This document shows, piece after piece, positions 1 to 64,000 of a stretch of DNA of 64,000 nt. The translations under genes were made by a program, and so were the position numbers. Location of the stretch: the NCBI RefSeq assembly GCF_018278905.1, contig NZ_CP046600.1, positions 5,456,001-5,520,000 of the forward strand, given 5' to 3'. The notes beneath the pieces are model-generated. The model worked only from the letters and a program-made list of their open reading frames with translations. It made no database searches and was not told the origin of the DNA. This DNA comes from Mycobacterium spongiae (GTDB lineage Bacteria > Actinomycetota > Actinomycetes > Mycobacteriales > Mycobacteriaceae). Every line of letters begins with the position of its first letter. The first letter of the stretch is position 1.

Positions 1-1007
1 TCCCCGCCAATCTGGTGAACTTGCCGGCGGCTATCGAAGCTGCGGTCCAACAGCTCTTGACCTTCGACGCGGCGTTCTACGCAGCGCAGTTCATCCATAC
101 CCAGATTGGCTTTGCCCAGACGTTCGCCACGACGCTGAACAGCGCGGTCACCGGCATCGAAGCCGGGCTGCCCGCTTTTGAGGTGGGCGTTGAGACGGCC
201 TTTCAAACGGCGCTGGCGGGTGATTACAACGCCGCGGTAGCCATTTTCGGGCAAGCCACAGCAGACCTCTTGGTCACCGGGTTCGACACCAGCGACGTGA
301 CGATTAGCACACCAGGCAATAACTCGATAGTCGCTACGGCGAATCCCAAGCTGCTTGGCCCGCTGGGAGATCTATTCACCCTCATGGCGATCCCTGGACA
401 AGAGGCACAGTACTTCACCGACCTGATGCCACCCTCGATCCTTCGGCAGATGTCGCAGAACCTTACCGATGTTCTCAATGTGCTCACGAACCCCAGCATT
501 TCGGCAACCCTGTTTATACCGCCGCCGCTTAACTTCCCAGCGGGAACGCTCAGCGCCTTCTTCGGGTTGCCCTTGATGCTCACCTATTCGGCAGCGGGTG
601 CGCCTTTCGCGACGCTGAATGCGCTCGCAGACAGTGCGACAGCCATTCAGGAGCCGCTGATTGCCGGCAACGGCATGGCGGCGCTGAGTGCTCTCATCGA
701 TGCTCCGGCGGTGGTGGCAGACGGCTTCCTCAACGGCCAAGCCGCCATAGATATGCCCATCCAGGTGCCAACGGGTCTCCCAGGACCACTCTTGCCCACT
801 GAGATACTGATTGTGCTGAACCTGCGCTTCGACGGGATTCTCGTTCCGCCGCATCCCGTTACGGGAACGGTCAGCTTCCCGGGTTACATCATTTTTCCGG
901 GTCCAATTGAGGTAACCGTGTTTGGCACACCCTTCATGGGACTCGTTCCCCTGCTGGTCAATTACCTACCCCAGCAACTCGCCACGACAATCACACCCGC
1001 ACCGTAG
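1..1007 (+). CDS. PE-family protein, C-terminal part (left-truncated)
   Basis: The reading frame is open to the left edge, so the N-terminus and any PE or PGRS domain lie outside the window. The visible 335 or so residues are not Gly-repeat rich. They form a hydrophobic, Pro- and Ala-rich domain ending in a stretch like FDGILVPPHPVTGTV and then FGTPFMGLVPLLVNYLPQQL. That ending resembles the shared C-terminal module of several mycobacterial PE proteins. By position it should correspond to Rv3812 (PE_PGRS62) of M. tuberculosis. PE proteins are exported by type VII secretion and act at the cell surface. The family assignment rests on remembered similarity of the C-terminal module plus synteny; the PE domain itself cannot be seen. 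Confidence 0.6.
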   Translation, partial: PANLVNLPAAIEAAVQQLLTFDAAFYAAQFIHTQIGFAQTFATTLNSAVTGIEAGLPAFEVGVETAFQTALAGDYNAAVAIFGQATADLLVTGFDTSDVTISTPGNNSIVATANPKLLGPLGDLFTLMAIPGQEAQYFTDLMPPSILRQMSQNLTDVLNVLTNPSISATLFIPPPLNFPAGTLSAFFGLPLMLTYSAAGAPFATLNALADSATAIQEPLIAGNGMAALSALIDAPAVVADGFLNGQAAIDMPIQVPTGLPGPLLPTEILIVLNLRFDGILVPPHPVTGTVSFPGYIIFPGPIEVTVFGTPFMGLVPLLVNYLPQQLATTITPAP

Positions 1008-1014
1008 CGGGTTG

Positions 1015-1839
1015 TCAGGACCACCAACGCTCCAACACCCGCGCGACACCGTCGTTGGTATTCGGCGCGGTGATCTCGTCAGCCGCATCGAGCGCGTCGG
1101 GATGCGCGTTTCCCATCGCAACGCCCCGACCAGCCCGCAGCAACATCGGCACGTCGTTAGGCATGTCGCCGAAAGCCAGCACCTCAGATTCGGAAATCCC
1201 CACTGGTCTTGCGACTTCGTCAACACCGGTGGCCTTGCTGATACCCACCGGCACAATCTCCACCAGTCCGTTGTTAGTGGAGTAGGTGATATCGCCCTCG
1301 AAGCCGATATGCTTGGCCAGTTCCGCGGCCATGTCGGCACTGGAAGCGCCAGACTTGCGGATGAGAAGTTTGATCGCTGGTGCGCTCAGCAGATCTTCGA
1401 CCGACACCTCCGTGTTGTCCGGGTTCAGCCACGCGTGTTCGTAGCCCGGCGAACTAACAAACTGGGGCGTGGCCGTGTCGTGCGCGCTGTCGCCGATTCG
1501 CTCTACCGCCAACCCGGCACCGGGGATGACACGCGTAGCAATTTCCGCCAACGCTGCCAGGATGTCGACGGACAGGGTACGTACCGACACCACCCGGTCC
1601 GTGGCGGGGTCGTAGACGACAGCGCCGTTCGCGCACACCGCGATCGGTGCAAAGCCGAGTGCCTCCACTACGGGCCACACCCAGCGCGGCGGTCGGCCCG
1701 TTGCCAGGATGAAGCGCGCACCATCGTCGACCGCGGCCCGTACCGCGGCGCGAGTACGTGCGGTGACGGTTTCCGCGTCGTCGAGCAAGGTGCCGTCAAC
1801 GTCGCACGCAATAAGCGCCGGGCGAGTCGGAATTGTCAC
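1015..1839 (-). CDS. HAD-superfamily (Cof-type) phosphatase, Rv3813c-like
   Basis: This is a haloacid-dehalogenase hydrolase of the Cof/sugar-phosphatase branch. It opens with IACDVDGTLLDD, which holds the nucleophile Asp and the acid/base Asp of HAD motif I. Near the C-terminus is a GDMPNDVPML stretch, motif IV, with the metal-binding Asp residues. Physiological substrates are unknown for this branch; sugar phosphates or nucleotides are typical. The GTG start is chosen because it gives about 274 residues, close to the M. tuberculosis length I recall (273). A longer frame to 1956 would overlap the upstream acyltransferase gene. It is the last gene of a four-gene minus-strand run with three acyltransferases and may serve lipid or sugar-phosphate turnover with them (inference). 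Confidence 0.9.
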   Translation of the reverse strand: MTIPTRPALIACDVDGTLLDDAETVTARTRAAVRAAVDDGARFILATGRPPRWVWPVVEALGFAPIAVCANGAVVYDPATDRVVSVRTLSVDILAALAEIATRVIPGAGLAVERIGDSAHDTATPQFVSSPGYEHAWLNPDNTEVSVEDLLSAPAIKLLIRKSGASSADMAAELAKHIGFEGDITYSTNNGLVEIVPVGISKATGVDEVARPVGISESEVLAFGDMPNDVPMLLRAGRGVAMGNAHPDALDAADEITAPNTNDGVARVLERWWS

Positions 1840-1873
1840 TGGCGGGATCAACCTTGGCGGCCGGGCGACCCGG

Positions 1874-2659
1874 TCAACGTAGCCCCCCTGATCGTCGCTG
1901 CGGCGATGAGACGCCGTCATACCCGCGCTTCTGCGTCCGCTCAGCCAATTCGGCAACCCGCATCATCCTGGCCTCTTCCTGGCTCGGCGCACCGCCACCC
2001 AGACGACGCGGCACCCAGTACGCACCCTGAGGATGTGGGTACTGCTCTTGCACCCGGTGCAGCAGGGTCGTCATCGTTTGCCGCAACTCGACGTTGAGCT
2101 GGTCAACATCGCCGTGCGGCTGCAACGACTGACCTACGGACACGGTAATCGGAATCTTGTTGCGGAACAGGTTCCTTGGGTGATCCTTCGGCCAAATCCG
2201 GTGTGCTCCCCAGACAATCATGGGAACTATCGGCACCCGCGCCTCTAACGCCATCCGGGCCGCCCCGGTCTTGAACTGCTTGAGTTCAAGGCTGCGGCTG
2301 ATGGTGGCCTCCGGGTGTATCCCGACGAGTTGGCCGTCCCGTAGTCGTCGTACGGCGACGGCGTACGCGTTAGCGCCCTCGCTGCGATCCACCGGGATGA
2401 GCTGGGCGTGCTTGATCACATAGTTGACCGCTCGCACGTCCTGCATTTCGGCCTTGATCATGAACCGCAACCGCCGGCCACACTCATACGCGGCGATCGA
2501 CGCGGGAATCCAGTCCACGTAGCTCGTGTGATTGAGGGCGATCAACGCGCCGCCACTGTCGGGAACATTGTCGAGGCCATCAAAGGTGATCTTGTTTCCG
2601 TTCGCCGCGACGATCGACGGGACGAGGAACTCCATCATTCGGAAGAATGGCTCCGACAC
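1874..2659 (-). CDS. PlsC-like 1-acylglycerol-phosphate acyltransferase, Rv3814c-like
   Basis: This is one of three tandem lysophospholipid acyltransferase-type proteins. It carries the catalytic HX4D box as NHTSYVDW near residue 45 and the glycerol-phosphate-binding block as PEATISRS near residue 115. Such enzymes transfer an acyl group from acyl-CoA or acyl-ACP to a lysophospholipid or related acceptor at the inner membrane face. The GTG start is preceded by AAGGAG, which overlaps the stop codon of the upstream gene. This gives 261 residues, the length I recall for Rv3814c. A start 15 bases further upstream would place this Shine-Dalgarno inside the gene. It is translationally coupled to its upstream paralogue. 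The substrate is unknown. Confidence 0.93.
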   Translation of the reverse strand: MSEPFFRMMEFLVPSIVAANGNKITFDGLDNVPDSGGALIALNHTSYVDWIPASIAAYECGRRLRFMIKAEMQDVRAVNYVIKHAQLIPVDRSEGANAYAVAVRRLRDGQLVGIHPEATISRSLELKQFKTGAARMALEARVPIVPMIVWGAHRIWPKDHPRNLFRNKIPITVSVGQSLQPHGDVDQLNVELRQTMTTLLHRVQEQYPHPQGAYWVPRRLGGGAPSQEEARMMRVAELAERTQKRGYDGVSSPQRRSGGLR

Positions 2660-2670
2660 GTGATTCTCCT

Positions 2671-3432
2671 TCATCCGTCCCGCGGTTCCCGCGGAGTTCG
2701 GCTGGCGGCTTTCGCCGCTGCCTCGTCAGCGTCGAGTCGTGCCGCCTCGGCCAAGGTCGGGGCACCGCCGCCTAGCCGACGAGGCACCCAGTACGCCCCG
2801 GCCGGATGAGAATAGTCCTGCTGAACCTGGTACAGCAGCGAATTCATCGATTCTCGCAGTACCGCCTCCGTCGCTGCGATGTCTTCGCCGACGCGCAACG
2901 GTGTACCCACCGCCACGCTGACCGGCACTTTGTTGCGGCCCACATGCTTTGGGTGGTCCTTGGTCCAGATCCGCTGAGCGCCCCAGACAATGACCGGAAC
3001 AATCGGGACATCCGCTTCCCTGGCCATCCGGGCGGCGCCCGTCTTGAACTCTTTGAGCTCGAAACTGCGGCTGATCGTGGCCTCCGGATACACCCCGACC
3101 AGCTCTCCCTCGCGAAGCCGCTGCACCGCAAGGGAGTAGGCGGCCGCACCGGCTCGGCGGTCAACCGGAATTGTCCGGGTGTGCCTGATCAGGAAGTTGA
3201 CCACCTTCACTCGTTGCATCTCGGCCTTGATCATGAATCGCATCCGACGGCGCCGGCGATGCATCGCCAGCGCGGCCGGCAGCCAGTCGACGTAGCTGGT
3301 GTGATTGATTGCGACGACCGCGCCTCCGCGATCGGGCACGTTCTCCTCACCGACATAGGTCACCCGGGTTCCCGAGGTCACCACGAGCAAGTGGGCCAGG
3401 ATCTCAAGTATGCGGTAGGTGGGCTCCGCCAT
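2671..3432 (-). CDS. PlsC-like acyltransferase, Rv3815c-like
   Basis: This is the second tandem acyltransferase, 253 residues. NHTSYVDW (HX4D) lies near residue 43 and VYPEATISRSFELKEFKTG near residue 115, followed by the PVIVWGAQRIWTKDHPK block shared by all members of the cluster. A GGAG ribosome site lies just upstream of the ATG. The C-terminal tail is charged and Ala/Arg rich. It sits 3 bases from its upstream paralogue and overlaps the leader of the downstream one, so the three are surely co-transcribed. A further copy at 29768-30517 is most similar to this one, with the same MAEPTYR start, and suggests recent duplication. The acyl acceptor is unknown. Confidence 0.93.
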   Translation of the reverse strand: MAEPTYRILEILAHLLVVTSGTRVTYVGEENVPDRGGAVVAINHTSYVDWLPAALAMHRRRRRMRFMIKAEMQRVKVVNFLIRHTRTIPVDRRAGAAAYSLAVQRLREGELVGVYPEATISRSFELKEFKTGAARMAREADVPIVPVIVWGAQRIWTKDHPKHVGRNKVPVSVAVGTPLRVGEDIAATEAVLRESMNSLLYQVQQDYSHPAGAYWVPRRLGGGAPTLAEAARLDADEAAAKAASRTPREPRDG

Positions 3433-3435
3433 CGG

Positions 3436-4215
3436 TCACTGCTCCGGCGCCCCGGCGGGATGGGCGCGCTGGGCGCGGCGAGCGGCCCGTAGCGCTGCCT
3501 CCTCGGCGTCCCGGCGGGCGGCCTCGGCGAGCGAGGGCGCGCCGCCCCCGAAGCGGTGCGGTACCCAGAACTCGCCGGCCGGATGGGGTCCGTACTGTTC
3601 TTGGGCTCGCTCCAGCAAATGCTGCATCCGGGAATGCAGCAGGCTGGTGAGTTCGGCGGTCGGCAGTGTCGGGTCAATCGGATCACCAACCAGCACCGCG
3701 ACCGGCACTTTCGGACGAAACAGCTTCTTGGGGTGGTCCTTGGTCCAGATGCGCTGGGCACCCCAGACGATGTGCGGAATGATCGGCACGCCGGCGTCAA
3801 TCGCCATTCGCGCGGCTCCCGACTTGAATTCCTTTATTTCGAAGCTGCGGCTGATTGTCGCTTCGGGGTAGACGCCGACCAGCTCGCCGGCCTTGAGCAT
3901 CGTGACCGCGGCTTCATAGGAGGCAGCCCCGTCTCTCCGGTCCACCGGGATATGCCGAAGCCTGCGCATGATCGGCCCGGTGATCTTGTGGTCGAACACC
4001 TCCTGCTTGGCCATGAACCGCACCTTGCGCGCGAGGCCCTGCTTGTAGGCGGGCAAACCCGCGAAGGTGAAGTCGAGATAACCGGTATGGTTGATCGCGA
4101 TGACCGCACCGCCGCTGGCGGGTAGGTGCTCTTCACCCGCGACACTGATGCGCAGGCCCTGGATGCGCCAGGTCAAGCGGGCAAGCTGAATGATAGTCCC
4201 GTAATACGGTTCCAC
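3436..4215 (-). CDS. PlsC-like acyltransferase, Rv3816c-like
   Basis: This is the first gene of the acyltransferase run, 259 residues, the same length I recall for Rv3816c. The HX4D box is NHTGYLDF, diverged from the NHTSYVDW of its neighbours, and the PEATISRSFEIKEFKSG block is intact. The changed residues next to the catalytic box suggest a different acceptor or acyl chain from the other two copies (inference). The tail is rich in Ala, Arg and Glu. It is transcribed away from the kinase gene, with the two start codons about 60 bases apart and the promoters presumably between them. Confidence 0.93.
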   Translation of the reverse strand: MEPYYGTIIQLARLTWRIQGLRISVAGEEHLPASGGAVIAINHTGYLDFTFAGLPAYKQGLARKVRFMAKQEVFDHKITGPIMRRLRHIPVDRRDGAASYEAAVTMLKAGELVGVYPEATISRSFEIKEFKSGAARMAIDAGVPIIPHIVWGAQRIWTKDHPKKLFRPKVPVAVLVGDPIDPTLPTAELTSLLHSRMQHLLERAQEQYGPHPAGEFWVPHRFGGGAPSLAEAARRDAEEAALRAARRAQRAHPAGAPEQ

Positions 4216-4274
4216 AGCTGCTTAGCCTAGTGCTCCCGGCTGTGCGCTGCCCAGAGTGCCGAAAAGAGGCGCGC

Positions 4275-5030
4275 TTGTCCTTTCCATCGTTGCCGCCGGC
4301 GGTGCCGGCCCTGGTCAACCGGTTGGCCGCCGGCAGACCCGTGCATGCGGTCTGGGTCAACGAGCTGGGGGGCATCACCTTTCGGATCGGCTCCGGCGCC
4401 GAATTCGTCAAGGTTGCCAAGCCGGGCTCCGTCGACTTCACCAATGAAGCCCACCGGTTACGTTGGGCTGCCCGGTACCTCGCGGTACCGCGGGTCCTGG
4501 GCCTTGGCGTGGACCACGGCCCAGACGGGGACTTGGCGTGGCTGCGCACTGGCGGGCTACCGGGTGTGTCCGCGGTGCACCCGCGCTGGCGCACGTCCCC
4601 GGACGTGGCGGTGCGAGCGATCGCAGTGGGGTTGCGCGCGTTGCATGACCGACTACCGGCGCCGTCGTGCCCGTTCAGCTGGTCGGCGCAAGACCGGCTG
4701 GCCACGCTGGAGCCGCTACGACGGGCCGACCTGGGCCAGCCACCTCCGATCGATCAGTTGGTGGTGTGTCATGGAGACGCGTGTTCGCCCAACACGCTGA
4801 TCGACGACATGGGCCGGTGCTGCGGTCACGTCGACTTCGGCGATCTCGGTGTGGCCGATCGGTGGGCCGACCTCGCAGTGGCCACATTGTCGCTGCAATG
4901 GAACTATCCCGAGTACCCGGGCCGGTGCTGGGAGGACGAGTTCTTCGCCGCCTACGGTGTCACGCCGGACCCGCTGCGCATCGACTACTACCGCCGGCTG
5001 TGGCAGTCCGAGCCGAACGGGTCAGGCTAA
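4275..5030 (+). CDS. Aminoglycoside-phosphotransferase-family kinase, Rv3817-like
   Basis: This is a small-molecule kinase of the APH fold. The catalytic loop reads VCHGDACSPNTLID, giving the HxDxxxxN Brenner motif, and is followed by HVDFGDLGVADRWADLA with the metal-binding DxG-type Asp. Such proteins phosphorylate hydroxyls of antibiotics or of metabolites such as choline or sugars; nothing here shows drug resistance. The TTG start has AGAGG 6 bases upstream and yields 251 residues, as I recall for Rv3817. A GTG at 4230 is the alternative and would add 15 residues. It is the first gene of a probable operon with the Rieske protein, 61 bases downstream. Confidence 0.85.
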   Translation: MSFPSLPPAVPALVNRLAAGRPVHAVWVNELGGITFRIGSGAEFVKVAKPGSVDFTNEAHRLRWAARYLAVPRVLGLGVDHGPDGDLAWLRTGGLPGVSAVHPRWRTSPDVAVRAIAVGLRALHDRLPAPSCPFSWSAQDRLATLEPLRRADLGQPPPIDQLVVCHGDACSPNTLIDDMGRCCGHVDFGDLGVADRWADLAVATLSLQWNYPEYPGRCWEDEFFAAYGVTPDPLRIDYYRRLWQSEPNGSG

Positions 5031-5091
5031 GCTCGAAGCGCGTTTCACGCACGATGGTGCACGCGGAGACGAGCCCCCCAGAAAGGTATTT

Positions 5092-6654
5092 ATGCAGGTC
5101 ACAAGCGTCGGTCACGCCGGCTTTCTGATCCGGACCCACGCCGGCAGCATCTTGTGTGATCCCTGGGTCAATCCAGCGTATTTTGCGTCCTGGTTCCCGT
5201 TCCCAGACAACAGCACGCTGGATTGGGAATCCCTGGGTCAGTGCGACTATCTGTACATCTCGCACCTGCACAAGGATCACTTCGATGCCGAGAACCTGCG
5301 TGCGCACGTGAACAAGAACGCGCTGGTGCTGCTCCCGGACTTTCCGGTGCCCGACCTGAGAAATGAGCTACAGAAGTTGGGATTTCACCGGTTTCTCGAG
5401 ACCACGGATTCGGTCAAGCACCGGATCAGTGGTCCATCGGGGGACCTCGACGTGATGATCATCGCCTTGCGGGCACCGGCAGACGGCCCGATTGGCGACT
5501 CGGCGCTGGTCGTTTCGGATGGCGAAACCACTGCCTTCAACATGAACGACGCGCGCCCGATCGATCTGGAGGTCCTGGCAACCGAGTTCGGCCACGTCGA
5601 CGTGCACATGCTGCAGTATTCGGGGGCGATCTGGTACCCAATGGTCTACGACATGCCCGCGCGCGCCAAGGAGGCCTTCGGTACCCAGAAACGGCAGCGC
5701 GGGATGGACCGCGCGCGCCAATACGTCGCTCAAGTGGGGGCGACCTGGGTGGTGCCGTCGGCCGGACCACCCTGCTTCTTGGACCCTGAGCTCCGCCACC
5801 TCAACGACGACGGCACCGATCCGGCCAACATCTTCCCCGATCAGATGGTGTTCTTGGACCAGATGCGGGCGCACGGCCACGATCGCGGCCTGCTGATGAT
5901 TCCCGGCTCGATCGCGAACTTCACCGGTCCCACGCTCGATTCGCTGAGCCATCCACTGCCCACCGACCAAGTCGAGGCCATCTTCACCACCGACAAGTCG
6001 ACCTATATCGCCGACTATGCAGACCGGATGGCGCCCGTCCTTGCCGCCGAGCGATCCCGATGGGCCCCTGCGGACGGCGAGTCCCTGTTGGAGCCGCTGC
6101 GCGCCCTGTTCGAACCAATCATGTTGCAAAGCAACGAGGTCTGCGACGGCATCGGGTATCCCGTCCAACTGGTGATCGGATCCGGCGACCTCACCGAAAC
6201 CATAGTCTTGGACTTTCCGAAAAGGGCTGTGCGAGAGCAGATTCCCGATGAGAAATTCCGCTATGGCTTCGCGATCGCAGCGGAGCTGGTGCGGACCGTG
6301 CTACGTGATGAAGAACCCGACTGGGTCAACACCATATTCTTGTCCACCCGGTTTCAGGCCTGGCGGGTCGGCGGCTACAACGAATACTTGTACACGTTCT
6401 TCAAGTGTCTGACCGATGAACGGATCGCCTACGCCGACGGCTGGTTCGCCGAGACCCATGACGACTCTGCGTCGATCACTTTGGACGGCTGGGAGATCCA
6501 ACGCCGTTGCCCGCACCTGAAAGCCGACTTGTCGAAATTCGGTGTAGTGGAAGGCGATACACTAACCTGCAACTTGCACGGGTGGCAGTGGCGGCTCGAC
6601 GATGGTCGATGCCTAACCGCCAGGGGTCACCAGCTACGGAGTTCGCGGCCATGA
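5092..6654 (+). CDS. Metallo-beta-lactamase-fold / Rieske [2Fe-2S] fusion protein, Rv3818-like
   Basis: This two-domain protein has 520 residues. The N-terminal two thirds is an UlaG-like metallo-beta-lactamase fold with the metal motif SHLHKDHFD near residue 60. The last 50 or so residues form a Rieske cluster domain, with CPH and then CNLHGW giving the CxH...CxxH ligand set. The combination resembles the bacterial CMP-Neu5Ac-hydroxylase-like architecture, although the domain order and substrate here are not established. It probably acts as a cytosolic redox-dependent hydrolase or hydroxylase. AGAAAGG precedes the ATG. An upstream in-frame extension is only the shadow of the kinase gene. Its stop overlaps the next gene (ATGA), indicating translational coupling. 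Confidence 0.9.
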   Translation: MQVTSVGHAGFLIRTHAGSILCDPWVNPAYFASWFPFPDNSTLDWESLGQCDYLYISHLHKDHFDAENLRAHVNKNALVLLPDFPVPDLRNELQKLGFHRFLETTDSVKHRISGPSGDLDVMIIALRAPADGPIGDSALVVSDGETTAFNMNDARPIDLEVLATEFGHVDVHMLQYSGAIWYPMVYDMPARAKEAFGTQKRQRGMDRARQYVAQVGATWVVPSAGPPCFLDPELRHLNDDGTDPANIFPDQMVFLDQMRAHGHDRGLLMIPGSIANFTGPTLDSLSHPLPTDQVEAIFTTDKSTYIADYADRMAPVLAAERSRWAPADGESLLEPLRALFEPIMLQSNEVCDGIGYPVQLVIGSGDLTETIVLDFPKRAVREQIPDEKFRYGFAIAAELVRTVLRDEEPDWVNTIFLSTRFQAWRVGGYNEYLYTFFKCLTDERIAYADGWFAETHDDSASITLDGWEIQRRCPHLKADLSKFGVVEGDTLTCNLHGWQWRLDDGRCLTARGHQLRSSRP

Positions 6655-6986
6655 TGCACTTCTACGACGACGGAGTGATCCAGCTGGACCGCGCCGCAAT
6701 TACACTGCGCCGCTACCATTTCCCGTCTGGCACGGCCAAGGTGATCTCGCTGGACCAGATCCGGGGATTCACGACCGAATCGCTGGGCCTGCTCGTGGCT
6801 CGATTCAACATCTGGGGTAGCCCCGATCTTCGCCGCTGGCTGCCGCTCGACGTATACCGGCCGCTCAAGTCCACCCTGGTCACCCTCGACGTAGCTGGAA
6901 CATACCCAAAGCCCGCCTGCACACCAGCGCGCCCCGACGAGTTCATTGCCTTACTCGATGAGCTACTCGCACTCAACCGGGCATGA
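6651..6986 (+). CDS. Conserved small protein, Rv3819-like
   Basis: This protein has 111 residues, the same as I recall for Rv3819, and starts inside the stop of the Rieske protein (ATGA). It has no membrane segment, signal or recognised motif. The middle reads as alternating hydrophobic and charged residues, suggesting a small beta-rich fold, with Trp residues in NIWGSPDLRRWLPL. The coupling implies that it works with the Rieske/metallohydrolase enzyme, for example as a partner subunit (inference). In H37Rv the sulfolipid cluster follows directly; here the next gene, on the opposite strand, ends only 55 bases later. Confidence 0.85.
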   Translation: MMHFYDDGVIQLDRAAITLRRYHFPSGTAKVISLDQIRGFTTESLGLLVARFNIWGSPDLRRWLPLDVYRPLKSTLVTLDVAGTYPKPACTPARPDEFIALLDELLALNRA

Positions 6987-7041
6987 GCCTGGCGCGAAGA
7001 GGAGTGCGGTTTCTGCTCTGATAGCGCCCTTCGGCGCGGCG

Positions 7042-8625
7042 CTAGCGATCCGCGAGCGCCGCACGAGCGGCGTTGTAGCCGGGTATGAAGGTGATTCCTG
7101 GCCCACCGTGACAACCTGCGCTGCCCAGGTACAGCCCCCCGATCGGAATTGGTTGGCCACGAAACCCTTTCGGACCAGGACGATTCGGACCAATTTGCTC
7201 CGGATGCAATAACCCGTGGCAGTAGTCGCCGCCCGGAGCACCGAACATCACTCCCATATGCCTGGGGGTAAACGTGGTGTGCCGAATGATGCTGCGCTCA
7301 AAGTTGGGTGCCAACCGAGTGATCTTGTCGATCACTCGCTGACCCATTTCGAGCTTCGCCTGGCCGTAGCCCCGATGATTCGGGCCGCCCTCGATCGGAA
7401 ACCACATCGCAAATGCCGACGCGGCGTACTTTCCCTCGGGCGCCAACCCGGGATCGTGGAGCGATGGGATCTGCAGTACAACGGTGGGGTCGGCAGGCAC
7501 GATCCCGCGGCGAGCATTCTCCCACTGCTGCTGCACCTCCTCCGGGGTGCAGAAAATGCCCATCGAGGCCTGCAGGGTTGGGTCGCTGAGGGCCTCATAG
7601 GGCGCCGCGAACGTGGGGGGCTCGTCCAGCGCGAAGTGCATCTGCAGGTAGCTGCCGCGGTGGTCGATGCCCGAGTAGCGGTCCCGGATGTCTGCTGACA
7701 GCACCGAGTGGTCGATGAGGCCATTGATCGTGACGTCGGGTGCGATGGCCGAGACGACGATCGGGGCCTCGAAGGTGTCCCCTGCCTGGGTGCGCACTCC
7801 GCGTACGCGGCACCCGGACTGCGGCTGCGGATCCTGGTCGACGAGGATCTCGGCGACTTGGGACCGCAGCCGAACCTCGCCGCCGTTGCTCTCGAAGAGC
7901 TGGCGCAAGTGCTCAGTGAGCGCACCGACGCCGCCGCGTAGCTTTTTCATCTGCACGAATTGGCCTTCTGGGACGCCGAGGCCGAATGCGAGCGCAGCGG
8001 CGCTTCCCGGGGTCGCTGGACCACGATAGATCGTGTTGACAGCGAGCACGGTCATCGATCCGCGTAGCGCGGCGTGCTTATCGCGGTCGGGGAAATAGCG
8101 GTCCAGCACATCGGTGACGGAGCCGAACAGCATGTCATCGATGCACGAGCGCTCGAATTCGTTGGTCGCACAGGCATACATTTCATCGAACGTCTTGGGC
8201 TCAGTGGCGGCCTCAAACCGTCCCAGCGCCCGGGTGGGTGCCTGGCTCCACGCCAGCAGACCTGCCATTCCATCGACGGCATCTGCCCCATGCACGTCTG
8301 CCAGATGGTTCAACATCGTGATCGGGTCGGCGTACTGGACCAGCGGGTCATCGCCGACGCCACGCAAGGCGACCGACATCACCTCGAGGTCAACGGTCGG
8401 TAGGTCATCCAGGCCGAGTTCGGCGCTGACCGCCGCCGATGTCGGGAACTGCACCGAACCGGCGATCTCAAACCGGTACCCGTCGAAGAGCTCAACCGTC
8501 GAGGCCATTCCGCCCGCATACAGCTTCCCCTCTAGGCACAGGGTCCGCAGTCCGGCCTGCTGCAACAGCACCGCCGCAGTCAGCCCGTTGTGGCCGGCAC
8601 CCACGACGATCGCGTCATAAGCCAT
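7042..8625 (-). CDS. FAD-dependent phytoene-desaturase-like oxidoreductase, Rv3829c-like
   Basis: This NAD(P)/FAD-dependent amine-oxidase/carotenoid-desaturase family protein has 527 residues. The N-terminal dinucleotide-binding fold is AIVVGAGHNGLTAAVLLQQAG. The C-terminal block GLYLGSAGCHGGPGITFIPGYNAA is the second FAD-contacting segment typical of CrtI/retinol-saturase relatives. The substrate is unknown; a lipid or polyprenoid is likely. The ATG at 8625 has GGGAGG 8 bases upstream, so the 10-residue longer frame is rejected. A 22-bp palindrome about 40 bases upstream matches one next to the adjacent TetR gene, so the gene is probably repressed by that regulator. Confidence 0.92.
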   Translation of the reverse strand: MAYDAIVVGAGHNGLTAAVLLQQAGLRTLCLEGKLYAGGMASTVELFDGYRFEIAGSVQFPTSAAVSAELGLDDLPTVDLEVMSVALRGVGDDPLVQYADPITMLNHLADVHGADAVDGMAGLLAWSQAPTRALGRFEAATEPKTFDEMYACATNEFERSCIDDMLFGSVTDVLDRYFPDRDKHAALRGSMTVLAVNTIYRGPATPGSAAALAFGLGVPEGQFVQMKKLRGGVGALTEHLRQLFESNGGEVRLRSQVAEILVDQDPQPQSGCRVRGVRTQAGDTFEAPIVVSAIAPDVTINGLIDHSVLSADIRDRYSGIDHRGSYLQMHFALDEPPTFAAPYEALSDPTLQASMGIFCTPEEVQQQWENARRGIVPADPTVVLQIPSLHDPGLAPEGKYAASAFAMWFPIEGGPNHRGYGQAKLEMGQRVIDKITRLAPNFERSIIRHTTFTPRHMGVMFGAPGGDYCHGLLHPEQIGPNRPGPKGFRGQPIPIGGLYLGSAGCHGGPGITFIPGYNAARAALADR

Positions 8626-8664
8626 GTCACGACCTCCCGGATTGCAGGCTGACACGACGGGTAA

Positions 8665-8686
8665 GTTTTGTCAATTATGACGAAAC
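8665..8686. promoter_or_regulatory. Palindromic operator, TetR type (copy 1)
   Basis: The sequence is GTTTTGTCA-ATTA-TGACGAAAC, an inverted repeat with 9-base arms and one mismatch. It lies between the TetR gene and the oxidoreductase start, 40 bases ahead of the latter. It is the same element as the one at 9359-9380, which supports its being a real regulator site and not a chance palindrome. Confidence 0.7.
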
Positions 8687-8697
8687 TCTGCTGAACG

Positions 8698-9318
8698 TCA
8701 TCGGGGGCCGGAGACCCAGTCGTCGGCGAAGCCGACTCGCAACGATTCCAACGCCACGTGGCTCATGCGCGCCAACTCTCCCAATGATCGATTCTCGCCG
8801 AGCATCCAGACCTCCATGGCCCCGAACACCGCAGCCGCGATACAACGAGCCGCCACCGCAATGCGCAACCGAGCATCGGGCTTGCTACCCACCGCACAGC
8901 TACGTTGTTGCAGCTGTGCGGCGATAGCGTCGGCGAAGTCGGCCGACACGTCCTGGACATGGCGGACGATCCGGCCCGGATCGAGCTCGGAACCCCGGAG
9001 CGCGGCGATTTTCGCCACGGCCTCAACGTCATAGGGGAACGCGAATATGGCCGACTGTACGGAATCAATGATCGATTCATCGGAAGGTCTGGCCTGTAAC
9101 GCCGCGCGAAACCAGTGCAGTCCGGTGTAGTCGGCAAACAACAAGTCGTGCTTGGACCGGAAATGGCGGTAAAACGTGCGCAGCGATACCCCGGCATCCG
9201 CAGCGATTTGCTCGGCTGATGTCTCTTCGACGCCCTGGGCAAGGAACCGCACCACCGCGGCCTGTCGCAATGCCTCGCGGGTGCGTTCGCTACGCGCGGT
9301 CTGTGCCGGCCTGACCAT
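8698..9318 (-). CDS. TetR-family transcriptional regulator, Rv3830c-like
   Basis: About 206 residues. The N-terminal TetR helix-turn-helix contains SAEQIAADAGVSLRTFYRHF near residues 35-55. The C-terminal ligand-binding domain is helical and typical in size. The start is uncertain: ATG at 9318 gives the usual compact N-terminus (MVRPAQTARSERTREAL), while GTG at 9336 would add six residues. It lies between the oxidoreductase gene and a divergent membrane-protein gene, each with a copy of the same 22-bp palindrome upstream. The simplest reading is a local repressor of both and of itself. The inducer is unknown. Confidence 0.9.
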   Translation of the reverse strand: MVRPAQTARSERTREALRQAAVVRFLAQGVEETSAEQIAADAGVSLRTFYRHFRSKHDLLFADYTGLHWFRAALQARPSDESIIDSVQSAIFAFPYDVEAVAKIAALRGSELDPGRIVRHVQDVSADFADAIAAQLQQRSCAVGSKPDARLRIAVAARCIAAAVFGAMEVWMLGENRSLGELARMSHVALESLRVGFADDWVSGPR

Positions 9319-9358
9319 GGCAGTAAAGTACCCCACGCCTGCGCATTAGCACCCAGTA

Positions 9359-9380
9359 GTTATGTCAATATTGACAAAAC
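9359..9380. promoter_or_regulatory. Palindromic operator, TetR type (copy 2)
   Basis: The sequence is GTTATGTCA-ATAT-TGACAAAAC, with 9-base arms and one mismatch. It shares the consensus GTTTTGTCA-N4-TGACAAAAC with copy 1. It sits in the divergent gap between the TetR gene and the small membrane-protein gene, 27 bases ahead of the latter's ATG. It could therefore repress both directions at once. Confidence 0.7.
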
Positions 9381-9406
9381 TTGGTACTGGGGGTGAGACT
9401 GCGCCC

Positions 9407-9889
9407 ATGGTGTCGCTCATCGTCCACGCCGTTCTCGGGCTTGCCGTCATCGCCTCGATCGTCGCGTCGAACCCTAGGGTTTATGCCCGGCCGGCCAACC
9501 GAGCCTGGTTCTCCCCGCTGGAATGTGTGTATTACGGCGTCGGCATCGCGTCGATCGGGTTGGGTTGGTATTTCAACATCCGCTTCGTGCAGGAGTACTC
9601 ACACGGGTCCGCGAACCCCTTATGGGGTCCCGGCAGCTGGACGGACTTCATCCGCCTCATGTACACCAACCCCGCTGCGGGCTCCGCCAGTCAGGACTAC
9701 ACGATCGCCAACGTGATCCTGCTGCCACTGTTTTCCATCACCGACGGCTATCGGCGTGGCTTGCGGCGCCCGTGGCTCTACTTCGTGAGCAGTTTGTTCA
9801 CCAGCTTCGCCTTCGCGTTCGCCTTCTACTTCGCCACCATCGAAAGGCAGCACCGGCACCGGAAAGCGCGCGAGCAAGCAGGCGCTTGA
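9407..9889 (+). CDS. Small multi-spanning membrane protein, Rv3831-like
   Basis: About 160 residues. Hydrophobic segments lie near residues 2-20 (LIVHAVLGLAVIASIV), 37-55, 98-112 and 122-143 (VSSLFTSFAFAFAFYFAT), suggesting four membrane helices, with a basic C-terminal tail. I think it may belong to the DUF2834-type membrane proteins but am not certain. The ATG at 9407 is preferred because an upstream in-frame ATG at 9362 lies inside the operator palindrome. It is probably controlled by the divergent TetR repressor together with the oxidoreductase gene. It ends one base from the end of serS (convergent). Confidence 0.8.
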   Translation: MVSLIVHAVLGLAVIASIVASNPRVYARPANRAWFSPLECVYYGVGIASIGLGWYFNIRFVQEYSHGSANPLWGPGSWTDFIRLMYTNPAAGSASQDYTIANVILLPLFSITDGYRRGLRRPWLYFVSSLFTSFAFAFAFYFATIERQHRHRKAREQAGA

Positions 9890-9890
9890 G

Positions 9891-11150
9891 TTACGACTCC
9901 GGCTCCAACACCTCGGTACCCACCATCGGCACCAGAGCCTCGGGCACCCGCACACTTCCGTCGGGCTGCTGGTGGTTCTCCAGGATCGACACCAGCCACC
10001 GGGTAGTGCCCAGAGTGCCATTGAGCGTGGCCGCGATCTGGGGCTTGCCGTCGTCGCCTCGGTAGCGAGTCGCCAGCCGCCGCGCCTGGAATGTTGTGCA
10101 GTTCGATGTCGACGTCAACTCCCGGTAGGTCCCCTGGGTCGGTAGCCACGCCTCACAATCGAACTTGCGGGCGGCTGACGAACCGAGATCACCCGCGGCC
10201 ACGTCGATTACCCGGTAGGGCACCTCGATGAGGGCCAACATCTGGCGCTGCCATCCCAGCAGTCGTTCATGCTCGGCCTCGGCATCGTCTGGTGGGCAGT
10301 AGACGAATCCCTCCACCTTGTCGAATTGATGCACTCGGATGATGCCGCGGGTGTCCTTGCCGTAGCTACCGGCCTCGCGGCGGAAACACGACGACCAGCC
10401 CACGTAGCGCAATGGGCCCGCTGACAGATCCAGGATCTCGTCGGCGTGGTAGCCGGCCAGTGGCACTTCGGAGGTGCCGACGAGGTAGAGGTCATCGGCT
10501 TGGACCCGATACACCTCGTCGGCGTGGGAGCCCAGAAATCCGGTCCCCGCCATCACCTCCGGGCGCACCAGCACCGGCGGGATCATCGGGATAAAGCCAT
10601 TGTCGACGGCCAGCCGCAGCGCCAGCTGCAGTAGACCCAATTGCAGCAAAGCCCCCCGCCCGGTAAGGAAGTAGAACCGCGAGCCGGACACCTTGGCGCC
10701 GCGTCCCATGTCGATGAGGCCCAAAGACTCGCCGAGCTCGAGATGGTCCTTGGGTTTTTCCATCGTGGCGGGCTCGCCGACGACATCGAGAACGGCAAAG
10801 TCATCTTCCCCACCGGCCGGCACCGGCGCCAGAACGACGTTCGAGATCGCCATGTGGGCCGCGGTCAAGGTCGCCTCGGTCTCCGACTGGCTGGCTTCGG
10901 CAGCTTTGACCTGCTCGGCGAGTTCCTTGGCGCGCCCCAACAGCGCCGGGCGCTCGTCGGGCGACGCGGCACCGACGTTCTTGCTGGCGGTTTTCAATTC
11001 TGCACGCAGCGAATCGGCAGCCGAAATCGCCGCCCGGCGCTTCGCGTCGGCCGCGAGCAGGGCGTCCACCAGGGCTGGATCTTCTCCCCGACTCCGCTGG
11101 GAGCGGCGCACGGCGTCGGGATTGTCGCGGAGCAGCTTGAGGTCGATCAC
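9891..11150 (-). CDS. serS: Seryl-tRNA synthetase
   Basis: This class II synthetase charges tRNA-Ser with serine using ATP. The N-terminal coiled-coil arm, residues 25-100, binds the long variable arm of tRNA-Ser. The catalytic core contains [11 protein letters not shown] (motif for Ser/ATP binding), [20 protein letters not shown] (motif 2) and the final [19 protein letters not shown] (motif 3). The GTG start ([11 protein letters not shown]) gives 419 residues, as I recall for M. tuberculosis; a 13-residue longer frame is unlikely. It is essential and monocistronic here, divergent from the septum-formation-like gene. Confidence 0.97.
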
Positions 11151-11278
11151 GGCCGCAAGACTACTTTCGACGCCGAGTGGCAGTGACATCAGCTGACCGA
11201 GCTACCCCGACAAGACAAGACAATCCCGCGAGGCTCCACATGCAACATTGGTCACATGGCTCGGCCGGCCCTGTCAGA

Positions 11279-12700
11279 ATGGACCGGATGGTCGACGCCG
11301 ACGACAACGACAACGACAACCCGGACACCCCGGACACCGCGGACAACCCGCACACCGTGCCTCCCGGCGAACCCGCCGGCGAGTCGGTTCGCCTGTGGAC
11401 TGCGGAGGCGGATGAACCGTCGGCTGGGTCCGGGTGGCCACGCGCCTTGCAGGCAACAGCCACTCGGCGGGTACTTCTGCTCACCGCTCTGGGCGCCTTG
11501 CTGATCGCTGGACTGGCGACCGCGATTCCCACCGTTGGCACCGCACCCGGGCGGTTGACCGGCTACATCGAGGGCAACCCCGTGCCCAGCACCGGCGCCA
11601 AGAGCAACGCCGCCTTCAACCACGCCACCGGCGGTGACTGCCTGATGTGGCCGGACGGAGCGTTGGAGTCCGCCACGATTGTCGCGTGTCCCGAAGACCA
11701 CCGGTTCGAAGTCGCCGAGTCCATCGATATGCGGACCTTCCCCGGCATGGAGTACGGGCCCGACGCTGCTCCCCCGTCACCCGCCCGTATCCAGCAGATT
11801 AGCCAGGAGCAATGCGAAGCCGCTGTGCGCCGCTACCTAGGCACCAAGTTCGATCCCAATAGCAAGTTCACGATCAGCATGCTGTGGTCGGGAGATCGAG
11901 CGTGGCGGCACGCCGGCGAGCGCCGCATGCTGTGCGGTTTGCAACTGCCCGGGCCGAACAACCAGCAGGTTGTCTTCCAGGGCAAAGTCGCCGACCTCGA
12001 TCAGTCGAAGGTCTGGCCGGCTGGCACGTGCCTGGGCATCGACTCGACCACGAACCAACCGACCGACATACCGGTCGACTGCGCTGCGCCGCACGCGATG
12101 GAAGTCACCGGCACCATCAACCTAGCCGCGAGGTTTCCCAACGAGCTGCCCGACGAGACCGAGCAGGACGACTACATCAAGGACGTGTGCACCAAGCTGA
12201 CCGAGGCCTATCTCGCTCCCACCAAGTTGCGTACCACCACATTGACGCTGATCTATCCCACGCTGTCGCTACCCAGTTGGTCGGCGGGTAGTCGTGAGGT
12301 CGCATGCAGCATCGGCGCCACCCTGGGAAACGGGGGCTGGGCCACGTTGGTCAACAGCGCCAGGGGCGCGCTGCTGATCAATGGTCAACCCCCGATACCG
12401 CCGCCCGACATTCCCGAGGAACGGCTCAACCCGCCGCCGATTCAGCTTCAGCTACCCACCCGCCAGCCCAGCGCGCCGGCGCAGACGGCGCCCAGCCGGC
12501 CGCGCAATCAGCACCTACCCCAGCAGCAACCCGCGAACACACCAGCCCAGGCACCGCCACCGGCGCCCCCGGTAGTGCCGGAGAACCAGCCGCCCGTCGC
12601 CGGTGGCGAGGCGCCACCCCTGCCCCCGCCACCGGAGCCACCCCTGCCCCCACCTCTGGCACCGCCACCCGCACCCGCCGAACCCGCACCGCCGGGCTAG
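11279..12700 (+). CDS. Membrane-anchored septum-formation-domain protein, Rv3835-like
   Basis: An acidic Asp/Asn/Thr-rich cytosolic N-terminus is followed by one membrane helix, LLLTALGALLIAGLATAIP, near residues 70-90. An extracytoplasmic domain with several cysteines (DCLMWPDG, ACPEDHRFE, CGLQLPG) comes next, and then a proline-rich tail of about 100 residues. The Cys/His pattern fits the actinobacterial septum-formation family. The start is uncertain (ATG at 11279, 11288 or 11240). Its role is probably in the cell envelope or at the division site. It overlaps or abuts the metallopeptidase gene, indicating an operon. Confidence 0.8.
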   Translation: MDRMVDADDNDNDNPDTPDTADNPHTVPPGEPAGESVRLWTAEADEPSAGSGWPRALQATATRRVLLLTALGALLIAGLATAIPTVGTAPGRLTGYIEGNPVPSTGAKSNAAFNHATGGDCLMWPDGALESATIVACPEDHRFEVAESIDMRTFPGMEYGPDAAPPSPARIQQISQEQCEAAVRRYLGTKFDPNSKFTISMLWSGDRAWRHAGERRMLCGLQLPGPNNQQVVFQGKVADLDQSKVWPAGTCLGIDSTTNQPTDIPVDCAAPHAMEVTGTINLAARFPNELPDETEQDDYIKDVCTKLTEAYLAPTKLRTTTLTLIYPTLSLPSWSAGSREVACSIGATLGNGGWATLVNSARGALLINGQPPIPPPDIPEERLNPPPIQLQLPTRQPSAPAQTAPSRPRNQHLPQQQPANTPAQAPPPAPPVVPENQPPVAGGEAPPLPPPPEPPLPPPLAPPPAPAEPAPPG

Positions 12701-12704
12701 CCGG

Positions 12705-13055
12705 GTGCCAGTCCCGATGGACCGGCAACGGTTCGACGAAGTGGTCTCCGAAGCGCTTGACCTCATACCACCCGAACTAGCGGCTGCGATGGACAACGTC
12801 GTGGTGCTGGTCGCCGACCGCCATCCGCAAGACGGCGACCTGCTCGGACTGTACGAGGGAGTGGCGTTGACCGAACGGGACTCCGACTACTCCGGGTCAT
12901 TGCCCGACGCGATCACGATCTATCGCGACCCGTTGCTGGAAACGTGCGATTCCACCGAAGAGGTTGTCGACCAGGTCGCCATTACCGTGATCCATGAAGT
13001 CGCCCACCATTTCGGCATCGACGATGACCGCTTGGACCAGTTGGGTTGGGCGTGA
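12705..13055 (+). CDS. Zincin-like metallopeptidase, Rv3836-like
   Basis: About 116 residues. The zinc motif HEVAHH (HExxH) lies near the C-terminus within TVIHEVAHHFGIDDDRL, and the third ligand is probably the downstream Asp/His. It matches the small minigluzincin-like family (DUF1025) of actinobacteria. There is no signal peptide. The start could be GTG 12705 or ATG 12717; in M. tuberculosis I recall a slightly longer N-terminus overlapping the preceding gene. It is co-transcribed with the septum-formation-like gene, so a role in envelope protein processing is possible, though the peptidase is predicted cytosolic. Confidence 0.8.
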   Translation: MPVPMDRQRFDEVVSEALDLIPPELAAAMDNVVVLVADRHPQDGDLLGLYEGVALTERDSDYSGSLPDAITIYRDPLLETCDSTEEVVDQVAITVIHEVAHHFGIDDDRLDQLGWA

Positions 13056-13113
13056 GCAGCCCAGCTGGGCGCGTCATCCCTGATTAATCCGCATCCGGTG
13101 CTATGAACGGCTC

Positions 13114-13347
13114 ATGAGCACGAGCTGCCGCTACTGCCAAGCAGGCTTGGATCACTGCCACGGCACCATCATTCGTCACGTGGAAGGCCCGGCGCAGGGG
13201 CGAATGGAATGCACCGAACGAGACTGCGTCAGTCCCGAGCTGTTAGCGCACACATTCGCCGTGGACTGCGATGCTCTGGGCTGCGGATGCGCTGAACGGG
13301 ACCCAGAATGCGAGGCCCGCCAGTCACCCCATCGGATCGGTGCTTGA
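13114..13347 (+). CDS. Small Cys/His-rich conserved protein
   Basis: 77 residues with a dense Cys/His pattern: CRYCQAGLDHCHG, then CTERDC, and finally CDALGCGCAERDPEC. This suggests one or two zinc sites. It is a compact actinobacterial type that I recognise as conserved but cannot name. Its 3' end overlaps the convergent phosphoglycerate-mutase-like gene by 24 bases. There is no clear strong ribosome site, but the Cys spacing would be improbable in a shadow frame. The function is unknown; nucleic-acid or metal binding is possible. Confidence 0.65.
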   Translation: MSTSCRYCQAGLDHCHGTIIRHVEGPAQGRMECTERDCVSPELLAHTFAVDCDALGCGCAERDPECEARQSPHRIGA

Positions 13348-14013
13348 CATCGCCTCATCGCCGGCCGGAGCACCGCCCCGATCGGGACCAAACGGCGGTG
13401 TCAGAGCTCCCCACCGCACACAACTCCACCGCCCGTCGGTGGTCGGCGCCAATTCCACCGACTCCGCGTTGTCCAAATGGTTGTCCACAACAAAGGTGCG
13501 GTCCACGCCGGCCAGTACCGCGGAGGCCAGCCGGATCGCCGCACCATGGCTTACCACGATGATGTCGCCGTCCCATTCGTCATCGTCGAGATAGCGCATC
13601 CGCAAGTCGGTGAGTACCGGCAGATAGCGATCCAAGACGTCGGTGCCGGTTTCGCCGCCGGGTAGTGGTACATCCAGCTCGCCACCATGCCATCGGTTGT
13701 AGATGGCGTTGAATTCGGCGACGGCCTCGTCGTCGTTGCGCTTTTCCAAGTGCCCCACCTGCACCTCGTGAATGCCGGCGAACTCGTGTGCCACCACGTC
13801 GAGCTCCGCTGCGATCACCGCGGCGGTCTGCGACGCCCGGGTGGCTATCGAATGCGCAAGCAGGGCCGGCCGGCCGCAACGGCTGCGGGCGAAAGCCCGG
13901 GCCTGATCTCGTCCTAACGACGTGAGTGCCGCTCCCGGTGGAACTGTGTCCAACCTGCGCTCAACGTTGCTGTAGGACTGGCCATGCCGCAGCAGCACCA
14001 AACTCCCGCTCAC
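13324..14013 (-). CDS. Histidine phosphatase (phosphoglycerate-mutase-like), Rv3837c-like
   Basis: 229 residues. The phosphohistidine motif LLRHGQSYSN (RHG) lies at residues 7-16. The second catalytic His is in VVSHGAAIRLASAVLAG near residue 160, giving the branch's full His/Arg/His set. Such proteins are usually metabolite phosphatases and not true glycolytic mutases. The GTG start overlaps the stop of pheA by one base, so it is translated in an operon with it. Coupling to phenylalanine synthesis has no obvious biochemical reason. Confidence 0.92.
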   Translation of the reverse strand: MSGSLVLLRHGQSYSNVERRLDTVPPGAALTSLGRDQARAFARSRCGRPALLAHSIATRASQTAAVIAAELDVVAHEFAGIHEVQVGHLEKRNDDEAVAEFNAIYNRWHGGELDVPLPGGETGTDVLDRYLPVLTDLRMRYLDDDEWDGDIIVVSHGAAIRLASAVLAGVDRTFVVDNHLDNAESVELAPTTDGRWSCVRWGALTPPFGPDRGGAPAGDEAMSSTDPMG

Positions 14014-15005
14014 TAGCTACACTCCCCCGGCCGAACATTCTGGACCAGCTCTGGTTTGCCTGCCCGCACGGACGCCAGCCAGTTGGCCGCCTCGTCCGGC
14101 TGCCACGGCACGAGCTCGTCCGAGCCGGCGACCGGCCCGGTCGGCCAGGAACCCAGGTATCGCACATCAACACAACGACGGCGCAGCGCCTTGAGTGCCT
14201 CGGCGACGCCATCGTCATCGATGTGGCCTACGCAGTCCACGAAGAACATATAGGTACCCAACTCGGTGCGGGTGGGCCGCGACTCGATCCGGGTGAGGTC
14301 GATGCCCCGAAGCGAGAATTCGGCCAGCATGGTCACCAGGGCACCAGGTTGGTTTTCGATCCGCAGCACCACCGACGTGCGATCAGCTCCGGTGCGAGGC
14401 GGCGGCGGCCCGGGCCGGCCGGCCAGCACGAAGCGGGTGCGAGCGTTCGCCTCATCGACGACCCCGTCTGCCAACCGCGCCAATCCCCAGCGAGTTGCGG
14501 CCAGCGACGATGTCACCGCGGCGTCGACCTCGCCTTCGGCCACCTGGCGCGCTGCGTCGGCATTGGAATAGGCCGGTCGAAGCTCGGCATTGGGCAGGTG
14601 CGCCGCGAGCCACTGCCGCACTTGCGCGGCCGCCACCGGGAAGGCCGCCACCGTCCGCACTCGGGTTCCGCTCGCGCCGGTTTGCGGCCCAGTCTCGAAG
14701 TCGGGTCTGACGACGATGCTGAACGTCACCTCGAGCGTTGTCTCGGCGAACACTTGCAACGGCGATCCGACGGCGAGGCTGTCCAGCGTCGGCATTACCG
14801 AGCCATCGATCGAGTTCTCGATCGGCACGCAGGCATAGTCGGCGGCACCGTCGCGCACTGCCGCCAGTGCGGCTGGCGTGCTCTCGACCGACAGCAATTT
14901 CGGGGCGCCAGGACCGCTCTCCGGGATGCGGCCCGCGGCGGTGAGCCCAGCCAGCGCCGCTTCGGTGAATGTCCCCTCCGGACCGAGGTAAGCGATGCGG
15001 GCCAC
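14013..15005 (-). CDS. pheA: Prephenate dehydratase
   Basis: This enzyme converts prephenate to phenylpyruvate in phenylalanine biosynthesis. The N-terminal dehydratase domain starts RIAYLGPEGTFTEAAL and includes the catalytic-region NARTRFVL (TRF motif) near residue 205. The C-terminal ACT regulatory domain includes the ESRPTRTELGTYMFFVD block that binds Phe for feedback inhibition. The GTG start (VARIAYLGPEG) gives 330 residues. A 15-residue longer frame is possible but carries no family sequence. The upstream region faces the iron-regulated gene divergently. Confidence 0.95.
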   Translation of the reverse strand: MARIAYLGPEGTFTEAALAGLTAAGRIPESGPGAPKLLSVESTPAALAAVRDGAADYACVPIENSIDGSVMPTLDSLAVGSPLQVFAETTLEVTFSIVVRPDFETGPQTGASGTRVRTVAAFPVAAAQVRQWLAAHLPNAELRPAYSNADAARQVAEGEVDAAVTSSLAATRWGLARLADGVVDEANARTRFVLAGRPGPPPPRTGADRTSVVLRIENQPGALVTMLAEFSLRGIDLTRIESRPTRTELGTYMFFVDCVGHIDDDGVAEALKALRRRCVDVRYLGSWPTGPVAGSDELVPWQPDEAANWLASVRAGKPELVQNVRPGECS

Positions 15006-15065
15006 GCTGACAACACTAACGGCGGACACGCGGCTATCACCTCTTGCCACATCCCCCCAACCTAG

Positions 15066-15084
15066 TTAAGTTAGGCTTGCCTAA
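15066..15084. promoter_or_regulatory. IdeR iron box before the DUF2470 gene
   Basis: TTAAGTTAGGCTTGCCTAA matches the mycobacterial IdeR consensus TTAGGTTAGGCTAACCTAA at 16 of 19 positions by eye. It ends 18 bases before the ATG, overlapping the likely promoter, which is a repressor position for Fe-IdeR. Regulation of the orthologous Rv3839 by iron/IdeR is, as I recall, known in M. tuberculosis. Confidence 0.85.
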
Positions 15085-15102
15085 TTCGAGGAGGCCTTGT
15101 CT

Positions 15103-15894
15103 ATGCCCCACCTGACCAGTCCGGCGCCGACGACTGCCGAACGTATTCGCAGCGCATGTGCGCGGGCCGGCGGCGCCCTCCTGGCCGTCGAGGGCGACGA
15201 CCCGGTAGCCGTACCCGTACACCACCTATTGTCCGACGGATCCTTTGCCGTGGCGGTTCCGCTCGACCGCGTCAGCACCGCCAGTCACGGGATGGCCGGA
15301 TCACAAGCGCTCCTCGAGCTCACCGACTACGCACCGCTGCCGGTGCGCGAACCCGTCCGCTCGCTGGTGTGGGTGCGCGGCGTGCTTCATTCGATCCCAC
15401 CGAGCGAACTGACGGAAACGCTCGATGCGATCGCGACGGAGAATCCGAATCCGGCGCTGCTGCAAGTCGAGACCCCCAGATCCACGCCGACCAACGACGA
15501 CGAGACCCGGTACACCTTGCTGCGACTCGACATCGCTTCCGTAGTGGTGACCGACTCGACCGGCGCGGAGCCCGTGCCGGCTGCCGATCTGCTCGCGGCC
15601 CGCCCGGACCCGTTCTGTGACGTCGAAGCAACCTTGCTGTGGCACTTGACGACCGCTCACAACGACATCGTCGCGCGGCTCGTATCCAGGCTGCCGGCAT
15701 CGCTGCGACGAGGACAGGTCCACCCCCTTGGCCTCGACCGCTACGGGTTGAGGTTCCGCGTCGAAGGCAACGACGGCGACCACGACGTCCGGCTGCCTTT
15801 TCACAAGCCCGTCGATGACATGATCGCCCTACGCCAGGCGATCCGGGTGCTGATGGGTTGCCCATTCCTCAACGGCCTTCGCGCCCGACGTTAA
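15103..15894 (+). CDS. DUF2470 / heme-utilisation-like protein, iron-regulated, Rv3839-like
   Basis: 263 residues. The C-terminal domain, starting near HNDIVARLVSRLP and ending HKPVDDMIALRQAIRVLMG, matches the DUF2470 module found in heme-iron utilisation and HugZ-like proteins. The N-terminal part is a divergent split-barrel. GAGGAGG lies 8 bases before the ATG at 15103; the TTG at 15097 is too close to it. An IdeR box directly upstream predicts induction under iron starvation. A role in heme or iron handling is an inference from family and regulation. Confidence 0.85.
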   Translation: MPHLTSPAPTTAERIRSACARAGGALLAVEGDDPVAVPVHHLLSDGSFAVAVPLDRVSTASHGMAGSQALLELTDYAPLPVREPVRSLVWVRGVLHSIPPSELTETLDAIATENPNPALLQVETPRSTPTNDDETRYTLLRLDIASVVVTDSTGAEPVPAADLLAARPDPFCDVEATLLWHLTTAHNDIVARLVSRLPASLRRGQVHPLGLDRYGLRFRVEGNDGDHDVRLPFHKPVDDMIALRQAIRVLMGCPFLNGLRARR

Positions 15895-15981
15895 GCAGCC
15901 CGACAGCACGCCGCGGCGTCGCAGGCGCACCAGCCAACTCGGCGTGGTGCACCAGAACGCCGAGCCGCGTAGGTTGTCCGG

Positions 15982-17232
15982 GTGCACGGCGATCGATCAT
16001 CGGGACCGCCCGGCCCTCGAAAGCCCCGCGGAACTCTGCCAGGCACGCGACCGTCGCACGAGCCCTCGCCGGTGATTCGTCGCGACACAGGACCCCCGCA
16101 CCCAGCAATCGAGCAGACCGCACCACTGGAGCGCAGCCCGTCGCCCCCCACTCCCGAGGTCACCTCGCGCCAGCGCCATGCCCCGGCGCCGCCGAGGCGA
16201 CCTGCGCCGTCGACTGGATCGCCACCGCCGCGCCCGCGTACCCGCACAGCGCGTCGTAAGCGCTCTAAACGGCGCTGGGGCCGACGCGTGGCGTTCAGCA
16301 TCCTGGTTGTACTGCTGCTGGCCGGCACCGGAATCATCGGGGTGGCGGGGTGGCTCGATACCTCGTTGCACCGCGAGCCGATACTCACCGACTATCCCGG
16401 TCGACCTGGACCGGGCCGCGGCACGAACTGGTTGCTCGTCGGTTCGGATAGTCGCCAAGGCCTCACCGACGACCAGCAGCAACGCCTGGCCACGGGCGGC
16501 GACACCGGTGCCGGGCGCACCGACACCATCTTGTTGGTCCACGTACCGGGCTTCACCTCGGACACCCCGACCACGTTGGTGTCGATACCGCGCGACTCGT
16601 ATGTACCAATCCCGGGCCATGGCCGGGACAAGGTCAACGCCGCGTTCGCATTGGGCGGACCCCAATTGCTAACCCGCACGATCGAACAAACCACCGGGCT
16701 GCGCCTCGACCATTACGCCGAGATCGGCTTCGGCGGATTCGCTGTTGTGGTTGACGCGCTCGGCGGGGTCACCGTGTGTCCGGACGCACCGATCACCGAC
16801 CCGTTGGCCGGCGTCGACCTGCCGAGCGGCTGCCAGCGGCTCGATGGCCGCAATGCGCTGGGCTACGTGAGGACTCGAGCCACGCCGCGCGCCGATCTCG
16901 ACCGGATGGTCAACCAGCGCGAGTTCATGTCAGCACTGTTGCACCGCGCAGCGAGCCCCGCTGTGTGGCTCTCTCCGTGGCGGTGGTATTCGGTGTCGCG
17001 TGCGGCGGCCCACGCTCTCAACGTTGACCAGAATGACCATGTTTGGGATCTCGCCCTCCTCGGCTGGGCGCTGCATGGCTCAACGACCACGATGACCGTC
17101 CCTATCGGTGAGTTCGCCTATAGCGATGCCGGCGCGGTCGTGGTGTGGAACCACGAGGCCGCCGGCGAGTTGTTCGACGCGCTCGCCGCCGATGCGCCGG
17201 TACCGAGCGGGTCACTCACTGACCGGCCCTAA
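15982..17232 (+). CDS. LytR-CpsA-Psr (LCP) family protein, full length, Rv3840-like
   Basis: 416 residues. A Pro/Arg-rich cytosolic N-terminus of about 100 residues is followed by one membrane helix (FSILVVLLLAGTGIIGVAGWL). The extracellular LCP domain contains LLVGSDSRQGL, GRTDTILLVHVPG, LVSIPRDSYVPIPG and DRMVNQREFMSALL. LCP enzymes attach glycopolymers such as arabinogalactan to peptidoglycan. From memory the M. tuberculosis orthologue Rv3840 is only about 137 residues and was labelled a regulator. Here the catalytic Arg/Asp motifs all look intact. It lies between two IdeR-associated genes and may be read through from the upstream one. Confidence 0.9.
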   Translation: MHGDRSSGPPGPRKPRGTLPGTRPSHEPSPVIRRDTGPPHPAIEQTAPLERSPSPPTPEVTSRQRHAPAPPRRPAPSTGSPPPRPRTRTARRKRSKRRWGRRVAFSILVVLLLAGTGIIGVAGWLDTSLHREPILTDYPGRPGPGRGTNWLLVGSDSRQGLTDDQQQRLATGGDTGAGRTDTILLVHVPGFTSDTPTTLVSIPRDSYVPIPGHGRDKVNAAFALGGPQLLTRTIEQTTGLRLDHYAEIGFGGFAVVVDALGGVTVCPDAPITDPLAGVDLPSGCQRLDGRNALGYVRTRATPRADLDRMVNQREFMSALLHRAASPAVWLSPWRWYSVSRAAAHALNVDQNDHVWDLALLGWALHGSTTTMTVPIGEFAYSDAGAVVVWNHEAAGELFDALAADAPVPSGSLTDRP

Positions 17233-17348
17233 AGCCACTGAATCGGCCCCCGAACCCACACCGAAACCACACCGAACCCCGACCGGCCCCAGCTTCGAAT
17301 ACATCAACACCGCTATGAATAACGCTCCGGCTTACAACATAGGCTCGC

Positions 17349-17367
17349 TTTAGTTAGGCAACCCTGG
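17349..17367. promoter_or_regulatory. Candidate IdeR box 1 before bfrB
   Basis: TTTAGTTAGGCAACCCTGG matches the IdeR consensus at 13 of 19 positions by eye, including the core GTTAGGC. It lies about 110 bases upstream of bfrB. That distal position suits activation by Fe-IdeR, as described for bfrB in M. tuberculosis. Confidence 0.6.
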
Positions 17368-17404
17368 CCTCTATACAAATGGCTTCCGGAGCCAACAAAA
17401 TCAC

Positions 17405-17423
17405 TTAGGAAAACCTTTCCTGA
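17405..17423. promoter_or_regulatory. Candidate IdeR box 2 before bfrB
   Basis: TTAGGAAAACCTTTCCTGA matches the IdeR consensus at about 12 of 19 positions and is itself a near-palindrome (AGGAAA...TTTCCT). Two tandem boxes about 38 bases apart fit the known tandem-site activation of bfrB, where IdeR relieves silencing when iron is plentiful. Confidence 0.55.
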
Positions 17424-17475
17424 CTAAGCGATACCTTCGTTGCAGTCGGCGTCCTACCTGCGATAACCTGCCGTT

Positions 17476-18021
17476 ATGAGCGATTACGACGGACCCAAGA
17501 CCAAATTTCACGGACTTCTGCAAGATCAGATCTACAACGAATTCACGGCCGCACAACAGTACATAGCGATCGCCGTTTATTTCGATGGCGAAGACCTGCC
17601 GCAATTGGCAAAACACTTTTATAGCCAAGCCGTCGAAGAACGAAATCACGCGATGATGTTGGTGCAATACCTGCTCGACCGCGATGTCCACGTCGAAATC
17701 CCTGGAGCGGGCGCGGTGCGCAACCGATTCGACCAACCCCGTGACGCGTTGGCGCTCGCGCTGGAGCAGGAACGCGCAGTCACCGACCAGGTCAGCCAGC
17801 TAGCTGGGGTGGCCCGCGACGAGAGCGACTTCCTTGGCGAGCAGTTCGTGCAGTGGTTCCTCAGTGAACAGGTAGAAGAGGTGGCGCTGATGACTACCTT
17901 GCTGCGGGTCGCCGAGCGAGCTGGGGCTAACCTGTTCGAGCTCGAGAACTTCGTTGCTCGCGAGGTGGGTCCGGCACCGGCCGGAGCGGGAGCGCCCCAA
18001 GCTGCCGGTGGCCGCCTATAG
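17476..18021 (+). CDS. bfrB: Ferritin (bacterioferritin B type)
   Basis: This 181-residue non-heme ferritin is the same length as M. tuberculosis BfrB. It forms a 24-subunit shell that oxidises Fe(II) and stores Fe(III). Ferroxidase ligands are visible in the four-helix bundle: the Glu of QIYNEFTAAQQYIA, the ExxH of QAVEERNHAM, and Glu residues in the FLSEQVEEVA helix. The C-terminal tail is extended and Gly/Ala/Pro rich (APAGAGAPQAAGG), as in BfrB. Tandem IdeR boxes lie upstream. The transcript is probably monocistronic. Confidence 0.96.
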   Translation: MSDYDGPKTKFHGLLQDQIYNEFTAAQQYIAIAVYFDGEDLPQLAKHFYSQAVEERNHAMMLVQYLLDRDVHVEIPGAGAVRNRFDQPRDALALALEQERAVTDQVSQLAGVARDESDFLGEQFVQWFLSEQVEEVALMTTLLRVAERAGANLFELENFVAREVGPAPAGAGAPQAAGGRL

Positions 18022-18037
18022 ACCGCATCGCGCCGGT

Positions 18038-18862
18038 CTATCCACTGCTATCGCCAGCGCGCCCATTCTCTAACCACGCTTTCGTGCGGGCGGGGTGATG
18101 GGTGGCCATCCAGGCCACCCCTACCTTGCGACAGAAGTCAATATCCGCGTACTCGTCGACATTCCAGCAGTAGACAGCTCGCCCCTGAGCGGCGGCGCGG
18201 TCGACGAGTTGCGGATATTCCTTCAACGCCTGCAGCGATGGCCCCACGGCGGTGGCTCCAACGGCCGTGGCCGCGCCGCTACCCAAGTAGCGGGCAGTCT
18301 TGCCGAGCAGCACCGTCGGCAACAGCGGTGCGGAACGCCGGATCCGCCACACCGCCGCCGCCGAGAATGACATCACCACCGCACGCGACAGGTCCGCCGA
18401 GGCCGGCGCTGCGATTCCGAATCGATGAAGCAGTGCCAGCAACTTGCTTTCCACAAGCGCCCCGTACCTGACGGGGTGCTTGGTCTCGACGAAGATCTTC
18501 ACCGGCCGCTGCCAGTCGAGAACCAGCGACACGAGCGCATCCAGGGTTAGCAGACCGGTGTCGCCGTGCGTTCCGTCCGCGCGCCAGCTATCGTGCCAGG
18601 CGCCGTACTCAAACTCACGGAGCTGAGCCAGGGTCATCGTGCTCACCGGACCATCCCCGGTAGATGTGCGGTCCAGGCGACGGTCGTGAACACAAACGAG
18701 ATGCCCGTCGCGGGTCAGCCGGACATCGCATTCGACGCCGTCGGCCCCTTCTTTGAGTGCCAGGTCGTAGGCGGCCAGGGTGTGCTCGGGCCGCGATGCC
18801 GAGGCACCGCGGTGGGCAACCACATGGGGGTGGCGCGCGAGCACCTCGTCCGCCGCCGTCAT
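18038..18862 (-). CDS. glpQ1: Glycerophosphodiester phosphodiesterase
   Basis: 274 residues, as I recall for Rv3842c. It hydrolyses glycerophosphodiesters to glycerol-3-phosphate and an alcohol. The GDPD core shows VAHRGASASRPEHTLAAY, GADGVECDVRLTRDGHLVCV and HDRRLDRTS, carrying the catalytic HR and HD residues and the metal-binding Glu/Asp. There is no signal peptide, so it is probably cytosolic, recycling deacylated phospholipid head groups. The upstream extension to 18898 overlaps the preceding gene and is rejected. It lies 4 bases after the DUF4328-like membrane-protein gene, in one operon. Confidence 0.94.
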   Translation of the reverse strand: MTAADEVLARHPHVVAHRGASASRPEHTLAAYDLALKEGADGVECDVRLTRDGHLVCVHDRRLDRTSTGDGPVSTMTLAQLREFEYGAWHDSWRADGTHGDTGLLTLDALVSLVLDWQRPVKIFVETKHPVRYGALVESKLLALLHRFGIAAPASADLSRAVVMSFSAAAVWRIRRSAPLLPTVLLGKTARYLGSGAATAVGATAVGPSLQALKEYPQLVDRAAAQGRAVYCWNVDEYADIDFCRKVGVAWMATHHPARTKAWLENGRAGDSSG

Positions 18863-18866
18863 ACGA

Positions 18867-19904
18867 CTATGCTGCCGGTTTCTGCCCATCCAGCTCAACT
18901 GCCATTTCAGCGGCGGGTCCGGCCGCAGGTTCCGACTCCACCATCATCCAGCGATGCGCCGGCCTTTCCACGGGTTTGCGCTCGAAGCCCTCGAAAACGC
19001 GCGCTACGGCAGCCACGGCCATTGCCGCACCCAGATACCCCAGCACCATCATGACGGTGTTGTTGGCGATCCCCTGTGCGTCCGAGACCCCGCTGGTGGC
19101 GATCGCAAAGATCGATACCGCGCTGCTCAACACCCACACGCCCCACCACAACATGATCGGCTTGCGCAACCGAGCATAGTTCTGTTCAACGAGCGCCAAT
19201 TCGATAACGTACACCGGCGCCCACAGCAGATTTACCAGGGGCAAGAGACAGCCGGCCCACAACGACCGGGCCGAACGCGGTTCGGGTAGACCTCGATGCC
19301 TAAACGCCGCAGCCCGCCGGGCGATCAGCCACCGGACAAGCAGAATCACACTGATGCCCACCGCCACCATCGCGCCCAAACTCACCAGCACACCCAACAA
19401 CACCGAGCCCGTGGCGACTGCCGAGTTCAACAATGTGTTGCGGTTGATGACCAGCAGCACATAGCGAACCACAAAGACCAGTGCCGCGACGCCGAGCACC
19501 AGCGTGCTGACGAACATCGCGGTACGCACTGCCGCGGCAGACGGCCCAACGGGCGGCGGCGCCTCGAAACGAACTGGGACCTCGTCAACACGGTCTAACA
19601 GACCCCACCGGGGTATTGCGGCGTAGCGCGGCGTCGGCCCGCGCGACCGTTGCCCGGGCCGGCGCGGCGGAGCAGCGCCGGGGCGCACCGCGATCCATCG
19701 AAAGCCCGGCGGCAACCGTGGCATGGTGCGCCGCACACCGGACGCCATCGACGACTGCTGGCCCGTGGGCGTACGCCAAAGAGGATCCGGCCGTGGCGCC
19801 TCTGCCAGCGGCGGCAGCAACGCGCCGCGACAGCGCGGACACCACGTTCGTTGCCGCTCGCGGACATTCCACCGCGTGCTGCACACGGAGCACACCTGGA
19901 TCAC
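18867..19904 (-). CDS. Zinc-ribbon / DUF4328-type membrane protein, Rv3843c-like
   Basis: 345 residues. The N-terminus is a zinc ribbon with two Cys pairs (CSVCSTRW and WCPRCRG). A Pro/Arg-rich linker follows, then about five or six membrane segments, among them AMFVSTLVLGVAALVFVVRY and LLGVLVSLGAMVAVGISVIL. This matches the DUF4328 membrane domain. The function is unknown. The GTG start is chosen because it directly precedes the Cys motif. It is the first gene of the operon with glpQ1. Confidence 0.85.
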   Translation of the reverse strand: MIQVCSVCSTRWNVRERQRTWCPRCRGALLPPLAEAPRPDPLWRTPTGQQSSMASGVRRTMPRLPPGFRWIAVRPGAAPPRRPGQRSRGPTPRYAAIPRWGLLDRVDEVPVRFEAPPPVGPSAAAVRTAMFVSTLVLGVAALVFVVRYVLLVINRNTLLNSAVATGSVLLGVLVSLGAMVAVGISVILLVRWLIARRAAAFRHRGLPEPRSARSLWAGCLLPLVNLLWAPVYVIELALVEQNYARLRKPIMLWWGVWVLSSAVSIFAIATSGVSDAQGIANNTVMMVLGYLGAAMAVAAVARVFEGFERKPVERPAHRWMMVESEPAAGPAAEMAVELDGQKPAA

Positions 19905-20055
19905 CGGACCAGCCTAATGGGATCGCATCGCGATCGCGTTAAGCGGTTGCTCCCGTGTTTGCGATCGGCAACGGAGTGTGAGGTGAAACGCGCCGCCCGA
20001 GGGGAAGGGTTGCGGCGATCCGCGAAGGTCTGCCGCAGGACGCAGCTACTTGTGA

Positions 20056-20164
20056 GTATCCACAATTTCCACAGCTTTATCCACAAGAGCGGGACGAGAC
20101 CACGAGCGGTGAAGGGGCCTTGAAGGCGCTTCTATCGGCCAGCAAGAGCCATAACTGTGGATAA
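20056..20164. other. DnaA-box cluster in the glpQ1-operon / sodA intergenic region
   Basis: The 547 bases from 19905 to 20451 hold no convincing gene. Within them are TTATCCACA at 20077-20085, its reverse complement TGTGGATAA at 20156-20164, and a one-mismatch site GTATCCACA at 20056-20064. TTATCCACA is the classical DnaA-binding nonamer. The surrounding sequence is locally A/T rich for this genome. By synteny the place is some 90 kb from oriC in M. tuberculosis. It could titrate or reactivate DnaA, or regulate nearby genes. This is inference from sequence alone. Confidence 0.5.
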
Positions 20165-20451
20165 CAGCGCGCCGACATGGCCGTTCAATGGACAGCCTGA
20201 GCGAAATGGATTGCCACGCTAAGCACTGGTTCCGGTCGGGGCAATCCGCCACCCTTCGACCCGGCCGGCTCCGGCCATGATCGGTGAATTCGCAGCTCAG
20301 TGGCCCGCCGGGGCCGTTTTCGGGGCAGCGCTTTCGCTGCCGTGCCGACGTAAATTTTCCAAGCCGTTATCAGAGAGCTATGATCGCGAGCAGAACATCT
20401 CCTTGTGACTCACGTCACGCTGTGGGTGAAGGTGCAGGTGAAAGGCGTTTC

Positions 20452-20607
20452 ATGGCGGCAACTTCGTTCAGTCCAGGGTCGACGACACCGTCGAGCACGT
20501 GCTCTGGCTCGCCAGCGTGGAACCATGCCTATGCCGTCGCCGCACTACGGGCCAGCCTGATCGCTCTGGCGTTGCTGGCGGTTCTCGCGGTCATCGTTTG
20601 GTATTGA
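20452..20607 (+). CDS. Putative small single-span membrane protein
   Basis: This 51-residue frame starts ATG behind AAAGG. A Ser/Thr/Pro-rich N-terminal half is followed by a C-terminal membrane helix, ALRASLIALALLAVLAVIVWY, ending right at the stop. Such tail-anchored small proteins are common and often missed. The helix composition is unlikely for a shadow frame, but I have no homologue in mind. It lies 150 bases upstream of sodA and could share its promoter region. Confidence 0.4.
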   Translation: MAATSFSPGSTTPSSTCSGSPAWNHAYAVAALRASLIALALLAVLAVIVWY

Positions 20608-20759
20608 ATCCCCAACAACGGCGCCTTTTGCGGTTGAGGACCTATGCGTTCTTGCGGCGTGAGCCGTGATGGAGCAAAGTTGGCTAAGCCAGGCCGCCAC
20701 CGCGGCGAGACCCTGCAGCCCGCACATCAGACGACCACGTCATCAACGGAAGGAATGCC

Positions 20760-21383
20760 GTGGCTGAATACAGCCTGCCCGACTTGGATTGGGACTACGG
20801 AGCGCTCGAACCGCATATCTCCGGTCAGATCAACGAGCTTCACCACAGTAAGCACCACGCGACCTATGTCAACGGCGCCAATGCTGCGGTCGCCAAGCTC
20901 GAAGACGCCCGCGCCAAAGACGACCACTCGGCAATCTTGCTGAACGAGAAGAATTTGGCGTTCAATCTGAGTGGTCACGTCAACCACACCATTTGGTGGA
21001 AGAACCTATCGCCCAACGGTGGTGACAAACCAACCGGCGAGCTCGCGGCAGCCATCGACGATGCATTCGGATCGTTCGACAAATTCCGCGCTCAGTTCCA
21101 CGCAGCCGCCACCACGGTCCAGGGGTCGGGATGGGCTGCGCTGGGCTGGGACACCCTCGGCGACAAACTGCTCATATTTCAGGTGTACGACCACCAGACC
21201 AACTTTCCGCTCGGGATCGTTCCGCTGCTGCTGCTCGACATGTGGGAGCATGCGTTCTACCTGCAGTACAAGAACGTCAAGGTCGACTTCGCGAAAGCGT
21301 TCTGGAATGTCGTGAACTGGGCGGATGTGCAGACCAGGTATGCGGCCGCGACCTCGAAGACAAAGGGCCTGATATTCGGCTGA
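20760..21383 (+). CDS. sodA: Superoxide dismutase (Fe/Mn type)
   Basis: 207 residues, nearly identical to M. tuberculosis SodA, where the enzyme is iron-dependent and found outside the cell despite having no signal peptide. It converts superoxide to oxygen and hydrogen peroxide. Metal ligands lie in [18 protein letters not shown] and the signature [14 protein letters not shown] (Asp and His). The GTG start follows GGAAGG. Its neighbours bfrB and the manganese-riboswitch transporter gene make this a metal/oxidative-stress neighbourhood. Confidence 0.97.
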
Positions 21384-21538
21384 CTCCCCCGCTGGGTTCG
21401 TCACAGCCCGTTGAGGGCGCATAATTGGCGCGGCCAACCGTAGCCGTGTCGAGTTGCACTGCGGCCGATCCACGCGCATGCTGCTTCTAATCGAGTTGCC
21501 AGTGTGGTTATTTGGATGGAGGCGTCGCGGAGGGCGAG

Positions 21539-22072
21539 ATGGCAGACGGCTCAGGTCAGCCAATAGGGGTTGCCCCCTTCCACTCTCGTGGCGCGCTCAA
21601 AGGGTTTGTGATCTCCGGGCGCTGGCCTGATTCGACGAAGGAGTGGGCCCAGCTGCTGATGATTGCTGTCCGGGTAGCGTCCCTGCCCGGATTGCTCTCC
21701 ACCACGACGGTGTTCGGTGCCCGCGAGGAGCTGCCCGACGATCCCGAGCCCGGAACCGTGGGATTGGTCCTGGCCGAAGGCACCGTCTTTGGCGAATCAG
21801 CAATCCAGCCAGGGTATTTCGCCGATCATCAGCCCCCCGCATTGCTGATGCTGCATCCCCCCTCGGAAACAATGCCGTCGTTGCCCGAATGCACGGGCGC
21901 GGCATCGGGTTGTGTGCTTCTGCCGGGATTGCCGTACCTGGGTTTGGAGCACCGGGCGGCCTGGGTGGAGGCTGAATCCGACGGCACCATCACCTCGATG
22001 GTCAGCCGTGTCGGCGTCGACCCGATCAGCCATCCCGATACGGCAGTTTTGGCGATGCTGCTTGCCGCATAA
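21539..22072 (+). CDS. Conserved hypothetical protein, Rv3847-like
   Basis: 177 residues starting at the ATG behind GGAGGGCGAG; this is the length I recall for Rv3847. A nine-residue longer frame exists but lacks a better ribosome site. The protein is neutral to acidic and has no membrane helix, signal or metal motif. It has internal hydrophobic strands (AQLLMIAVRVASLPGLLSTT, GTVGLVLAEGTVFG) and looks like a small mixed alpha/beta cytosolic domain. The function is unknown. Confidence 0.85.
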   Translation: MADGSGQPIGVAPFHSRGALKGFVISGRWPDSTKEWAQLLMIAVRVASLPGLLSTTTVFGAREELPDDPEPGTVGLVLAEGTVFGESAIQPGYFADHQPPALLMLHPPSETMPSLPECTGAASGCVLLPGLPYLGLEHRAAWVEAESDGTITSMVSRVGVDPISHPDTAVLAMLLAA

Positions 22073-22160
22073 GGAAATTCGAACCAATTAGTTTGGGGGG
22101 CGAATCGAAGAATTCGGGCGCCCGAATTTCGCCCGCAACCTGGCGCACGCTGAATCGGGC

Positions 22161-22320
22161 CGCTAACCTTGGGGCCGTTAGCGAAGGGGAGTAGCCCCGA
22201 ATCGTCGAGTCGACATACTGGCAACGAGCCCGGCCGGCGAACCGTCTAATCAGGCGGTGGGCGAGACCTTCGACCGATGTTCGATGACCGAATGGTCGTC
22301 GACCGCGTGTCGAAAGGTCG
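22161..22320 (+). promoter_or_regulatory. yybP-ykoY (Mn2+) riboswitch before the UPF0016 transporter gene
   Basis: The conserved family elements are all present in order: GGGGAGTAGC, then GTCGACATACTGG, and then GGGCGAGACC. P1 forms between CGAAGG (22182-22187) and CCTTCG (22267-22272), closing a 91-nt aptamer. A separate hairpin, CGCTAAC/GTTAGCG, precedes it. The P1 3' strand GACCTTCG is nearly the reverse complement of CGAAAGGTC, which contains the gene's ribosome site a few bases before the ATG. Metal-stabilised P1 would free the ribosome site, giving a translational ON switch with manganese. The family is a known Mn2+ sensor and typically controls UPF0016, MntP and P-type ATPase exporters. 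Confidence 0.9.
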
Positions 22321-22326
22321 CGCACT

Positions 22327-23034
22327 ATGCTCACTGCCACACTGGTTAGTCTCGGCGTGGTTTTCCTCGCCGAGCTCGGCGACAGGTCCCAGCTCATCGC
22401 GATGGCATACGCGCTGCGCTATCGCTGGTGGATAGTGCTGACGGGAGTTGCCATCGCCGCTTGCACGGCGCATGGGGTGTCGGTAGCGATCGGACACTTC
22501 CTCGGCGCCACGGTGCCCACTCGTCCAATGGCACTTGCGTCCGGGTTTGCGTTCCTGATCTTTGCCGTGTGGACCTGGCGGGAAAGCGCAACCGGCGAAG
22601 ACAGCGAAGACCAGGGTATCTCAACCCCGACCGCATCTCGGTTCGCGTTACTCACCGTGGTTTCCCCGTTCTTGCTGGCCGAGCTCGGCGATAAGACGAC
22701 AGTGGCGACAGTGAGTCTGGCCAGTGATCACAACTGGTTGGGTGTGTGGATTGGCACCACCCTGGGCATGATTCTCGCCGACGGCGCAGCGATCGGCGTC
22801 GGAATGCTGCTGCACCAACGGCTTCCGAAACGTCTGCTGCAGATCGTGGCCAGCCTGCTGTTTCTGCTGTTCGGCTTGTGGATGCTGCTCGACGGCGCGC
22901 TGGGCTGGCGCCCCGTTGCCGTCGGCGTTGTCGCCACCGTGGTGCTGACCGCGGTCGCGGCGGGGACGGCGCAAACTCTTCGGCGGCGAGGTGCGACGCC
23001 GGTAATCGCCGAGAGGTCCAAGCAGGAAGCCTGA
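22327..23034 (+). CDS. UPF0016 / GDT1-family Mn2+ (or Ca2+) transporter, Rv3848-like
   Basis: 235 residues with about six membrane helices. The two signature motifs of the family are present: AELGDRSQLIAMA near residue 16 and AELGDKTTVATVSL near residue 118. Each sits in one of two homologous three-helix halves. Members such as MneA/TMEM165 export manganese. A yybP-ykoY riboswitch directly upstream strongly supports manganese as the substrate. From memory the M. tuberculosis protein is annotated longer. The charged C-terminal tail ends in Arg/Lys-rich sequence. Confidence 0.93.
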   Translation: MLTATLVSLGVVFLAELGDRSQLIAMAYALRYRWWIVLTGVAIAACTAHGVSVAIGHFLGATVPTRPMALASGFAFLIFAVWTWRESATGEDSEDQGISTPTASRFALLTVVSPFLLAELGDKTTVATVSLASDHNWLGVWIGTTLGMILADGAAIGVGMLLHQRLPKRLLQIVASLLFLLFGLWMLLDGALGWRPVAVGVVATVVLTAVAAGTAQTLRRRGATPVIAERSKQEA

Positions 23035-23504
23035 CCCAGCCCGGCGGCACCCCCGTCTCCGGACCACGCGCGGCGGCCCACCGAGACGCCCCGAGCGGCT
23101 CCGACCTAGGGCTCCGAAGATGCCCGGGCGGCGGTTCGCGCCAGCTCACCGGCGGCAGACAGCAAAGGATTGCCACACCGAGCCGCCGCAATGATCTGGT
23201 TGCCCGTAGTCCAGCGTGCGCGCCCCACCAAGCCTGGCTGGCCTCTTCGTTGGCCCTGCAAGCGACGGCCCGACACGCGCGTGCTGACGCCGCATTCTGC
23301 GGATAACCTGTGAAATCCGTTCGGTTTGTGGACACCTCCCGGAATCAGTTGGACGCTCGTCAGGGGCGTCCCGGGCCATCGCACCACGGGCCGGCACCCA
23401 ATCTGCTCAGGTTTGCACTTGGTTGTGGACACAACTCTCGCTACCATGAGCAGCAAATAAACAAGATAATCGTTCGTTCTCAAAGTCCGGTGGAGGTCAT
23501 ATCG
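23035..23504 (+). promoter_or_regulatory. Long espR upstream region with palindrome
   Basis: These 470 bases hold no convincing gene. A perfect 14-bp palindrome, GTTGTG-GA-CACAAC, lies at 23422-23435, about 70 bases before the espR ATG. A related half, TTTGTGGACACC, lies about 100 bases further upstream. The part nearest espR is A/T rich (AAATAAACAAGATAATCG). The region probably holds a long leader or regulator sites, and EspR itself is autoregulatory in M. tuberculosis. Confidence 0.45.
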
Positions 23505-23903
23505 ATGAGCACGACGTTCGCTGCCCGCCTGAACCGCCTGTTTGACACGGTATATCCACCCGGACGGGGGCCTCACACCTCCGCGGAGGTGATCGCGGCG
23601 CTTAAGGCAGAGGGCATCACGATGTCGGCTCCGTACCTATCACAGCTACGCTCGGGCAACCGCACGAACCCGTCGTCAGCCACCATGGCCGCGCTCGCCA
23701 ACTTCTTCCGTATCAAGGCGGCTTACTTCACCGACGACGAATACTACGAAAAGCTCGACAAGGAATTGCAATGGCTGGCCGCGATGCAGGAAGACGGCGT
23801 GCGCCGGATCGCAACGCGTGCCCACGGGCTGTCGAGCCAGGCGCAGCAGGAGATCGCCGAGCGGATCGACGAGCTGCGCCGCGCGGAGCGTCTCGACGCG
23901 TGA
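23505..23903 (+). CDS. espR: ESX-1 transcriptional regulator / nucleoid-associated protein EspR
   Basis: 132 residues, identical in length to M. tuberculosis EspR. The N-terminal HTH domain (residues 1-80) has the recognition region MSAPYLSQLRSGNRTNPSS, and a C-terminal dimerisation domain follows. The known protein binds many loci, loops DNA and activates the espACD operon needed for ESX-1 secretion. Here it lies about 20 kb from the ESX-1 core. The start is fixed by GGTGGAGG upstream; the longer open frame is only leader sequence. Confidence 0.97.
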   Translation: MSTTFAARLNRLFDTVYPPGRGPHTSAEVIAALKAEGITMSAPYLSQLRSGNRTNPSSATMAALANFFRIKAAYFTDDEYYEKLDKELQWLAAMQEDGVRRIATRAHGLSSQAQQEIAERIDELRRAERLDA

Positions 23904-24023
23904 GACGGGTTGGTAGGCCCAACCGGACCTGATGGGCTGTTGACGTCCCGTTCGGATTAGGGTTGGCCCTGCGATCGCGCAACGCAACGCGCTCGTCGAC
24001 GAGATACCGGGAGGCAGCCGGGA

Positions 24024-24680
24024 ATGGGCCTGTTCCGCAAGCGAAAGAGCCGCGCGACCCGCCGCGCCGAAGCCCGCGCGATGAGATCCCGCGCCAGGCT
24101 AGAGGCCCGCCTGTCGGCCAAGAATGAGGCGCGTCGCATCAAAGCGGCACGACAGGCCGAGGAGAATGCCCTCAAGGCGCAGCTCAAGGCCCAGCGCGAC
24201 AGCGACCGGGCGGCACTGAAAACCGCCGAAACCGAACTCAAGGCAGCGCGTGAAGGCAGGTTGCTTTCACCGACGCGAATCCGCAGGACGCTGACGGTGT
24301 CTCGGCTGCTCGCCCCGATTCTGACACCCGTAATTTACCGAGCAGCGATGGCTGCTCGCGGTGCGATCGATCAGCGGCGCGCAGATCAGCTCGGAATTCC
24401 GCTGGCTCAGCTCGGCCAGTTTTCCGGGCATGGCGCCCGGCTATCGGCGCGGGTTTCCGGGGCAGAGCAATCGCTGCGGATGGTCTCAGACAAGAAGCCG
24501 AAAGACGCCGAGACCAAGGCCTTTGTCTCGGCTATTACCGACCGGCTCACCGATCTGTCGGCGGCCATCGCTGCGGCAGAGAATATGCCTGCGCAGCAGC
24601 GCCGCGCGGCCCATTCGGCGATCTCGACGCAACTCGACGGCATCGAGGCGGACCTGATGGCCCGCCTCGGCTTGACCTGA
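24024..24680 (+). CDS. Conserved Arg/Ala/Lys-rich coiled-coil protein, Rv3850-like
   Basis: 218 residues, the same as I recall for Rv3850. The first 80 residues are extremely charged (RKRKSRATRRAEARAMRSR), with heptad-like Ala/Lys/Gln pattern indicating a long coiled coil. The C-terminal part is helical and less charged. It has no membrane helix or enzyme motif. It sits between espR and a small membrane protein. Basic coiled coils of this type may bind DNA or membranes; the function is unknown. Confidence 0.87.
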   Translation: MGLFRKRKSRATRRAEARAMRSRARLEARLSAKNEARRIKAARQAEENALKAQLKAQRDSDRAALKTAETELKAAREGRLLSPTRIRRTLTVSRLLAPILTPVIYRAAMAARGAIDQRRADQLGIPLAQLGQFSGHGARLSARVSGAEQSLRMVSDKKPKDAETKAFVSAITDRLTDLSAAIAAAENMPAQQRRAAHSAISTQLDGIEADLMARLGLT

Positions 24681-24715
24681 ACCCGGATCACGCTGGAGAA
24701 GGGGATGCACCGGAC

Positions 24716-24928
24716 ATGACCCCGCACGACAGGTGGATGTTGCGCATCCTGACCACGGTCGCCTTGGCCGGACTGTATCTGGGTTCCGCCGCGGCTACCG
24801 CGTCGGCTTCCGTGCTTGGCCATGGCGGCGCCGATGGCGACGGGGACATCCCCGTTTGGCCATTTGCACTCGGAGCCATCGCGGCGGTCGCCGTGGGTGC
24901 ACTATGGGCACTGCGACGCGGACCCTAG
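24716..24928 (+). CDS. Small membrane protein, Rv3851-like
   Basis: 70 residues with two hydrophobic segments: LTTVALAGLYLGSAAATASA near the N-terminus and PFALGAIAAVAVGALWAL near the C-terminus. They are separated by a Gly/Asp-rich loop containing HGGADGDGD. The first could be a signal sequence rather than a stable span. GGAGAAGGGGATG lies upstream. It is in line with the preceding gene, 35 bases away. The function is unknown. Confidence 0.75.
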   Translation: MTPHDRWMLRILTTVALAGLYLGSAAATASASVLGHGGADGDGDIPVWPFALGAIAAVAVGALWALRRGP

Positions 24929-25051
24929 CCGGGATCCAGTCGCCCTGACTAGCCGACGACCCCAGCCGACGAACCAACAGGTCCTGGCATGATGGGACCC
25001 GACCATTTCGCGACCGAGCGAGCGACGAGCAAGCTGCAAAGGAGCGGCCGC

Positions 25052-25513
25052 ATGGCAGACCCGCAGGATCAACCCGACAGCGAACCCGACGGCGCATCGA
25101 ATCCGCCGGCCAAGAAGCAGCCTGTCAAGAAGCAGCCTGTCAAGAAGGCCGCAAAAGCACCCGCCAAGAAGGCAGCCGCGAAGAAGTCGCCAGCCAAGAA
25201 AGCAGCCGCGAAGAAGACTCCGGCAAAAAAGCCTCCGGCCAAGAAGACACCCACCAAGAGCTCGCAAACGTCGCCACCTAAGAAGACCGGAGAACCCGTC
25301 GACCCGCAGCAGCGGATCGAAACCAACGGTCAGCTTGCTGCCGGCGCTAAAGATGTCGCAGCACAAGCGAAGTCGATCATTGATCGCGCCAATGACCCGC
25401 TGCCGCAAGGCGAGTCGACGGAGCCAGTGAGTCATTCGCCAGTGCCCCTGGTTGTGGCTGTCGCGCTGAGCCTGTTGGCGATTCTGCTGATCCGGCAGCT
25501 GCGACGCCGTTGA
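25052..25513 (+). CDS. hns: H-NS-like Lys/Ala/Pro-repeat, membrane-anchored protein, Rv3852-like
   Basis: 153 residues. The N-terminal half is built of tandem PAKK/KKAA-type repeats ([20 protein letters not shown]), as in histone H1 and mycobacterial HU tails, for binding DNA. The C-terminus is a membrane helix, [19 protein letters not shown], ending in Arg residues. In M. tuberculosis the orthologue is annotated Hns and is slightly shorter as I recall. The combination suggests tethering DNA to the membrane. AAAGGAGC precedes the ATG at 25052, so an upstream frame from 24989 is not used. Confidence 0.87.
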
Positions 25514-25529
25514 ACGCGCAGGCACCACA

Positions 25530-26018
25530 TTGACCATGTCATTCCGGCCAACCGCCGACCTCGTCGACGATATTGGGCCTGACGTACGCAGCTGTGACCT
25601 TCAGTTCAGGCAGTTTGGCGGTCGATGCGAGTTCGCCGGACCGATCAGCACCGTGCGGTGTTTCCAGGACAATGCACTGCTGAAATCGATCCTCGCGCAG
25701 CCAGGTGCGGGCGGGGTATTGGTGATCGACGGTGCTGGGTCGCTACACGCGGCGCTGGTCGGCGACGTCATCGCGGAGTTGGCCCGTTCCAACGGTTGGG
25801 CCGGGCTCATCATCCACGGCGCGGTGCGCGACGCGGCGGCGCTGCGTCGTCTCGACATCGGCATCAAGGCGCTGGGCACCAATCCCCGAAAGAGCACCAA
25901 GACCGGCGCCGGTGAGCGCGACGTCGAGATCGCCTTGGGTGGGGTGACGTTTGTACCCGGCGAGAGCGCCTACTGCGACGATGACGGCATCGTCGTCGTA
26001 GCCCCGGCTAGTCTCTAA
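25530..26018 (+). CDS. rraA: RraA-family protein (regulator of RNase E activity / aldolase fold)
   Basis: 162 residues with the RraA fold signatures: [18 protein letters not shown] at the N-terminus, the [18 protein letters not shown] block and [18 protein letters not shown] with the conserved Arg-Asp. RraA binds and inhibits RNase E in E. coli. Homologues also act as HMG/oxaloacetate aldolases, so the true activity is undetermined. The start is TTG 25530 (aligning with VAISFRP of M. tuberculosis) or ATG 25536. It ends overlapping the convergent ethA stop by 4 bases. Confidence 0.92.
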
Positions 26019-27484
26019 ACGGCGACGGGGGCAGGTTTTCTTGCGAACCGCAGACCCTCGTCCGCGACCCTGCCACGCCGGATGAGGCGGATGTCGCGCA
26101 GATAGTTCTGGTTCAGTCGCCACGGTGTGCGCGATCCCTGTTTGGGTAGACCATCCAGAGCGCGGAGCACATAACCGGGAGTGAACTCCATGAACGGGCG
26201 CTCGTCGACATCGGCACCCGGGTGTTCGACCACGACTGTGTCAAAAGCGTTGTCGTCCATGTAATTCAACAGACGGCAGACGAACTCCGACACGAGGTCG
26301 GCCTTCAGCGTCCACGAGGCATTGGTATAGCCAACCGTGTACGCCATGTTGGGGATCCCGGACAGCATCATGCCCTTGTAGGCCATGGTCTTGGTCAAGT
26401 CCACCGGTTGTCCGTCGACGGTAGCCGTTGCTCCGCCGAAGAGCTGCAGGTTCAAACCCGTCGCGGTGACGATGATGTCAGCGGGCAATTCACGGCCGGA
26501 GTTGAGTCGGATGCCGGTGGCCGTGAACCGATCAATCGTGTCTGTCACCACCTCGACCTTCCCGTGGCGGATCGCCCGGAACAGATCGCCGTTGGGGACC
26601 AGGCACAGCCGCTGCTCCCACGGGTTGTAGTGCGGTCCGAAGTGCTTGCGCACGTCGTAGCCCTCGGGTAGCTGGCGTTGGGCTGCGCCCATGAACATCT
26701 TCCGCATCCGGCGCGGCCACTTCTGGCAGGCCCCGTAGACCGCCGACTGCTGCAGAACGTTCTTCCACCGAACCGCGGTATAGGCCATATTCTCCGGCAG
26801 CCAGCGGTTGAGCTTCTCGGCGATCGCGTCCCGGTCAGGCTGAGAGACGATGTAGGTCGGCGACCGCTGCAGCATCGTGACGTGCTGTGCACCCGAATTC
26901 GCCAGCGCGGGAACGAGAGTGACAGCCGTTGCGCCACTGCCGATCACGACGATGTTCTTGCCTTCGTAGTCGAGGTCCTCGGGCCAGTGCTGGGGATGAA
27001 TGATCGGGCCGGTGAAGTCCTCCGAGCCGGCGAACGCAGGCGCATATCCCTGCTCGTAGTTGTAGTAGCCGCTGCACAACAACAGGAACTCGCAGGTGAG
27101 CTCACTTTGCGTGCCGTTGCTCTCGATCTGCACCGTCCAGCGGTTTTCCGCACTTGACCAATCGGCGCTGAGAACTTTGTGGTTGAAGCGAATGTGCTTG
27201 TCGATGCCATACATGGCCGCGGTGCCCTTGACGTAGTCGAGGATCGGCCCGCCATCGGCGATGGCTTGGCGATCGGTCCAGGGACGAAACCGAAAGCCCA
27301 GGGTGTACATGTCGGAGTCGGAGCGAATCCCGGGGTAGCGAAACAAATCCCACGTACCGCCCATGGCTTCGCGCTTTTCCAGGATTGCGTAGCGCTTGGA
27401 CGGGCAGCGGTCCTGCAGGTGCCAGGCCGCACTAACCCCCGAAATACCCGCGCCCACGACGATCACATCAAGGTGCTCAGTCAT
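26015..27484 (-). CDS. ethA: Baeyer-Villiger FAD monooxygenase EthA
   Basis: 489 residues, the same length as M. tuberculosis EthA. It has an N-terminal FAD site ([13 protein letters not shown]), a central NADPH site ([12 protein letters not shown]) and the Baeyer-Villiger signature [12 protein letters not shown] (FxGxxxHxxxW) between them. The known enzyme converts ketones to esters, and S-oxidises and so activates ethionamide and related thioamide prodrugs. Its native substrates are probably cell-wall or keto-lipids. It is divergent from ethR over a short operator region, so repression by EthR is expected. All motifs look intact. Confidence 0.97.
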
Positions 27485-27560
27485 GGAGCCACGCTATCAA
27501 CACTGTGTTGACTTCGTCAACGAGGTGTCGAAACTGTCGACAGGGAGTAAGCTACCCACG
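27485..27560. promoter_or_regulatory. ethA-ethR divergent operator
   Basis: This 76-bp gap carries overlapping repeats. GTGTTGAC and its partner GTCAACG occur around 27505-27523, with GTGTCGAAACTGTCGAC just after. In M. tuberculosis EthR binds about 55 bp here as several cooperating dimers. The same multi-half-site look is kept, although the sequence has diverged. Confidence 0.75.
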
Positions 27561-28220
27561 ATGACCACCTCCGCCGCCAGTCACACGTCGCTACACAGGA
27601 GTCGGCGCACCCCGCGTCCATCCGGCGACGAGCGGGAACTGGCGATACTGACCACCGCGGAAAACCTCCTCGCCGACCGTCCGCTGGCCGATATCTCGGT
27701 CGACGACCTCGCGAAGGGTGCGGGGATCTCCCGTCCAACGTTCTACTTCTATTTTTCGTCCAAGGAAGCGGTGCTGTTGACCCTGCTCGACAGGGTGGTC
27801 AACGAGGCCGACGCCGCACTGCAAACGCTCGCCGAGAATCCGGAAGGCGCCGACCAGGAAACCATGTGGCGCGACGGCATCAATGTGTTCTTCGAGACGT
27901 TCGGGGCGCACAAGGCGGTGACCCGGGCCTGTCAGGCCGTCAGGGCAACCAGTGCCGAGGTGTCCGACCTGTGGTCGACGTTCATGCAGAAGTGGATCAG
28001 TTACACGGCCACCGTCATCGACGCCGAACGAGAGCGCGGTGCCGCGCCCCCCACGCTGCCCAGCCACGAGCTGGCCACGGCGCTCAATCAGATGAATGAA
28101 CGCACACTGTTCGCCTCGTTCGCCTCCGAGCAGCCTTCTGTTCCGGAGGGGCGGGTGCTCGACACGCTCGTGCACATCTGGGTCACCAGCATCTACGGCG
28201 AGGCCGCTGGCTCTCGCTGA
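27561..28220 (+). CDS. ethR: TetR-family repressor EthR
   Basis: 219 residues. An Arg/Ser-rich N-terminal arm is followed by the TetR helix-turn-helix, DDLAKGAGISRPTFYFYFSS, and a large hydrophobic ligand-binding domain rich in Phe and Trp (MWRDGINVFFETFGAHKAV, LWSTFMQKWISYT). EthR represses ethA and thereby limits thioamide activation. The ATG at 27561 gives a length within a few residues of the M. tuberculosis protein (216). The gene is followed 36 bases later by dinB on the same strand. Confidence 0.96.
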   Translation: MTTSAASHTSLHRSRRTPRPSGDERELAILTTAENLLADRPLADISVDDLAKGAGISRPTFYFYFSSKEAVLLTLLDRVVNEADAALQTLAENPEGADQETMWRDGINVFFETFGAHKAVTRACQAVRATSAEVSDLWSTFMQKWISYTATVIDAERERGAAPPTLPSHELATALNQMNERTLFASFASEQPSVPEGRVLDTLVHIWVTSIYGEAAGSR

Positions 28221-28256
28221 CACCCGCTTGTCGGAGCTGCGTGGGAACATCGGTTC

Positions 28257-29480
28257 GTGCAGCGCGAGGCGTCCATCCTGCACGCGGACCTGGATTCGTT
28301 CTATGCGTCCGTCGAACAGCGCGACGACCCGACGCTGCGAGGCCGGCCAGTGATTGTCGGCGGCGGTGTAGTGCTGGCGGCCAGCTACGAAGCCAAGGCC
28401 TACGGTGTGCGTACTGCGATGGGCGGGGCGCAGGCACGGCGCCTGTGCCCACGTGCTGTGGTGGTCTCGCCCCGCATGAGCGCCTACGTGCAAGCTAGCG
28501 ACGCTGTGTTCGAGGTCTTTCGCAATTGCACTCCGCTGGTGGAGCCGGTCTCGATCGACGAGGCATTTCTCGACGTCGGAGGGCTGAGTCGGGTGTCTGG
28601 CACCCCCGCCCAGATCGGGGCGCAACTGCGTGCCGACGTGCGTGGCCACGTCGACCTGCCCATCACCGTCGGAATCGCCAGAACGAAATTCCTTGCGAAG
28701 GTCGCCAGCCAGGAAGCCAAGCCCGATGGATTGCTTCTGGTCCCGCCCGAGGCGGAACTGGCCTTTCTGCATCCGCTGCCGGTGCGTCGCCTGTGGGGCG
28801 TCGGCGCAGTGACAGCCGACAAGCTGCAGGAACACGGTATCCGCACTGTCGCCGACATCGCCGTGCTCAGCGAATCGACGCTGGGCTCGCTGGTCGGCGC
28901 CGCAATGGGAAAGCGGCTGCATGCACTGGCCCACAACATCGATCGCCGCCGGGTAAGCGGCGGGGCGCGGCGCCGCTCGGTGGGCGCTCAGCGAGCGCTG
29001 GGACGAGCGGGCAACGCGATGTCGGCGGCAGAGATCGACAGGGTGGTGGTTACTCTGATCGATCGAATCACAGCCAGGATGCGCAAGGCCGGCCAGACGG
29101 GTCGAACGGTGGTGCTGCGGCTGCGCTTCGACGACTTCACCCGGGCAACCAGGTCACGCACGCTGTCTTCGGCGACTTCCTCGACGCAGCCGGTTCTTGC
29201 CGCCGCCCGGGAGTTGGTCGCAATGGCCGCACCTGCAATCGACGAGCGGGGACTGACACTGGTCGGTTTCGCGGTGTCGGGTATTGACCGCTCCGGAGCG
29301 CAGCAACTGATGTTGCCGTTCGACCAGGCCAGGGAAGCGACCCCGGACGCCCTTGACTCAGCCATTGACTCAGCCATCGACCGGGTCCGCCGCCGCTATG
29401 GCAATTCTGCGCTCACTCGGGCGGTGTTGATCGGCCGTGACGACGATCGAGGGATGCCCCCCGCACCTACGGATGACTAA
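28257..29480 (+). CDS. dinB: Y-family DNA polymerase IV, DinB3 type
   Basis: 407 residues. The catalytic carboxylates are in ILHADLDSFYASVEQR (residue 11) and VEPVSIDEAFLDV (around residue 100). The conserved YEAKAYGVRTAMGGAQARRLCP block and the little-finger domain are present. QLMLPFD near the C-terminus fits a beta-clamp-binding motif. Such polymerases bypass lesions with low fidelity. M. tuberculosis has DinB1 (Rv1537) and DinB2 (Rv3056) but, to my memory, no gene here. In M. smegmatis a third, DinB3, lies beside the ethR region, so this is probably its orthologue, lost in M. tuberculosis. The GTG start is weakly supported. Confidence 0.92.
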   Translation: MQREASILHADLDSFYASVEQRDDPTLRGRPVIVGGGVVLAASYEAKAYGVRTAMGGAQARRLCPRAVVVSPRMSAYVQASDAVFEVFRNCTPLVEPVSIDEAFLDVGGLSRVSGTPAQIGAQLRADVRGHVDLPITVGIARTKFLAKVASQEAKPDGLLLVPPEAELAFLHPLPVRRLWGVGAVTADKLQEHGIRTVADIAVLSESTLGSLVGAAMGKRLHALAHNIDRRRVSGGARRRSVGAQRALGRAGNAMSAAEIDRVVVTLIDRITARMRKAGQTGRTVVLRLRFDDFTRATRSRTLSSATSSTQPVLAAARELVAMAAPAIDERGLTLVGFAVSGIDRSGAQQLMLPFDQAREATPDALDSAIDSAIDRVRRRYGNSALTRAVLIGRDDDRGMPPAPTDD

Positions 29481-29767
29481 CACCTCTGACAGCACTGCTT
29501 GTGACAGTCATCGATGAACCCCGGAAACCGGAACTCCAAGCGCCACATCGATCGATTGGGCGGAACCAGCACCGGGGCACCGGCATCCCCCGGGACAGCA
29601 GCGACAGGCAACCCAAATCCAGTCGGTAAGGTTTAGGTGTCGCAGCGATCAGGCGCGGGCTCCATCGCTGGCGGCTGCTGGCCCGCCCGTACGCGTGGGA
29701 CGTATCGGTGAGAGCTGGGTGCCGCATCCGGCTTGTCCATCCCGCCGAAACTGCCTAGGAGGGACCC

Positions 29768-30517
29768 GTGGCTGAGCCAACCTACCGCGCTATGGAGATC
29801 ATGGCTCAGACATTCTTCCTGGCCACGAGGACCCGCATCACCTACCTCGGCGAGGAAAACATTCCCGATGATGGCGGGGCGGTGGTCGCCATCAACCACA
29901 CAAGCTATGTCGACTGGTTGGCCGCCGGATTGGCCGCACGGCGGCGGCACCGTCGATTGCGATACCTGGTCAAAGCCGAGCTGCAAAAGGTGAAGCTGAT
30001 CAACTTCGCGATCAAGCGCACCAAAACCATTCCGGTCGATCGCAGTGCTGGGGCCGACGCCTACGCAATAGCGGTGCAGCGACTACGCGAAGGGGAACTC
30101 GTCGGGGTCTATCCGGAAGCCACGATCAGTCGCAGCTTCGAACTCAAAGAGTTCAAGTCTGGGGCGGTGCGAATGGCCGCCGAAGCAGGTGTCCCCATCA
30201 TCCCGGTCATTGTCTGGGGCACTCAGCGGATCTGGACCAAGGGCCATCCCAAGAATCTCGTTCGCAATCGGGTGCCGGTGACCGTAATGGCGGGTGCGCC
30301 CCTGGATAGCACCCATGACGTCATCGCTGCTGATGCCGCCCTGCGAGAGTCGATGACCACGCTGCTGCACGAGACACAGCGGGACTATTCACACCCGGCC
30401 GGCCAGTATTGGGTGCCCCGCCGTCTCGGTGGCACGGCACCGACCGTGGAGGAAGCGGCTCGGATGGACGCCGAGGAGGCTGCGGCTAGAGCGCTGAGCA
30501 GAACCACGCGGCGGTAA
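29768..30517 (+). CDS. Fourth PlsC-like acyltransferase (paralogue of the 2671-3432 gene)
   Basis: 249 residues starting GTG behind AGGAGGG. It has NHTSYVDW (HX4D), VYPEATISRSFELKEFKSG and PVIVWGTQRIWTKGHPK. The N-terminus MAEPTYR and the overall sequence are closest to the middle gene of the triplet 26 kb away, so it is a dispersed duplicate. It has no acyltransferase neighbours. The 287 bases before it contain no gene that I can support. I do not recall a counterpart at this place in M. tuberculosis. All catalytic residues are kept, so it is probably active. Confidence 0.9.
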   Translation: MAEPTYRAMEIMAQTFFLATRTRITYLGEENIPDDGGAVVAINHTSYVDWLAAGLAARRRHRRLRYLVKAELQKVKLINFAIKRTKTIPVDRSAGADAYAIAVQRLREGELVGVYPEATISRSFELKEFKSGAVRMAAEAGVPIIPVIVWGTQRIWTKGHPKNLVRNRVPVTVMAGAPLDSTHDVIAADAALRESMTTLLHETQRDYSHPAGQYWVPRRLGGTAPTVEEAARMDAEEAAARALSRTTRR

Positions 30518-30595
30518 CCAAGCCGACGGCACCACCTGACACGCGCGCTCCGCCTACGCACGAATCGATTCCGACGATCGGCGCGAACCGAATGA

Positions 30596-31010
30596 TCAAG
30601 CGGCTACGGGTGTATCGACCTGAGTGGTGAACGCCAGCCACCAATCCCTAGGCGTCTGGGCCTCGCCGCCACGCGCGACGCGAGCACGGCCGATGCCGTC
30701 GGCCATGTCGCGCACGATGTCGAGCGGCCACACTGCGGGTTCCGTCTCGGGTGCGAAAGTTCTTGAACCCGAATACTTTTGCTACCTTGTGCTGCTCGGG
30801 CAGCGTCTTGGGAGACCAGCGCCCCAACCAAAACGCTCACACCACCATCGCCGGCCTCGCCGCCAATACCAGTGCTATTCGCCGCCAGTGCTAGTCCCGG
30901 CGAAGCCGTGGAAGCCGTTTCAGCCGCTCCCCCCGTCGCCACCATCGTCACCCGCGACGCCGTCCTTGCCTGTTTCTATTGGGGTGACCCCTACCGTAGT
31001 GGCCCACACC
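30596..31010 (-). pseudogene. Degenerate coding remnants, partly PE_PGRS-like
   Basis: The stretch 30518-31445 (928 bases) has no intact gene. On the minus strand, a Gly-rich run (GKDGVAGDDGGDGGSG, then GTSTGGE and GIGGEAGDGG) is broken by stops and frame changes around 30830-30960. That is the look of a decayed PGRS repeat region. Closer to the left end a frame ending at 30596 reads naturally (PRDWWLAFTTQVDTPVAA at its end) but is blocked by a stop after about 60 codons. I read the region as eroded genes. The bases from 31010 to 31445 show nothing I recognise. Confidence 0.4.
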
Positions 31011-31445
31011 TTATGCAACTTTCTTGGCCCGCCGGTAACCATCAGCGGTGGTGTCGAATTGGCGGTCCGTCGCCCAGACACGGCGCGGGATGCCCGCAGG
31101 GCTGGAAAAGATCACCCCACTCGGGCGCACCCTGTGGCACCGCCGCCACGACATCTCGACCGTTTTCGACCACCACACCTCCGACCAACCAACGGAGGCC
31201 ACCAACGGGCAGCAGTAGTGGCGACTCCCGCGAAAAAGTAATCGGGCTGGCCGGACTCCCCCGGGGTTCACGCCAACGGCACGTTCAAGGTCGTCGATCC
31301 AATCGGTGGAGTCAGATCAGGCTGCACCTTTCGGGTTGCCGCGCATCGATCACGATGCTGGCAGGGCTATGCCCAAAAACATTGAGACGCAGCGATTCCG
31401 CATGTCGACGGCACAATTCAGCTCCGCCGGGCTGTCCCGGCCCCT

Positions 31446-32453
31446 TTACCCGCCTGCAGCCCAGTTCAGCAGAGTGTCAGTGGGCCACGTGTTGATGACG
31501 CGGTCGACGGGCACGCCTGCGTCCAGCGCGCGCTGCGCCCCGTAGCCGAGGAAGTCAAGCTGGCCGGGAGCGTGCGCGTCGGTATCGATGCTGAAGACGC
31601 AGCCGATGTCCAGGGCCAAGTTCAGCAATCTTGTTGGCGGGTCGCGACGCTCGGGACGCGAATTGATCTCCACCGCGGTGCCGTGGTCACGACAGGCGGT
31701 GAACACCGCCTCGGCGTCAAACGTCGACTCCGCTCGGATCCCGCGGCCACCGGAGACCAGCCGGCCCGTGCAGTGGCCCAGCACATCGGCATGTTCGTTC
31801 GAGACAGCGCGCACCATTCGTCGGGTCATCGAGGCCGAATCCATCGATAGCTTCGAGTGCACACTGGCCACCACAATGTCGAGACGGTCTAGCAGTTCGG
31901 GTTCCTGATCCAGGCTGCCGTCGTCGAGAATGTCAACCTCGATTCCGGTGAGCAGCCGCATCGGCGCGAATTTCTCGCGCAGCCCATCGATCACGTCGAG
32001 CTGTTTGCGCAACCGTTCCGCCGACAGACCGTTGGCGATCGTTAGCCGCGGGGAGTGGTCGGTTAACGCGCAGTACTCATGACCCAACGCGGCCGCGGTG
32101 GCCATCATCTCTTCGATTGGGGCTGAGCCGTCCGACCAGTTCGAATGCAGGTGGAGGTCGCCCCGCAGTGCGGCGCGCACCTCGCCTCCCCCGAGATCTT
32201 CAGCAGCGGAGCGTAATTCGGCGAGCACGTCCGGCACGCGTCCAGACCAGGCCTGTGCGATGACCTTGGCGGTTTTGGGTCCAATTCCGGGCAGCGACTG
32301 CCAGTTGTTGGCTTGACCGTGTCGCTGCCTCGCGGCGTCGTCGAGGCCCTCGACAACGTCAGCGGCCTTGCGATACGCCATCACGCGTCTGGGATCGTGG
32401 CGGCTGCGGTCCTTGTAGTAGGCGATCTGCCGTAACGCGGTCACCGGATCCAT
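31446..32453 (-). CDS. PHP-domain phosphoesterase with helix-hairpin-helix (PolX-like), Rv3856c-like
   Basis: 335 residues. The N-terminal 80 residues resemble a DNA-binding helix-hairpin-helix unit (LPGIGPKTAKVIAQAW). They are followed by a PHP metallo-phosphoesterase domain with DLHLHSNWSDG, ALTDHSPRL, EVDILDDGS and later DTDAHAPGQL, the metal-binding His/Asp residues. The arrangement equals the C-terminal half of bacterial PolX without its polymerase domain. It is probably a nuclease or histidinol-phosphatase-like enzyme acting on DNA ends. It is followed on the same strand, 10 bases upstream, by a membrane-protein gene. Confidence 0.92.
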   Translation of the reverse strand: MDPVTALRQIAYYKDRSRHDPRRVMAYRKAADVVEGLDDAARQRHGQANNWQSLPGIGPKTAKVIAQAWSGRVPDVLAELRSAAEDLGGGEVRAALRGDLHLHSNWSDGSAPIEEMMATAAALGHEYCALTDHSPRLTIANGLSAERLRKQLDVIDGLREKFAPMRLLTGIEVDILDDGSLDQEPELLDRLDIVVASVHSKLSMDSASMTRRMVRAVSNEHADVLGHCTGRLVSGGRGIRAESTFDAEAVFTACRDHGTAVEINSRPERRDPPTRLLNLALDIGCVFSIDTDAHAPGQLDFLGYGAQRALDAGVPVDRVINTWPTDTLLNWAAGG

Positions 32454-32463
32454 GGCTGCTGGC

Positions 32464-32895
32464 CTACAACAGTTGGCCGACGATGAATCCGGCGAAAATC
32501 ACCGAGAAACCGCCAATCTCGCCAATGATGAGCAAGACCATCGCCAGCTCTAGTGCGCGCGTGGGATGTTCGAACTGGTTGACGGTGTCACGCCGAGCCC
32601 CGTGGAACATATAGCCCGCGATAGCGGCGACGAAAAAGAACACCACCACCATTGCCGCCAACAGGTTCACCCACACCGGCCATGCACTGAGGTGAACGAA
32701 GACCGCGATCAGCAGTGTCGCGAAGGCGTACAACAGCGCTGCACGATGTGCGATGTCGACGTAGGGGTGCGCACGGTGCTCATCGCTCGTCATGATCTGC
32801 CGGTACTTCCACACCCCGAGACCAAGCGCCAGCAGAAAGATCACTCCGGCGGCCAGCAGGGTGATTTTCGCATCTAATCCGATTGAGCAGCCCAT
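32464..32895 (-). CDS. Conserved four-helix membrane protein, Rv3857c position
   Basis: 143 residues with membrane helices near 10-27 (ITLLAAGVIFLLALGLGVW), 50-70, 75-97 (LLAAMVVVFFFVAAIAGYMF) and 118-140. No catalytic motif is visible. From memory the M. tuberculosis gene at this position is annotated much shorter, so this may be the intact form. The start codon and leader lie inside a 54-bp sequence that is repeated 735 bases away. That copy begins MGRSIGLD instead of MGCSIGLD and runs into unrelated sequence. It is likely co-transcribed with the PHP protein gene. Confidence 0.8.
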   Translation of the reverse strand: MGCSIGLDAKITLLAAGVIFLLALGLGVWKYRQIMTSDEHRAHPYVDIAHRAALLYAFATLLIAVFVHLSAWPVWVNLLAAMVVVFFFVAAIAGYMFHGARRDTVNQFEHPTRALELAMVLLIIGEIGGFSVIFAGFIVGQLL

Positions 32896-32925
32896 CGTTG
32901 CTTGAAGTCTAGTTTCGCCATCCGG
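32872..32925. repeat. 54-bp direct repeat, left copy
   Basis: It runs from ATCTAATCCGATTGAGC to TTTCGCCATCCGG and spans the start codon and leader of the membrane-protein gene. It differs from the right copy (33607-33660) at three positions by eye. The two copies bound a 681-bp segment carrying a secreted-protein gene. Confidence 0.85.
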
Positions 32926-33194
32926 CGAGGTCGGGTGGTGGGGGTTCGGCGGCGGTCAGGATGTGGTTGCCGGCTTGGATGGTGACGGTGCGGTAGCGGC
33001 GGGCCGCGTGGTTGCCACCCAGGCATCCTGCGAGCCGCCGGCTAGTGCACAAATCCGCACCGGCACAGAACCGAACGCGCAGGTCACAGCCCGACATGTG
33101 CACTCGCCGACGGCGAAAAGAGTCGGGCTTCCGTGGCGTCCGGGCATGCTCACGTGGTTGACGCCGTCGATCACACCGCCGCCGTGGGGGCAGG

Positions 33195-33542
33195 TTATGC
33201 GGGCGGAATCGCCCCATTGCAGCCGCCTGGCGGTGGCGTGCCCGCGAAAATTCCGTCGCCGCTGAGGCAGTCGGTGAAAAAGCGTATGCCGGTGTTTTGG
33301 GTTATCCCCTGGCGCCAAAACGACCCGTCAGGGTATTTCACGCCGTCGCAGTTGATCCAGCCGCCTGAAGCGGTGACACCACCGATACCTTGGGAATCAG
33401 TTCGACCTCCGGGGCAGAAGCCCCTCACCAGGTCCGGCATGTGTGGGTCTGGCGGAGCGGCGGAGGCAACTCCGGTGGTGAACAGCAACGCCGCAGCACA
33501 ACCTACTAACGCGGCGCCAACGTAAGTACGCTTCACTTTCAT
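33195..33542 (-). CDS. Secreted Cys-containing small protein
   Basis: 115 residues. It has a clear Sec signal peptide: basic MKVKR, hydrophobic AALVGCAAALLFTTGV and an ASA-AP cleavage site near residue 29. The mature part of about 85 residues has four Cys (GFCPGG, NCDG, DCLSG, GGCNG) and the pattern GGWINCDGVKYPDGSFW. I recognise this as a recurring mycobacterial exported-protein type, but I cannot name the family. Two disulfides are likely. GGAGTG lies before the ATG. It lies between two 54-bp direct repeats, so it probably arrived as an insertion. The 270 bases downstream contain only Cys-bearing broken frames, perhaps a decayed second copy. Confidence 0.8.
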   Translation of the reverse strand: MKVKRTYVGAALVGCAAALLFTTGVASAAPPDPHMPDLVRGFCPGGRTDSQGIGGVTASGGWINCDGVKYPDGSFWRQGITQNTGIRFFTDCLSGDGIFAGTPPPGGCNGAIPPA

Positions 33543-33606
33543 TCCACTCCTTTACACATGGAATCAATGCCGTCGATTCCACGTCAGAACGTGTACGCGC
33601 CCTCGT

Positions 33607-33660
33607 ATCTAATCCGATTGAGCGGCCCATCGTTGTCTGAAGTCTAGTTTCGCCATCCGG
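33607..33660. repeat. 54-bp direct repeat, right copy
   Basis: It has 51 of 54 bases in common with the left copy. It retains the first codons of the membrane-protein gene (MGRSIGLD on the minus strand) without the rest, so it is a duplicated gene start. The oxidoreductase gene begins 21 bases after it, so it probably represents the ancestral divergent promoter junction. Confidence 0.85.
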
Positions 33661-33680
33661 GCAGGCCTACCGTCGAGGTC

Positions 33681-34544
33681 ATGCGATTTGCGTTCAAGAC
33701 TTCACCCCAAAACACGACCTGGCCCCAGATGCTGGCAGTCTGGCAGCAAGCAGACGACATCGACGTCTTTGAGTCCGGATGGACGTTCGACCACTTCTAT
33801 CCGATTCTCACCGACACTACCGGCCCGTGCTTAGAGGGTTGGACGACATTGACCGCCCTGGCACAAGCCACCACGCGGTTACGTGTGGGGACACTCGTCA
33901 CCGGTATTCACTACCGCCATCCGGCGGTACTGGCCAACATGGCCGCCGCGGTCGACATCATTTCCAACGGCCGGCTCGAACTCGGGATCGGCGCCGGATG
34001 GAACGAACAGGAATCCGGCGACTACGGCATCGCATTGGGCAGCATCAAGCAGCGCTTCGACCGATTCGAAGAGGCGTGCCAAGTGCTCATCAGCCTGCTC
34101 AGCAAGGAGACCACCGACTACTCCGGCACGTACTACCAGCTCAGCGGTGCCCGCAACGAGCCGAAGGGCCCCCAGCGCCCACACCCTCCGATATGTATCG
34201 GCGGCAGCGGAGAGAAGCGGACGCTTCGGATTACCGCGCGCTACGCCCAGCACTGGAATTTCGTCGGCGGCACGCCGGAGGAATTTGCCCGCAAGCGCGG
34301 CGTGCTCGCAGCGCATTGCACCGACATCGGGCGTGACCCCAAAGAGATCACCCTCTCGGCCCACCTATGGCTATCACCCGAACGCAACTACCGACAAGTC
34401 CTCGACAACGCGGCAGGGCTGGCGGCCGAAGGCCTGGACTTGGGCATCGTCTACATCGCCCCGCCGCACGACCCCGCCGTGCTGGAGCCGCTGGCCGAGG
34501 CGATCCGGGAATCGGGGTTACTTTCCGATTCCGCCGGTAGCTAG
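33681..34544 (+). CDS. LLM-class (probably F420-dependent) oxidoreductase
   Basis: 287 residues of the luciferase-like monooxygenase fold. The TIM-barrel strands show FESGWTFDHFYPI, LRVGTLVTGIHYRHPAVLANMAAA, the signature GRLELGIGAGWNEQES, and PPICIGGSGEKRTLRITARYAQHWNF. The GRLELGIGAGW type is typical of the many mycobacterial F420H2-dependent enzymes. The substrate is unknown. The ATG lies shortly after the right copy of the 54-bp repeat. I do not recall a counterpart between Rv3857c and gltD in H37Rv, so it may have been lost there. Confidence 0.9.
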   Translation: MRFAFKTSPQNTTWPQMLAVWQQADDIDVFESGWTFDHFYPILTDTTGPCLEGWTTLTALAQATTRLRVGTLVTGIHYRHPAVLANMAAAVDIISNGRLELGIGAGWNEQESGDYGIALGSIKQRFDRFEEACQVLISLLSKETTDYSGTYYQLSGARNEPKGPQRPHPPICIGGSGEKRTLRITARYAQHWNFVGGTPEEFARKRGVLAAHCTDIGRDPKEITLSAHLWLSPERNYRQVLDNAAGLAAEGLDLGIVYIAPPHDPAVLEPLAEAIRESGLLSDSAGS

Positions 34545-34666
34545 AGAGGTCCGCCGTGGTTCGAAGTCGGCGCTCCAGAGGGCGCTTAGGCTCATTCTCG
34601 ACCAGATAACAACTCGATAAAGCTGAGCAAACTTGTTGCCCACTCTTGATTAGACGTGGCGACCAG

Positions 34667-34807
34667 TCACACCCCGAAGCGCAGCAGTTCTTCGGCAGTT
34701 ACCAGGCGCTCGTGTTTGGCAGGGAACTCGTGGCTCTTCACGGGATAACGAAACCATGACCAGGCGATTCGCCCCATCCGTGACCGGGGTACTGGGTTAC
34801 TACGCAC
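34667..34807 (-). CDS. Small basic protein of 46 residues
   Basis: A GTG start has AGGAG exactly 7 bases upstream. The frame reads MRSNPVPRSRMGRIAWSW, then FRYPVKSHEFPAKHE, and ends TAEELLRFGV. The composition (aromatics, Lys/His/Glu balance) is protein-like and unlike the Arg/Pro-rich shadows usual in this genome. The gene is too short for standard ORF thresholds. It stands alone in the 426-bp gap between the LLM oxidoreductase and gltD, whose remainder shows nothing else. The function is unknown; a remnant of a larger gene cannot be excluded. Confidence 0.55.
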   Translation of the reverse strand: MRSNPVPRSRMGRIAWSWFRYPVKSHEFPAKHERLVTAEELLRFGV

Positions 34808-34970
34808 AGTGACACTCCTGCGATCGGACAACTCAACCGGGCTAGCACACGCAGCGGCTTTGTGATCCAGCCCACACTGGCTTATTAGACACCCCTTTGC
34901 TGGCAAACCATAAACGACGCGCCGAGCAACGATAAGGATGTTTCTGGTGTTACTCCTGTTATTTCTGTGA

Positions 34971-36437
34971 TTATCGAAGCGGTGCGGCTGTCGGCGTGAT
35001 CGGAGCCGGCAATGCGCTTGCACCCATAAGATACCGGTCCACGCCCGCTGCCGCTGCCCGGCCCTCCGCGATCGCCCACACGATCAAGGACTGGCCCCGG
35101 CCCATATCCCCGGCAACGAACACACCGGGAACGCTGGTGTCGAAATCGTCGCCGCGGGCGACGTTACCGCGGTCGGTGAACTCCACGCCGAGGTCAGTGA
35201 GTAGGCCCGGCTTTTCCGGGCCTACGAATCCCATCGCCAGCAACACCAGATCGGCCTCAAGCTCGAAATCAGATCCCTCGACCTTGACGAACGTGCCGTC
35301 TTGCATCGTCACTTCGTGCACCTTGAGCGAGCGCACGCGGCCATCCTGACCGACGAACTCCTCGGTGTTGACCGAGAAGACCCGCTCGCCGCCTTCCTCG
35401 TGCGCCGCCGAGATGCGGTACATCAACGGATAGGTTGGCCACGGGGTCGAGGCCGCACGACTGTCCGGTGGGCGGGGCATGATTTCGAATTGGTGGATGT
35501 TCGCCGCGCCTTGGCGATGCGCGGTGCCCAAGCAGTCGGCCCCGGTGTCGCCGCCGCCGATGATCACGACCTTCTTGTCTTTCGCGGTGATCGGCGGCTC
35601 ACCGTTGGCATCGAGAACGTCGTCGCCCTCCTGCGCCCGGTTCGCCCACGGCAGGTACTCCATGGCCTGGTGGATACCGTCGAGATCCCGGCCGGGTATG
35701 GGTAGGTCGCGCCACGCGGTGGCACCGCCGGCTAGCACCACCGCATCGAAATTCGCACGCAGCTCTTCGGCACCGATGTCGACACCGACGTTGACGCTGG
35801 CCCGGAATTCGGTGCCCTCGGCGCGCATCTGCTCCAGCCGCCGGTCCAGAACGCTCTTTTCCATCTTGAACTCTGGGATGCCGTATCGCAGCAGCCCGCC
35901 AATGCGATCGTCGCGCTCGAAGACCGTCACGGCGTGACCGGCGCGTGTCAGCTGTTGGGCGGCAGCCAGACCCGCCGGACCCGAACCGACCACGGCGACC
36001 GTCTTTCCTGTCAGCTGTTGCGGCGGCAGCGGCTGCACCCAGCCTTCGGCAACGGCCCGGTCGATGATCTCCAGCTCGATTTGCTTGATCGTCACTGGAT
36101 CTTGGTTGATACCGAGTACACATGCCGGCTCGCACGGCGCCGGGCAGAGTCGACCGGTGAAGTCGGGAAAATTGTTGGTGGCGTGCAGCCGTTCGATCGC
36201 ATCGCGCCAGCGGTCCCTACGCACCAAGTCGTTCCACTCAGGAATCAAATTGCCCAGCGGGCATCCATGGTGGCAGAAAGGAACTCCACAGTCCATGCAT
36301 CGCGTCGCCTGCTCACGCAAGGTCTCGTTGTCAAACTCCTCATACACTTCGTTCCAGTCGCGTAACCGCAGCGGAACGGGACGCCGCTTGGGCAATTCCC
36401 GGTGTGTGTACTTGAGGAAGCCGGTCGGGTCAGCCAT
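34971..36437 (-). CDS. gltD: Glutamate synthase small subunit (NADPH-GOGAT beta)
   Basis: 488 residues, the M. tuberculosis length. It supplies electrons from NADPH to the large subunit through FAD and two [4Fe-4S] clusters. The clusters' Cys are in [18 protein letters not shown] and [14 protein letters not shown]. The FAD site is [15 protein letters not shown] and the NADPH site [14 protein letters not shown]. The ATG at 36437 overlaps the end of gltB by 8 bases, so the two are translationally coupled. The upstream 14 codons of the longer frame lie inside gltB and are rejected. Confidence 0.97.
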
Positions 36438-39400
36438 GCGCGGCCGCCATGATCGCCTTATCGACATCCACGCCGTCACGTTCGGCCTCGGCGATCGCCT
36501 GTAGCACCCGCTTGTAATCGCGCGGCATCACCTTGATGAAGTGCCGTTGCTGCGTCGTCCAGTCAGCCAGGACCCGTTGCCCGACAGCTGAATCCGTCGC
36601 ATCGACATGTGCCTGAATAAAGCCGTGCAAGAAGTCCGCATCGTCGTCGTCGAGGGTTTCTACATCAACCATCTCGGTGTTGAGGTTCTCCGGTAGTTCG
36701 CCATCAGGGTCGTACACATAGGCCACTCCGCCCGACATTCCGGCCGCGAAGTTCCGGCCCGTACGGCCCAGGATGACAACGCGACCGCCCGTCATGTACT
36801 CGCAACCGTGATCACCCACCCCTTCGACCACAGCATGGGCACCGGAGTTGCGGACCGCGAACCTCTCGCCGACCACACCGCGCAAGAAAACTTCACCACT
36901 GGTGGCGCCGAACAAGATAACGTTACCGCCGATAATGTTGTCCTCGGCGACATAATCCTGCGGTGCATTATCCGACGGCCGCACCACAATTCGGCCACCG
37001 GACAGCCCCTTGCCGACATAGTCGTTCGCATCGCCGTAGATACGCAGCGTAATCCCTTTGGGCACAAAGGCACCGAAGCTGTTGCCCGCCGACCCATCGA
37101 AGGTGATATCGATCGTGCCGTCCGGCAGCCCCTGGCCGCCATAGGCTTTCGTTAGCTCGTGACCGAGCATGGTGCCCACTGTTCGGTTGACGTTACTGAT
37201 GTTCGTCGAAAAACGTACGGGCCTAGCGGAATCCAGCGCCTCGCGACTCATGACGATCAACTGCTGATCGAGTGCCTTGTCGAGGCCGTGATCTTGTCGC
37301 GAGCTGCAGTACAAGTCCTGGTTCATAAAGGCCGACTCCGGCTCATGCAGTACCGGTGCGAGATCCAGCCTGTGCGCTTTCCAGTGCGCTCGCGCCAGCG
37401 TGGTGTCTAACGATCCAGCCTGGCCAACGACCTCGTTGAACGTGCGGAAGCCGAGCTGTGCCATGTATTCCCGGACTTCTTCGGCGATATACATGAAGAA
37501 GTTCTCCACGAATTCGGGCTTGCCCGTGAACCGCTCCCGCAGCACTGGATTCTGGGTCGCCACCCCGACCGGGCAGGTGTCGAGGTGACAGACCCGCATC
37601 ATGATGCAGCCAGCCACCACCAGCGGTGCGGTCGCGAAACCGAACTCCTCGGCACCGAGCAGCGCGGCGACCATCACGTCGCGGCCAGTCTTGAGCTGGC
37701 CGTCGACCTGGACCACAATCCGATCGCGCAAACCGTTGAGCAGCAGTGTCTGCTGTGTCTCGGCCAGCCCCAACTCCCACGGCGCACCGGCATGCTTCAT
37801 CGACGTCAGCGGAGTCGCGCCGGTACCACCGTCATGCCCTGAGATCAGCACCACATCAGCGTGTGCCTTGGACACTCCGGCGGCTACCGTCCCCACTCCG
37901 TTCTCGGAAACCAGCTTGACATGGACCCGGGCCGACGGGTTGGCGTTCTTCAGATCGTGGATCAGCTGCGCCAAATCCTCGATGGAATAGATGTCATGGT
38001 GCGGTGGCGGCGAGATCAGTCCGACACCGGGTGTGGAGTGCCGGACTTTGGCGACCCACGGGTACACCTTGTGCCCTGGAAGTTGGCCTCCTTCGCCGGG
38101 TTTCGCACCCTGAGCCATCTTGATCTGGATGTCGGTGCAGTTGGTCAGGTAGTGCGAGGTGACACCGAACCGCGCGGAGGCAACCTGCTTGATGGCGCTG
38201 CGGCGCCAGTCGCCGTTGGGATCGTGGTCAAATCGCTTGACGTCCTCGCCGCCTTCACCACTGTTCGACCGCCCGCCGAGGCGGTTCATCGCGATGGCGA
38301 GGGCCTCGTGGGCTTCGGCGGAGATCGACCCGTAGCTCATCGCCCCGGTCGAGAAGCGTTTGACGATTTCGCTGGCGGGCTCGACCTCGTCCAATGGCAC
38401 CGGCGGACGCACGTCGGCGCGGAACTTGAGCAGTCCGCGCAGCGACGCCATGCGTTCGCTCTGGTCGTCGACCAGCCGGGTGTACTCCTTGAAGATCTTG
38501 TACTGGCCCGTTCGGGTGGAGTGCTGCAGCTTGAAAACCGTCTCGGGGTTGAACAGGTGGTACTCGCCCTCCCGGCGCCACTGGTATTCCCCGCCCACCT
38601 CGAGTTCGCGGTGCGCGCGTTCGCCGGGCTCGTCCAGGTATGCCAGCCGGTGCCGGGCGGCGACATCGGCGGCGATGTCCTCCAGAGTGATCCCGCCGGT
38701 TGCGCAGACAAGTCCGGTGAAGTATTCGTCGAGCACCTCCTGGGAAATGCCCACGGCTTGGAACAGTTGCGCACCGGTGTAGGACGCCAGCGTCGAAATT
38801 CCCATCTTCGACATGACTTTCAACACGCCCTTACCGGCGGCTTTGACGTAGTTGGTCAGTGCGGTTTCGCGGTCGATACCGGCCCCGAAGCCTTCGAAGA
38901 CACCCCGGTCGAGCATGTCGTCGATCGACTGGATTGCCAGATAGGGATTGATCGCCGCCGCCCCGAAGCCGAGCAGCATTGCCATGTGGTGGACCTCGCG
39001 GGCGTCACCGGATTCGACTACCAGACCCACGTGCGTGCGAGTCCGCTCCCGCACCAAGTGGTGGTGCACTCCCGCCACCGCCAGCAACGACGGTATGGGC
39101 GCCATCTTTTTATCGGACTCACGATCGGACAAGACGATTATCCGGGCGCCGTCGGCGATCGCCGCCGATGCCGCCGCTCGGACTTCGTCCAGCGCTACAG
39201 CCAAACCGGCGCCACCTTCAGCAACCGGGTACAGGCAGCGAATCACCTTGGACCGCATACCGTGCGGGCGGCCATTGACCTCGTCATCGGGGTTGAGGTT
39301 GACCAGCTTGGCGAGCTCGAAATTGCGCAGGATCGGTTGGGGCAACCGGATCTGGTGACAGGAGTTCGCGTCCGGGTTCAGCAAGTCACGCTCGCCGCCG

Positions 39401-41031
39401 GTGGTGCCCTGCAGGCTAGTCACCACCTCCTCCCGGATGGCGTCCAGCGGCGGGTTCGTTACTTGCGCGAACAGCTGCTGAAAGTAGTCATAGAGCATCC
39501 GCGCACGCTGCGACAGCACCGCCACGGGGGTGTCCGTGCCCATCGACCCGATCGGCTCGGCACCGGCGCGGACCATGGGCGTCACCAGTAGGTTGAGCTC
39601 CTCGTACGTATAGCCGAAAGTCAACTGGCGCAGGACAAGTCGATCGCGGCTCATCGGTATCTGCTTGCCTGCGGGCAATGCTTCGATCGGAACGAGTCCC
39701 TTGTCGAGCCAGTCGCGATAGGGTTGCTCGGCGGCTAGCTCCGCCTTGATCTCCTCATCATCGACGATGCGTCCCTGCGCCATGTCCACGAGGAACATCC
39801 GACCCGGCTGCAGCCGCATCCGGCGGACCACTGTTGACGGATCCAGGTCGAGTACACCGGCCTCGGATGCCATCACCACAAGACCATCGTCGGTGACCCA
39901 GATTCGCGACGGGCGCAGGCCATTGCGGTCGAGCACGGCGCCCACGACCACACCGTCGGTGAACGTCATCGATGCCGGGCCGTCCCAGGGCTCCATCAAC
40001 GAGGCGTGGTACTGATAAAACGCCCGCCGGCGCTCATCCATCGACTCGTGCCGCTCCCAGGCCTCGGGAATCATCATCAACACCGAGTGAGGGAGGCTTC
40101 GACCGCCGAGGTGGAGGAATTCGAGCACTTCATCGAAGCGAGCGGTGTCCGAAGCGCCGGGGGTACAAACCGGGAACAACTTCTCCACGTCAGCTCTGGA
40201 CCCGAAGATATCGGTGTCGATCAACGCTTCCCGGGCTCGCATCCAGTTCTCGTTGCCGGTAACGGTGTTGATCTCCCCGTTGTGCGCAATCCGCCGGAAA
40301 GGATGTGCAAGCGGCCAGGAAGGAAAGGTGTTGGTCGAAAACCGGGAGTGCACGATACCCAGTGCACTGGTCAACCGATCGTCTTGCAGATCAAGGTAGA
40401 ACGCTTTCAGCTGCGGGGTCGTCAGCATGCCTTTGTAGACGAAGGTCTGACCCGACAGGCTCGGAAAGTACACCGTCTCACGGCCAGGGCCATCCTGACC
40501 GGGACCCCTGGTACCAAGTTCGTGTTCGGCACGCTTGCGGACCACATAGGCGCGGCGTTCCAACACCATGCCGGACGCCCCCGCCATGAATACCTGGCGG
40601 AAGGTGGGCATCGCATCGCGCGACAGTGCGCCCAACGACGAATCGTCCGTGGGAACGTTACGCCAGCCCAGCACCCGCAGGCCCTCGGCTTCGGCGATTT
40701 TTTCCACGGCCGCGCAGGCGGCTGCGGCGTCTCTGGACGACTGCGGCAGAAACGCAATACCGGTGGCGTAGCTGCCGAGAGCGGGCAGCTCGAAATCCAC
40801 GACTTCCCGCAGGAACTGGTCGGGGACCTGAATCAGGATGCCGGCACCGTCACCACTGCGCGGTTCGGCGCCCTGGGCGCCGCGATGTTCAAGGTTGAGC
40901 AGCGCAGTGATCGCCTTGTCCACAATGTCGCGGCTACGCCGGCCGTGCATATCCACGACCATGGCGACCCCGCAGGAATCGTGTTCAAATGCGGGGTTGT
41001 ACAGCCCGACGCGCTTGGGCGCCATTCCCAC
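36430..41031 (-). CDS. gltB: Glutamate synthase large subunit (GOGAT alpha)
   Basis: 1533 residues. It makes two glutamates from glutamine and 2-oxoglutarate. The N-terminal Ntn glutaminase domain shows the catalytic Cys in [10 protein letters not shown]. The central and FMN-binding domains include [20 protein letters not shown]. The 3Fe-4S cluster Cys are in [19 protein letters not shown], and the C-terminal GXGXG beta-helix includes [10 protein letters not shown] and [25 protein letters not shown]. The start is GTG 41031 or ATG 41025; both have purine-rich leaders. Long open frames on the opposite strand across this gene are codon-bias shadows. Confidence 0.97.
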
Positions 41032-41788
41032 CTAACCCTTCAACAGCTTCAGTTCGGTCCCGTCAGCGGCTCCAACGGGACCGCACCCCGGAGGTCGCGG
41101 GCGTGACCCCCTCGGTCTTGTCCCTAGGCTGTCCGCCAAGCGGAGATGACCCGGCCAGGGATTCGTCCGTGCAGCGCTGAACGGTGCCCTGTAATTGGTC
41201 TCGACAAGTCGTAAAACGATATGACAGAACCCGCCTGACATGCCAACTTCCTTATAGTAACCCGCTGGTGAACACGCCCGCCTGTGCTGCGCCGCGCGAT
41301 TGCCGGTCCGCTGCTACTTGCTGATTTGCGCCCGAAACCTACCCGTGCAGGTGGCGGCCAAGCCCAGCGGCAAACCACACCAATTACTTAGGCGGGTTTG
41401 CTGGACTGGCGACCAAGCATTTCTGACGGCCGCCTGCAGCGATACGGGTGATCGTTATCCCGGAAGACCCAACCAGCGATGAACCGAGGCAACGGCAATC
41501 GAACACCAACTATGGCCGCCGTAATGTCTTGACGGCGATGGCGAGTCAGCACTCGGACAACAGCTCATCGAGTTTGCACAAAACTAATAAAAGCCTAAGA
41601 CTAGCGTGGACCATGCCGGACTCGGCACACGGCTTCCGGAGGGGAAGCACGGTGGTCAATACTGGACGGGATGCTGTTCGGCGGTCGGCGCCGGCGGTCA
41701 CACCGTGGCACTCCAACGCCGGGGAGCCCACCAGGGTCGGCCGGGGTCGGCTCTGACGCGACAATCGGTCGCTTCACCTGAGGAGCTC
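41032..41788. other. Intergenic region between gltB and the ESX-1 border
   Basis: These 757 bases separate the divergent gltB and the MinD-like gene. No frame has protein-like composition. The half nearest 41600 is relatively A/T rich (CACAAAACTAATAAAAGCC) and may hold the promoter of the downstream gene. No rRNA, tRNA or insertion sequence is seen. It marks the left border of the ESX-1 locus. Confidence 0.5.
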
Positions 41789-43153
41789 ATGAACCAACGC
41801 GATGAATTCCTGCGGGATCGTATGAGACCAGCGCAGCTCGAGCCCCCTGACGCACGCCCGCCGGATCCGCAGTCCGGTATCCCTCCGACGGTCGCGCATC
41901 AGCCCGGTCCGCCGCCGAAGCCACCCACGCCGCCACCTCCGCCTGCGACCGCTTTCGCGCCCCGACCGACGCCGGCGCCGGAACCGCCGCACCCACCACA
42001 TCCCTCTTATCCACCCGGGCCGCCGCGCCCACCCGAAGCCCCACCCGCACCACCACCGGGCGTTCTTGAAACCTCATCCCCGCCACTACCGCGCGTTCCC
42101 GAAGCTCCATCCGCGCCACCACCGCCCGTTCCCGAAGCTCCATCCGCGCCACCACCGCCCGTTCCCGAAACACCACCCGGTGAGACGCCGTTAGAGGCGC
42201 CATCCCCGCGGTCGACCGATGCCGCAATCACCCCGGCACGCAAGGGAGCGCACTCCGGCGAACGCGGTTGGCGCCCGATCGTCCAGGCATTGACATTTGG
42301 CCTTATCAACCCGCGCCCCTCGAGTGCACAACGCCAGAGGGCACAATTCGAAGCCACCATCCGCACCGCTCTGCACGGCATCCACAAGGTTGGGGTGCTC
42401 GGCAAGGGTGGCGTCGGAAAGACGTCGGTCGCCGCGAGCATCGGGTCGATCCTCGCCCAACTGCGCCTGCAGGACCGCGTCGTTGCGATCGACGCCGACA
42501 CCGCCTTTGGACGACTGAGCAGCAGAATCGATCCTCGGGCAACTGGCTCGTTCTGGGAGCTGATCGCCGACAAGAACGCACAGTCGTTCGCCGATCTGAC
42601 CGCGCGGATGGGCCGAAATTCCGCCGGACTGTACGCCTTGGCAGGCGAGCCGGCATCCGGGCCACGCCGGGTCCTCGATCCGGCGATCTACCGGGAATCG
42701 GCGCTGCGCCTGGATCGCCACTTCGCGATCTCGATCATTGACTGCGGCTCCGCAATGGACACGGCGGTCACTCAGGAAGTCCTGCGCGACGTGGACGCGC
42801 TCATCGTGGTGTCGTCACCGTGGGCCGATGGCGCCTCGGCTGCCGCCAAGACGATGGAGTGGCTTACCGATCATGACCACACCGAATTGCTGCAACGCAG
42901 CATCGTGGTGCTCAACGATTCTGATGGGCACGCCGACAAGCGCACGAAGTCGCTATTGGCTCGGGAGTTCGCCGATCAGGGACAGCCGGTCATCGAGGTC
43001 CCCTTCGACCCCCATCTGCGACCCGGCGGCGTCATTGATGTGGTGCACGAGATGGATACGGCGACGCGCGGAAAGCTCATGCAAATCGCGGCGACGATCA
43101 TCGGATACTTCGAATCCCGGCCTGCGAGTGTGCGTGACCAACCAAACCGGTAG
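41789..43153 (+). CDS. Proline-rich MinD/ParA-like ATPase, EspI paralogue, Rv3860-like
   Basis: 454 residues starting behind GAGGAG. Residues 15-140 are Pro-rich, with tandem 11-residue units such as VPEAPSAPPPP. A MinD/ParA-type P-loop domain follows: VLGKGGVGKTSVAASIGS (deviant Walker A), VVAIDADTAFGRLSS, SIIDCGSAMD and VVLNDSDG. The architecture is that of EspI, encoded inside the locus, so the two are paralogues. It probably acts as a cytosolic regulator or localiser of the secretion machine (inference from EspI). From memory Rv3860 is about 390 residues; the extra length here is in the Pro-rich region. Confidence 0.9.
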   Translation: MNQRDEFLRDRMRPAQLEPPDARPPDPQSGIPPTVAHQPGPPPKPPTPPPPPATAFAPRPTPAPEPPHPPHPSYPPGPPRPPEAPPAPPPGVLETSSPPLPRVPEAPSAPPPPVPEAPSAPPPPVPETPPGETPLEAPSPRSTDAAITPARKGAHSGERGWRPIVQALTFGLINPRPSSAQRQRAQFEATIRTALHGIHKVGVLGKGGVGKTSVAASIGSILAQLRLQDRVVAIDADTAFGRLSSRIDPRATGSFWELIADKNAQSFADLTARMGRNSAGLYALAGEPASGPRRVLDPAIYRESALRLDRHFAISIIDCGSAMDTAVTQEVLRDVDALIVVSSPWADGASAAAKTMEWLTDHDHTELLQRSIVVLNDSDGHADKRTKSLLAREFADQGQPVIEVPFDPHLRPGGVIDVVHEMDTATRGKLMQIAATIIGYFESRPASVRDQPNR

Positions 43154-43202
43154 GGCACCATCCGTTTTCCGATGCGAATAGACGATCGTGGGTGGCAGCG
43201 GG

Positions 43203-43493
43203 CTATGCCGATCGGGCCGTAATCCGGTGTTCGCGGACCGGGTAGCCGTTACGCTCCGCCAACGACCGCAATTGGCCCAAGGCGAATGCGCGTGCCCGGC
43301 CCGCTTCGGGGATCACCACTCCCGCCCAGAGCCCCTCAGCACCTGCTGACTCGACTGCGTCGCGAGCACACAGCCATCGGCGCGGGCAGGCCCGGCACAG
43401 CGTCTTGGCCTCTGCATCGGGCGTCGTCGTCCAACGATCGGGGTCTTGCGTGCAAACGCCTAGCGGGATCTCGTACAGAGCTGCAGTGGTCAT
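43203..43493 (-). CDS. whiB6: WhiB-family Fe-S transcription factor WhiB6
   Basis: 96 residues from the ATG at 43493; a longer frame to 43601 exists but has no family sequence. The four cluster Cys are in GVCTQDPDRW and then LCRACPRRWLC. The GLWAGVV turn and basic C-terminal tail (RSLAERNGYPVREH) bind sigma factor and DNA. WhiB6 senses redox/NO through a [4Fe-4S] cluster and activates ESX-1 genes; in M. tuberculosis it is itself under PhoP. GAGGAACGAAGAGAA precedes the start. It lies opposite in strand to the rest of the locus. Confidence 0.95.
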   Translation of the reverse strand: MTTAALYEIPLGVCTQDPDRWTTTPDAEAKTLCRACPRRWLCARDAVESAGAEGLWAGVVIPEAGRARAFALGQLRSLAERNGYPVREHRITARSA

Positions 43494-43938
43494 TTCTCTT
43501 CGTTCCTCCAGAAAGCGTTGCAGGTTGTAGCCTCCCGCTTCGGAATCGTATAGAACAAACCATTGCACTGCAACAGTTCGTGCTACGCACTGCCGACGCA
43601 TGCTACGGCTGGTGGCACCCGGCCGGCGCTGCCGTGCTGGTCACATGGCGAATGGCCGGCAAAACTGACAATAAGCTGTGTATTCACTGCCGTCCACGCC
43701 GGGGTTGGGCGACCTCCGCTAACCAGATGCCCAAGAAAGTGCTTCTGTTTACCCGGCTTCCACGTATAGTTAACCGTAGCACTAGTTCGGTTTTAGAACG
43801 TGGCTGGAAGTGATGGCGTCGCTGCAGAAACAGGGTCAGAAAGCGTAGCGGAGCTGTAGCGCTAGCTAGGTGCAACGGTTAAGATGACGGGCAGCGGAAG
43901 GCCTGTCCCAACGCTCGCGAACAAGGAATGACACGCAG
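43494..43938. promoter_or_regulatory. whiB6 / Rv3863-like divergent promoter region
   Basis: These 445 bases between divergent regulator genes contain no protein-like frame. An A/T-rich part around 43760-43800 (TATAGTTAACC and TTTTAGAAC) is the best promoter candidate. In M. tuberculosis this is where PhoP controls whiB6. I cannot point to a specific PhoP box by eye. Confidence 0.45.
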
Positions 43939-45060
43939 ATGCACAACGCAGAGCAGACTGTCGGACAAACTCCGACAGCATCGCCCAGCGGCGATGCGGC
44001 GCCCATGCTCAAGCCACTACGCAGCGTGATGACCATGGGCCGCGCGTCCCACTACGCCGTGCCGGTCGGTGATCGGCGCACCTCAAAGCCGGCCGTACGA
44101 GCGCCATTCGACGACGGACGCTGGTCGGCTGTCAATCGCAGCCCGAGCGGTATGTTCGTCGGCGGGCGACATGGGCGCTCTCTGATCGTCAGCGACAAGA
44201 CCATCGTCCGGTTCGGCTATCCCACGGGAGGCAAGGCGTTGACGTTCGAATTCGTCGGGACGTCCGATTCTGCTGAACAGCGCGCTAGGAAGCCGCGGGT
44301 CAAGCATCCAACGGCGGACGAATCGCCCGATCTGCCGACGAACACCCCAACGAGCGCGGCGGATCCCGGTTTGGTTCGGGCTGGTGCAGCCGCCGCCGCG
44401 CGCCGTCGCGAACTCGACATCAGCCAGCGCAGCCTCGCTGCCGACGGGATCATCAATGCGGGTGCACTCATTGCCTTCGAGAAGGGCCGCAGCTGGCCCC
44501 GAGAACGCACCCGGGCCAAGCTCGAAGAGGTACTGCAGTGGCCCCCCGGGACCATCGTGCGCATCCGCCAAGGTGAGTCCGCTACCAACGAAGCGATCCC
44601 CGCAACTCCGCAAGGACCTCCCCCGGACAACCCAGCATCGTTGATCGCACAAGCAGTCGCCGCGGCCGTCGACACATGCAGCTTGGCGATCGCGGCGCTG
44701 CCGGTGCCAGCGGATCCGGAATTTACCGAGCGCGCCGCGCCGATCCTTGCCGATTTGCGCCAGCTCGAGGCGATTGCCGTTCAAGCGACCCGCATCAGTC
44801 GGATTACCCCGGAACTGATCAAGGCACTGGGTGCGGTTCGCCGCCACCACGACGAATTAATGATGCTCGGAGCGACCGCTCCCGGAGCCACGCTGGCACA
44901 GCGTTTATATGCTGCCCGCAGACGAGCCAACCTTTCTACTCTGGAGACCGCACAAGCAGCCGGCGTCGCCGAAGAAATGATCGTGCGCGCGGAAGCCGAA
45001 GAGCCTTTACCGACCAACGTTGCCGAAGCGATCGAAGCGCTCATCAGTCAAATCAATTGA
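43939..45060 (+). CDS. ESX-1 border DNA-binding/FHA-like protein, Rv3863-like
   Basis: 373 residues. An FHA-like stretch near residues 65-100 (SPSGMFVGGRHGRSLIVSD) is followed by an XRE-type helix-turn-helix near 145-195 (RRRELDISQRSLAADGIIN). A second HTH-like segment is at the C-terminus (RLYAARRRANLSTLETAQAA). AACAAGGAATG lies before the start. It probably regulates the adjacent esp genes or is a phosphorylation target, but neither is shown by the sequence. It sits at the left edge of ESX-1, directly upstream of espE. Confidence 0.85.
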   Translation: MHNAEQTVGQTPTASPSGDAAPMLKPLRSVMTMGRASHYAVPVGDRRTSKPAVRAPFDDGRWSAVNRSPSGMFVGGRHGRSLIVSDKTIVRFGYPTGGKALTFEFVGTSDSAEQRARKPRVKHPTADESPDLPTNTPTSAADPGLVRAGAAAAARRRELDISQRSLAADGIINAGALIAFEKGRSWPRERTRAKLEEVLQWPPGTIVRIRQGESATNEAIPATPQGPPPDNPASLIAQAVAAAVDTCSLAIAALPVPADPEFTERAAPILADLRQLEAIAVQATRISRITPELIKALGAVRRHHDELMMLGATAPGATLAQRLYAARRRANLSTLETAQAAGVAEEMIVRAEAEEPLPTNVAEAIEALISQIN

Positions 45061-45108
45061 CGTCGACTGCGGGCGCATCCATGCGGAAGCGCGCGGGTCC
45101 AACGGTCC

Positions 45109-45128
45109 GGGGAACGTGAACGTTCCCC
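45109..45128. promoter_or_regulatory. Perfect 20-bp palindrome between Rv3863-like gene and espE
   Basis: GGGGAACGT-GA-ACGTTCCCC has two perfect 9-base arms with a 2-base centre. It lies 49 bases after the upstream stop and about 165 bases before the espE ATG. The short centre suits a dimeric regulator rather than an RNA hairpin. It is a candidate operator for espE and the genes after it. Confidence 0.6.
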
Positions 45129-45291
45129 CCGAAGTCGTGCGGTGCTGGCCACCGCGCTGGCACTCGAAAACGCCCGTCTCGCTGAAAAATTCGTGCATCG
45201 ACCCCTACCGAGGCGCTGCTAAGCTCAATGTGCAGCGCAAGACGCGGATAAAGGCAGCACATTAGAACAGCGAGGGTAAGGAACCAGGTAA

Positions 45292-46533
45292 ATGAAGGGC
45301 AGCGATCTTTGCAAGTCGACGAGTAATTTCATTTGGGGCCAGTTACTCTTGCTGGGCGAGGGCATCCCCGACCCAGGCGACATCTTCAATACGGGTTCGT
45401 CGCTGTTCAAGCAAATCGGTGACCGGATGGGGTTGGCCATTCCGGGAACCAACTGGATCGGCGATGCGGCCGAGGCTTACTTAAACCAAAACATCGCCCA
45501 GCAGCTTCGCGCGCAGGTGATGGGTGATCTCGACAAATTAACCGGCAACATGATCTCGAATCAGGCCGAGTACATCTCCAACACGCGCGACGTCTTGCGG
45601 GCAATGAAGAAGATGGTCGATGGCGTCTACAAAGCCTGCAAGGCCCTCGAGAAAGTTTGGCTCGTTGGCCACGGCCTGTCGTGGGCACTCGCAGTCCCCT
45701 CCTGCGGTTTGGCAATGGCTGTCGTTGGTGGCGCACTTCTTTATCTGACGATTATGACGGCGAGCAACGTAGCCAACCTGAAGGGAATTCTCGGCAGGCT
45801 GATCGAAATGTTGACGACGCTGCCGTCGTTCCCGGGCCTACCGAACATTCCGATCCCGGGTCTGCCCGACATCCCCTGGCCGCCCCAGCTTCCCGACCTT
45901 CCCATTCCGGGGCTACCCGACATCCCCGGCCTACCCGGGTTCGAGTGGCCTCCCACCACCGGACCTGGCCTGCCGGCCATCCCAGGACTTCCGGGCTTCC
46001 CCGAGCTCCCCGGCTTCCCCTCGCTTCCCGGCTTGCCCGGCATCCCCGGGTTCCCCGGCTTACCCGGGCTGCCCAGCGTGCCCGATATGTTCCCCGGCCT
46101 GCCGGGCCTGGGTGACCTGTTGCCGGGCGTGGGCAACTTGGGCGGTCTTCCCACCTGGACCGACTTGGCCGCCTTGCCCGACTTCTTGGGCGGCTTCGCC
46201 GGCTTGCCCGGCCTCAGCTTCGGCAACCTGCTCGGTTTCGCGGCGTTGCCCACCGTGGGTCAGGTGTCGGCGACCATGGGGCAGCTGCAACACCTCGTGG
46301 CAGCCGGCGGCGGGCCAGGCCAATTGGGCAGCATGGCCGGCCAACAGGCGCAGATGATTTCCTCGCAGGCTCAGCAGGGAGGCCAGCAGCAGGCCACTCT
46401 CGTCGACGATGTCCAGCGGGATGACCAAGAGGGCCAGGCGGGCGCAGCGGCGGGTGCGGCCGATGCCGGGCGCGCACCTATCGATACCGGCACCGGCGGC
46501 GACCAACAAACCCAGGAAGGACGCGTCCTTTAG
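45292..46533 (+). CDS. espE: ESX-1 secretion-associated protein EspE
   Basis: 413 residues. The N-terminal 170 residues are helical, with a WxG-like turn in GTNWIGDAAEAYLNQNIAQQ and a hydrophobic stretch (VPSCGLAMAVVGGALLYLTI). The centre consists of about 30 short Pro-Gly-Leu repeats (IPGLPDIPWPPQLPD, GLPGFPELPGFPSLPGLPG). The tail is Gln/Ala rich. EspE is a surface-exposed ESX-1 substrate, and with EspF is required for virulence in M. marinum. AAGGAACCAGG lies upstream of the ATG. It is the first gene of the probable espEFGH operon. Confidence 0.95.
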   Translation: MKGSDLCKSTSNFIWGQLLLLGEGIPDPGDIFNTGSSLFKQIGDRMGLAIPGTNWIGDAAEAYLNQNIAQQLRAQVMGDLDKLTGNMISNQAEYISNTRDVLRAMKKMVDGVYKACKALEKVWLVGHGLSWALAVPSCGLAMAVVGGALLYLTIMTASNVANLKGILGRLIEMLTTLPSFPGLPNIPIPGLPDIPWPPQLPDLPIPGLPDIPGLPGFEWPPTTGPGLPAIPGLPGFPELPGFPSLPGLPGIPGFPGLPGLPSVPDMFPGLPGLGDLLPGVGNLGGLPTWTDLAALPDFLGGFAGLPGLSFGNLLGFAALPTVGQVSATMGQLQHLVAAGGGPGQLGSMAGQQAQMISSQAQQGGQQQATLVDDVQRDDQEGQAGAAAGAADAGRAPIDTGTGGDQQTQEGRVL

Positions 46534-46639
46534 GCCCGCTAGTTGCTCGGAAACCGGAAACCGACCGTTAGCGAATCAAAGCCATAGCGCGCCAAAGCCA
46601 TAGCGAGTAGAAAGTTAAACGTAGAGGAGGGTCCACCCC

Positions 46640-46951
46640 ATGACAGGAGTTCTCGGCGTCGTACCTTCGTTTTTGAAGGTGCTGGCCGGCATCCACAACG
46701 AAATTGCGGGCGATATCAATAAGGCGACCCAATCGGTCGCTGGAATCAGCGGGCGGGTCGCACTCACCCACGGCTCGTTTACGTCGGACTTCAACGAGAC
46801 TCTGCAAGAGTTTGAGACCAGCCGAAACAGCACCGGCGTAGGTCTGCAAGGCGTGACCAACGGGCTGGCGTCAAATCTCATTGCGGCCGCTGGGGCCTAC
46901 CTCAACGCCGACGATGGCCTGGCCGGCATCATCGATAAGATCTTCGGCTGA
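46640..46951 (+). CDS. espF: ESX-1 substrate EspF
   Basis: 103 residues, as in M. tuberculosis. It is a small helical ESX-1 secretion-associated protein of the EspC/EspF type. The C-terminal [14 protein letters not shown] contains YxxxD (YLNAD), the general type VII export signal. GAGGAGGG lies 12 bases before the ATG. It is secreted together with EspE and ends 2 bases before espG1. Confidence 0.94.
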
Positions 46952-46953
46952 TC

Positions 46954-47805
46954 ATGTCCGGTCCGCTCGCTGCCGGTCGTGCGGGCCCCGCCGACGATGT
47001 CGTCGGCGTCGAGGTGACCATCGATGGCATGCTGGTGGTCGCCGATCGACTGCACCTCGTCGATTTTCCTGTCGCACTTGGGATCCGGCCGAATATCCCG
47101 CAGGAGGATCTGCGTGACATCGTCTGGGACCAGGTCCAGCGTGACCTCACCGAGCAAGGCGTACTCGATCACGACGGCCAACCCCACCCGGCTGTCACGG
47201 CGATGGTCGACACGCTCAGTCGGGCGGATCGGACCCTAGAGGCGCGGTGGTGGCGGCGTGATATCGGCGGCGTCATGATCCGCTTTGTGGTGTGCCGCAA
47301 GGGGGATCGCCATGTTGTCGCGGCGCGCGACGGCGACATGCTGGTGCTGCAGCTGGTGGCTCCGCAGATCAGTCTGGCGGACATGGTGACCGTCGTGCTC
47401 GGGCCCGCCGAACCGGCCAAGGTCGAACCGCTGACGGGAGTCGCCTCCGAACTGGCCGAGTGCACCACGGCGGCGCAACTAAGCCAACACGGCATAGCGC
47501 CAGCCACGGCCCGCGCATACTCCCAGATCGTGAGCAATCCGACCAGCTGGGTTGAGATCGTCGCGGGCCAACGCCACCCCGGCGGCACGACGAGCCAAAC
47601 CCAGGCGGCCGCCGGAGTCCTCGACTCGGCACACGGCCGATTGGTATCCCTGCCGCGACAGATCAGCGGCGAACTGTACGGAAGCTTCCTTGCCGGCACT
47701 CAGCAAAATCTGCAGCGCGCACTGGACAGCCTGCTCGAGCTTCTCCCCGCGGGCGGCTGGTGGGATCACGCAATCGATAGCACTGAAGCCTCCTCGCGAG
47801 GCTGA
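46954..47805 (+). CDS. espG1: ESX-1 PE/PPE-specific chaperone EspG1
   Basis: 283 residues, the family length. It is cytosolic and binds the hydrophobic tip of the cognate PPE protein (PPE68 of the PE35/PPE68 pair) to keep it soluble for export. The fold's beta-sheet shows as ARWWRRDIGGVMIRFVVCR and DMLVLQLVAPQISL. It follows espF by 2 bases. Because the PE35 partner here is degenerate, the chaperone's natural client may be PPE68 alone or other PE/PPE pairs. Confidence 0.95.
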   Translation: MSGPLAAGRAGPADDVVGVEVTIDGMLVVADRLHLVDFPVALGIRPNIPQEDLRDIVWDQVQRDLTEQGVLDHDGQPHPAVTAMVDTLSRADRTLEARWWRRDIGGVMIRFVVCRKGDRHVVAARDGDMLVLQLVAPQISLADMVTVVLGPAEPAKVEPLTGVASELAECTTAAQLSQHGIAPATARAYSQIVSNPTSWVEIVAGQRHPGGTTSQTQAAAGVLDSAHGRLVSLPRQISGELYGSFLAGTQQNLQRALDSLLELLPAGGWWDHAIDSTEASSRG

Positions 47806-47848
47806 CTTTTCAATATTCTTGATGACGAGTTCAGAAAGGGACGCCATA

Positions 47849-48415
47849 GTGGACCTGCCCGGGACCGACCACGACAGCGATGATCTCGCCGCCCTGGATT
47901 TCTCCGGCGGCACCGCGGGCGAGTCGTCTCTCGATGCGTTGGACGATTATGCACCCCCCGCATCCGGCGAGACTGACGAAACCGGATCCGACCTAGACGC
48001 ACTTCATGGGCTCACCGAGAAGGAAGAAGAGCCCGAGCTCGAGTTGTTCACGGTGACCAACCCCCAGGGGTCGGTGTCGGTAACGGCGCTCATGGACGGC
48101 AGGATCCAGCAGGTCACCGTGTCTGACAAAGCTTCCAGCATGTCGGAGTCGTCGCTCGCCGAGGAAATATTCGTGATTGCCGATCTCGCACGGCAAAAGG
48201 CGCGGTCTGCCCAATACACCTTCATGCTCGAGAATATGGGCGAACTGACCGGTGAAGACGCGGCAGAAAGTGCATCGCTGCGCGAATTCGTGGGGATGAC
48301 CCTGAACCTGCCGACCCCGGAGGAAGCAGCCGCTGCCGAGGCAGAGGTGTTCGCGACCCGCTACGACATCGACTACTCCGGGACTACTCCGACCGGTTAC
48401 CACGGTGATAAATGA
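47849..48415 (+). CDS. espH: ESX-1 accessory protein EspH
   Basis: 188 residues starting GTG behind AGAAAGGG. A strongly acidic, disordered N-terminus (DLPGTDHDSDDLAALDF) is followed by a conserved core, EPELELFTVTNPQGSVSV, and helices such as EIFVIADLARQKARSAQYTF. It resembles YbaB/EspL-like folds. In M. marinum EspH is needed for stability or secretion of EspE and EspF. The stop overlaps the eccA1 start (ATGA). Confidence 0.92.
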   Translation: MDLPGTDHDSDDLAALDFSGGTAGESSLDALDDYAPPASGETDETGSDLDALHGLTEKEEEPELELFTVTNPQGSVSVTALMDGRIQQVTVSDKASSMSESSLAEEIFVIADLARQKARSAQYTFMLENMGELTGEDAAESASLREFVGMTLNLPTPEEAAAAEAEVFATRYDIDYSGTTPTGYHGDK

Positions 48416-50133
48416 TTGATCGTTTGGCCAGTTTGTTCGAAAGCGCCGTCGGCATGCTGCCGCTGTCGGAGGCGCGCTCGATGGACCTCTTCACCGAGAT
48501 CACCAACTATGACGAGTCCGCGTGCGACGGTTGGATAGGAAGGATCCGGTGCGGCGACACCGACCGAGTCACCCTGTTCCGGGCCTGGTACTCGCGTCGG
48601 AATTTCGGGCAGTTGGCGGGATCCGCTCAAATCTCGATGACCGCTGTGGGCGCCAGAGTCCCTATCGGCGGCATGTACGGTGACATCACCTACCCGGTCA
48701 CATCGCCGCTAGCCATCACCATGGGTTTCGCGGCAAGTGAAGCGGCGCAAGGCAACTACGCCGACGCCATGGAAGCCATCGAAGCCAGCGCGGTCAGCGG
48801 CTCCGAGCATTTGGTGGCCTGGGTCAAGGCGGTGATCTACGGGGCGGCCCAGCGCTGGACCGACGCGATCGACGAAGTCAAGGGCGCCGGGAAGTGGCCA
48901 GACAAGTTCCTCGCTGGCGCCGCCGGCGTCGCGCACGGCGTGGCCGCGGCCAACCTCGGCTTGTTCACTGAAGCCGAACGCCGACTCACCGAAGCCAATG
49001 ACTCGCCGGCTGGCGAAGCGTGCGCGCGGGCGATCGCATGGTATCTGGCGATGGCACGGCGTAGCCAAGGCAACGAAGAAGCGGCGGTGGCGCTTCTGGA
49101 ATGGTTACAAACTACTCACCCGGAATCGAAAGTTGCTGCGGCGCTGAAAGATCCGTCGTATCGCCTAGCGACAACCACCGCCGAACAGATCGCGGCCCGC
49201 GCCGACCCCTGGGATCCGGGCAGTGTCGTGGCCGACAACTCGGGTCGAGAGAAGCTGCTCGCCGAGGCGCAGGCAGAACTGGACCGCCAGATCGGACTCA
49301 CCCGGGTCAAGACACAGATCGAGAGGTACCGCGCGGCCACCCTGATGGCCCGGGTTCGTGAAGCCAAGGGAATGAAGGTCGCGCAACCAAGCAAGCACAT
49401 GATCTTTACCGGCCCACCCGGTACCGGAAAGACCACGATCGCGCGCGTGGTGGCCAACATTCTGGCCGGGCTCGGCGTCATCTCGGAACCGAAACTCGTG
49501 GAGACATCGCGCAAAGACTTCGTCGCCGAGTACGAGGGGCAGTCGGCGGTCAAGACGGCCAAAGCCGTCGATCACGCACTCGGCGGCGTGTTGTTCATCG
49601 ACGAGGCCTACGCGCTGGTGCAGGAACGCGATGGCCGCACGGATCCGTTCGGGCAGGAGGCGCTGGACACGCTACTGGCGCGCATGGAGAACGATCGTGA
49701 CCGGCTGGTCGTGATTATCGCCGGCTACAGCTCTGACATCGATCGGCTGCTGGAAACCAACGAAGGGCTACGGTCACGATTCGCCACTCGCATCGAATTC
49801 GACACGTACTCCCCCGAGGAGCTCCTCGACATCGCCAAGGTCCTTGCAACTGCCAACGACTCGACGCTGAGCACGGAAGCAGCCGAGAACTTCGTGGAAG
49901 CGGCCAAGCTGCTCGAGCAGCGGACATTGCGGGGCAGACCCGCGCTCGATGTGGCGGGTAATGGCCGCTACGCACGACAACTAGTCGAAGCCGCCGAGCA
50001 GTGCCGCGACATGCGCTTGGCGCAATGCCTCGACATCGAGAACCTGGACGTGGACCGGCTCCGCGAAATCAACGGCGCAGACATGAGCGACGCGATCACG
50101 GCGGTGCACGAACACCTCAACATGAGAGAGTGA
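48412..50133 (+). CDS. eccA1: ESX-1 AAA+ ATPase EccA1
   Basis: 573 residues, the same as M. tuberculosis. The N-terminal half forms TPR-like helical repeats (NYADAMEAIEASAVSGSEH). The C-terminal CbbX-type AAA+ domain has Walker A GPPGTGKTT near residue 333, Walker B VLFIDEAYAL near 391 and an arginine-finger region ETNEGLRSRF. It is a cytosolic hexamer thought to dissociate chaperones from substrates; in M. marinum it also affects mycolate synthesis. It is translationally coupled to espH. Confidence 0.97.
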   Translation: MIDRLASLFESAVGMLPLSEARSMDLFTEITNYDESACDGWIGRIRCGDTDRVTLFRAWYSRRNFGQLAGSAQISMTAVGARVPIGGMYGDITYPVTSPLAITMGFAASEAAQGNYADAMEAIEASAVSGSEHLVAWVKAVIYGAAQRWTDAIDEVKGAGKWPDKFLAGAAGVAHGVAAANLGLFTEAERRLTEANDSPAGEACARAIAWYLAMARRSQGNEEAAVALLEWLQTTHPESKVAAALKDPSYRLATTTAEQIAARADPWDPGSVVADNSGREKLLAEAQAELDRQIGLTRVKTQIERYRAATLMARVREAKGMKVAQPSKHMIFTGPPGTGKTTIARVVANILAGLGVISEPKLVETSRKDFVAEYEGQSAVKTAKAVDHALGGVLFIDEAYALVQERDGRTDPFGQEALDTLLARMENDRDRLVVIIAGYSSDIDRLLETNEGLRSRFATRIEFDTYSPEELLDIAKVLATANDSTLSTEAAENFVEAAKLLEQRTLRGRPALDVAGNGRYARQLVEAAEQCRDMRLAQCLDIENLDVDRLREINGADMSDAITAVHEHLNMRE

Positions 50134-50136
50134 GAC

Positions 50137-51582
50137 ATGGGGCTTCGCCTGACCACGAAGGTTCAGGTTAGCGGCTGGCGCTTCCTGCTTCGCCGAGTCG
50201 AACACGCCATCGTGCGCCGAGATACCCGGATGTTCGACGATCCGCTGCAGTTCTACAGCCGGTCGGTCTCGCTCGGCATCGTCATCGCAGTATTGATCCT
50301 CGCCGGCGCAGCGCTGCTGGCGTACTTCAAACCTCAGGGAAAACTCGGCGGCAGCAGCCTGCTCACGGACCGCGCGACCAATCAGCTCTATGTGATCCTG
50401 TCGGGGCAGTTGCATCCCGTTTACAACCTGACCTCGGCGCGGCTGGTATTGGGCAGCCCATCGACGCCCGCGACAGTGAAGTCTTCCGAATTGAGCAAGA
50501 TGCCCATGGGCCAGACCATCGGGATCCCCGGCGCCCCCTACGCCACGCCGGTCTCGGGGGATAGCTCCTCGGTGTGGACCCTCTGCGACACCGTAGTCAG
50601 AGCCGAGACGTCTTCTCCCGCAGTTCAAACTGCGGTCATCGCGATGCCGCTGAGTATCGATCCCGCTATCGATCCGATCCAGTCCAATGAGGCACTGCTG
50701 GCGTCGTATCAAGGCCGGCAGTGGATCATCACGACCAAGGGACGGCACTTGATCGACCTGGCCGATCGTGCGCTCACCTCGGCCATGGGAATACCGGTCA
50801 CCGCCAAGCCGACTCCCATCTCGACGGGCATGTTCAACGCTCTGCCGGACATGGGGACCTGGAAGCTACCGCCCATACCCGACGAGGGCACACCTAATTC
50901 TCTTGGACTACCCGAAGCCCTCGTTGTCGGTTCGGTGTTCCACATCCGCACAGACAAAGGGCGCCAGTACTACGTGGTGCTGCCCGATGGCATCGCCCAG
51001 GTGAACGCCACGACGGCTGCTGCATTGCGCGCCACCCAGTCACATGGGCTCGTAGAACCACCCGCCGTGGTGCCGAGCCTGGTCGTGCGAATACCTGAAC
51101 GGGTATACGGCTCACCTCTGCCCGACGACCGGCTCAGCATCCTGTCCAGGGCGGAGGAGCCCACCTTGTGCTGGACCTGGGAACGCAGCGCCGGCGACCA
51201 GTCGGCAAAGGCAACGGTGCTGGCCGGCCGTCACCTACCGATTCAGCCATCAGCGATGCGTACCGGCATCAAACAAATCCATGGCACAGCAACCGTTTAC
51301 ATCGATGGCGGTAAATTCGTGGCACTACAATCGCCCGATCCTCGATACGGCGAATCCATGTACTACGTCGACCACCAGGGCGTGCGCTACGGCGTGCCGG
51401 ACGCGGACGCGGCAAAAGCGCTGGGCCTCAGCGCGCCGAAGACCGCACCCTGGCAGATCGTCCGTCTCCTCGTCGACGGTCCAGTGCTGTCCAAAGATGC
51501 CGCCCTGCTCGAGCACGACACGCTGCCCGCTGACCCAAGCCCCCGGAAACTTCCAGCCGGCGCCCTCGGAAAGCCCGGATGA
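50137..51582 (+). CDS. eccB1: ESX-1 membrane core protein EccB1
   Basis: 481 residues. The short cytosolic N-terminus is followed by one membrane helix near residue 45 ([20 protein letters not shown]). A large periplasmic R-domain with a six-fold-type repeat pattern follows, with Cys in WTLCDTVV and TLCWTWER likely forming a disulfide. EccB is a structural component of the hexameric secretion pore. The ATG follows eccA1 by 3 bases, with AGAGAGTGAG as the ribosome site. Confidence 0.96.
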
Positions 51583-51618
51583 GGACTGCAAAACCCTGAT
51601 GACGATGAGAGCACCCAC

Positions 51619-53856
51619 ATGACGACAAGAAAGTTCACCCCGACCATCACCCGTGGCCCACGATTGACACCGGGCGAGATCAGTCTCACACCTCCGGAAG
51701 ACCTCGGTATCGACATTCCACCGTCGGGTGTCCAGAAGGTCCTTCCCTATGTCATGGGTGGCGTCATGTTGGGCATGATCGTGATCTTTGTCGCCGGCGG
51801 AACCCGGCAGCTATCGCCCTACATGCTGATGTTTCCCCTGATGATGATCATGATGATGGTCAGCGGACTGGCCGCAGGCACCGGCGGCGGCAAAAAGGTG
51901 CCCGAGATCAACGCCGATCGCAAGGAGTACTTGCGCTACCTGGCGGGACTACGCGCCAGGGTGACATCGTCGGCCACCTCCCAGGTGGCGTTCTTCAGCT
52001 ACCACGCACCCCATCCCGACGACCTGCTGTCCATCGTGGGAACTCAGCGGCAGTGGTCGCGACCGGCCAACAGCGACTTCTATGCCGCCACCCGGATCGG
52101 AATCGGCGACCAACCGGCGGTAGACCGATTGTTGAAGCCGGCCGTCGGCGGTGAACTGGCAGCGGCGAGCGCGGCGCCGCAGCCATACCTGGAGCCGGTC
52201 AGCCACATGTGGGTGGTCAAGTTTCTGCGTACCCACGGGCTGATCCACGACTGCCCAAAACTCTTGCAAATGCGCACATTTCCGACGATCGCGCTCGGCG
52301 GCGACGCGGCCGGGGCCGCTGGGTTATTGACCGCGATGATCTGCCACCTAGCGGTGTTTCATCCGCCCGACCTACTGGAGATCCGGGTACTCACCGAGAA
52401 CCCCGACGATCCCGATTGGGCGTGGCTGAAATGGCTCCCCCATGTTCAGCATCAGACCGAAACCGATGCTGCCGGAGCGGCCCGGATGATACTTACCCGC
52501 CCGGACGGCCTGGCCGACCTGGCCGCCCGCGGTCCGCACGCGCCTGACTCCCTTCCCACCGGCCCCTACGTGGTCGTGGTCGATCTCACCGGCGGCAAGG
52601 CGGGATTCCCACCCGATGGCCGGGCGGGTGTCACCGTGCTCACGCTTGGCAACCACCGCGGTTCCGCGTATCGCATCCGAGTCGCCGAGAACGCGACAGC
52701 GGATGACCGGCTACCAGGCCAACCGTTTCGGTTGGTGACGTCCGTCACCGACTGCATATCGCCGCAAGAAGCTACTCGCGTCGCGCGCAAGCTAGCCGGC
52801 TGGTCCATCACCGGCAGCATTCTCGACAAGACGTCGCGCGTTCAGAAGAAGGTCGCGACGGAATGGCACCAACTGGTCGGTGCCCCCAGCGTCGAGGAAG
52901 TGACACCCGCTCGCTGGCGGATGTACACCGACACCGACCGCGACCGCCTCAAGATCCCCTTCGGCCACGAACTGAAGACCGGCAATGTCATGTATCTGGA
53001 CATCAAGGAGGGCGCGGAGTTCGGCGGCGGACCGCACGGCATGCTCATCGGCACGACAGGGTCGGGTAAGTCGGAATTTCTGCGGACGCTGATCCTGTCG
53101 CTGGTAGCCATGACCCACCCGGATCAGGTGAATCTGCTGCTCACCGACTTCAAAGGCGGCTCGACATTCCTGGGAATGGAACGACTTCCGCACACCGCGG
53201 CGGTCGTCACCAACATGGCCGAAGAAGCCGAGCTCGTCAGCCGGATGGGTGAAGTGTTGACCGGCGAACTCGATCGGCGCCAGAACATTCTTCGCCAGGC
53301 CGGAATGAAGGTCGGTGCTGCCGGCGCCCTCTCCGGCGTGGCCGAGTACGAGAAGTATCGGGAGCGCGGCGCCGAGCTACCACCACTGCCAACGCTCTTC
53401 GTCGTGGTCGACGAATTCGCCGAGCTGCTACAAAGCCACCCGGATTTCATTGGACTGTTCGACCGGATCTGCCGTGTGGGCCGGTCGTTGCGCGTCCACC
53501 TGTTGCTGGCAACCCAGTCGTTGCAAACCGGCGGAGTGCGGATCGACAAACTCGAGCCCAACCTCACCTATCGCATTGCGCTGCGCACCACGAGCTCTCA
53601 CGAGTCGAAGGCAGTGATAGGTACCCCGGAAGCGCAGTACATCACCAACAAGGAAAGCGGTGTCGGGTTTCTCCGCGTCGGCATGGAGGATCCAGTCAAG
53701 TTCAGCACCTTCTACATCGGTGCCCCCTATATCCCAACGACGCACGCCGCGACCAACGGCGAAGGCGGCAAGCCCGGATCTGCGAACGCCAAGCAGGCGG
53801 TGCGGATCCACAAATTCACAGCCGCCCCGGTTCTCGAGGACGTGCCGACACCATGA
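51619..53856 (+). CDS. eccCa1: ESX-1 FtsK/SpoIIIE ATPase subunit EccCa1
   Basis: 745 residues. Two membrane helices lie near residues 37-80 (VMGGVMLGMIVIFVAGG and YMLMFPLMMIMMMVSGLA), then the DUF/stalk region, and then one FtsK-type ATPase domain with Walker A GTTGSGKSEFLRT near residue 478 and Walker B LFVVVDEFAELL near 593. In ESX-1 the EccC motor is split; this half carries the membrane anchor and ATPase 1. Its stop TGA overlaps the ATG of the first unit of the 54-bp repeat array that separates it from eccCb1. Confidence 0.97.
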   Translation: MTTRKFTPTITRGPRLTPGEISLTPPEDLGIDIPPSGVQKVLPYVMGGVMLGMIVIFVAGGTRQLSPYMLMFPLMMIMMMVSGLAAGTGGGKKVPEINADRKEYLRYLAGLRARVTSSATSQVAFFSYHAPHPDDLLSIVGTQRQWSRPANSDFYAATRIGIGDQPAVDRLLKPAVGGELAAASAAPQPYLEPVSHMWVVKFLRTHGLIHDCPKLLQMRTFPTIALGGDAAGAAGLLTAMICHLAVFHPPDLLEIRVLTENPDDPDWAWLKWLPHVQHQTETDAAGAARMILTRPDGLADLAARGPHAPDSLPTGPYVVVVDLTGGKAGFPPDGRAGVTVLTLGNHRGSAYRIRVAENATADDRLPGQPFRLVTSVTDCISPQEATRVARKLAGWSITGSILDKTSRVQKKVATEWHQLVGAPSVEEVTPARWRMYTDTDRDRLKIPFGHELKTGNVMYLDIKEGAEFGGGPHGMLIGTTGSGKSEFLRTLILSLVAMTHPDQVNLLLTDFKGGSTFLGMERLPHTAAVVTNMAEEAELVSRMGEVLTGELDRRQNILRQAGMKVGAAGALSGVAEYEKYRERGAELPPLPTLFVVVDEFAELLQSHPDFIGLFDRICRVGRSLRVHLLLATQSLQTGGVRIDKLEPNLTYRIALRTTSSHESKAVIGTPEAQYITNKESGVGFLRVGMEDPVKFSTFYIGAPYIPTTHAATNGEGGKPGSANAKQAVRIHKFTAAPVLEDVPTP

Positions 53857-54068
53857 CCCGCGCCGGTGACGATGCAGAGCGTTAGCGATGAGGAGGAGAG
53901 GCGCCAATGACACGCGCCGGTGACGATGCAGAGCGTTAGCGATGAGGAGGAGCGGCGCCAATGACACGCGCCGGTGACGATGCAGAGCGTTAGCGATGAG
54001 GAGGAGCGGCGCCAATGACACGCGCCGGTGACGATGCAGAGCGTTAGCGATGAGGAGGAGCGGCGCTA
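53853..54068 (+). repeat. MIRU (MIRU39-type) tandem array, 4 x 54 bp, between eccCa1 and eccCb1
   Basis: Four head-to-tail 54-bp units begin at 53853, 53907, 53961 and 54015, nearly identical (unit 1 has ACCC for ACAC and AGAGG for AGCGG; unit 4 ends GCTA). Each unit contains an ATG, a ten-codon frame MTRAGDDAER, a stop, then GAGGAGGAG as ribosome site and the next ATG. The last ATG is that of eccCb1. This is the mycobacterial interspersed repetitive unit design. From memory the same junction in M. tuberculosis is the typing locus MIRU39 (VNTR 4348), with a unit of about 53 bp and usually two copies. Confidence 0.92.
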
Positions 54069-55844
54069 ATGACCACCGACCAGGATGTAAAGGCGTTGCG
54101 CGAGGTAGTGCTGGATCAGCTCGGCACCGGTGAGTCGCGCGCGTACAAGATGTGGCTACCCCCACTGGCCGATCCGACGCCGGTCAACGAACTCGTTGCA
54201 CGCGACAATGCGCAACCACTCCGCTTTGCGTTGGGAATCATGGATGAACCCCGTCGGCACCGCCAGGAAGTGTGGGGTGTCGACGTTTCCGGCGCCGGTG
54301 GCAACATCGGCATCGGAGGCGCGCCACAGACCGGGAAGTCGACCCTGCTGCAGACGCTGGTGATGTCAGCCGCCGCCACGCATTCGCCACGAAACGTCCA
54401 GTTCTACTGCGTCGATCTCGGCGGCGGCGGTCTCATCTATCTCGAAAACCTGCCGCACGTCGGCGGCGTGGCCAACCGGTCCGAACCCGACAAAGTCAAC
54501 CGAGTGGTCGCCGAGATGCAAGCCGTGATGCGCCAACGCGAAACCAGCTTCAAGGAACACCGAGTGGGTTCGATCGGGATGTACCGGCAGCTGCGCGCGG
54601 ATCCGAACCAACCGGTAGCGGCCGATCCCTACGGCGACGTGTTTCTCATCATCGACGGGTGGCCGGCGTTTGTCGGTGAGTTTCCCGATCTCGAAGGTCA
54701 GGTCCAGGATTTGGCAGCGCAGGGGTTGTCGTTCGGGGTACACACCATCCTTTCCACACCACGCTGGACCGAGCTGAAGTCCCGCATTCGCGACTACCTC
54801 GGCACCAAGATCGAGTTCCGCCTCGGCGATGTCAACGAAACCCAGATCGACCGCATCGCCCGAGAGATCCCCGCCAATCGTCCGGGTCGAGCGGTGTCGA
54901 TAGAGAAACACCATCTGATGATGGGTGTGCCCCGGCTGGACGGCGTTCACGGCACCGCTGACTTAGTGGAGGCGATCACGGCCGGTGTCGGGCAGATCGC
55001 TGCCGAGCACACCGAGCAAGCGCCTCCCGTGAGGATCCTGCCGGAGCGCATCCACCTCCACGAACTCGATCCGAACCCGCCGGGGCCGGAATCCGACTAC
55101 CGGACTCGCTGGGAGATTCCGATCGGGTTGCGCGAGACGGACCTGTCGGTGGCCCACAGCCACATGCACTCGAATCCACACCTGCTGGTCTTCGGTGCGG
55201 CCAAGTCGGGCAAGACGACTATCGCGCACGCGATCGCCCAAGCGATCTGCGCGAGGAACAGTCCCGAGCAGGTGCGATTCATGCTCGCTGACTACCGCTC
55301 CGGTTTGTTGGATGCCGTGCCGGACAGCCACTTGCTCGGAGCGGGAGCGATCAACCGCAATAGTGCGAGTCTGGATGAAGCCGTCCAAGCCCTGGCAGTC
55401 AATTTGCGGAAGCGGCTGCCGCCGACCGATCTGACAACAGCGCAGCTGCGCGCACGTTCGTGGTGGAGCGGGTTCGACGTCGTACTCCTGGTAGACGATT
55501 GGCACATGATCGTCGGTGCTGCCGGTGGGATGCCGCCAATGGCGCCGTTGGCCCCCCTATTGCCCGCCGCGTCGGATATTGGACTACACATCATTGTCAC
55601 CTGCCAGATGAGCCAGGCGTACAAGGCAACCATGGACAAGTTCGTCGGCGCCGCATTCGGCTCCGGCGCTCCCACAATGTTCCTTTCCGGCGAGAAGCAG
55701 GAATTCCCGTCCAGCGAGTTCAAGGTCAAGCGGCGCCCTCCAGGCCAGGCATTTCTGGTCTCACCGGACGGCAAAGAGGTCATCCAGGCCCCCTACATCG
55801 AGCCTCCAGAAGAAGTGTTCTCAGCACCCCCAAACCCCGGTTAG
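54069..55844 (+). CDS. eccCb1: ESX-1 FtsK/SpoIIIE ATPase subunit EccCb1
   Basis: 591 residues, the same as M. tuberculosis. It is soluble, with two ATPase domains. The first has Walker [14 protein letters not shown] near residue 80, the second [12 protein letters not shown] near 376 and Walker [12 protein letters not shown] near 474. The C-terminal domain binds the export signal of EsxB. It completes the split EccC motor with EccCa1. Its ribosome site GAGGAGGAGCGGCGCTA belongs to the last MIRU unit, so copy-number change there could alter EccCa1/EccCb1 stoichiometry. Confidence 0.97.
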
Positions 55845-55918
55845 GATTATTTCATCGCCGACGAAGCAGTGCCCGAGCTCACCGTGTAATCGAGCCCGGG
55901 ATGCTGCTAACCGTCGAC

Positions 55919-55962
55919 TTTGTCTCCGGCCATAGGCGAACGGTTTGTGCCCGGGAGACAAA
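55919..55962. other. Stem-loop in the PE35 leader
   Basis: TTTGTCTCC (55919-55927) pairs with GGAGACAAA (55954-55962). The stem is extendable by two G-C pairs with one bulged base, and the loop is about 24 bases. It ends 21 bases before the PE35 ATG, directly ahead of the AGGAGAGAAG ribosome site. It could be a transcription attenuator, an RNA-processing site or a protein-binding inverted repeat at the esx operon promoter. Confidence 0.55.
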
Positions 55963-55983
55963 TAGGAGAGAAGAAGTAGGCAA

Positions 55984-56193
55984 ATGGAACATAAGTCCCA
56001 CAATTCCGCAGCCGTCGACATTGGTCCTCACGTGAGCAAAAACACGAGCCGCGGTGTATCGGCTGATGCGGCAGTGCTGACGCCTTCGGCGCTTTCGGAC
56101 GCTCGGGGCGACCTCCAACTGGCAGGTGCAGCGGTCCGCGACGCCGCCCACGCAATTTCGGAAGTCGATGGTGGCGCCGCCGCCGGCGCCTAA
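55984..56193 (+). CDS. PE35: PE35, degenerate and shortened
   Basis: 69 residues against 99 in M. tuberculosis (from memory). The N-terminus [18 protein letters not shown] and the C-terminal [20 protein letters not shown] align with PE35, but about 30 residues of the central PE hairpin are missing between them. The C-terminal YxxxD export motif (YSQID in M. tuberculosis) is ISEVD here, so the Tyr is gone. PE35 normally pairs with PPE68 for ESX-1 export. This copy still has a start, a ribosome site and position ahead of PPE68, but may no longer be secreted. The frame is intact, so it is a deletion and substitution, not a frameshift. Confidence 0.85.
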
Positions 56194-56228
56194 AGGTCCA
56201 AACCAAAAGCACATTCGCAACCAGAGGA

Positions 56229-57350
56229 ATGATCACCATGTTGTGGCACGCAATGCCCCCGGAGCTGAACACCGCGCGGCTGATGGCCGGCGCGGGTCCG
56301 GCCCCGATGCTGGCAGCGGCTGCTGGGTGGGAGGCGTTCGCGCTGGCTCTGGATGGTCAGGCCGTCGAGTTGGCCGCGCGACTGAACTCACTTGGCGAGG
56401 CGTGGACTGGCGGCGGCAGCGACAAGGCGATTGCCGCTGCCCTGCCCATGGTCACCTGGCTGCAAACCGCATCAGCGCAAGCGAAGATGCGCGGGATGCA
56501 GGCGATCGCACAAGCCGGCGCTTACTCGCAGGCGATGGCAACGACACCGTCGCTGCCGGAGATCGCCGCTAACCACATCACACATGCGGTCCTTACCGCC
56601 ACCAACTTTTTCGGCATCAACACCGTGCCGATTGCCTTCAACGAAATCGACTATTTCGTCCGTATGTGGACCCAGGCCGCCTTGGCCATGGACGTCTACC
56701 AGGCCGAGACCACTATCAACACCATGTTCGACAAGCTCGAGCCGATGACGGCCATCCTTGACCCCGGGTCAGCCCAGGCGATGCCATCGAACTCGATGCT
56801 GGGGGTGGCGTCCCGAGTCACCGGCGTGCCCGCTGAACAACTCCAGCAGACGGCAAGGCAGGTCGTGGAGATGGGCGGCCCCATGCAGCAGCTGACCCAG
56901 CCGATGCAACAGGCCTCGTCGCTGCTAGGCCAGACCGGCGGCGCCGGCGGCCCCGGCCAAGCCCTCGCCGACGAGGAGGCCGCCCAGATGGGCCTGGTCG
57001 GGACCAGCCCGCTCTCGAACCACCCGTTGGCGGGCGGCTCGGGCCCGGGGTTGGGCTCGGGTCTGCTACGCGCCGAGTCGCTGCCCGGTGCAGGCGGTTC
57101 GTTGGCCCGCACGCCGATGATGACCCAGCTGATCGAAAAGCCGGCCGGCCCCTCGATGGTGCCCGCGGGAGCCAGCGCCGGATCGTCGGTGGCAGGAGGC
57201 GCCGCCCCGGTCGGTGGCGCCATGGGCCAGGGCGCACAATCCGGCGGCTCGTCCCGGCCTGGCCTGGCGGCACCGGCGCCCTTAAGCCAGGAACGAGACG
57301 AGAACGACTCGGACCTCGGGGACCACTGGGACGACGAGGACGACTGGTGA
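56229..57350 (+). CDS. PPE68: PPE68
   Basis: 373 residues. The N-terminal PPE domain (about 175 residues) starts [20 protein letters not shown] with the Pro-Pro-Glu motif at residues 7-9 and contains the WTGGGSDKA turn. The C-terminal region is Gly/Ser/Pro rich and ends with an acidic run (DDEDDW). In M. tuberculosis PPE68 interacts with EsxA/EsxB and limits ESX-1 secretion. It normally forms a helical pair with PE35, which here has lost part of its pairing helices. Confidence 0.95.
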
Positions 57351-57444
57351 TCCCCCACCGTGACAACAGACTTCCCGGCCAGCCGGGCCGGAAGACTTGC
57401 CAGCATCTTGGCGAGGAACGGAAAGAGAGAGAAAGTAGTCCAGC

Positions 57445-57747
57445 ATGGCAGAGATGAGGACCGATGCCGCTACCCTCGCGCAGGAGGCAGGTAATTTCGA
57501 GCGGATTTCCGGTGATCTGAAGACCCAGATCGACCAGGTGCAGTCGCTGGCAGACCAGACATCGACCCAGTGGCGCGGCGGCGCGGGCGATGCCGCGCGG
57601 GCGGCAGTGCTGCGTTTCCAGGAAGCGGCCAATAAGCAAAAGACGGAACTCGACGAAATCTCGGCGAGTATCCGGCAGGCCGGCGTCCAATACTCAAGGG
57701 CCGATGACGAGCAGCAGCAGGCGCTGTCGTCGCAAATGGGCTTCTAG
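57445..57747 (+). CDS. esxB: WXG100 protein EsxB (CFP-10)
   Basis: 100 residues. It forms the helical hairpin dimer with EsxA. The turn is STQWRGGAGDA (WxG), and the C-terminal export signal is GVQYSRADDEQQQ (YxxxD), followed by the flexible ALSSQMGF end that binds EccCb1. GAGAGAGAAAG lies upstream. Most differences from M. tuberculosis CFP-10 lie in the first half; the C-terminal recognition sequence is almost unchanged. Confidence 0.98.
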   Translation: MAEMRTDAATLAQEAGNFERISGDLKTQIDQVQSLADQTSTQWRGGAGDAARAAVLRFQEAANKQKTELDEISASIRQAGVQYSRADDEQQQALSSQMGF

Positions 57748-57779
57748 AACCCAAATACTAGAAAGAAACGGAGCAAAAC

Positions 57780-58070
57780 ATGACAGAGATGCAGTATAAC
57801 TTCGCGGCCATTGAGGCCACAGCGAGCGCAATCCAGGGAAATTCCACCACCATTGGCAGTCTTCTTGATGAGGGCAAGCAGTCCCTGACTAAACTCGCGG
57901 CAGCTTGGGGCGGTAGCGGTTCCGAGTCCTACCAGGGCATCCAGCGGAAATGGGATGCCACCGCCCAGGAGCTAAACAACTCCCTGGTGAACTTGGCGCG
58001 CGCAATTGGTGAAGCGGGTCAGTCGATGGCCGCAACGGAAGGCAACGTCACCGGACTGTTCTCCGGGTAG
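57780..58070 (+). CDS. esxA: WXG100 protein EsxA (ESAT-6)
   Basis: 96 residues. It is the partner of EsxB and the main ESX-1 effector, implicated in phagosomal membrane damage. The turn [11 protein letters not shown] keeps WxG. About twenty positions differ from M. tuberculosis EsxA, among them W6 to Y and a C-terminus FSG instead of FA. The block [20 protein letters not shown] is unchanged. AGAAAGAAACGGAG lies before the ATG. It follows esxB by 32 bases. Confidence 0.98.
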
Positions 58071-58096
58071 ATCACCGCTGCGCGTAGAATAATCAA

Positions 58097-58148
58097 GCAC
58101 GAGATCGGGCGAGTTCAACCACACGGGGGATCTCGCTCTTTCTCGTGC
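58097..58148. terminator. Inverted repeat between esxA and espI
   Basis: GCACGAGA (58097-58104) pairs with TCTCGTGC (58141-58148), and inside it GCGAG (58109-58113) pairs with CTCGC (58132-58136). Together they make a two-part stem with an 18-base loop, 26 bases after the esxA stop. It has no following T-run (only a CTCTTTCTC stretch inside the arm), so it is either a mycobacterial-type terminator without T-tail or an mRNA-stabilising/processing hairpin that sets esxBA apart from espI. Confidence 0.55.
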
Positions 58149-58181
58149 CTAGTTCTATGCACGAACTTCTGAGAGGTTCTG

Positions 58182-60422
58182 ATGGCGGCCGATTATGACA
58201 AGCTCTTTCGGTCAGCCGAGGGTATGGAGCCTCCCGACGATGAGCTTGCATTGACGGACTACGACGCCGATCCCTCGTATCCGCCACCGCCGCCACCGGC
58301 TGACACAACTGAGCCAAACGGCCAGAATCCGCCCCCGGGGCCGATCGAGCCGACCAACTGGCCGCAGCAGTTTCCGGAACTCTCAACCGAACCCGCACCC
58401 CCATCGCCAGAATCTCCACCGGCGCCACCGGAACCACCACCATTCCCCGAGGAGTCCGCCGGACCCGCGTCGGCTCCGATGCCGGCGAGCGGCGCTTCCG
58501 CCGCGCCAACAAAACCACCCGGCCCACCCATGCCCATCGGCGGACCGCCGCCGGCACCACCCACACCGCCCCCACCGCCCCCACCGCCCATGCCCATCGA
58601 TGAACCGCCAGCGGCGCCTCCCGCACCGCCTCCGCCCCAGGCGTCCACCGAACCGCCGCCGGCACCGCCCACACCACCCCCACCGCTCATGCCCATCGAC
58701 GCGCGCCGAACCTCGACCGAACCAGCATCGGCGCCAATGCCGGCCAGCGGCGCTTCCGCCGCGCCAACAAGACCGACCGGCCCACCCATGCCTATCGGCG
58801 GACCGCCGCCGGCACCCCCCACACCGCCCACACCGCCCCCACCGCCCATGCCCATTGCCGGACTCCCAACGGCTCCGCCCGAACCGCCGGCGCCCCCCAC
58901 GACCAACCGACCCCCCTCACCGCCGGTCAACCCGCCGACAGGGCGGATCCCCGTCGAGTCCCCGCCCGAAGGGCCGCCGACGGCGATACCGACCAACGGA
59001 CCCGCTTCGGGGCCAACCAAACCACCGCCACCCCCAGGCGTGGCCGGCGCACCGGGACCACGACCGCAGACGCCACCCGATCCACGCCGTCGCCGCGCGC
59101 GGCCCGACGGGTCCCAGCGACCGACACCACCATCGCCCGAACCACCAACTCAGCCTCCGGCACACCCTCGACGCGCGCGCCGAGCTCATCGCTATCGCGA
59201 GGGCGCCGAAGATGCCAACGATGCACTCGGATGGTCCGTCCCATCGCGTCCGCGCACTGATGAAACACGGCCGGCCCCCAACGTCCCCAATCCCACGGCC
59301 AGGGCGCCGGTAGTGCCGTCGCCATCCAGTGAATCCGACCTGGCTTCGCCCGCCGAACCCAGAACAGTGGCAATCGCAGCGCCGGCCGAAACTCGCCCCG
59401 ATCGCAGCAGCGGACGCAAGCGACGCGCAGGAAAGGCGGCCCCTGCTCAGCGACCCGCCACCGGCGACGAACCCGACACTCGCCGCGCCCAGGGCAGCGC
59501 ACCTTCCGCCGGCGAGCGGCGAAAGGCGAAGAAGCCGGCCAAACCGGTGTCGAAACGCGGTTGGCGACGTTGGGTCCGTACGTTCACCCGGATCAACCTT
59601 GGCCTCTCGCCCGACGAGCGATACGAGCTCGACCTACGCATGCGAATAAGCCGCAGCCCCCGCGGGTCGTATCAGATTGCCGTGCTGGGTCTCAAAGGTG
59701 GCGCGGGCAAGACCACCACGACGGTCACCTTGGGCACCACGTTGGCGCAGGTGCGGGGTGACCGAATTCTGGTCCTCGATGCGGATCCGGGCTGCGGAAA
59801 TCTCGCTGATCGGGCGGGCCGTTCTTCGGCGTCCTCGATCGCAGATCTGCTGGCGGACAGACACCTGACGCACTACAACGATGTCCGCGCACACACCAGC
59901 GTCAACGCCGCGAATCTCGAAGTACTGCCGGCAGCCGAATACAGCGTGGCCCAGCGCGGGCTCAACGGCGACGACATGCGCGTCGCCGCCGATACGGTGT
60001 CAAAGTTCTACAACCTCGTCTTGGCCGACTGCGGAGCGGGTCTCTTCGACCCGGTAACAGGCAGCGTGCTCGCATCCGCGTCTGCGCTCGTGATCGTCAC
60101 CAACGTGTCGGTCGATAGCGGGCGGCAAACGGCGATCGCGCTGGATTGGCTGCGCAACAACGGACGCCAGGATCTGCTCCGCCGCGCCTGCGTGGTGATC
60201 AACCATGTGACACCGACCGAAACCAACATCTCGGCAAAACAATTGATGCGGCAGTTCGAACAGCACGTGCAGCCAGGCCGCCTTGTGGTCCTGCCTTGGG
60301 ACAGCCACATCGCGGCCGCAACTGAGATTGAATTCGACCTGCTCGACGCCGTCTACCAGCGGCGGATTCTCGAGCTGGCCGCGGCTCTATCCGACGATTT
60401 TGAAAGGGCTGGACGCCGTTGA
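58182..60422 (+). CDS. espI: EspI, proline-rich ParA/MinD-like ATPase
   Basis: 746 residues (M. tuberculosis about 666 from memory). Residues 25-330 are Pro-rich, with a duplicated 86-residue unit beginning PASAPMPASGASAAPT. A basic linker leads to the P-loop domain: VLGLKGGAGKTTTTVTLG (Walker A), ILVLDADPGCGNLAD, LVLADCGAGLFD and VVINHVTPTE. In M. tuberculosis EspI down-regulates ESX-1 when ATP is low. GAGAGG precedes the ATG. The stop overlaps the TTG of eccD1. Confidence 0.94.
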   Translation: MAADYDKLFRSAEGMEPPDDELALTDYDADPSYPPPPPPADTTEPNGQNPPPGPIEPTNWPQQFPELSTEPAPPSPESPPAPPEPPPFPEESAGPASAPMPASGASAAPTKPPGPPMPIGGPPPAPPTPPPPPPPPMPIDEPPAAPPAPPPPQASTEPPPAPPTPPPPLMPIDARRTSTEPASAPMPASGASAAPTRPTGPPMPIGGPPPAPPTPPTPPPPPMPIAGLPTAPPEPPAPPTTNRPPSPPVNPPTGRIPVESPPEGPPTAIPTNGPASGPTKPPPPPGVAGAPGPRPQTPPDPRRRRARPDGSQRPTPPSPEPPTQPPAHPRRARRAHRYREGAEDANDALGWSVPSRPRTDETRPAPNVPNPTARAPVVPSPSSESDLASPAEPRTVAIAAPAETRPDRSSGRKRRAGKAAPAQRPATGDEPDTRRAQGSAPSAGERRKAKKPAKPVSKRGWRRWVRTFTRINLGLSPDERYELDLRMRISRSPRGSYQIAVLGLKGGAGKTTTTVTLGTTLAQVRGDRILVLDADPGCGNLADRAGRSSASSIADLLADRHLTHYNDVRAHTSVNAANLEVLPAAEYSVAQRGLNGDDMRVAADTVSKFYNLVLADCGAGLFDPVTGSVLASASALVIVTNVSVDSGRQTAIALDWLRNNGRQDLLRRACVVINHVTPTETNISAKQLMRQFEQHVQPGRLVVLPWDSHIAAATEIEFDLLDAVYQRRILELAAALSDDFERAGRR

Positions 60423-61954
60423 GCGCACCTGTTGCCGTTGCTGGCTCGACCGCTGCGGGGACCAGTCCCGCACGACCCGCGACCACCCGCGTGACAATCC
60501 TTACCGGAAAGCGGATGACCGATTTGGTGCTGCCGGCCGCGGCGCCCATGGAAACGTATATCGACGAGACCGTCGCTGTCCTCGCCGATCTGCTCGAAGA
60601 TACCCCGCCAGATGTCCTCGCCGGCTTCGACTTTTCCGCGCAGGGCGTGTGGACCTTCGCCCGGCCCGGATCTCCACCGCTGAAGCTTGACCAGTCACTA
60701 GACGATGCCGGGATTGTCGACGGATCCTTGCTCACGCTGGTGTCGGCAAGCCGGACAGAGCGCTATCGGCCACTCGTCGAGGACGTCATCGACGCGGTCG
60801 CAGTACTCGACGAATCGCCGGAGTTCGACCGCCCCGCACTGGAGCGCTTTATCGAAGTGGCAATCCCGGTGTTGGCTATACCGGTCCTGCTGGTAGCGAT
60901 TCGCGCGTGGTGGGAGACCGGGCGCAGCTTGTTCTGGCCACTGGCGATCGGCATCGTGGGCATCACTTTCCTGGCTGGCAGTTACGCAGCAAACAGGTTC
61001 TACAAGAGGGAGACCCTTGCCGCGTCCCTGCTGATCACGGCCTACACCGTGATCGTGGCCGCAACAGCGATAACCATCCCGCTGCCGCGTGGGGTTAACT
61101 CGTGGGGCCCGCCGCAACTTGCCGGTGCCGCCACCGCGATCCTGTTCTTGGCGCTGATGACGCGCGGGGGCCCCCTGAGACGTCATGAGTTGGCTTCGTT
61201 CGTCAGGGTTACCGCGATCGCGGTGATCGCGGCAGCGATCGCCTTCGGCTACGGTTACCAGGAGTGGGTGCCCGCAGGAGCGATTGCGTTTGGGCTGTTC
61301 ATCGTGACGAATGCGGCCAAGCTGACCGTCGCGGTGGCGCGGATCGCGCTGCCGCCGATTCCCGTTCCCGGCGAGACCGTCGACAACGAGGAACTGCTCG
61401 ATCCCGTCGCGACCGACCAGGCCACTGGCGATGAAACGCCGACCTGGCAGGCCATTATTGCTTCGGTGCCCGAGTCCGCGGTTCGGCTTACCGAGCGCAG
61501 CAGACTGGCCAAGCAACTGCTGATCGGGTATGTCTCCGCAGGCACCCTGATTCTTGCTATGGGGGCGATCGCAGTCTTGGTCCAAGGCCACTTCTTCGTG
61601 CACAGCCTGGTGGTGGCGTTGCTGATCGCGGTGATATGCGGTTTTCGATCGCGGCTTTACGCAGAGCGTTGGTGCGCGTGGGCTTTGCTGACAGCGACCG
61701 TCGCCATACCCACAGGTGTCGTTGTCAGGCTCAGCCTTTGGTTCCCGAATTACGCGTGGATAATGCTGACTATCCACCTCGTGGCAGCTGTAGTGGCACT
61801 GGTGATAATCGGATCAATGGCTGGGGTTCGCCGGATCTCTCCAGTGGCGAAACGGATGCTCGAGCTCGTCGACGGCGCGATGGTCGCGTCGATCATTCCG
61901 CTGCTGCTGTGGATCACCGGCATCTACGACACGGTGCGAAATATCCGATTCTGA
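60419..61954 (+). CDS. eccD1: ESX-1 membrane core protein EccD1
   Basis: 511 residues, as in M. tuberculosis. The N-terminal ubiquitin-like domain (residues 20-110, TRVTILTGKRMTDLVLP) is followed by about eleven membrane helices, such as LALMTRGG-flanked and VIIGSMAGV-flanked segments. EccD forms the lipid-filled vestibule of the secretion pore as a dimer in each protomer. The TTG start overlaps the espI stop (TTGA), so translation is coupled. Confidence 0.96.
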   Translation: MSAPVAVAGSTAAGTSPARPATTRVTILTGKRMTDLVLPAAAPMETYIDETVAVLADLLEDTPPDVLAGFDFSAQGVWTFARPGSPPLKLDQSLDDAGIVDGSLLTLVSASRTERYRPLVEDVIDAVAVLDESPEFDRPALERFIEVAIPVLAIPVLLVAIRAWWETGRSLFWPLAIGIVGITFLAGSYAANRFYKRETLAASLLITAYTVIVAATAITIPLPRGVNSWGPPQLAGAATAILFLALMTRGGPLRRHELASFVRVTAIAVIAAAIAFGYGYQEWVPAGAIAFGLFIVTNAAKLTVAVARIALPPIPVPGETVDNEELLDPVATDQATGDETPTWQAIIASVPESAVRLTERSRLAKQLLIGYVSAGTLILAMGAIAVLVQGHFFVHSLVVALLIAVICGFRSRLYAERWCAWALLTATVAIPTGVVVRLSLWFPNYAWIMLTIHLVAAVVALVIIGSMAGVRRISPVAKRMLELVDGAMVASIIPLLLWITGIYDTVRNIRF

Positions 61955-62073
61955 GATATCGCTGTTCGGGGCTCATCCAGCGGGCCATTGGCAGTCTGCC
62001 AAATTGACGCAGTTCGGGCTCGCGAGGTCGGGTAAAATTTGCTGAATGGGAATCGTCGAGACGGGATCCAGTC

Positions 62074-62841
62074 ATGGTTGAGCCACTCGCCGTCGATCCT
62101 GCTCGTCTTGGTGCCGCAGGGTCCCAGCTTGCCGGACTCGTATTCCCGGCGCCTCCGCCACCCCTCGCGGCCGGCGGAGGTGATGTGGTGTCGGCGGCGA
62201 TCAACGAGACCATGCCGGACATCGAATCGCTGGTGTCCGACGGCCTGCCGGGCGTGAAAGCCGCGTTGACGCGAACGGCGTCGAGCATGACCAACGCGGC
62301 GGACATCTACGCGAAGGCCGACCAGTCGCTCGGCGAAGCCTTGACGCAGTTCCAGTTCGGCTCCGGAGACCAAGCATCGGCCGCGGCAGCCGGGGCGGGA
62401 CAATCCGCCGCGCGCCATTTAAGCGCGCCTGCGGGGGCAGCCGCCCAGCTCGGTGAGGCGGTTGCCCCACAGGTTGCCGAGCTGACACCACGGGTCGCTG
62501 CGACGGTGCCGCAACTGGTTCAGCTCGCCCCGCATGCCGGTCAATTCGCTCAACAGGCGTCTCCGATCGTCCAGACGATTAGCCAGACAGCGCAGCAAGC
62601 TGGCTCACAGGGCGGCGGCGCCATGCCCGCACAGCTGGCCGCCGACACCACGATGGATCAGCCGGCTCAGAGCGCGCGGTTGGTCGACGACACAACGCCG
62701 GTCGACGAGGGCTCGACCGATGATGAAGGCGGGGTCGCGGACGAAGCCGCCGCCGGCGACGGCGCCTTGGGGAGCGCACCCATTGACGATGCGGCCGGTG
62801 GTAGCGCACCGGCGGGTCCGCTCACTGTTCCAATCGTCTAG
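62074..62841 (+). CDS. espJ: ESX-1 secretion-associated protein EspJ
   Basis: 255 residues. The helical N-terminal domain is conserved (NETMPDIESLVSDGLPGVKA, then ADIYAKADQSLGEAL with YxxxD as YAKAD). A low-complexity Ala/Gln/Pro segment and an acidic Gly/Asp-rich tail follow. It is secreted or cell-wall associated through ESX-1. The ATG at 62074 is chosen because MVEPLAVDP aligns with the known start. It is slightly shorter than M. tuberculosis EspJ (280), the difference being in the tail. Confidence 0.93.
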   Translation: MVEPLAVDPARLGAAGSQLAGLVFPAPPPPLAAGGGDVVSAAINETMPDIESLVSDGLPGVKAALTRTASSMTNAADIYAKADQSLGEALTQFQFGSGDQASAAAAGAGQSAARHLSAPAGAAAQLGEAVAPQVAELTPRVAATVPQLVQLAPHAGQFAQQASPIVQTISQTAQQAGSQGGGAMPAQLAADTTMDQPAQSARLVDDTTPVDEGSTDDEGGVADEAAAGDGALGSAPIDDAAGGSAPAGPLTVPIV

Positions 62842-62908
62842 GCCGATCATCGTCTAGGCCGATCTAGGTCGGCGATTCTCGCGGTAAGCGGCGCGGCTGC
62901 TATTCGAC

Positions 62909-64000
62909 TCACGACGCTTCGGACAGGGCGCTGTCGAGCAGCCCGGCGACGTATCGCCAGTACAGCCAGTCGGCGACGGCCGCACGCTGCGCCTCCGGTT
63001 CGGTCGCAAGATGCGCCTGATGCAGGGCGATTTCTTGGGAGTGGAGAGCGTAGGCACGGAATGCCCGCAGGTGTGCGGCTTCGCGACCGGTCGCGGTGCT
63101 GGTCATCGGCTTCATCAGCTCGAACCACAGCATGTGACGTTCGTCGTCGGGGGCGTTGGCATCCGCCGGCGCGGGCGGGAGCAACTCGATCAAACGCGAA
63201 TCGCTAGTGTCCGCCAACTGAGCCGCCGCCGAAGGATCCACCACCTCCAGCCGGGAACGGCCGGTCATCTTGCCGCTTTCCGGGATGTCGTCGGGTTCCA
63301 GCACGATCTTGGCCGCGCCGGGATCGGATTGCGCCAACTGTTCCGCCGTACCGATCACCGCCCGCAGCTTGAGGTCGTGGAAAGCGGCCCAGCCCTGCAC
63401 GGCCAGCAACGGATAGGTGGCGCAGCGCGCCATTTCGTCGGCCGGAATCGCGTGATCGGCACTAGCCATATAGACCTTGTCCGGCAACTGCACCCCGTCG
63501 GGCAGATAGGCCAGACCATAGCTATTGGCGACGACGATCGAGCCGTCGGTGGTGACCGCGGTGATCCAGCAGAATCCGTAGTCGCCCTCGTCACCAATAT
63601 CGGGCGCGTTCAACGCCGCGGCGATGCGGCGCGCCAACCGCAGCGGATCAGCCTTGCCGCCTCGGCGGGTGGCGGCGGCAGCGGCGTCACGCGAGGCACG
63701 TGATGCCGACACCGGGACCACCGGCGTTGGCGTGACGGGATCCCCCGCCTCGGTTTGTTCGGGGCGATCGGTTGGTTCGGGCGAGCGAGGACTCGCCGGA
63801 GGCGCGGAGCGCACAGACGCCGCCCGCGTGGTCGGTGTCGATCCCTCGCTGCCGGATGACCCCAGCGGCGCACGCCCCGACGCCGCCCGCAACCCTGCGC
63901 CAGAGCCCGCGGCCGGTTGTGCACTTGGCTTCGCGCCCGTTGCCCCGGCCGCGGCGCCCGACGGTACCGCGGTCACCCCTCGCCCGGCGGCCGGCATCCC
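62909..64000 (-). CDS. espK: ESX-1 secretion-associated protein EspK (N-terminus beyond window)
   Basis: The frame is open to the right edge; the C-terminal 363 residues of a protein of about 730 are visible. A Gly/Ala/Pro-rich linker leads into a conserved C-terminal domain ([60 protein letters not shown]). EspK contacts EccCb1 and the ESX-1 substrate EspB. It is convergent with espJ. The N-terminal WxG/helical domain cannot be seen. Confidence 0.94.

What the first reader, a model, noticed from the sequence alone, without database searches (positions are those of the whole stretch)
22161..22327. Manganese riboswitch with a visible ribosome-site sequestering helix
The aptamer signatures GGGGAGTAGC, GACATACTGG and GGGCGAGACC fit yybP-ykoY. 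P1's 3' strand GACCTTCG can pair either with CGAAGG at the aptamer start or with CGAAAGGTC carrying the ribosome site. The competing pairings give a simple translational ON switch for a UPF0016 exporter. The family's Mn2+ sensing is established; the specific switch is inferred from the sequence.
Basis: partly seen in the sequence, partly recalled or inferred. Interest (0 to 1): 0.72.

Follow-up and report, generated by a model that had tools for sequence, protein, structure and literature searches.

The report
Manganese riboswitch shared by mycobacteria
The RNA just in front of a metal-exporter gene in this mycobacterium looks like a known kind of manganese sensor that hides or frees the ribosome start site; it is a well-conserved but easily missed example of a known switch, not a new kind.

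Summary
Window 22182-22272 folds as a yybP-ykoY (Mn2+) aptamer: L1 GGAGUA/GAGA, L3 ACAUACU, helices P1, P1.2, P3, P4, no P2. It ends 54 nt before a GDT1/UPF0016 gene. Rfam's gathering score misses it (8.1 of 45 bits), but also misses both E. coli Mn switches: mntP scores 41.6, alx gives no match. A model built only from 63 mycobacterial aptamers finds both of those. It matches 154 of 198 Mycobacterium genomes and 39 of 296 across the phylum. At 19 places examined, the following gene was GDT1 (9), P-type ATPase (5), MntP, TerC/Alx or Na/Ca exchanger (1 each), or no intact exporter (2). Covariation supports the helices (26 of 28 pairs change on both sides; 0 of 500 shuffles). P1's 3' strand can instead pair with GUCGAAAGGUC, which holds the ribosome site; GTCG[AG][AG]AGG is present in 71 of 71 aptamer-bearing relatives' leaders, and the alternative strand covaries in more distant ones. 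Best reading: Mn2+ stabilises P1, frees the ribosome site and turns exporter translation on. Mn2+ binding and direction are inferred. New member of a known kind; the interest is a genus-wide Mn switch that the Rfam threshold hides.

The parts
22164..22169 (+). likely -10 promoter hexamer TAACCT
   Evidence: TANNNT ending about 17-18 nt before GGAGTAG in 70 of 71 relatives; start of transcription inferred near 22176-22178
22182..22187 (+). P1 5' strand CGAAGG
   Evidence: fold; invariant in 63 of 63 rows of A1; covaries in A3
22188..22193 (+). L1 5' side GGAGTA (metal-site loop of the family, recalled)
   Evidence: invariant in A1; opposite GAGA 22263-22266
22194..22197 (+). P1.2 5' strand GCCC, pairs with GGGC 22259-22262
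22202..22240 (+). P3 stem: TCGTCG/CGGCGA, GTCG/CGGC and GGC/GCC with L3 ACATACT 22213-22219
   Evidence: L1-L3 offset is 25 nt in each of the 72 rows printed (window and 71 loci)
22241..22258 (+). P4 hairpin ACCGTCT/AGGCGGT
   Evidence: compensatory changes in A1 and A3
22263..22272 (+). L1 3' side GAGA and P1 3' strand CCTTCG
22265..22274 (+). anti-ribosome-site strand GACCTTCGAC (overlaps P1 3' strand)
   Evidence: free fold
22281..22302 (+). intervening hairpin TCGATGACC/GGTCGTCGA (replaced by a short loop in L037, L040, L044)
   Evidence: sequence
22309..22319 (+). GTCGAAAGGTC: ribosome site (AAAGG 22313-22317) plus its sequestering complement
   Evidence: 71 of 71 aptamer-bearing relatives carry GTCG[AG][AG]AGG within 30 nt of the start
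22327..23034 (+). regulated gene: 235-aa GDT1/UPF0016 protein with two ELGD[RK][ST] motifs
   Evidence: Pfam GDT1 136.2 bits, cut-off 27; motifs read from the translation

Best explanation
The leader is a yybP-ykoY type Mn2+ riboswitch with a translational ON platform. When Mn2+ is low, the 3' strand of P1 (GACCUUCGAC) pairs with GUCGAAAGGUC and buries the ribosome site, so little exporter is made. When Mn2+ is high, the metal bridges L1 and L3, P1 (CGAAGG/CCUUCG) is held, the ribosome site stays free and the GDT1/UPF0016 exporter is translated. Shown here by comparison: aptamer, mutually exclusive pairings, downstream genes. Inferred: Mn2+ as ligand, ON direction, and that the choice is made while the RNA is being transcribed.
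For: Aptamer: a model of 63 mycobacterial rows has only two hits (E up to 10) in 22.2 kb of E. coli, the alx and mntP leaders (28.5 and 27.3 bits). 43 aptamers: 98.0% of cells paired, 26 of 28 pairs with changes on both sides, 0 of 500 shuffles reach this. Genes at 19 places examined: GDT1 9, P-type ATPase 5, MntP 1, TerC/Alx 1, Na_Ca_ex 1, no intact exporter frame 2. These are Mn exporter or yybP-ykoY-linked classes (PMC9334652, PMC13274385, PMC9936198 passages). Platform: the ribosome site pairs with the P1 3' strand with probability over 0.5 in 69 of 71 free ensembles; forcing P1 lowers the median pairing of the site from 0.82 to 0.48. 71 of 71 aptamer-bearing relatives keep GTCG[AG][AG]AGG; GTCGAAAGG occurs once in 883,786 other bases, both strands.
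Against: No binding or expression data. Rfam score 8.1 bits against a cut-off of 45. In the nearest-neighbour model the P1 state is 9.6 kcal/mol (window) and 13 kcal/mol (median of 71) less stable than the free ensemble, so a purely equilibrium switch is unlikely and kinetic trapping must be assumed; in 23 of 71 leaders the ribosome site stays at least half paired even with P1 forced. 15 of 43 and 27 of 64 leaders do not pass the 5% shuffle level. 4 of 75 mycobacterial loci have the gene without the aptamer. In mycobacteria P1 does not vary and only P4 shows double changes, so support for the rest comes from other lineages and from an alignment fitted to the model, whose rows are related.
Confidence: 0.83

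Rival explanations
1. Same Mn2+ aptamer, but the main output is transcription: with the ribosome site buried, untranslated mRNA is cut off by Rho, so mRNA level rather than translation is what changes.
For: The M. tuberculosis pe20 Mbox combines a translational platform with Rho-dependent termination (PMC12810186, abstract and passages). One low-GC relative (L126) has a terminator-like hairpin followed by UUUU that uses the same P1 3' strand.
Against: The window leader has no U run after the switch helix (sequence), and the ribosome site itself is the conserved partner in 71 of 71 relatives. Not exclusive of the best explanation.
Confidence: 0.1
2. The RNA senses something other than Mn2+ in the cell (another divalent metal, or pH) although the fold is the same.
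For: Family members differ in response: alkaline pH also matters for the E. coli alx and mntP switches (PMC9603457 abstract and passages), and the S. pneumoniae one binds Ca2+ (PMC9495176 section 14). Seven of 71 aptamer-bearing relatives have ACACAC instead of ACATAC in L3.
Against: Downstream genes at 17 of 19 places examined are of families tied to Mn homeostasis (calls listed in the best explanation); L1 is invariant in 63 of 63 rows.
Confidence: 0.05
3. Conserved leader without switching function, e.g. a protein-binding site or plain mRNA stabiliser.
For: Very high sequence conservation within mycobacteria, 81% mean column identity.
Against: Double changes in all six helices and matching changes in the alternative strand; at L137 and L138, where no exporter frame of 140 aa or more was listed, L1 or L3 is altered.
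Confidence: 0.02

Closest known systems
E. coli alx and mntP Mn2+ riboswitches (yybP-ykoY, RF00080)
   Same: L1 GGGGAGUA...GAGACC, L3 with CAU/ACAUAC, P1-P3-P4 layout; both found by the mycobacterial model
   Different: mntP carries extra bases that fit a P2 hairpin, absent here; alx aligns there with a single inserted base; different platform sequence and downstream proteins
yybP-ykoY switches before UPF0016/MneA genes (e.g. Vibrio)
   Same: same gene family under the same aptamer class; a review reports 328 of 333 screened strains with a UPF0016 gene under this riboswitch, citing Dambach 2015 among others (PMC7380456 passage)
   Different: here the P1 3' strand pairs directly with the ribosome site; whether the 333 strains include mycobacteria could not be read (Dambach 2015 not held)
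M. tuberculosis pe20 Mbox (Mg2+)
   Same: mycobacterial metal riboswitch in which a ribosome site can be masked by one strand that another strand takes away (PMC12810186 passages)
   Different: other aptamer class and metal; acts on a small upstream frame of the pe20 operon

Membership tests
yybP-ykoY / Mn2+ riboswitch (RF00080) | Rfam gathering score (45 bits; a curated threshold, not a biological feature) | tested here: not met
   8.1 bits local match; 0 of 151 family genomes reach it. Controls: E. coli mntP 41.6 bits and alx, no match at E up to 1, also fail; the tool's own 14 control genomes give 2 over the cut-off, not named one by one. So the threshold does not define membership
yybP-ykoY / Mn2+ riboswitch (RF00080) | L1 loop GGAGUA opposite GAGA, between P1 and P1.2 | tested here: met
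yybP-ykoY / Mn2+ riboswitch (RF00080) | L3 loop ACAUACU inside P3 | tested here: met
   (the local RF00080 match covers this loop)
yybP-ykoY / Mn2+ riboswitch (RF00080) | P1, P1.2, P3 and P4 supported by covariation | tested here: met
   26 of 28 pairs with changes on both sides, 0 of 500 shuffles
yybP-ykoY / Mn2+ riboswitch (RF00080) | P2 hairpin (four-helix form) | tested here: not met
   4-nt joiner CGAA in place of P2. Not treated as defining: alx aligns to the P2-less model with one inserted base, and a three-way junction is described for mgtA of S. pneumoniae (PMC9495176 section 14; which helices form it is not said there)
yybP-ykoY / Mn2+ riboswitch (RF00080) | 5' leader of a Mn-homeostasis gene | tested here: met
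   GDT1/UPF0016 gene; other copies before MntP, TerC/Alx, P-type ATPase, Na_Ca_ex
yybP-ykoY / Mn2+ riboswitch (RF00080) | P1 competes with a regulatory helix | tested here: met
yybP-ykoY / Mn2+ riboswitch (RF00080) | Mn2+ binding and Mn2+-dependent expression | not testable with these tools
   needs in-line or SHAPE probing and reporters

The most novel reading that the evidence does not exclude
Mycobacteria hold a Mn2+ riboswitch regulon that surveys relying on the Rfam cut-off miss: GDT1/UPF0016 in most species, and in some species also TerC/Alx, a Na/Ca-type exchanger and a roughly 1,500-residue P-type ATPase of unknown substrate, which would make that giant ATPase a Mn2+ exporter candidate. 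In the GDT1 and giant-ATPase leaders the 3' strand of P1 is itself the anti-ribosome-site strand, a very short coupling of metal binding to translation.
Probability: 0.6. Interest if true: 0.6.

Novelty: new member of a known kind. Interest (0 to 1): 0.45.

Why it matters
A survey of pathogens names 14 bacteria with a Mn2+ riboswitch and no Mycobacterium among them (PMC9495176 section 14, read whole). Here a model tuned to mycobacteria has a match in 154 of 198 genomes of the genus, before any gene. If it works, export of Mn2+ in this genus is controlled by RNA, and the other genes behind the same aptamer become candidates for Mn2+ handling. It also shows that the present RF00080 cut-off passes over both E. 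coli members tested and all 151 genomes of the family searched.

Tried and rejected
Second RF00080 candidate of the own genome (G000:C1:4635192, 10.5 bits): the part of the sequence read shows no L1 or L3 motif, rejected as chance. Idea that the absence of P2 is a new architecture: dropped because alx aligns to the P2-less model and a three-way junction is described elsewhere. Idea that CGCTAAC..GTTAGCG (22161-22183), which the full fold pairs, belongs to the switch: dropped, it overlaps the likely -10 box and is not kept in many rows. MntP near the own genome: PF02659 has 2 weak matches in 31 relatives, 0 over the cut-off, none in the own genome; the MntP copy of the aptamer (L083) is from another genus of the family. 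First 487 residues of the giant ATPase gave no Pfam hit; the whole 1532-aa frame did. Five ORF lists (L096, L117, L120, L126, L129) covered the wrong side of minus-strand hits; repeated on the right side. Dambach 2015, Price 2015 and Martin 2019 are not held, so whether they list mycobacteria could not be checked; the 2013 regulon survey PMC3766115 covers nine Mycobacteriaceae genomes and finds yybP-ykoY in over 75% of its groups, but the passages seen do not say whether Mycobacteriaceae is one. Paper searches for a mycobacterial Mn riboswitch; none of the listings or passages seen describes one.

Full report
What is there. The window lies in a 5.58-Mb genome; the named loci closest by protein are from Mycobacterium species. 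Between a 186-aa frame (21512-22072) and a GDT1/UPF0016 gene (22327-23034, Pfam 136.2 bits) sits a leader of about 150 nt. The order SOD - 186-aa protein - GDT1 - small HTH protein recalls Rv3846-Rv3849 of M. tuberculosis; these names are recalled, no call gave them. The protein has two ELGD[RK][ST] motifs (sequence), the motif of the family (PMC7380456 abstract).

The aptamer. Folded alone, 22176-22275 gives P1 (CGAAGG/CCUUCG), an internal loop GGAGUA/GAGA (L1), P1.2 (GCCC/GGGC), a joiner CGAA, P3 with the loop ACAUACU (L3) and P4 (z -1.99, 6 of 200 shuffles fold as well). Each of the three signatures occurs once on the + strand of the window. Of 80 loci fetched with the protein (102 had matched, the best 80 were kept), 71 carry GGAGTAG...GAGACC upstream of the gene; the nine without are four mycobacteria (L025, L034, L043, L049) and five Williamsia/Gordonia (L076-L080). 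The offset from GGAGTAG to ACA[TC]ACTGG is 25 nt in all 72 rows printed (window and 71 loci).

Rfam. At the gathering score nothing is found in the window, and 0 of 151 genomes of the family reach it (stricter filters); the best local match to RF00080 is 8.1 bits, over L3. That would look like a refutation. But mntP of E. coli K-12 scores 41.6 of 45, and alx is not reported at the gathering score nor at E up to 1 in its 371-base leader stretch. Both are Mn-regulated members of the family (PMC9603457 passages). The tool's own controls give 2 of 14 named genomes over the cut-off, without saying which. The converse test is the informative one: model R1, built from 63 mycobacterial rows, has exactly two hits at E up to 10 in 22.2 kb of E. 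coli, the alx and mntP leaders (28.5 and 27.3 bits, E 1.3e-5 and 2.8e-5; E-values of R1 are rough).

Spread. R1 finds one place in the own genome, this one (110.3 bits; 150 of 8647 first-look candidates scored), and has matches at E up to 0.01 in 154 of 198 Mycobacterium genomes (the GDT1 protein is found at E up to 1e-20 in 145 of 198), 122 of 201 genomes of the GTDB family and 39 of 296 of the phylum. These are matches before any gene. On 43 aptamers from 43 chosen sources, 98.0% of cells are standard pairs, 26 of 28 pairs change on both sides, and no shuffle of 500 reaches any of the five measures. The rows were aligned to R1, which leans to its structure, and many are related; the slid controls fall to 29-48% paired. 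Five weak rows (E 0.26-0.88) were dropped before the count by the limit used. Within mycobacteria alone only P4 shows double changes.

Genes behind the aptamer. I looked at 19 places outside the window, not drawn at random. GDT1: L084, L096, L114, L116, L117, L118, L120, L124, L129 (9). P-type ATPase: L126 and L134, the 1532-aa frame of L144/L145, and L135 and L141, whose first residues resemble it (L135: 88% over 500 residues; L141 by eye) (5). MntP: L083; TerC/Alx: L143 (NCBIfam R_switched_Alx); Na_Ca_ex: L136. No exporter frame of 140 aa or more listed: L137, L138. UPF0016, MntP, TerC and P-type ATPases are Mn exporter classes named in PMC9334652 and PMC13274385 (passages); a yrbG gene is under this riboswitch in V. 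vulnificus (same passage), and PMC9936198 lists YRBG as a Ca2+:cation exchanger type of Mn exporter (passage).

The switch. Folded whole, 22161-22335 prefers GACCUUCGAC (22265-22274) paired with GUCGAAAGGUC (22309-22319), which contains the ribosome site AAAGG (z -3.59, 0 of 200 shuffles). For 71 leaders (window and 70 relatives; L022 left out), the site pairs with the P1 3' strand with probability above 0.5 in 69 (not L060, L075); forcing P1 lowers the median pairing of the site from 0.82 to 0.48, and below 0.5 in 48. The forced state costs 13 kcal/mol in the median (9.6 in the window); tertiary and metal contacts are not counted, but the gap suggests that the choice is made during transcription, when the aptamer is complete and the ribosome site not yet made. 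That is inference.

Is the alternative strand more than chance? All 71 aptamer-bearing relatives have GTCG[AG][AG]AGG within 30 nt of the start, in 42 of them 9 nt before it, while GTCGAAAGG occurs once in 883,786 other bases (both strands) of the 80 loci. GTCG is not part of a ribosome site, so its constancy points to the pairing. In three leaders (L037, L040, L044) the intervening hairpin is gone and the two strands make one short hairpin. The strand changes together with P1: CUCCGACCC/GGGUCGGAG, CCUCCAGCGC/ACGCUGGAGG, CCUUCGGCC/GGCCGGAGG, GACCUUUGCC/GGUAAAGGUC. In the more distant leaders that I read (L084, L108, L116-L118, L121, L123) the strand mostly lies further upstream of the start, so the direct coupling to the ribosome site is typical of the GDT1 leaders and of the giant-ATPase leader (L135, GGAGG just before ATG).

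Natural losses. L043, L049 and L140 keep the gene and a ribosome site but have the -10-like TANNNT almost next to it: as if the aptamer had been cut out between promoter and ribosome site. In L139 (3.27-Mb genome) a mostly kept aptamer (64.4 bits) precedes DNA that recalls GDT1, yet the genome gives no protein match at E 1e-20 (G552, one search list of genomes without match). In L137 and L138 an altered L1 or L3 precedes no exporter frame of 140 aa or more. These fit a switch that is kept for the sake of its gene, though four cases are few.

Verdict. A member of the yybP-ykoY Mn2+ family by sequence, covariation and gene context; Mn2+ binding and ON direction are not tested. New as a mycobacterial member as far as the searched papers tell, but the class, its link to UPF0016 genes and translational control are known, and the founding papers could not be read.

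Noticed in passing
L145 314-4912 (also L135, L141, L144): A 1532-aa P-type ATPase of unassigned substrate sits behind a diverged copy of the same aptamer; in L135 the P1 3' strand CCUCC faces a GGAGG ribosome site. Candidate Mn2+ exporter.
   Followed up: partly
L043, L049, L140, L034, L025: GDT1 gene kept but aptamer absent; promoter-like TANNNT lies next to the ribosome site in L043, L049 and L140, as if the switch had been deleted.
   Followed up: partly
L076-L078, L080: Williamsia and Gordonia orthologues lack the aptamer; a TAACCT or TACGGT a few bases before ATG suggests leaderless mRNA.
   Followed up: no
L139 1691-1781 (minus): A 3.27-Mb genome keeps most of the aptamer in front of GDT1-like DNA that gives no full protein match.
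   Followed up: no
L126 1440-1600 (minus): A low-GC actinobacterial copy before a P-type ATPase is followed by a terminator-like hairpin plus UUUU that uses the same P1 3' strand: perhaps a transcriptional version.
   Followed up: partly
Rfam RF00080: The model and its 45-bit gathering score miss both E. coli members tested (mntP 41.6 bits, alx no match at E up to 1), so surveys that rely on it may undercount this riboswitch.
   Followed up: partly
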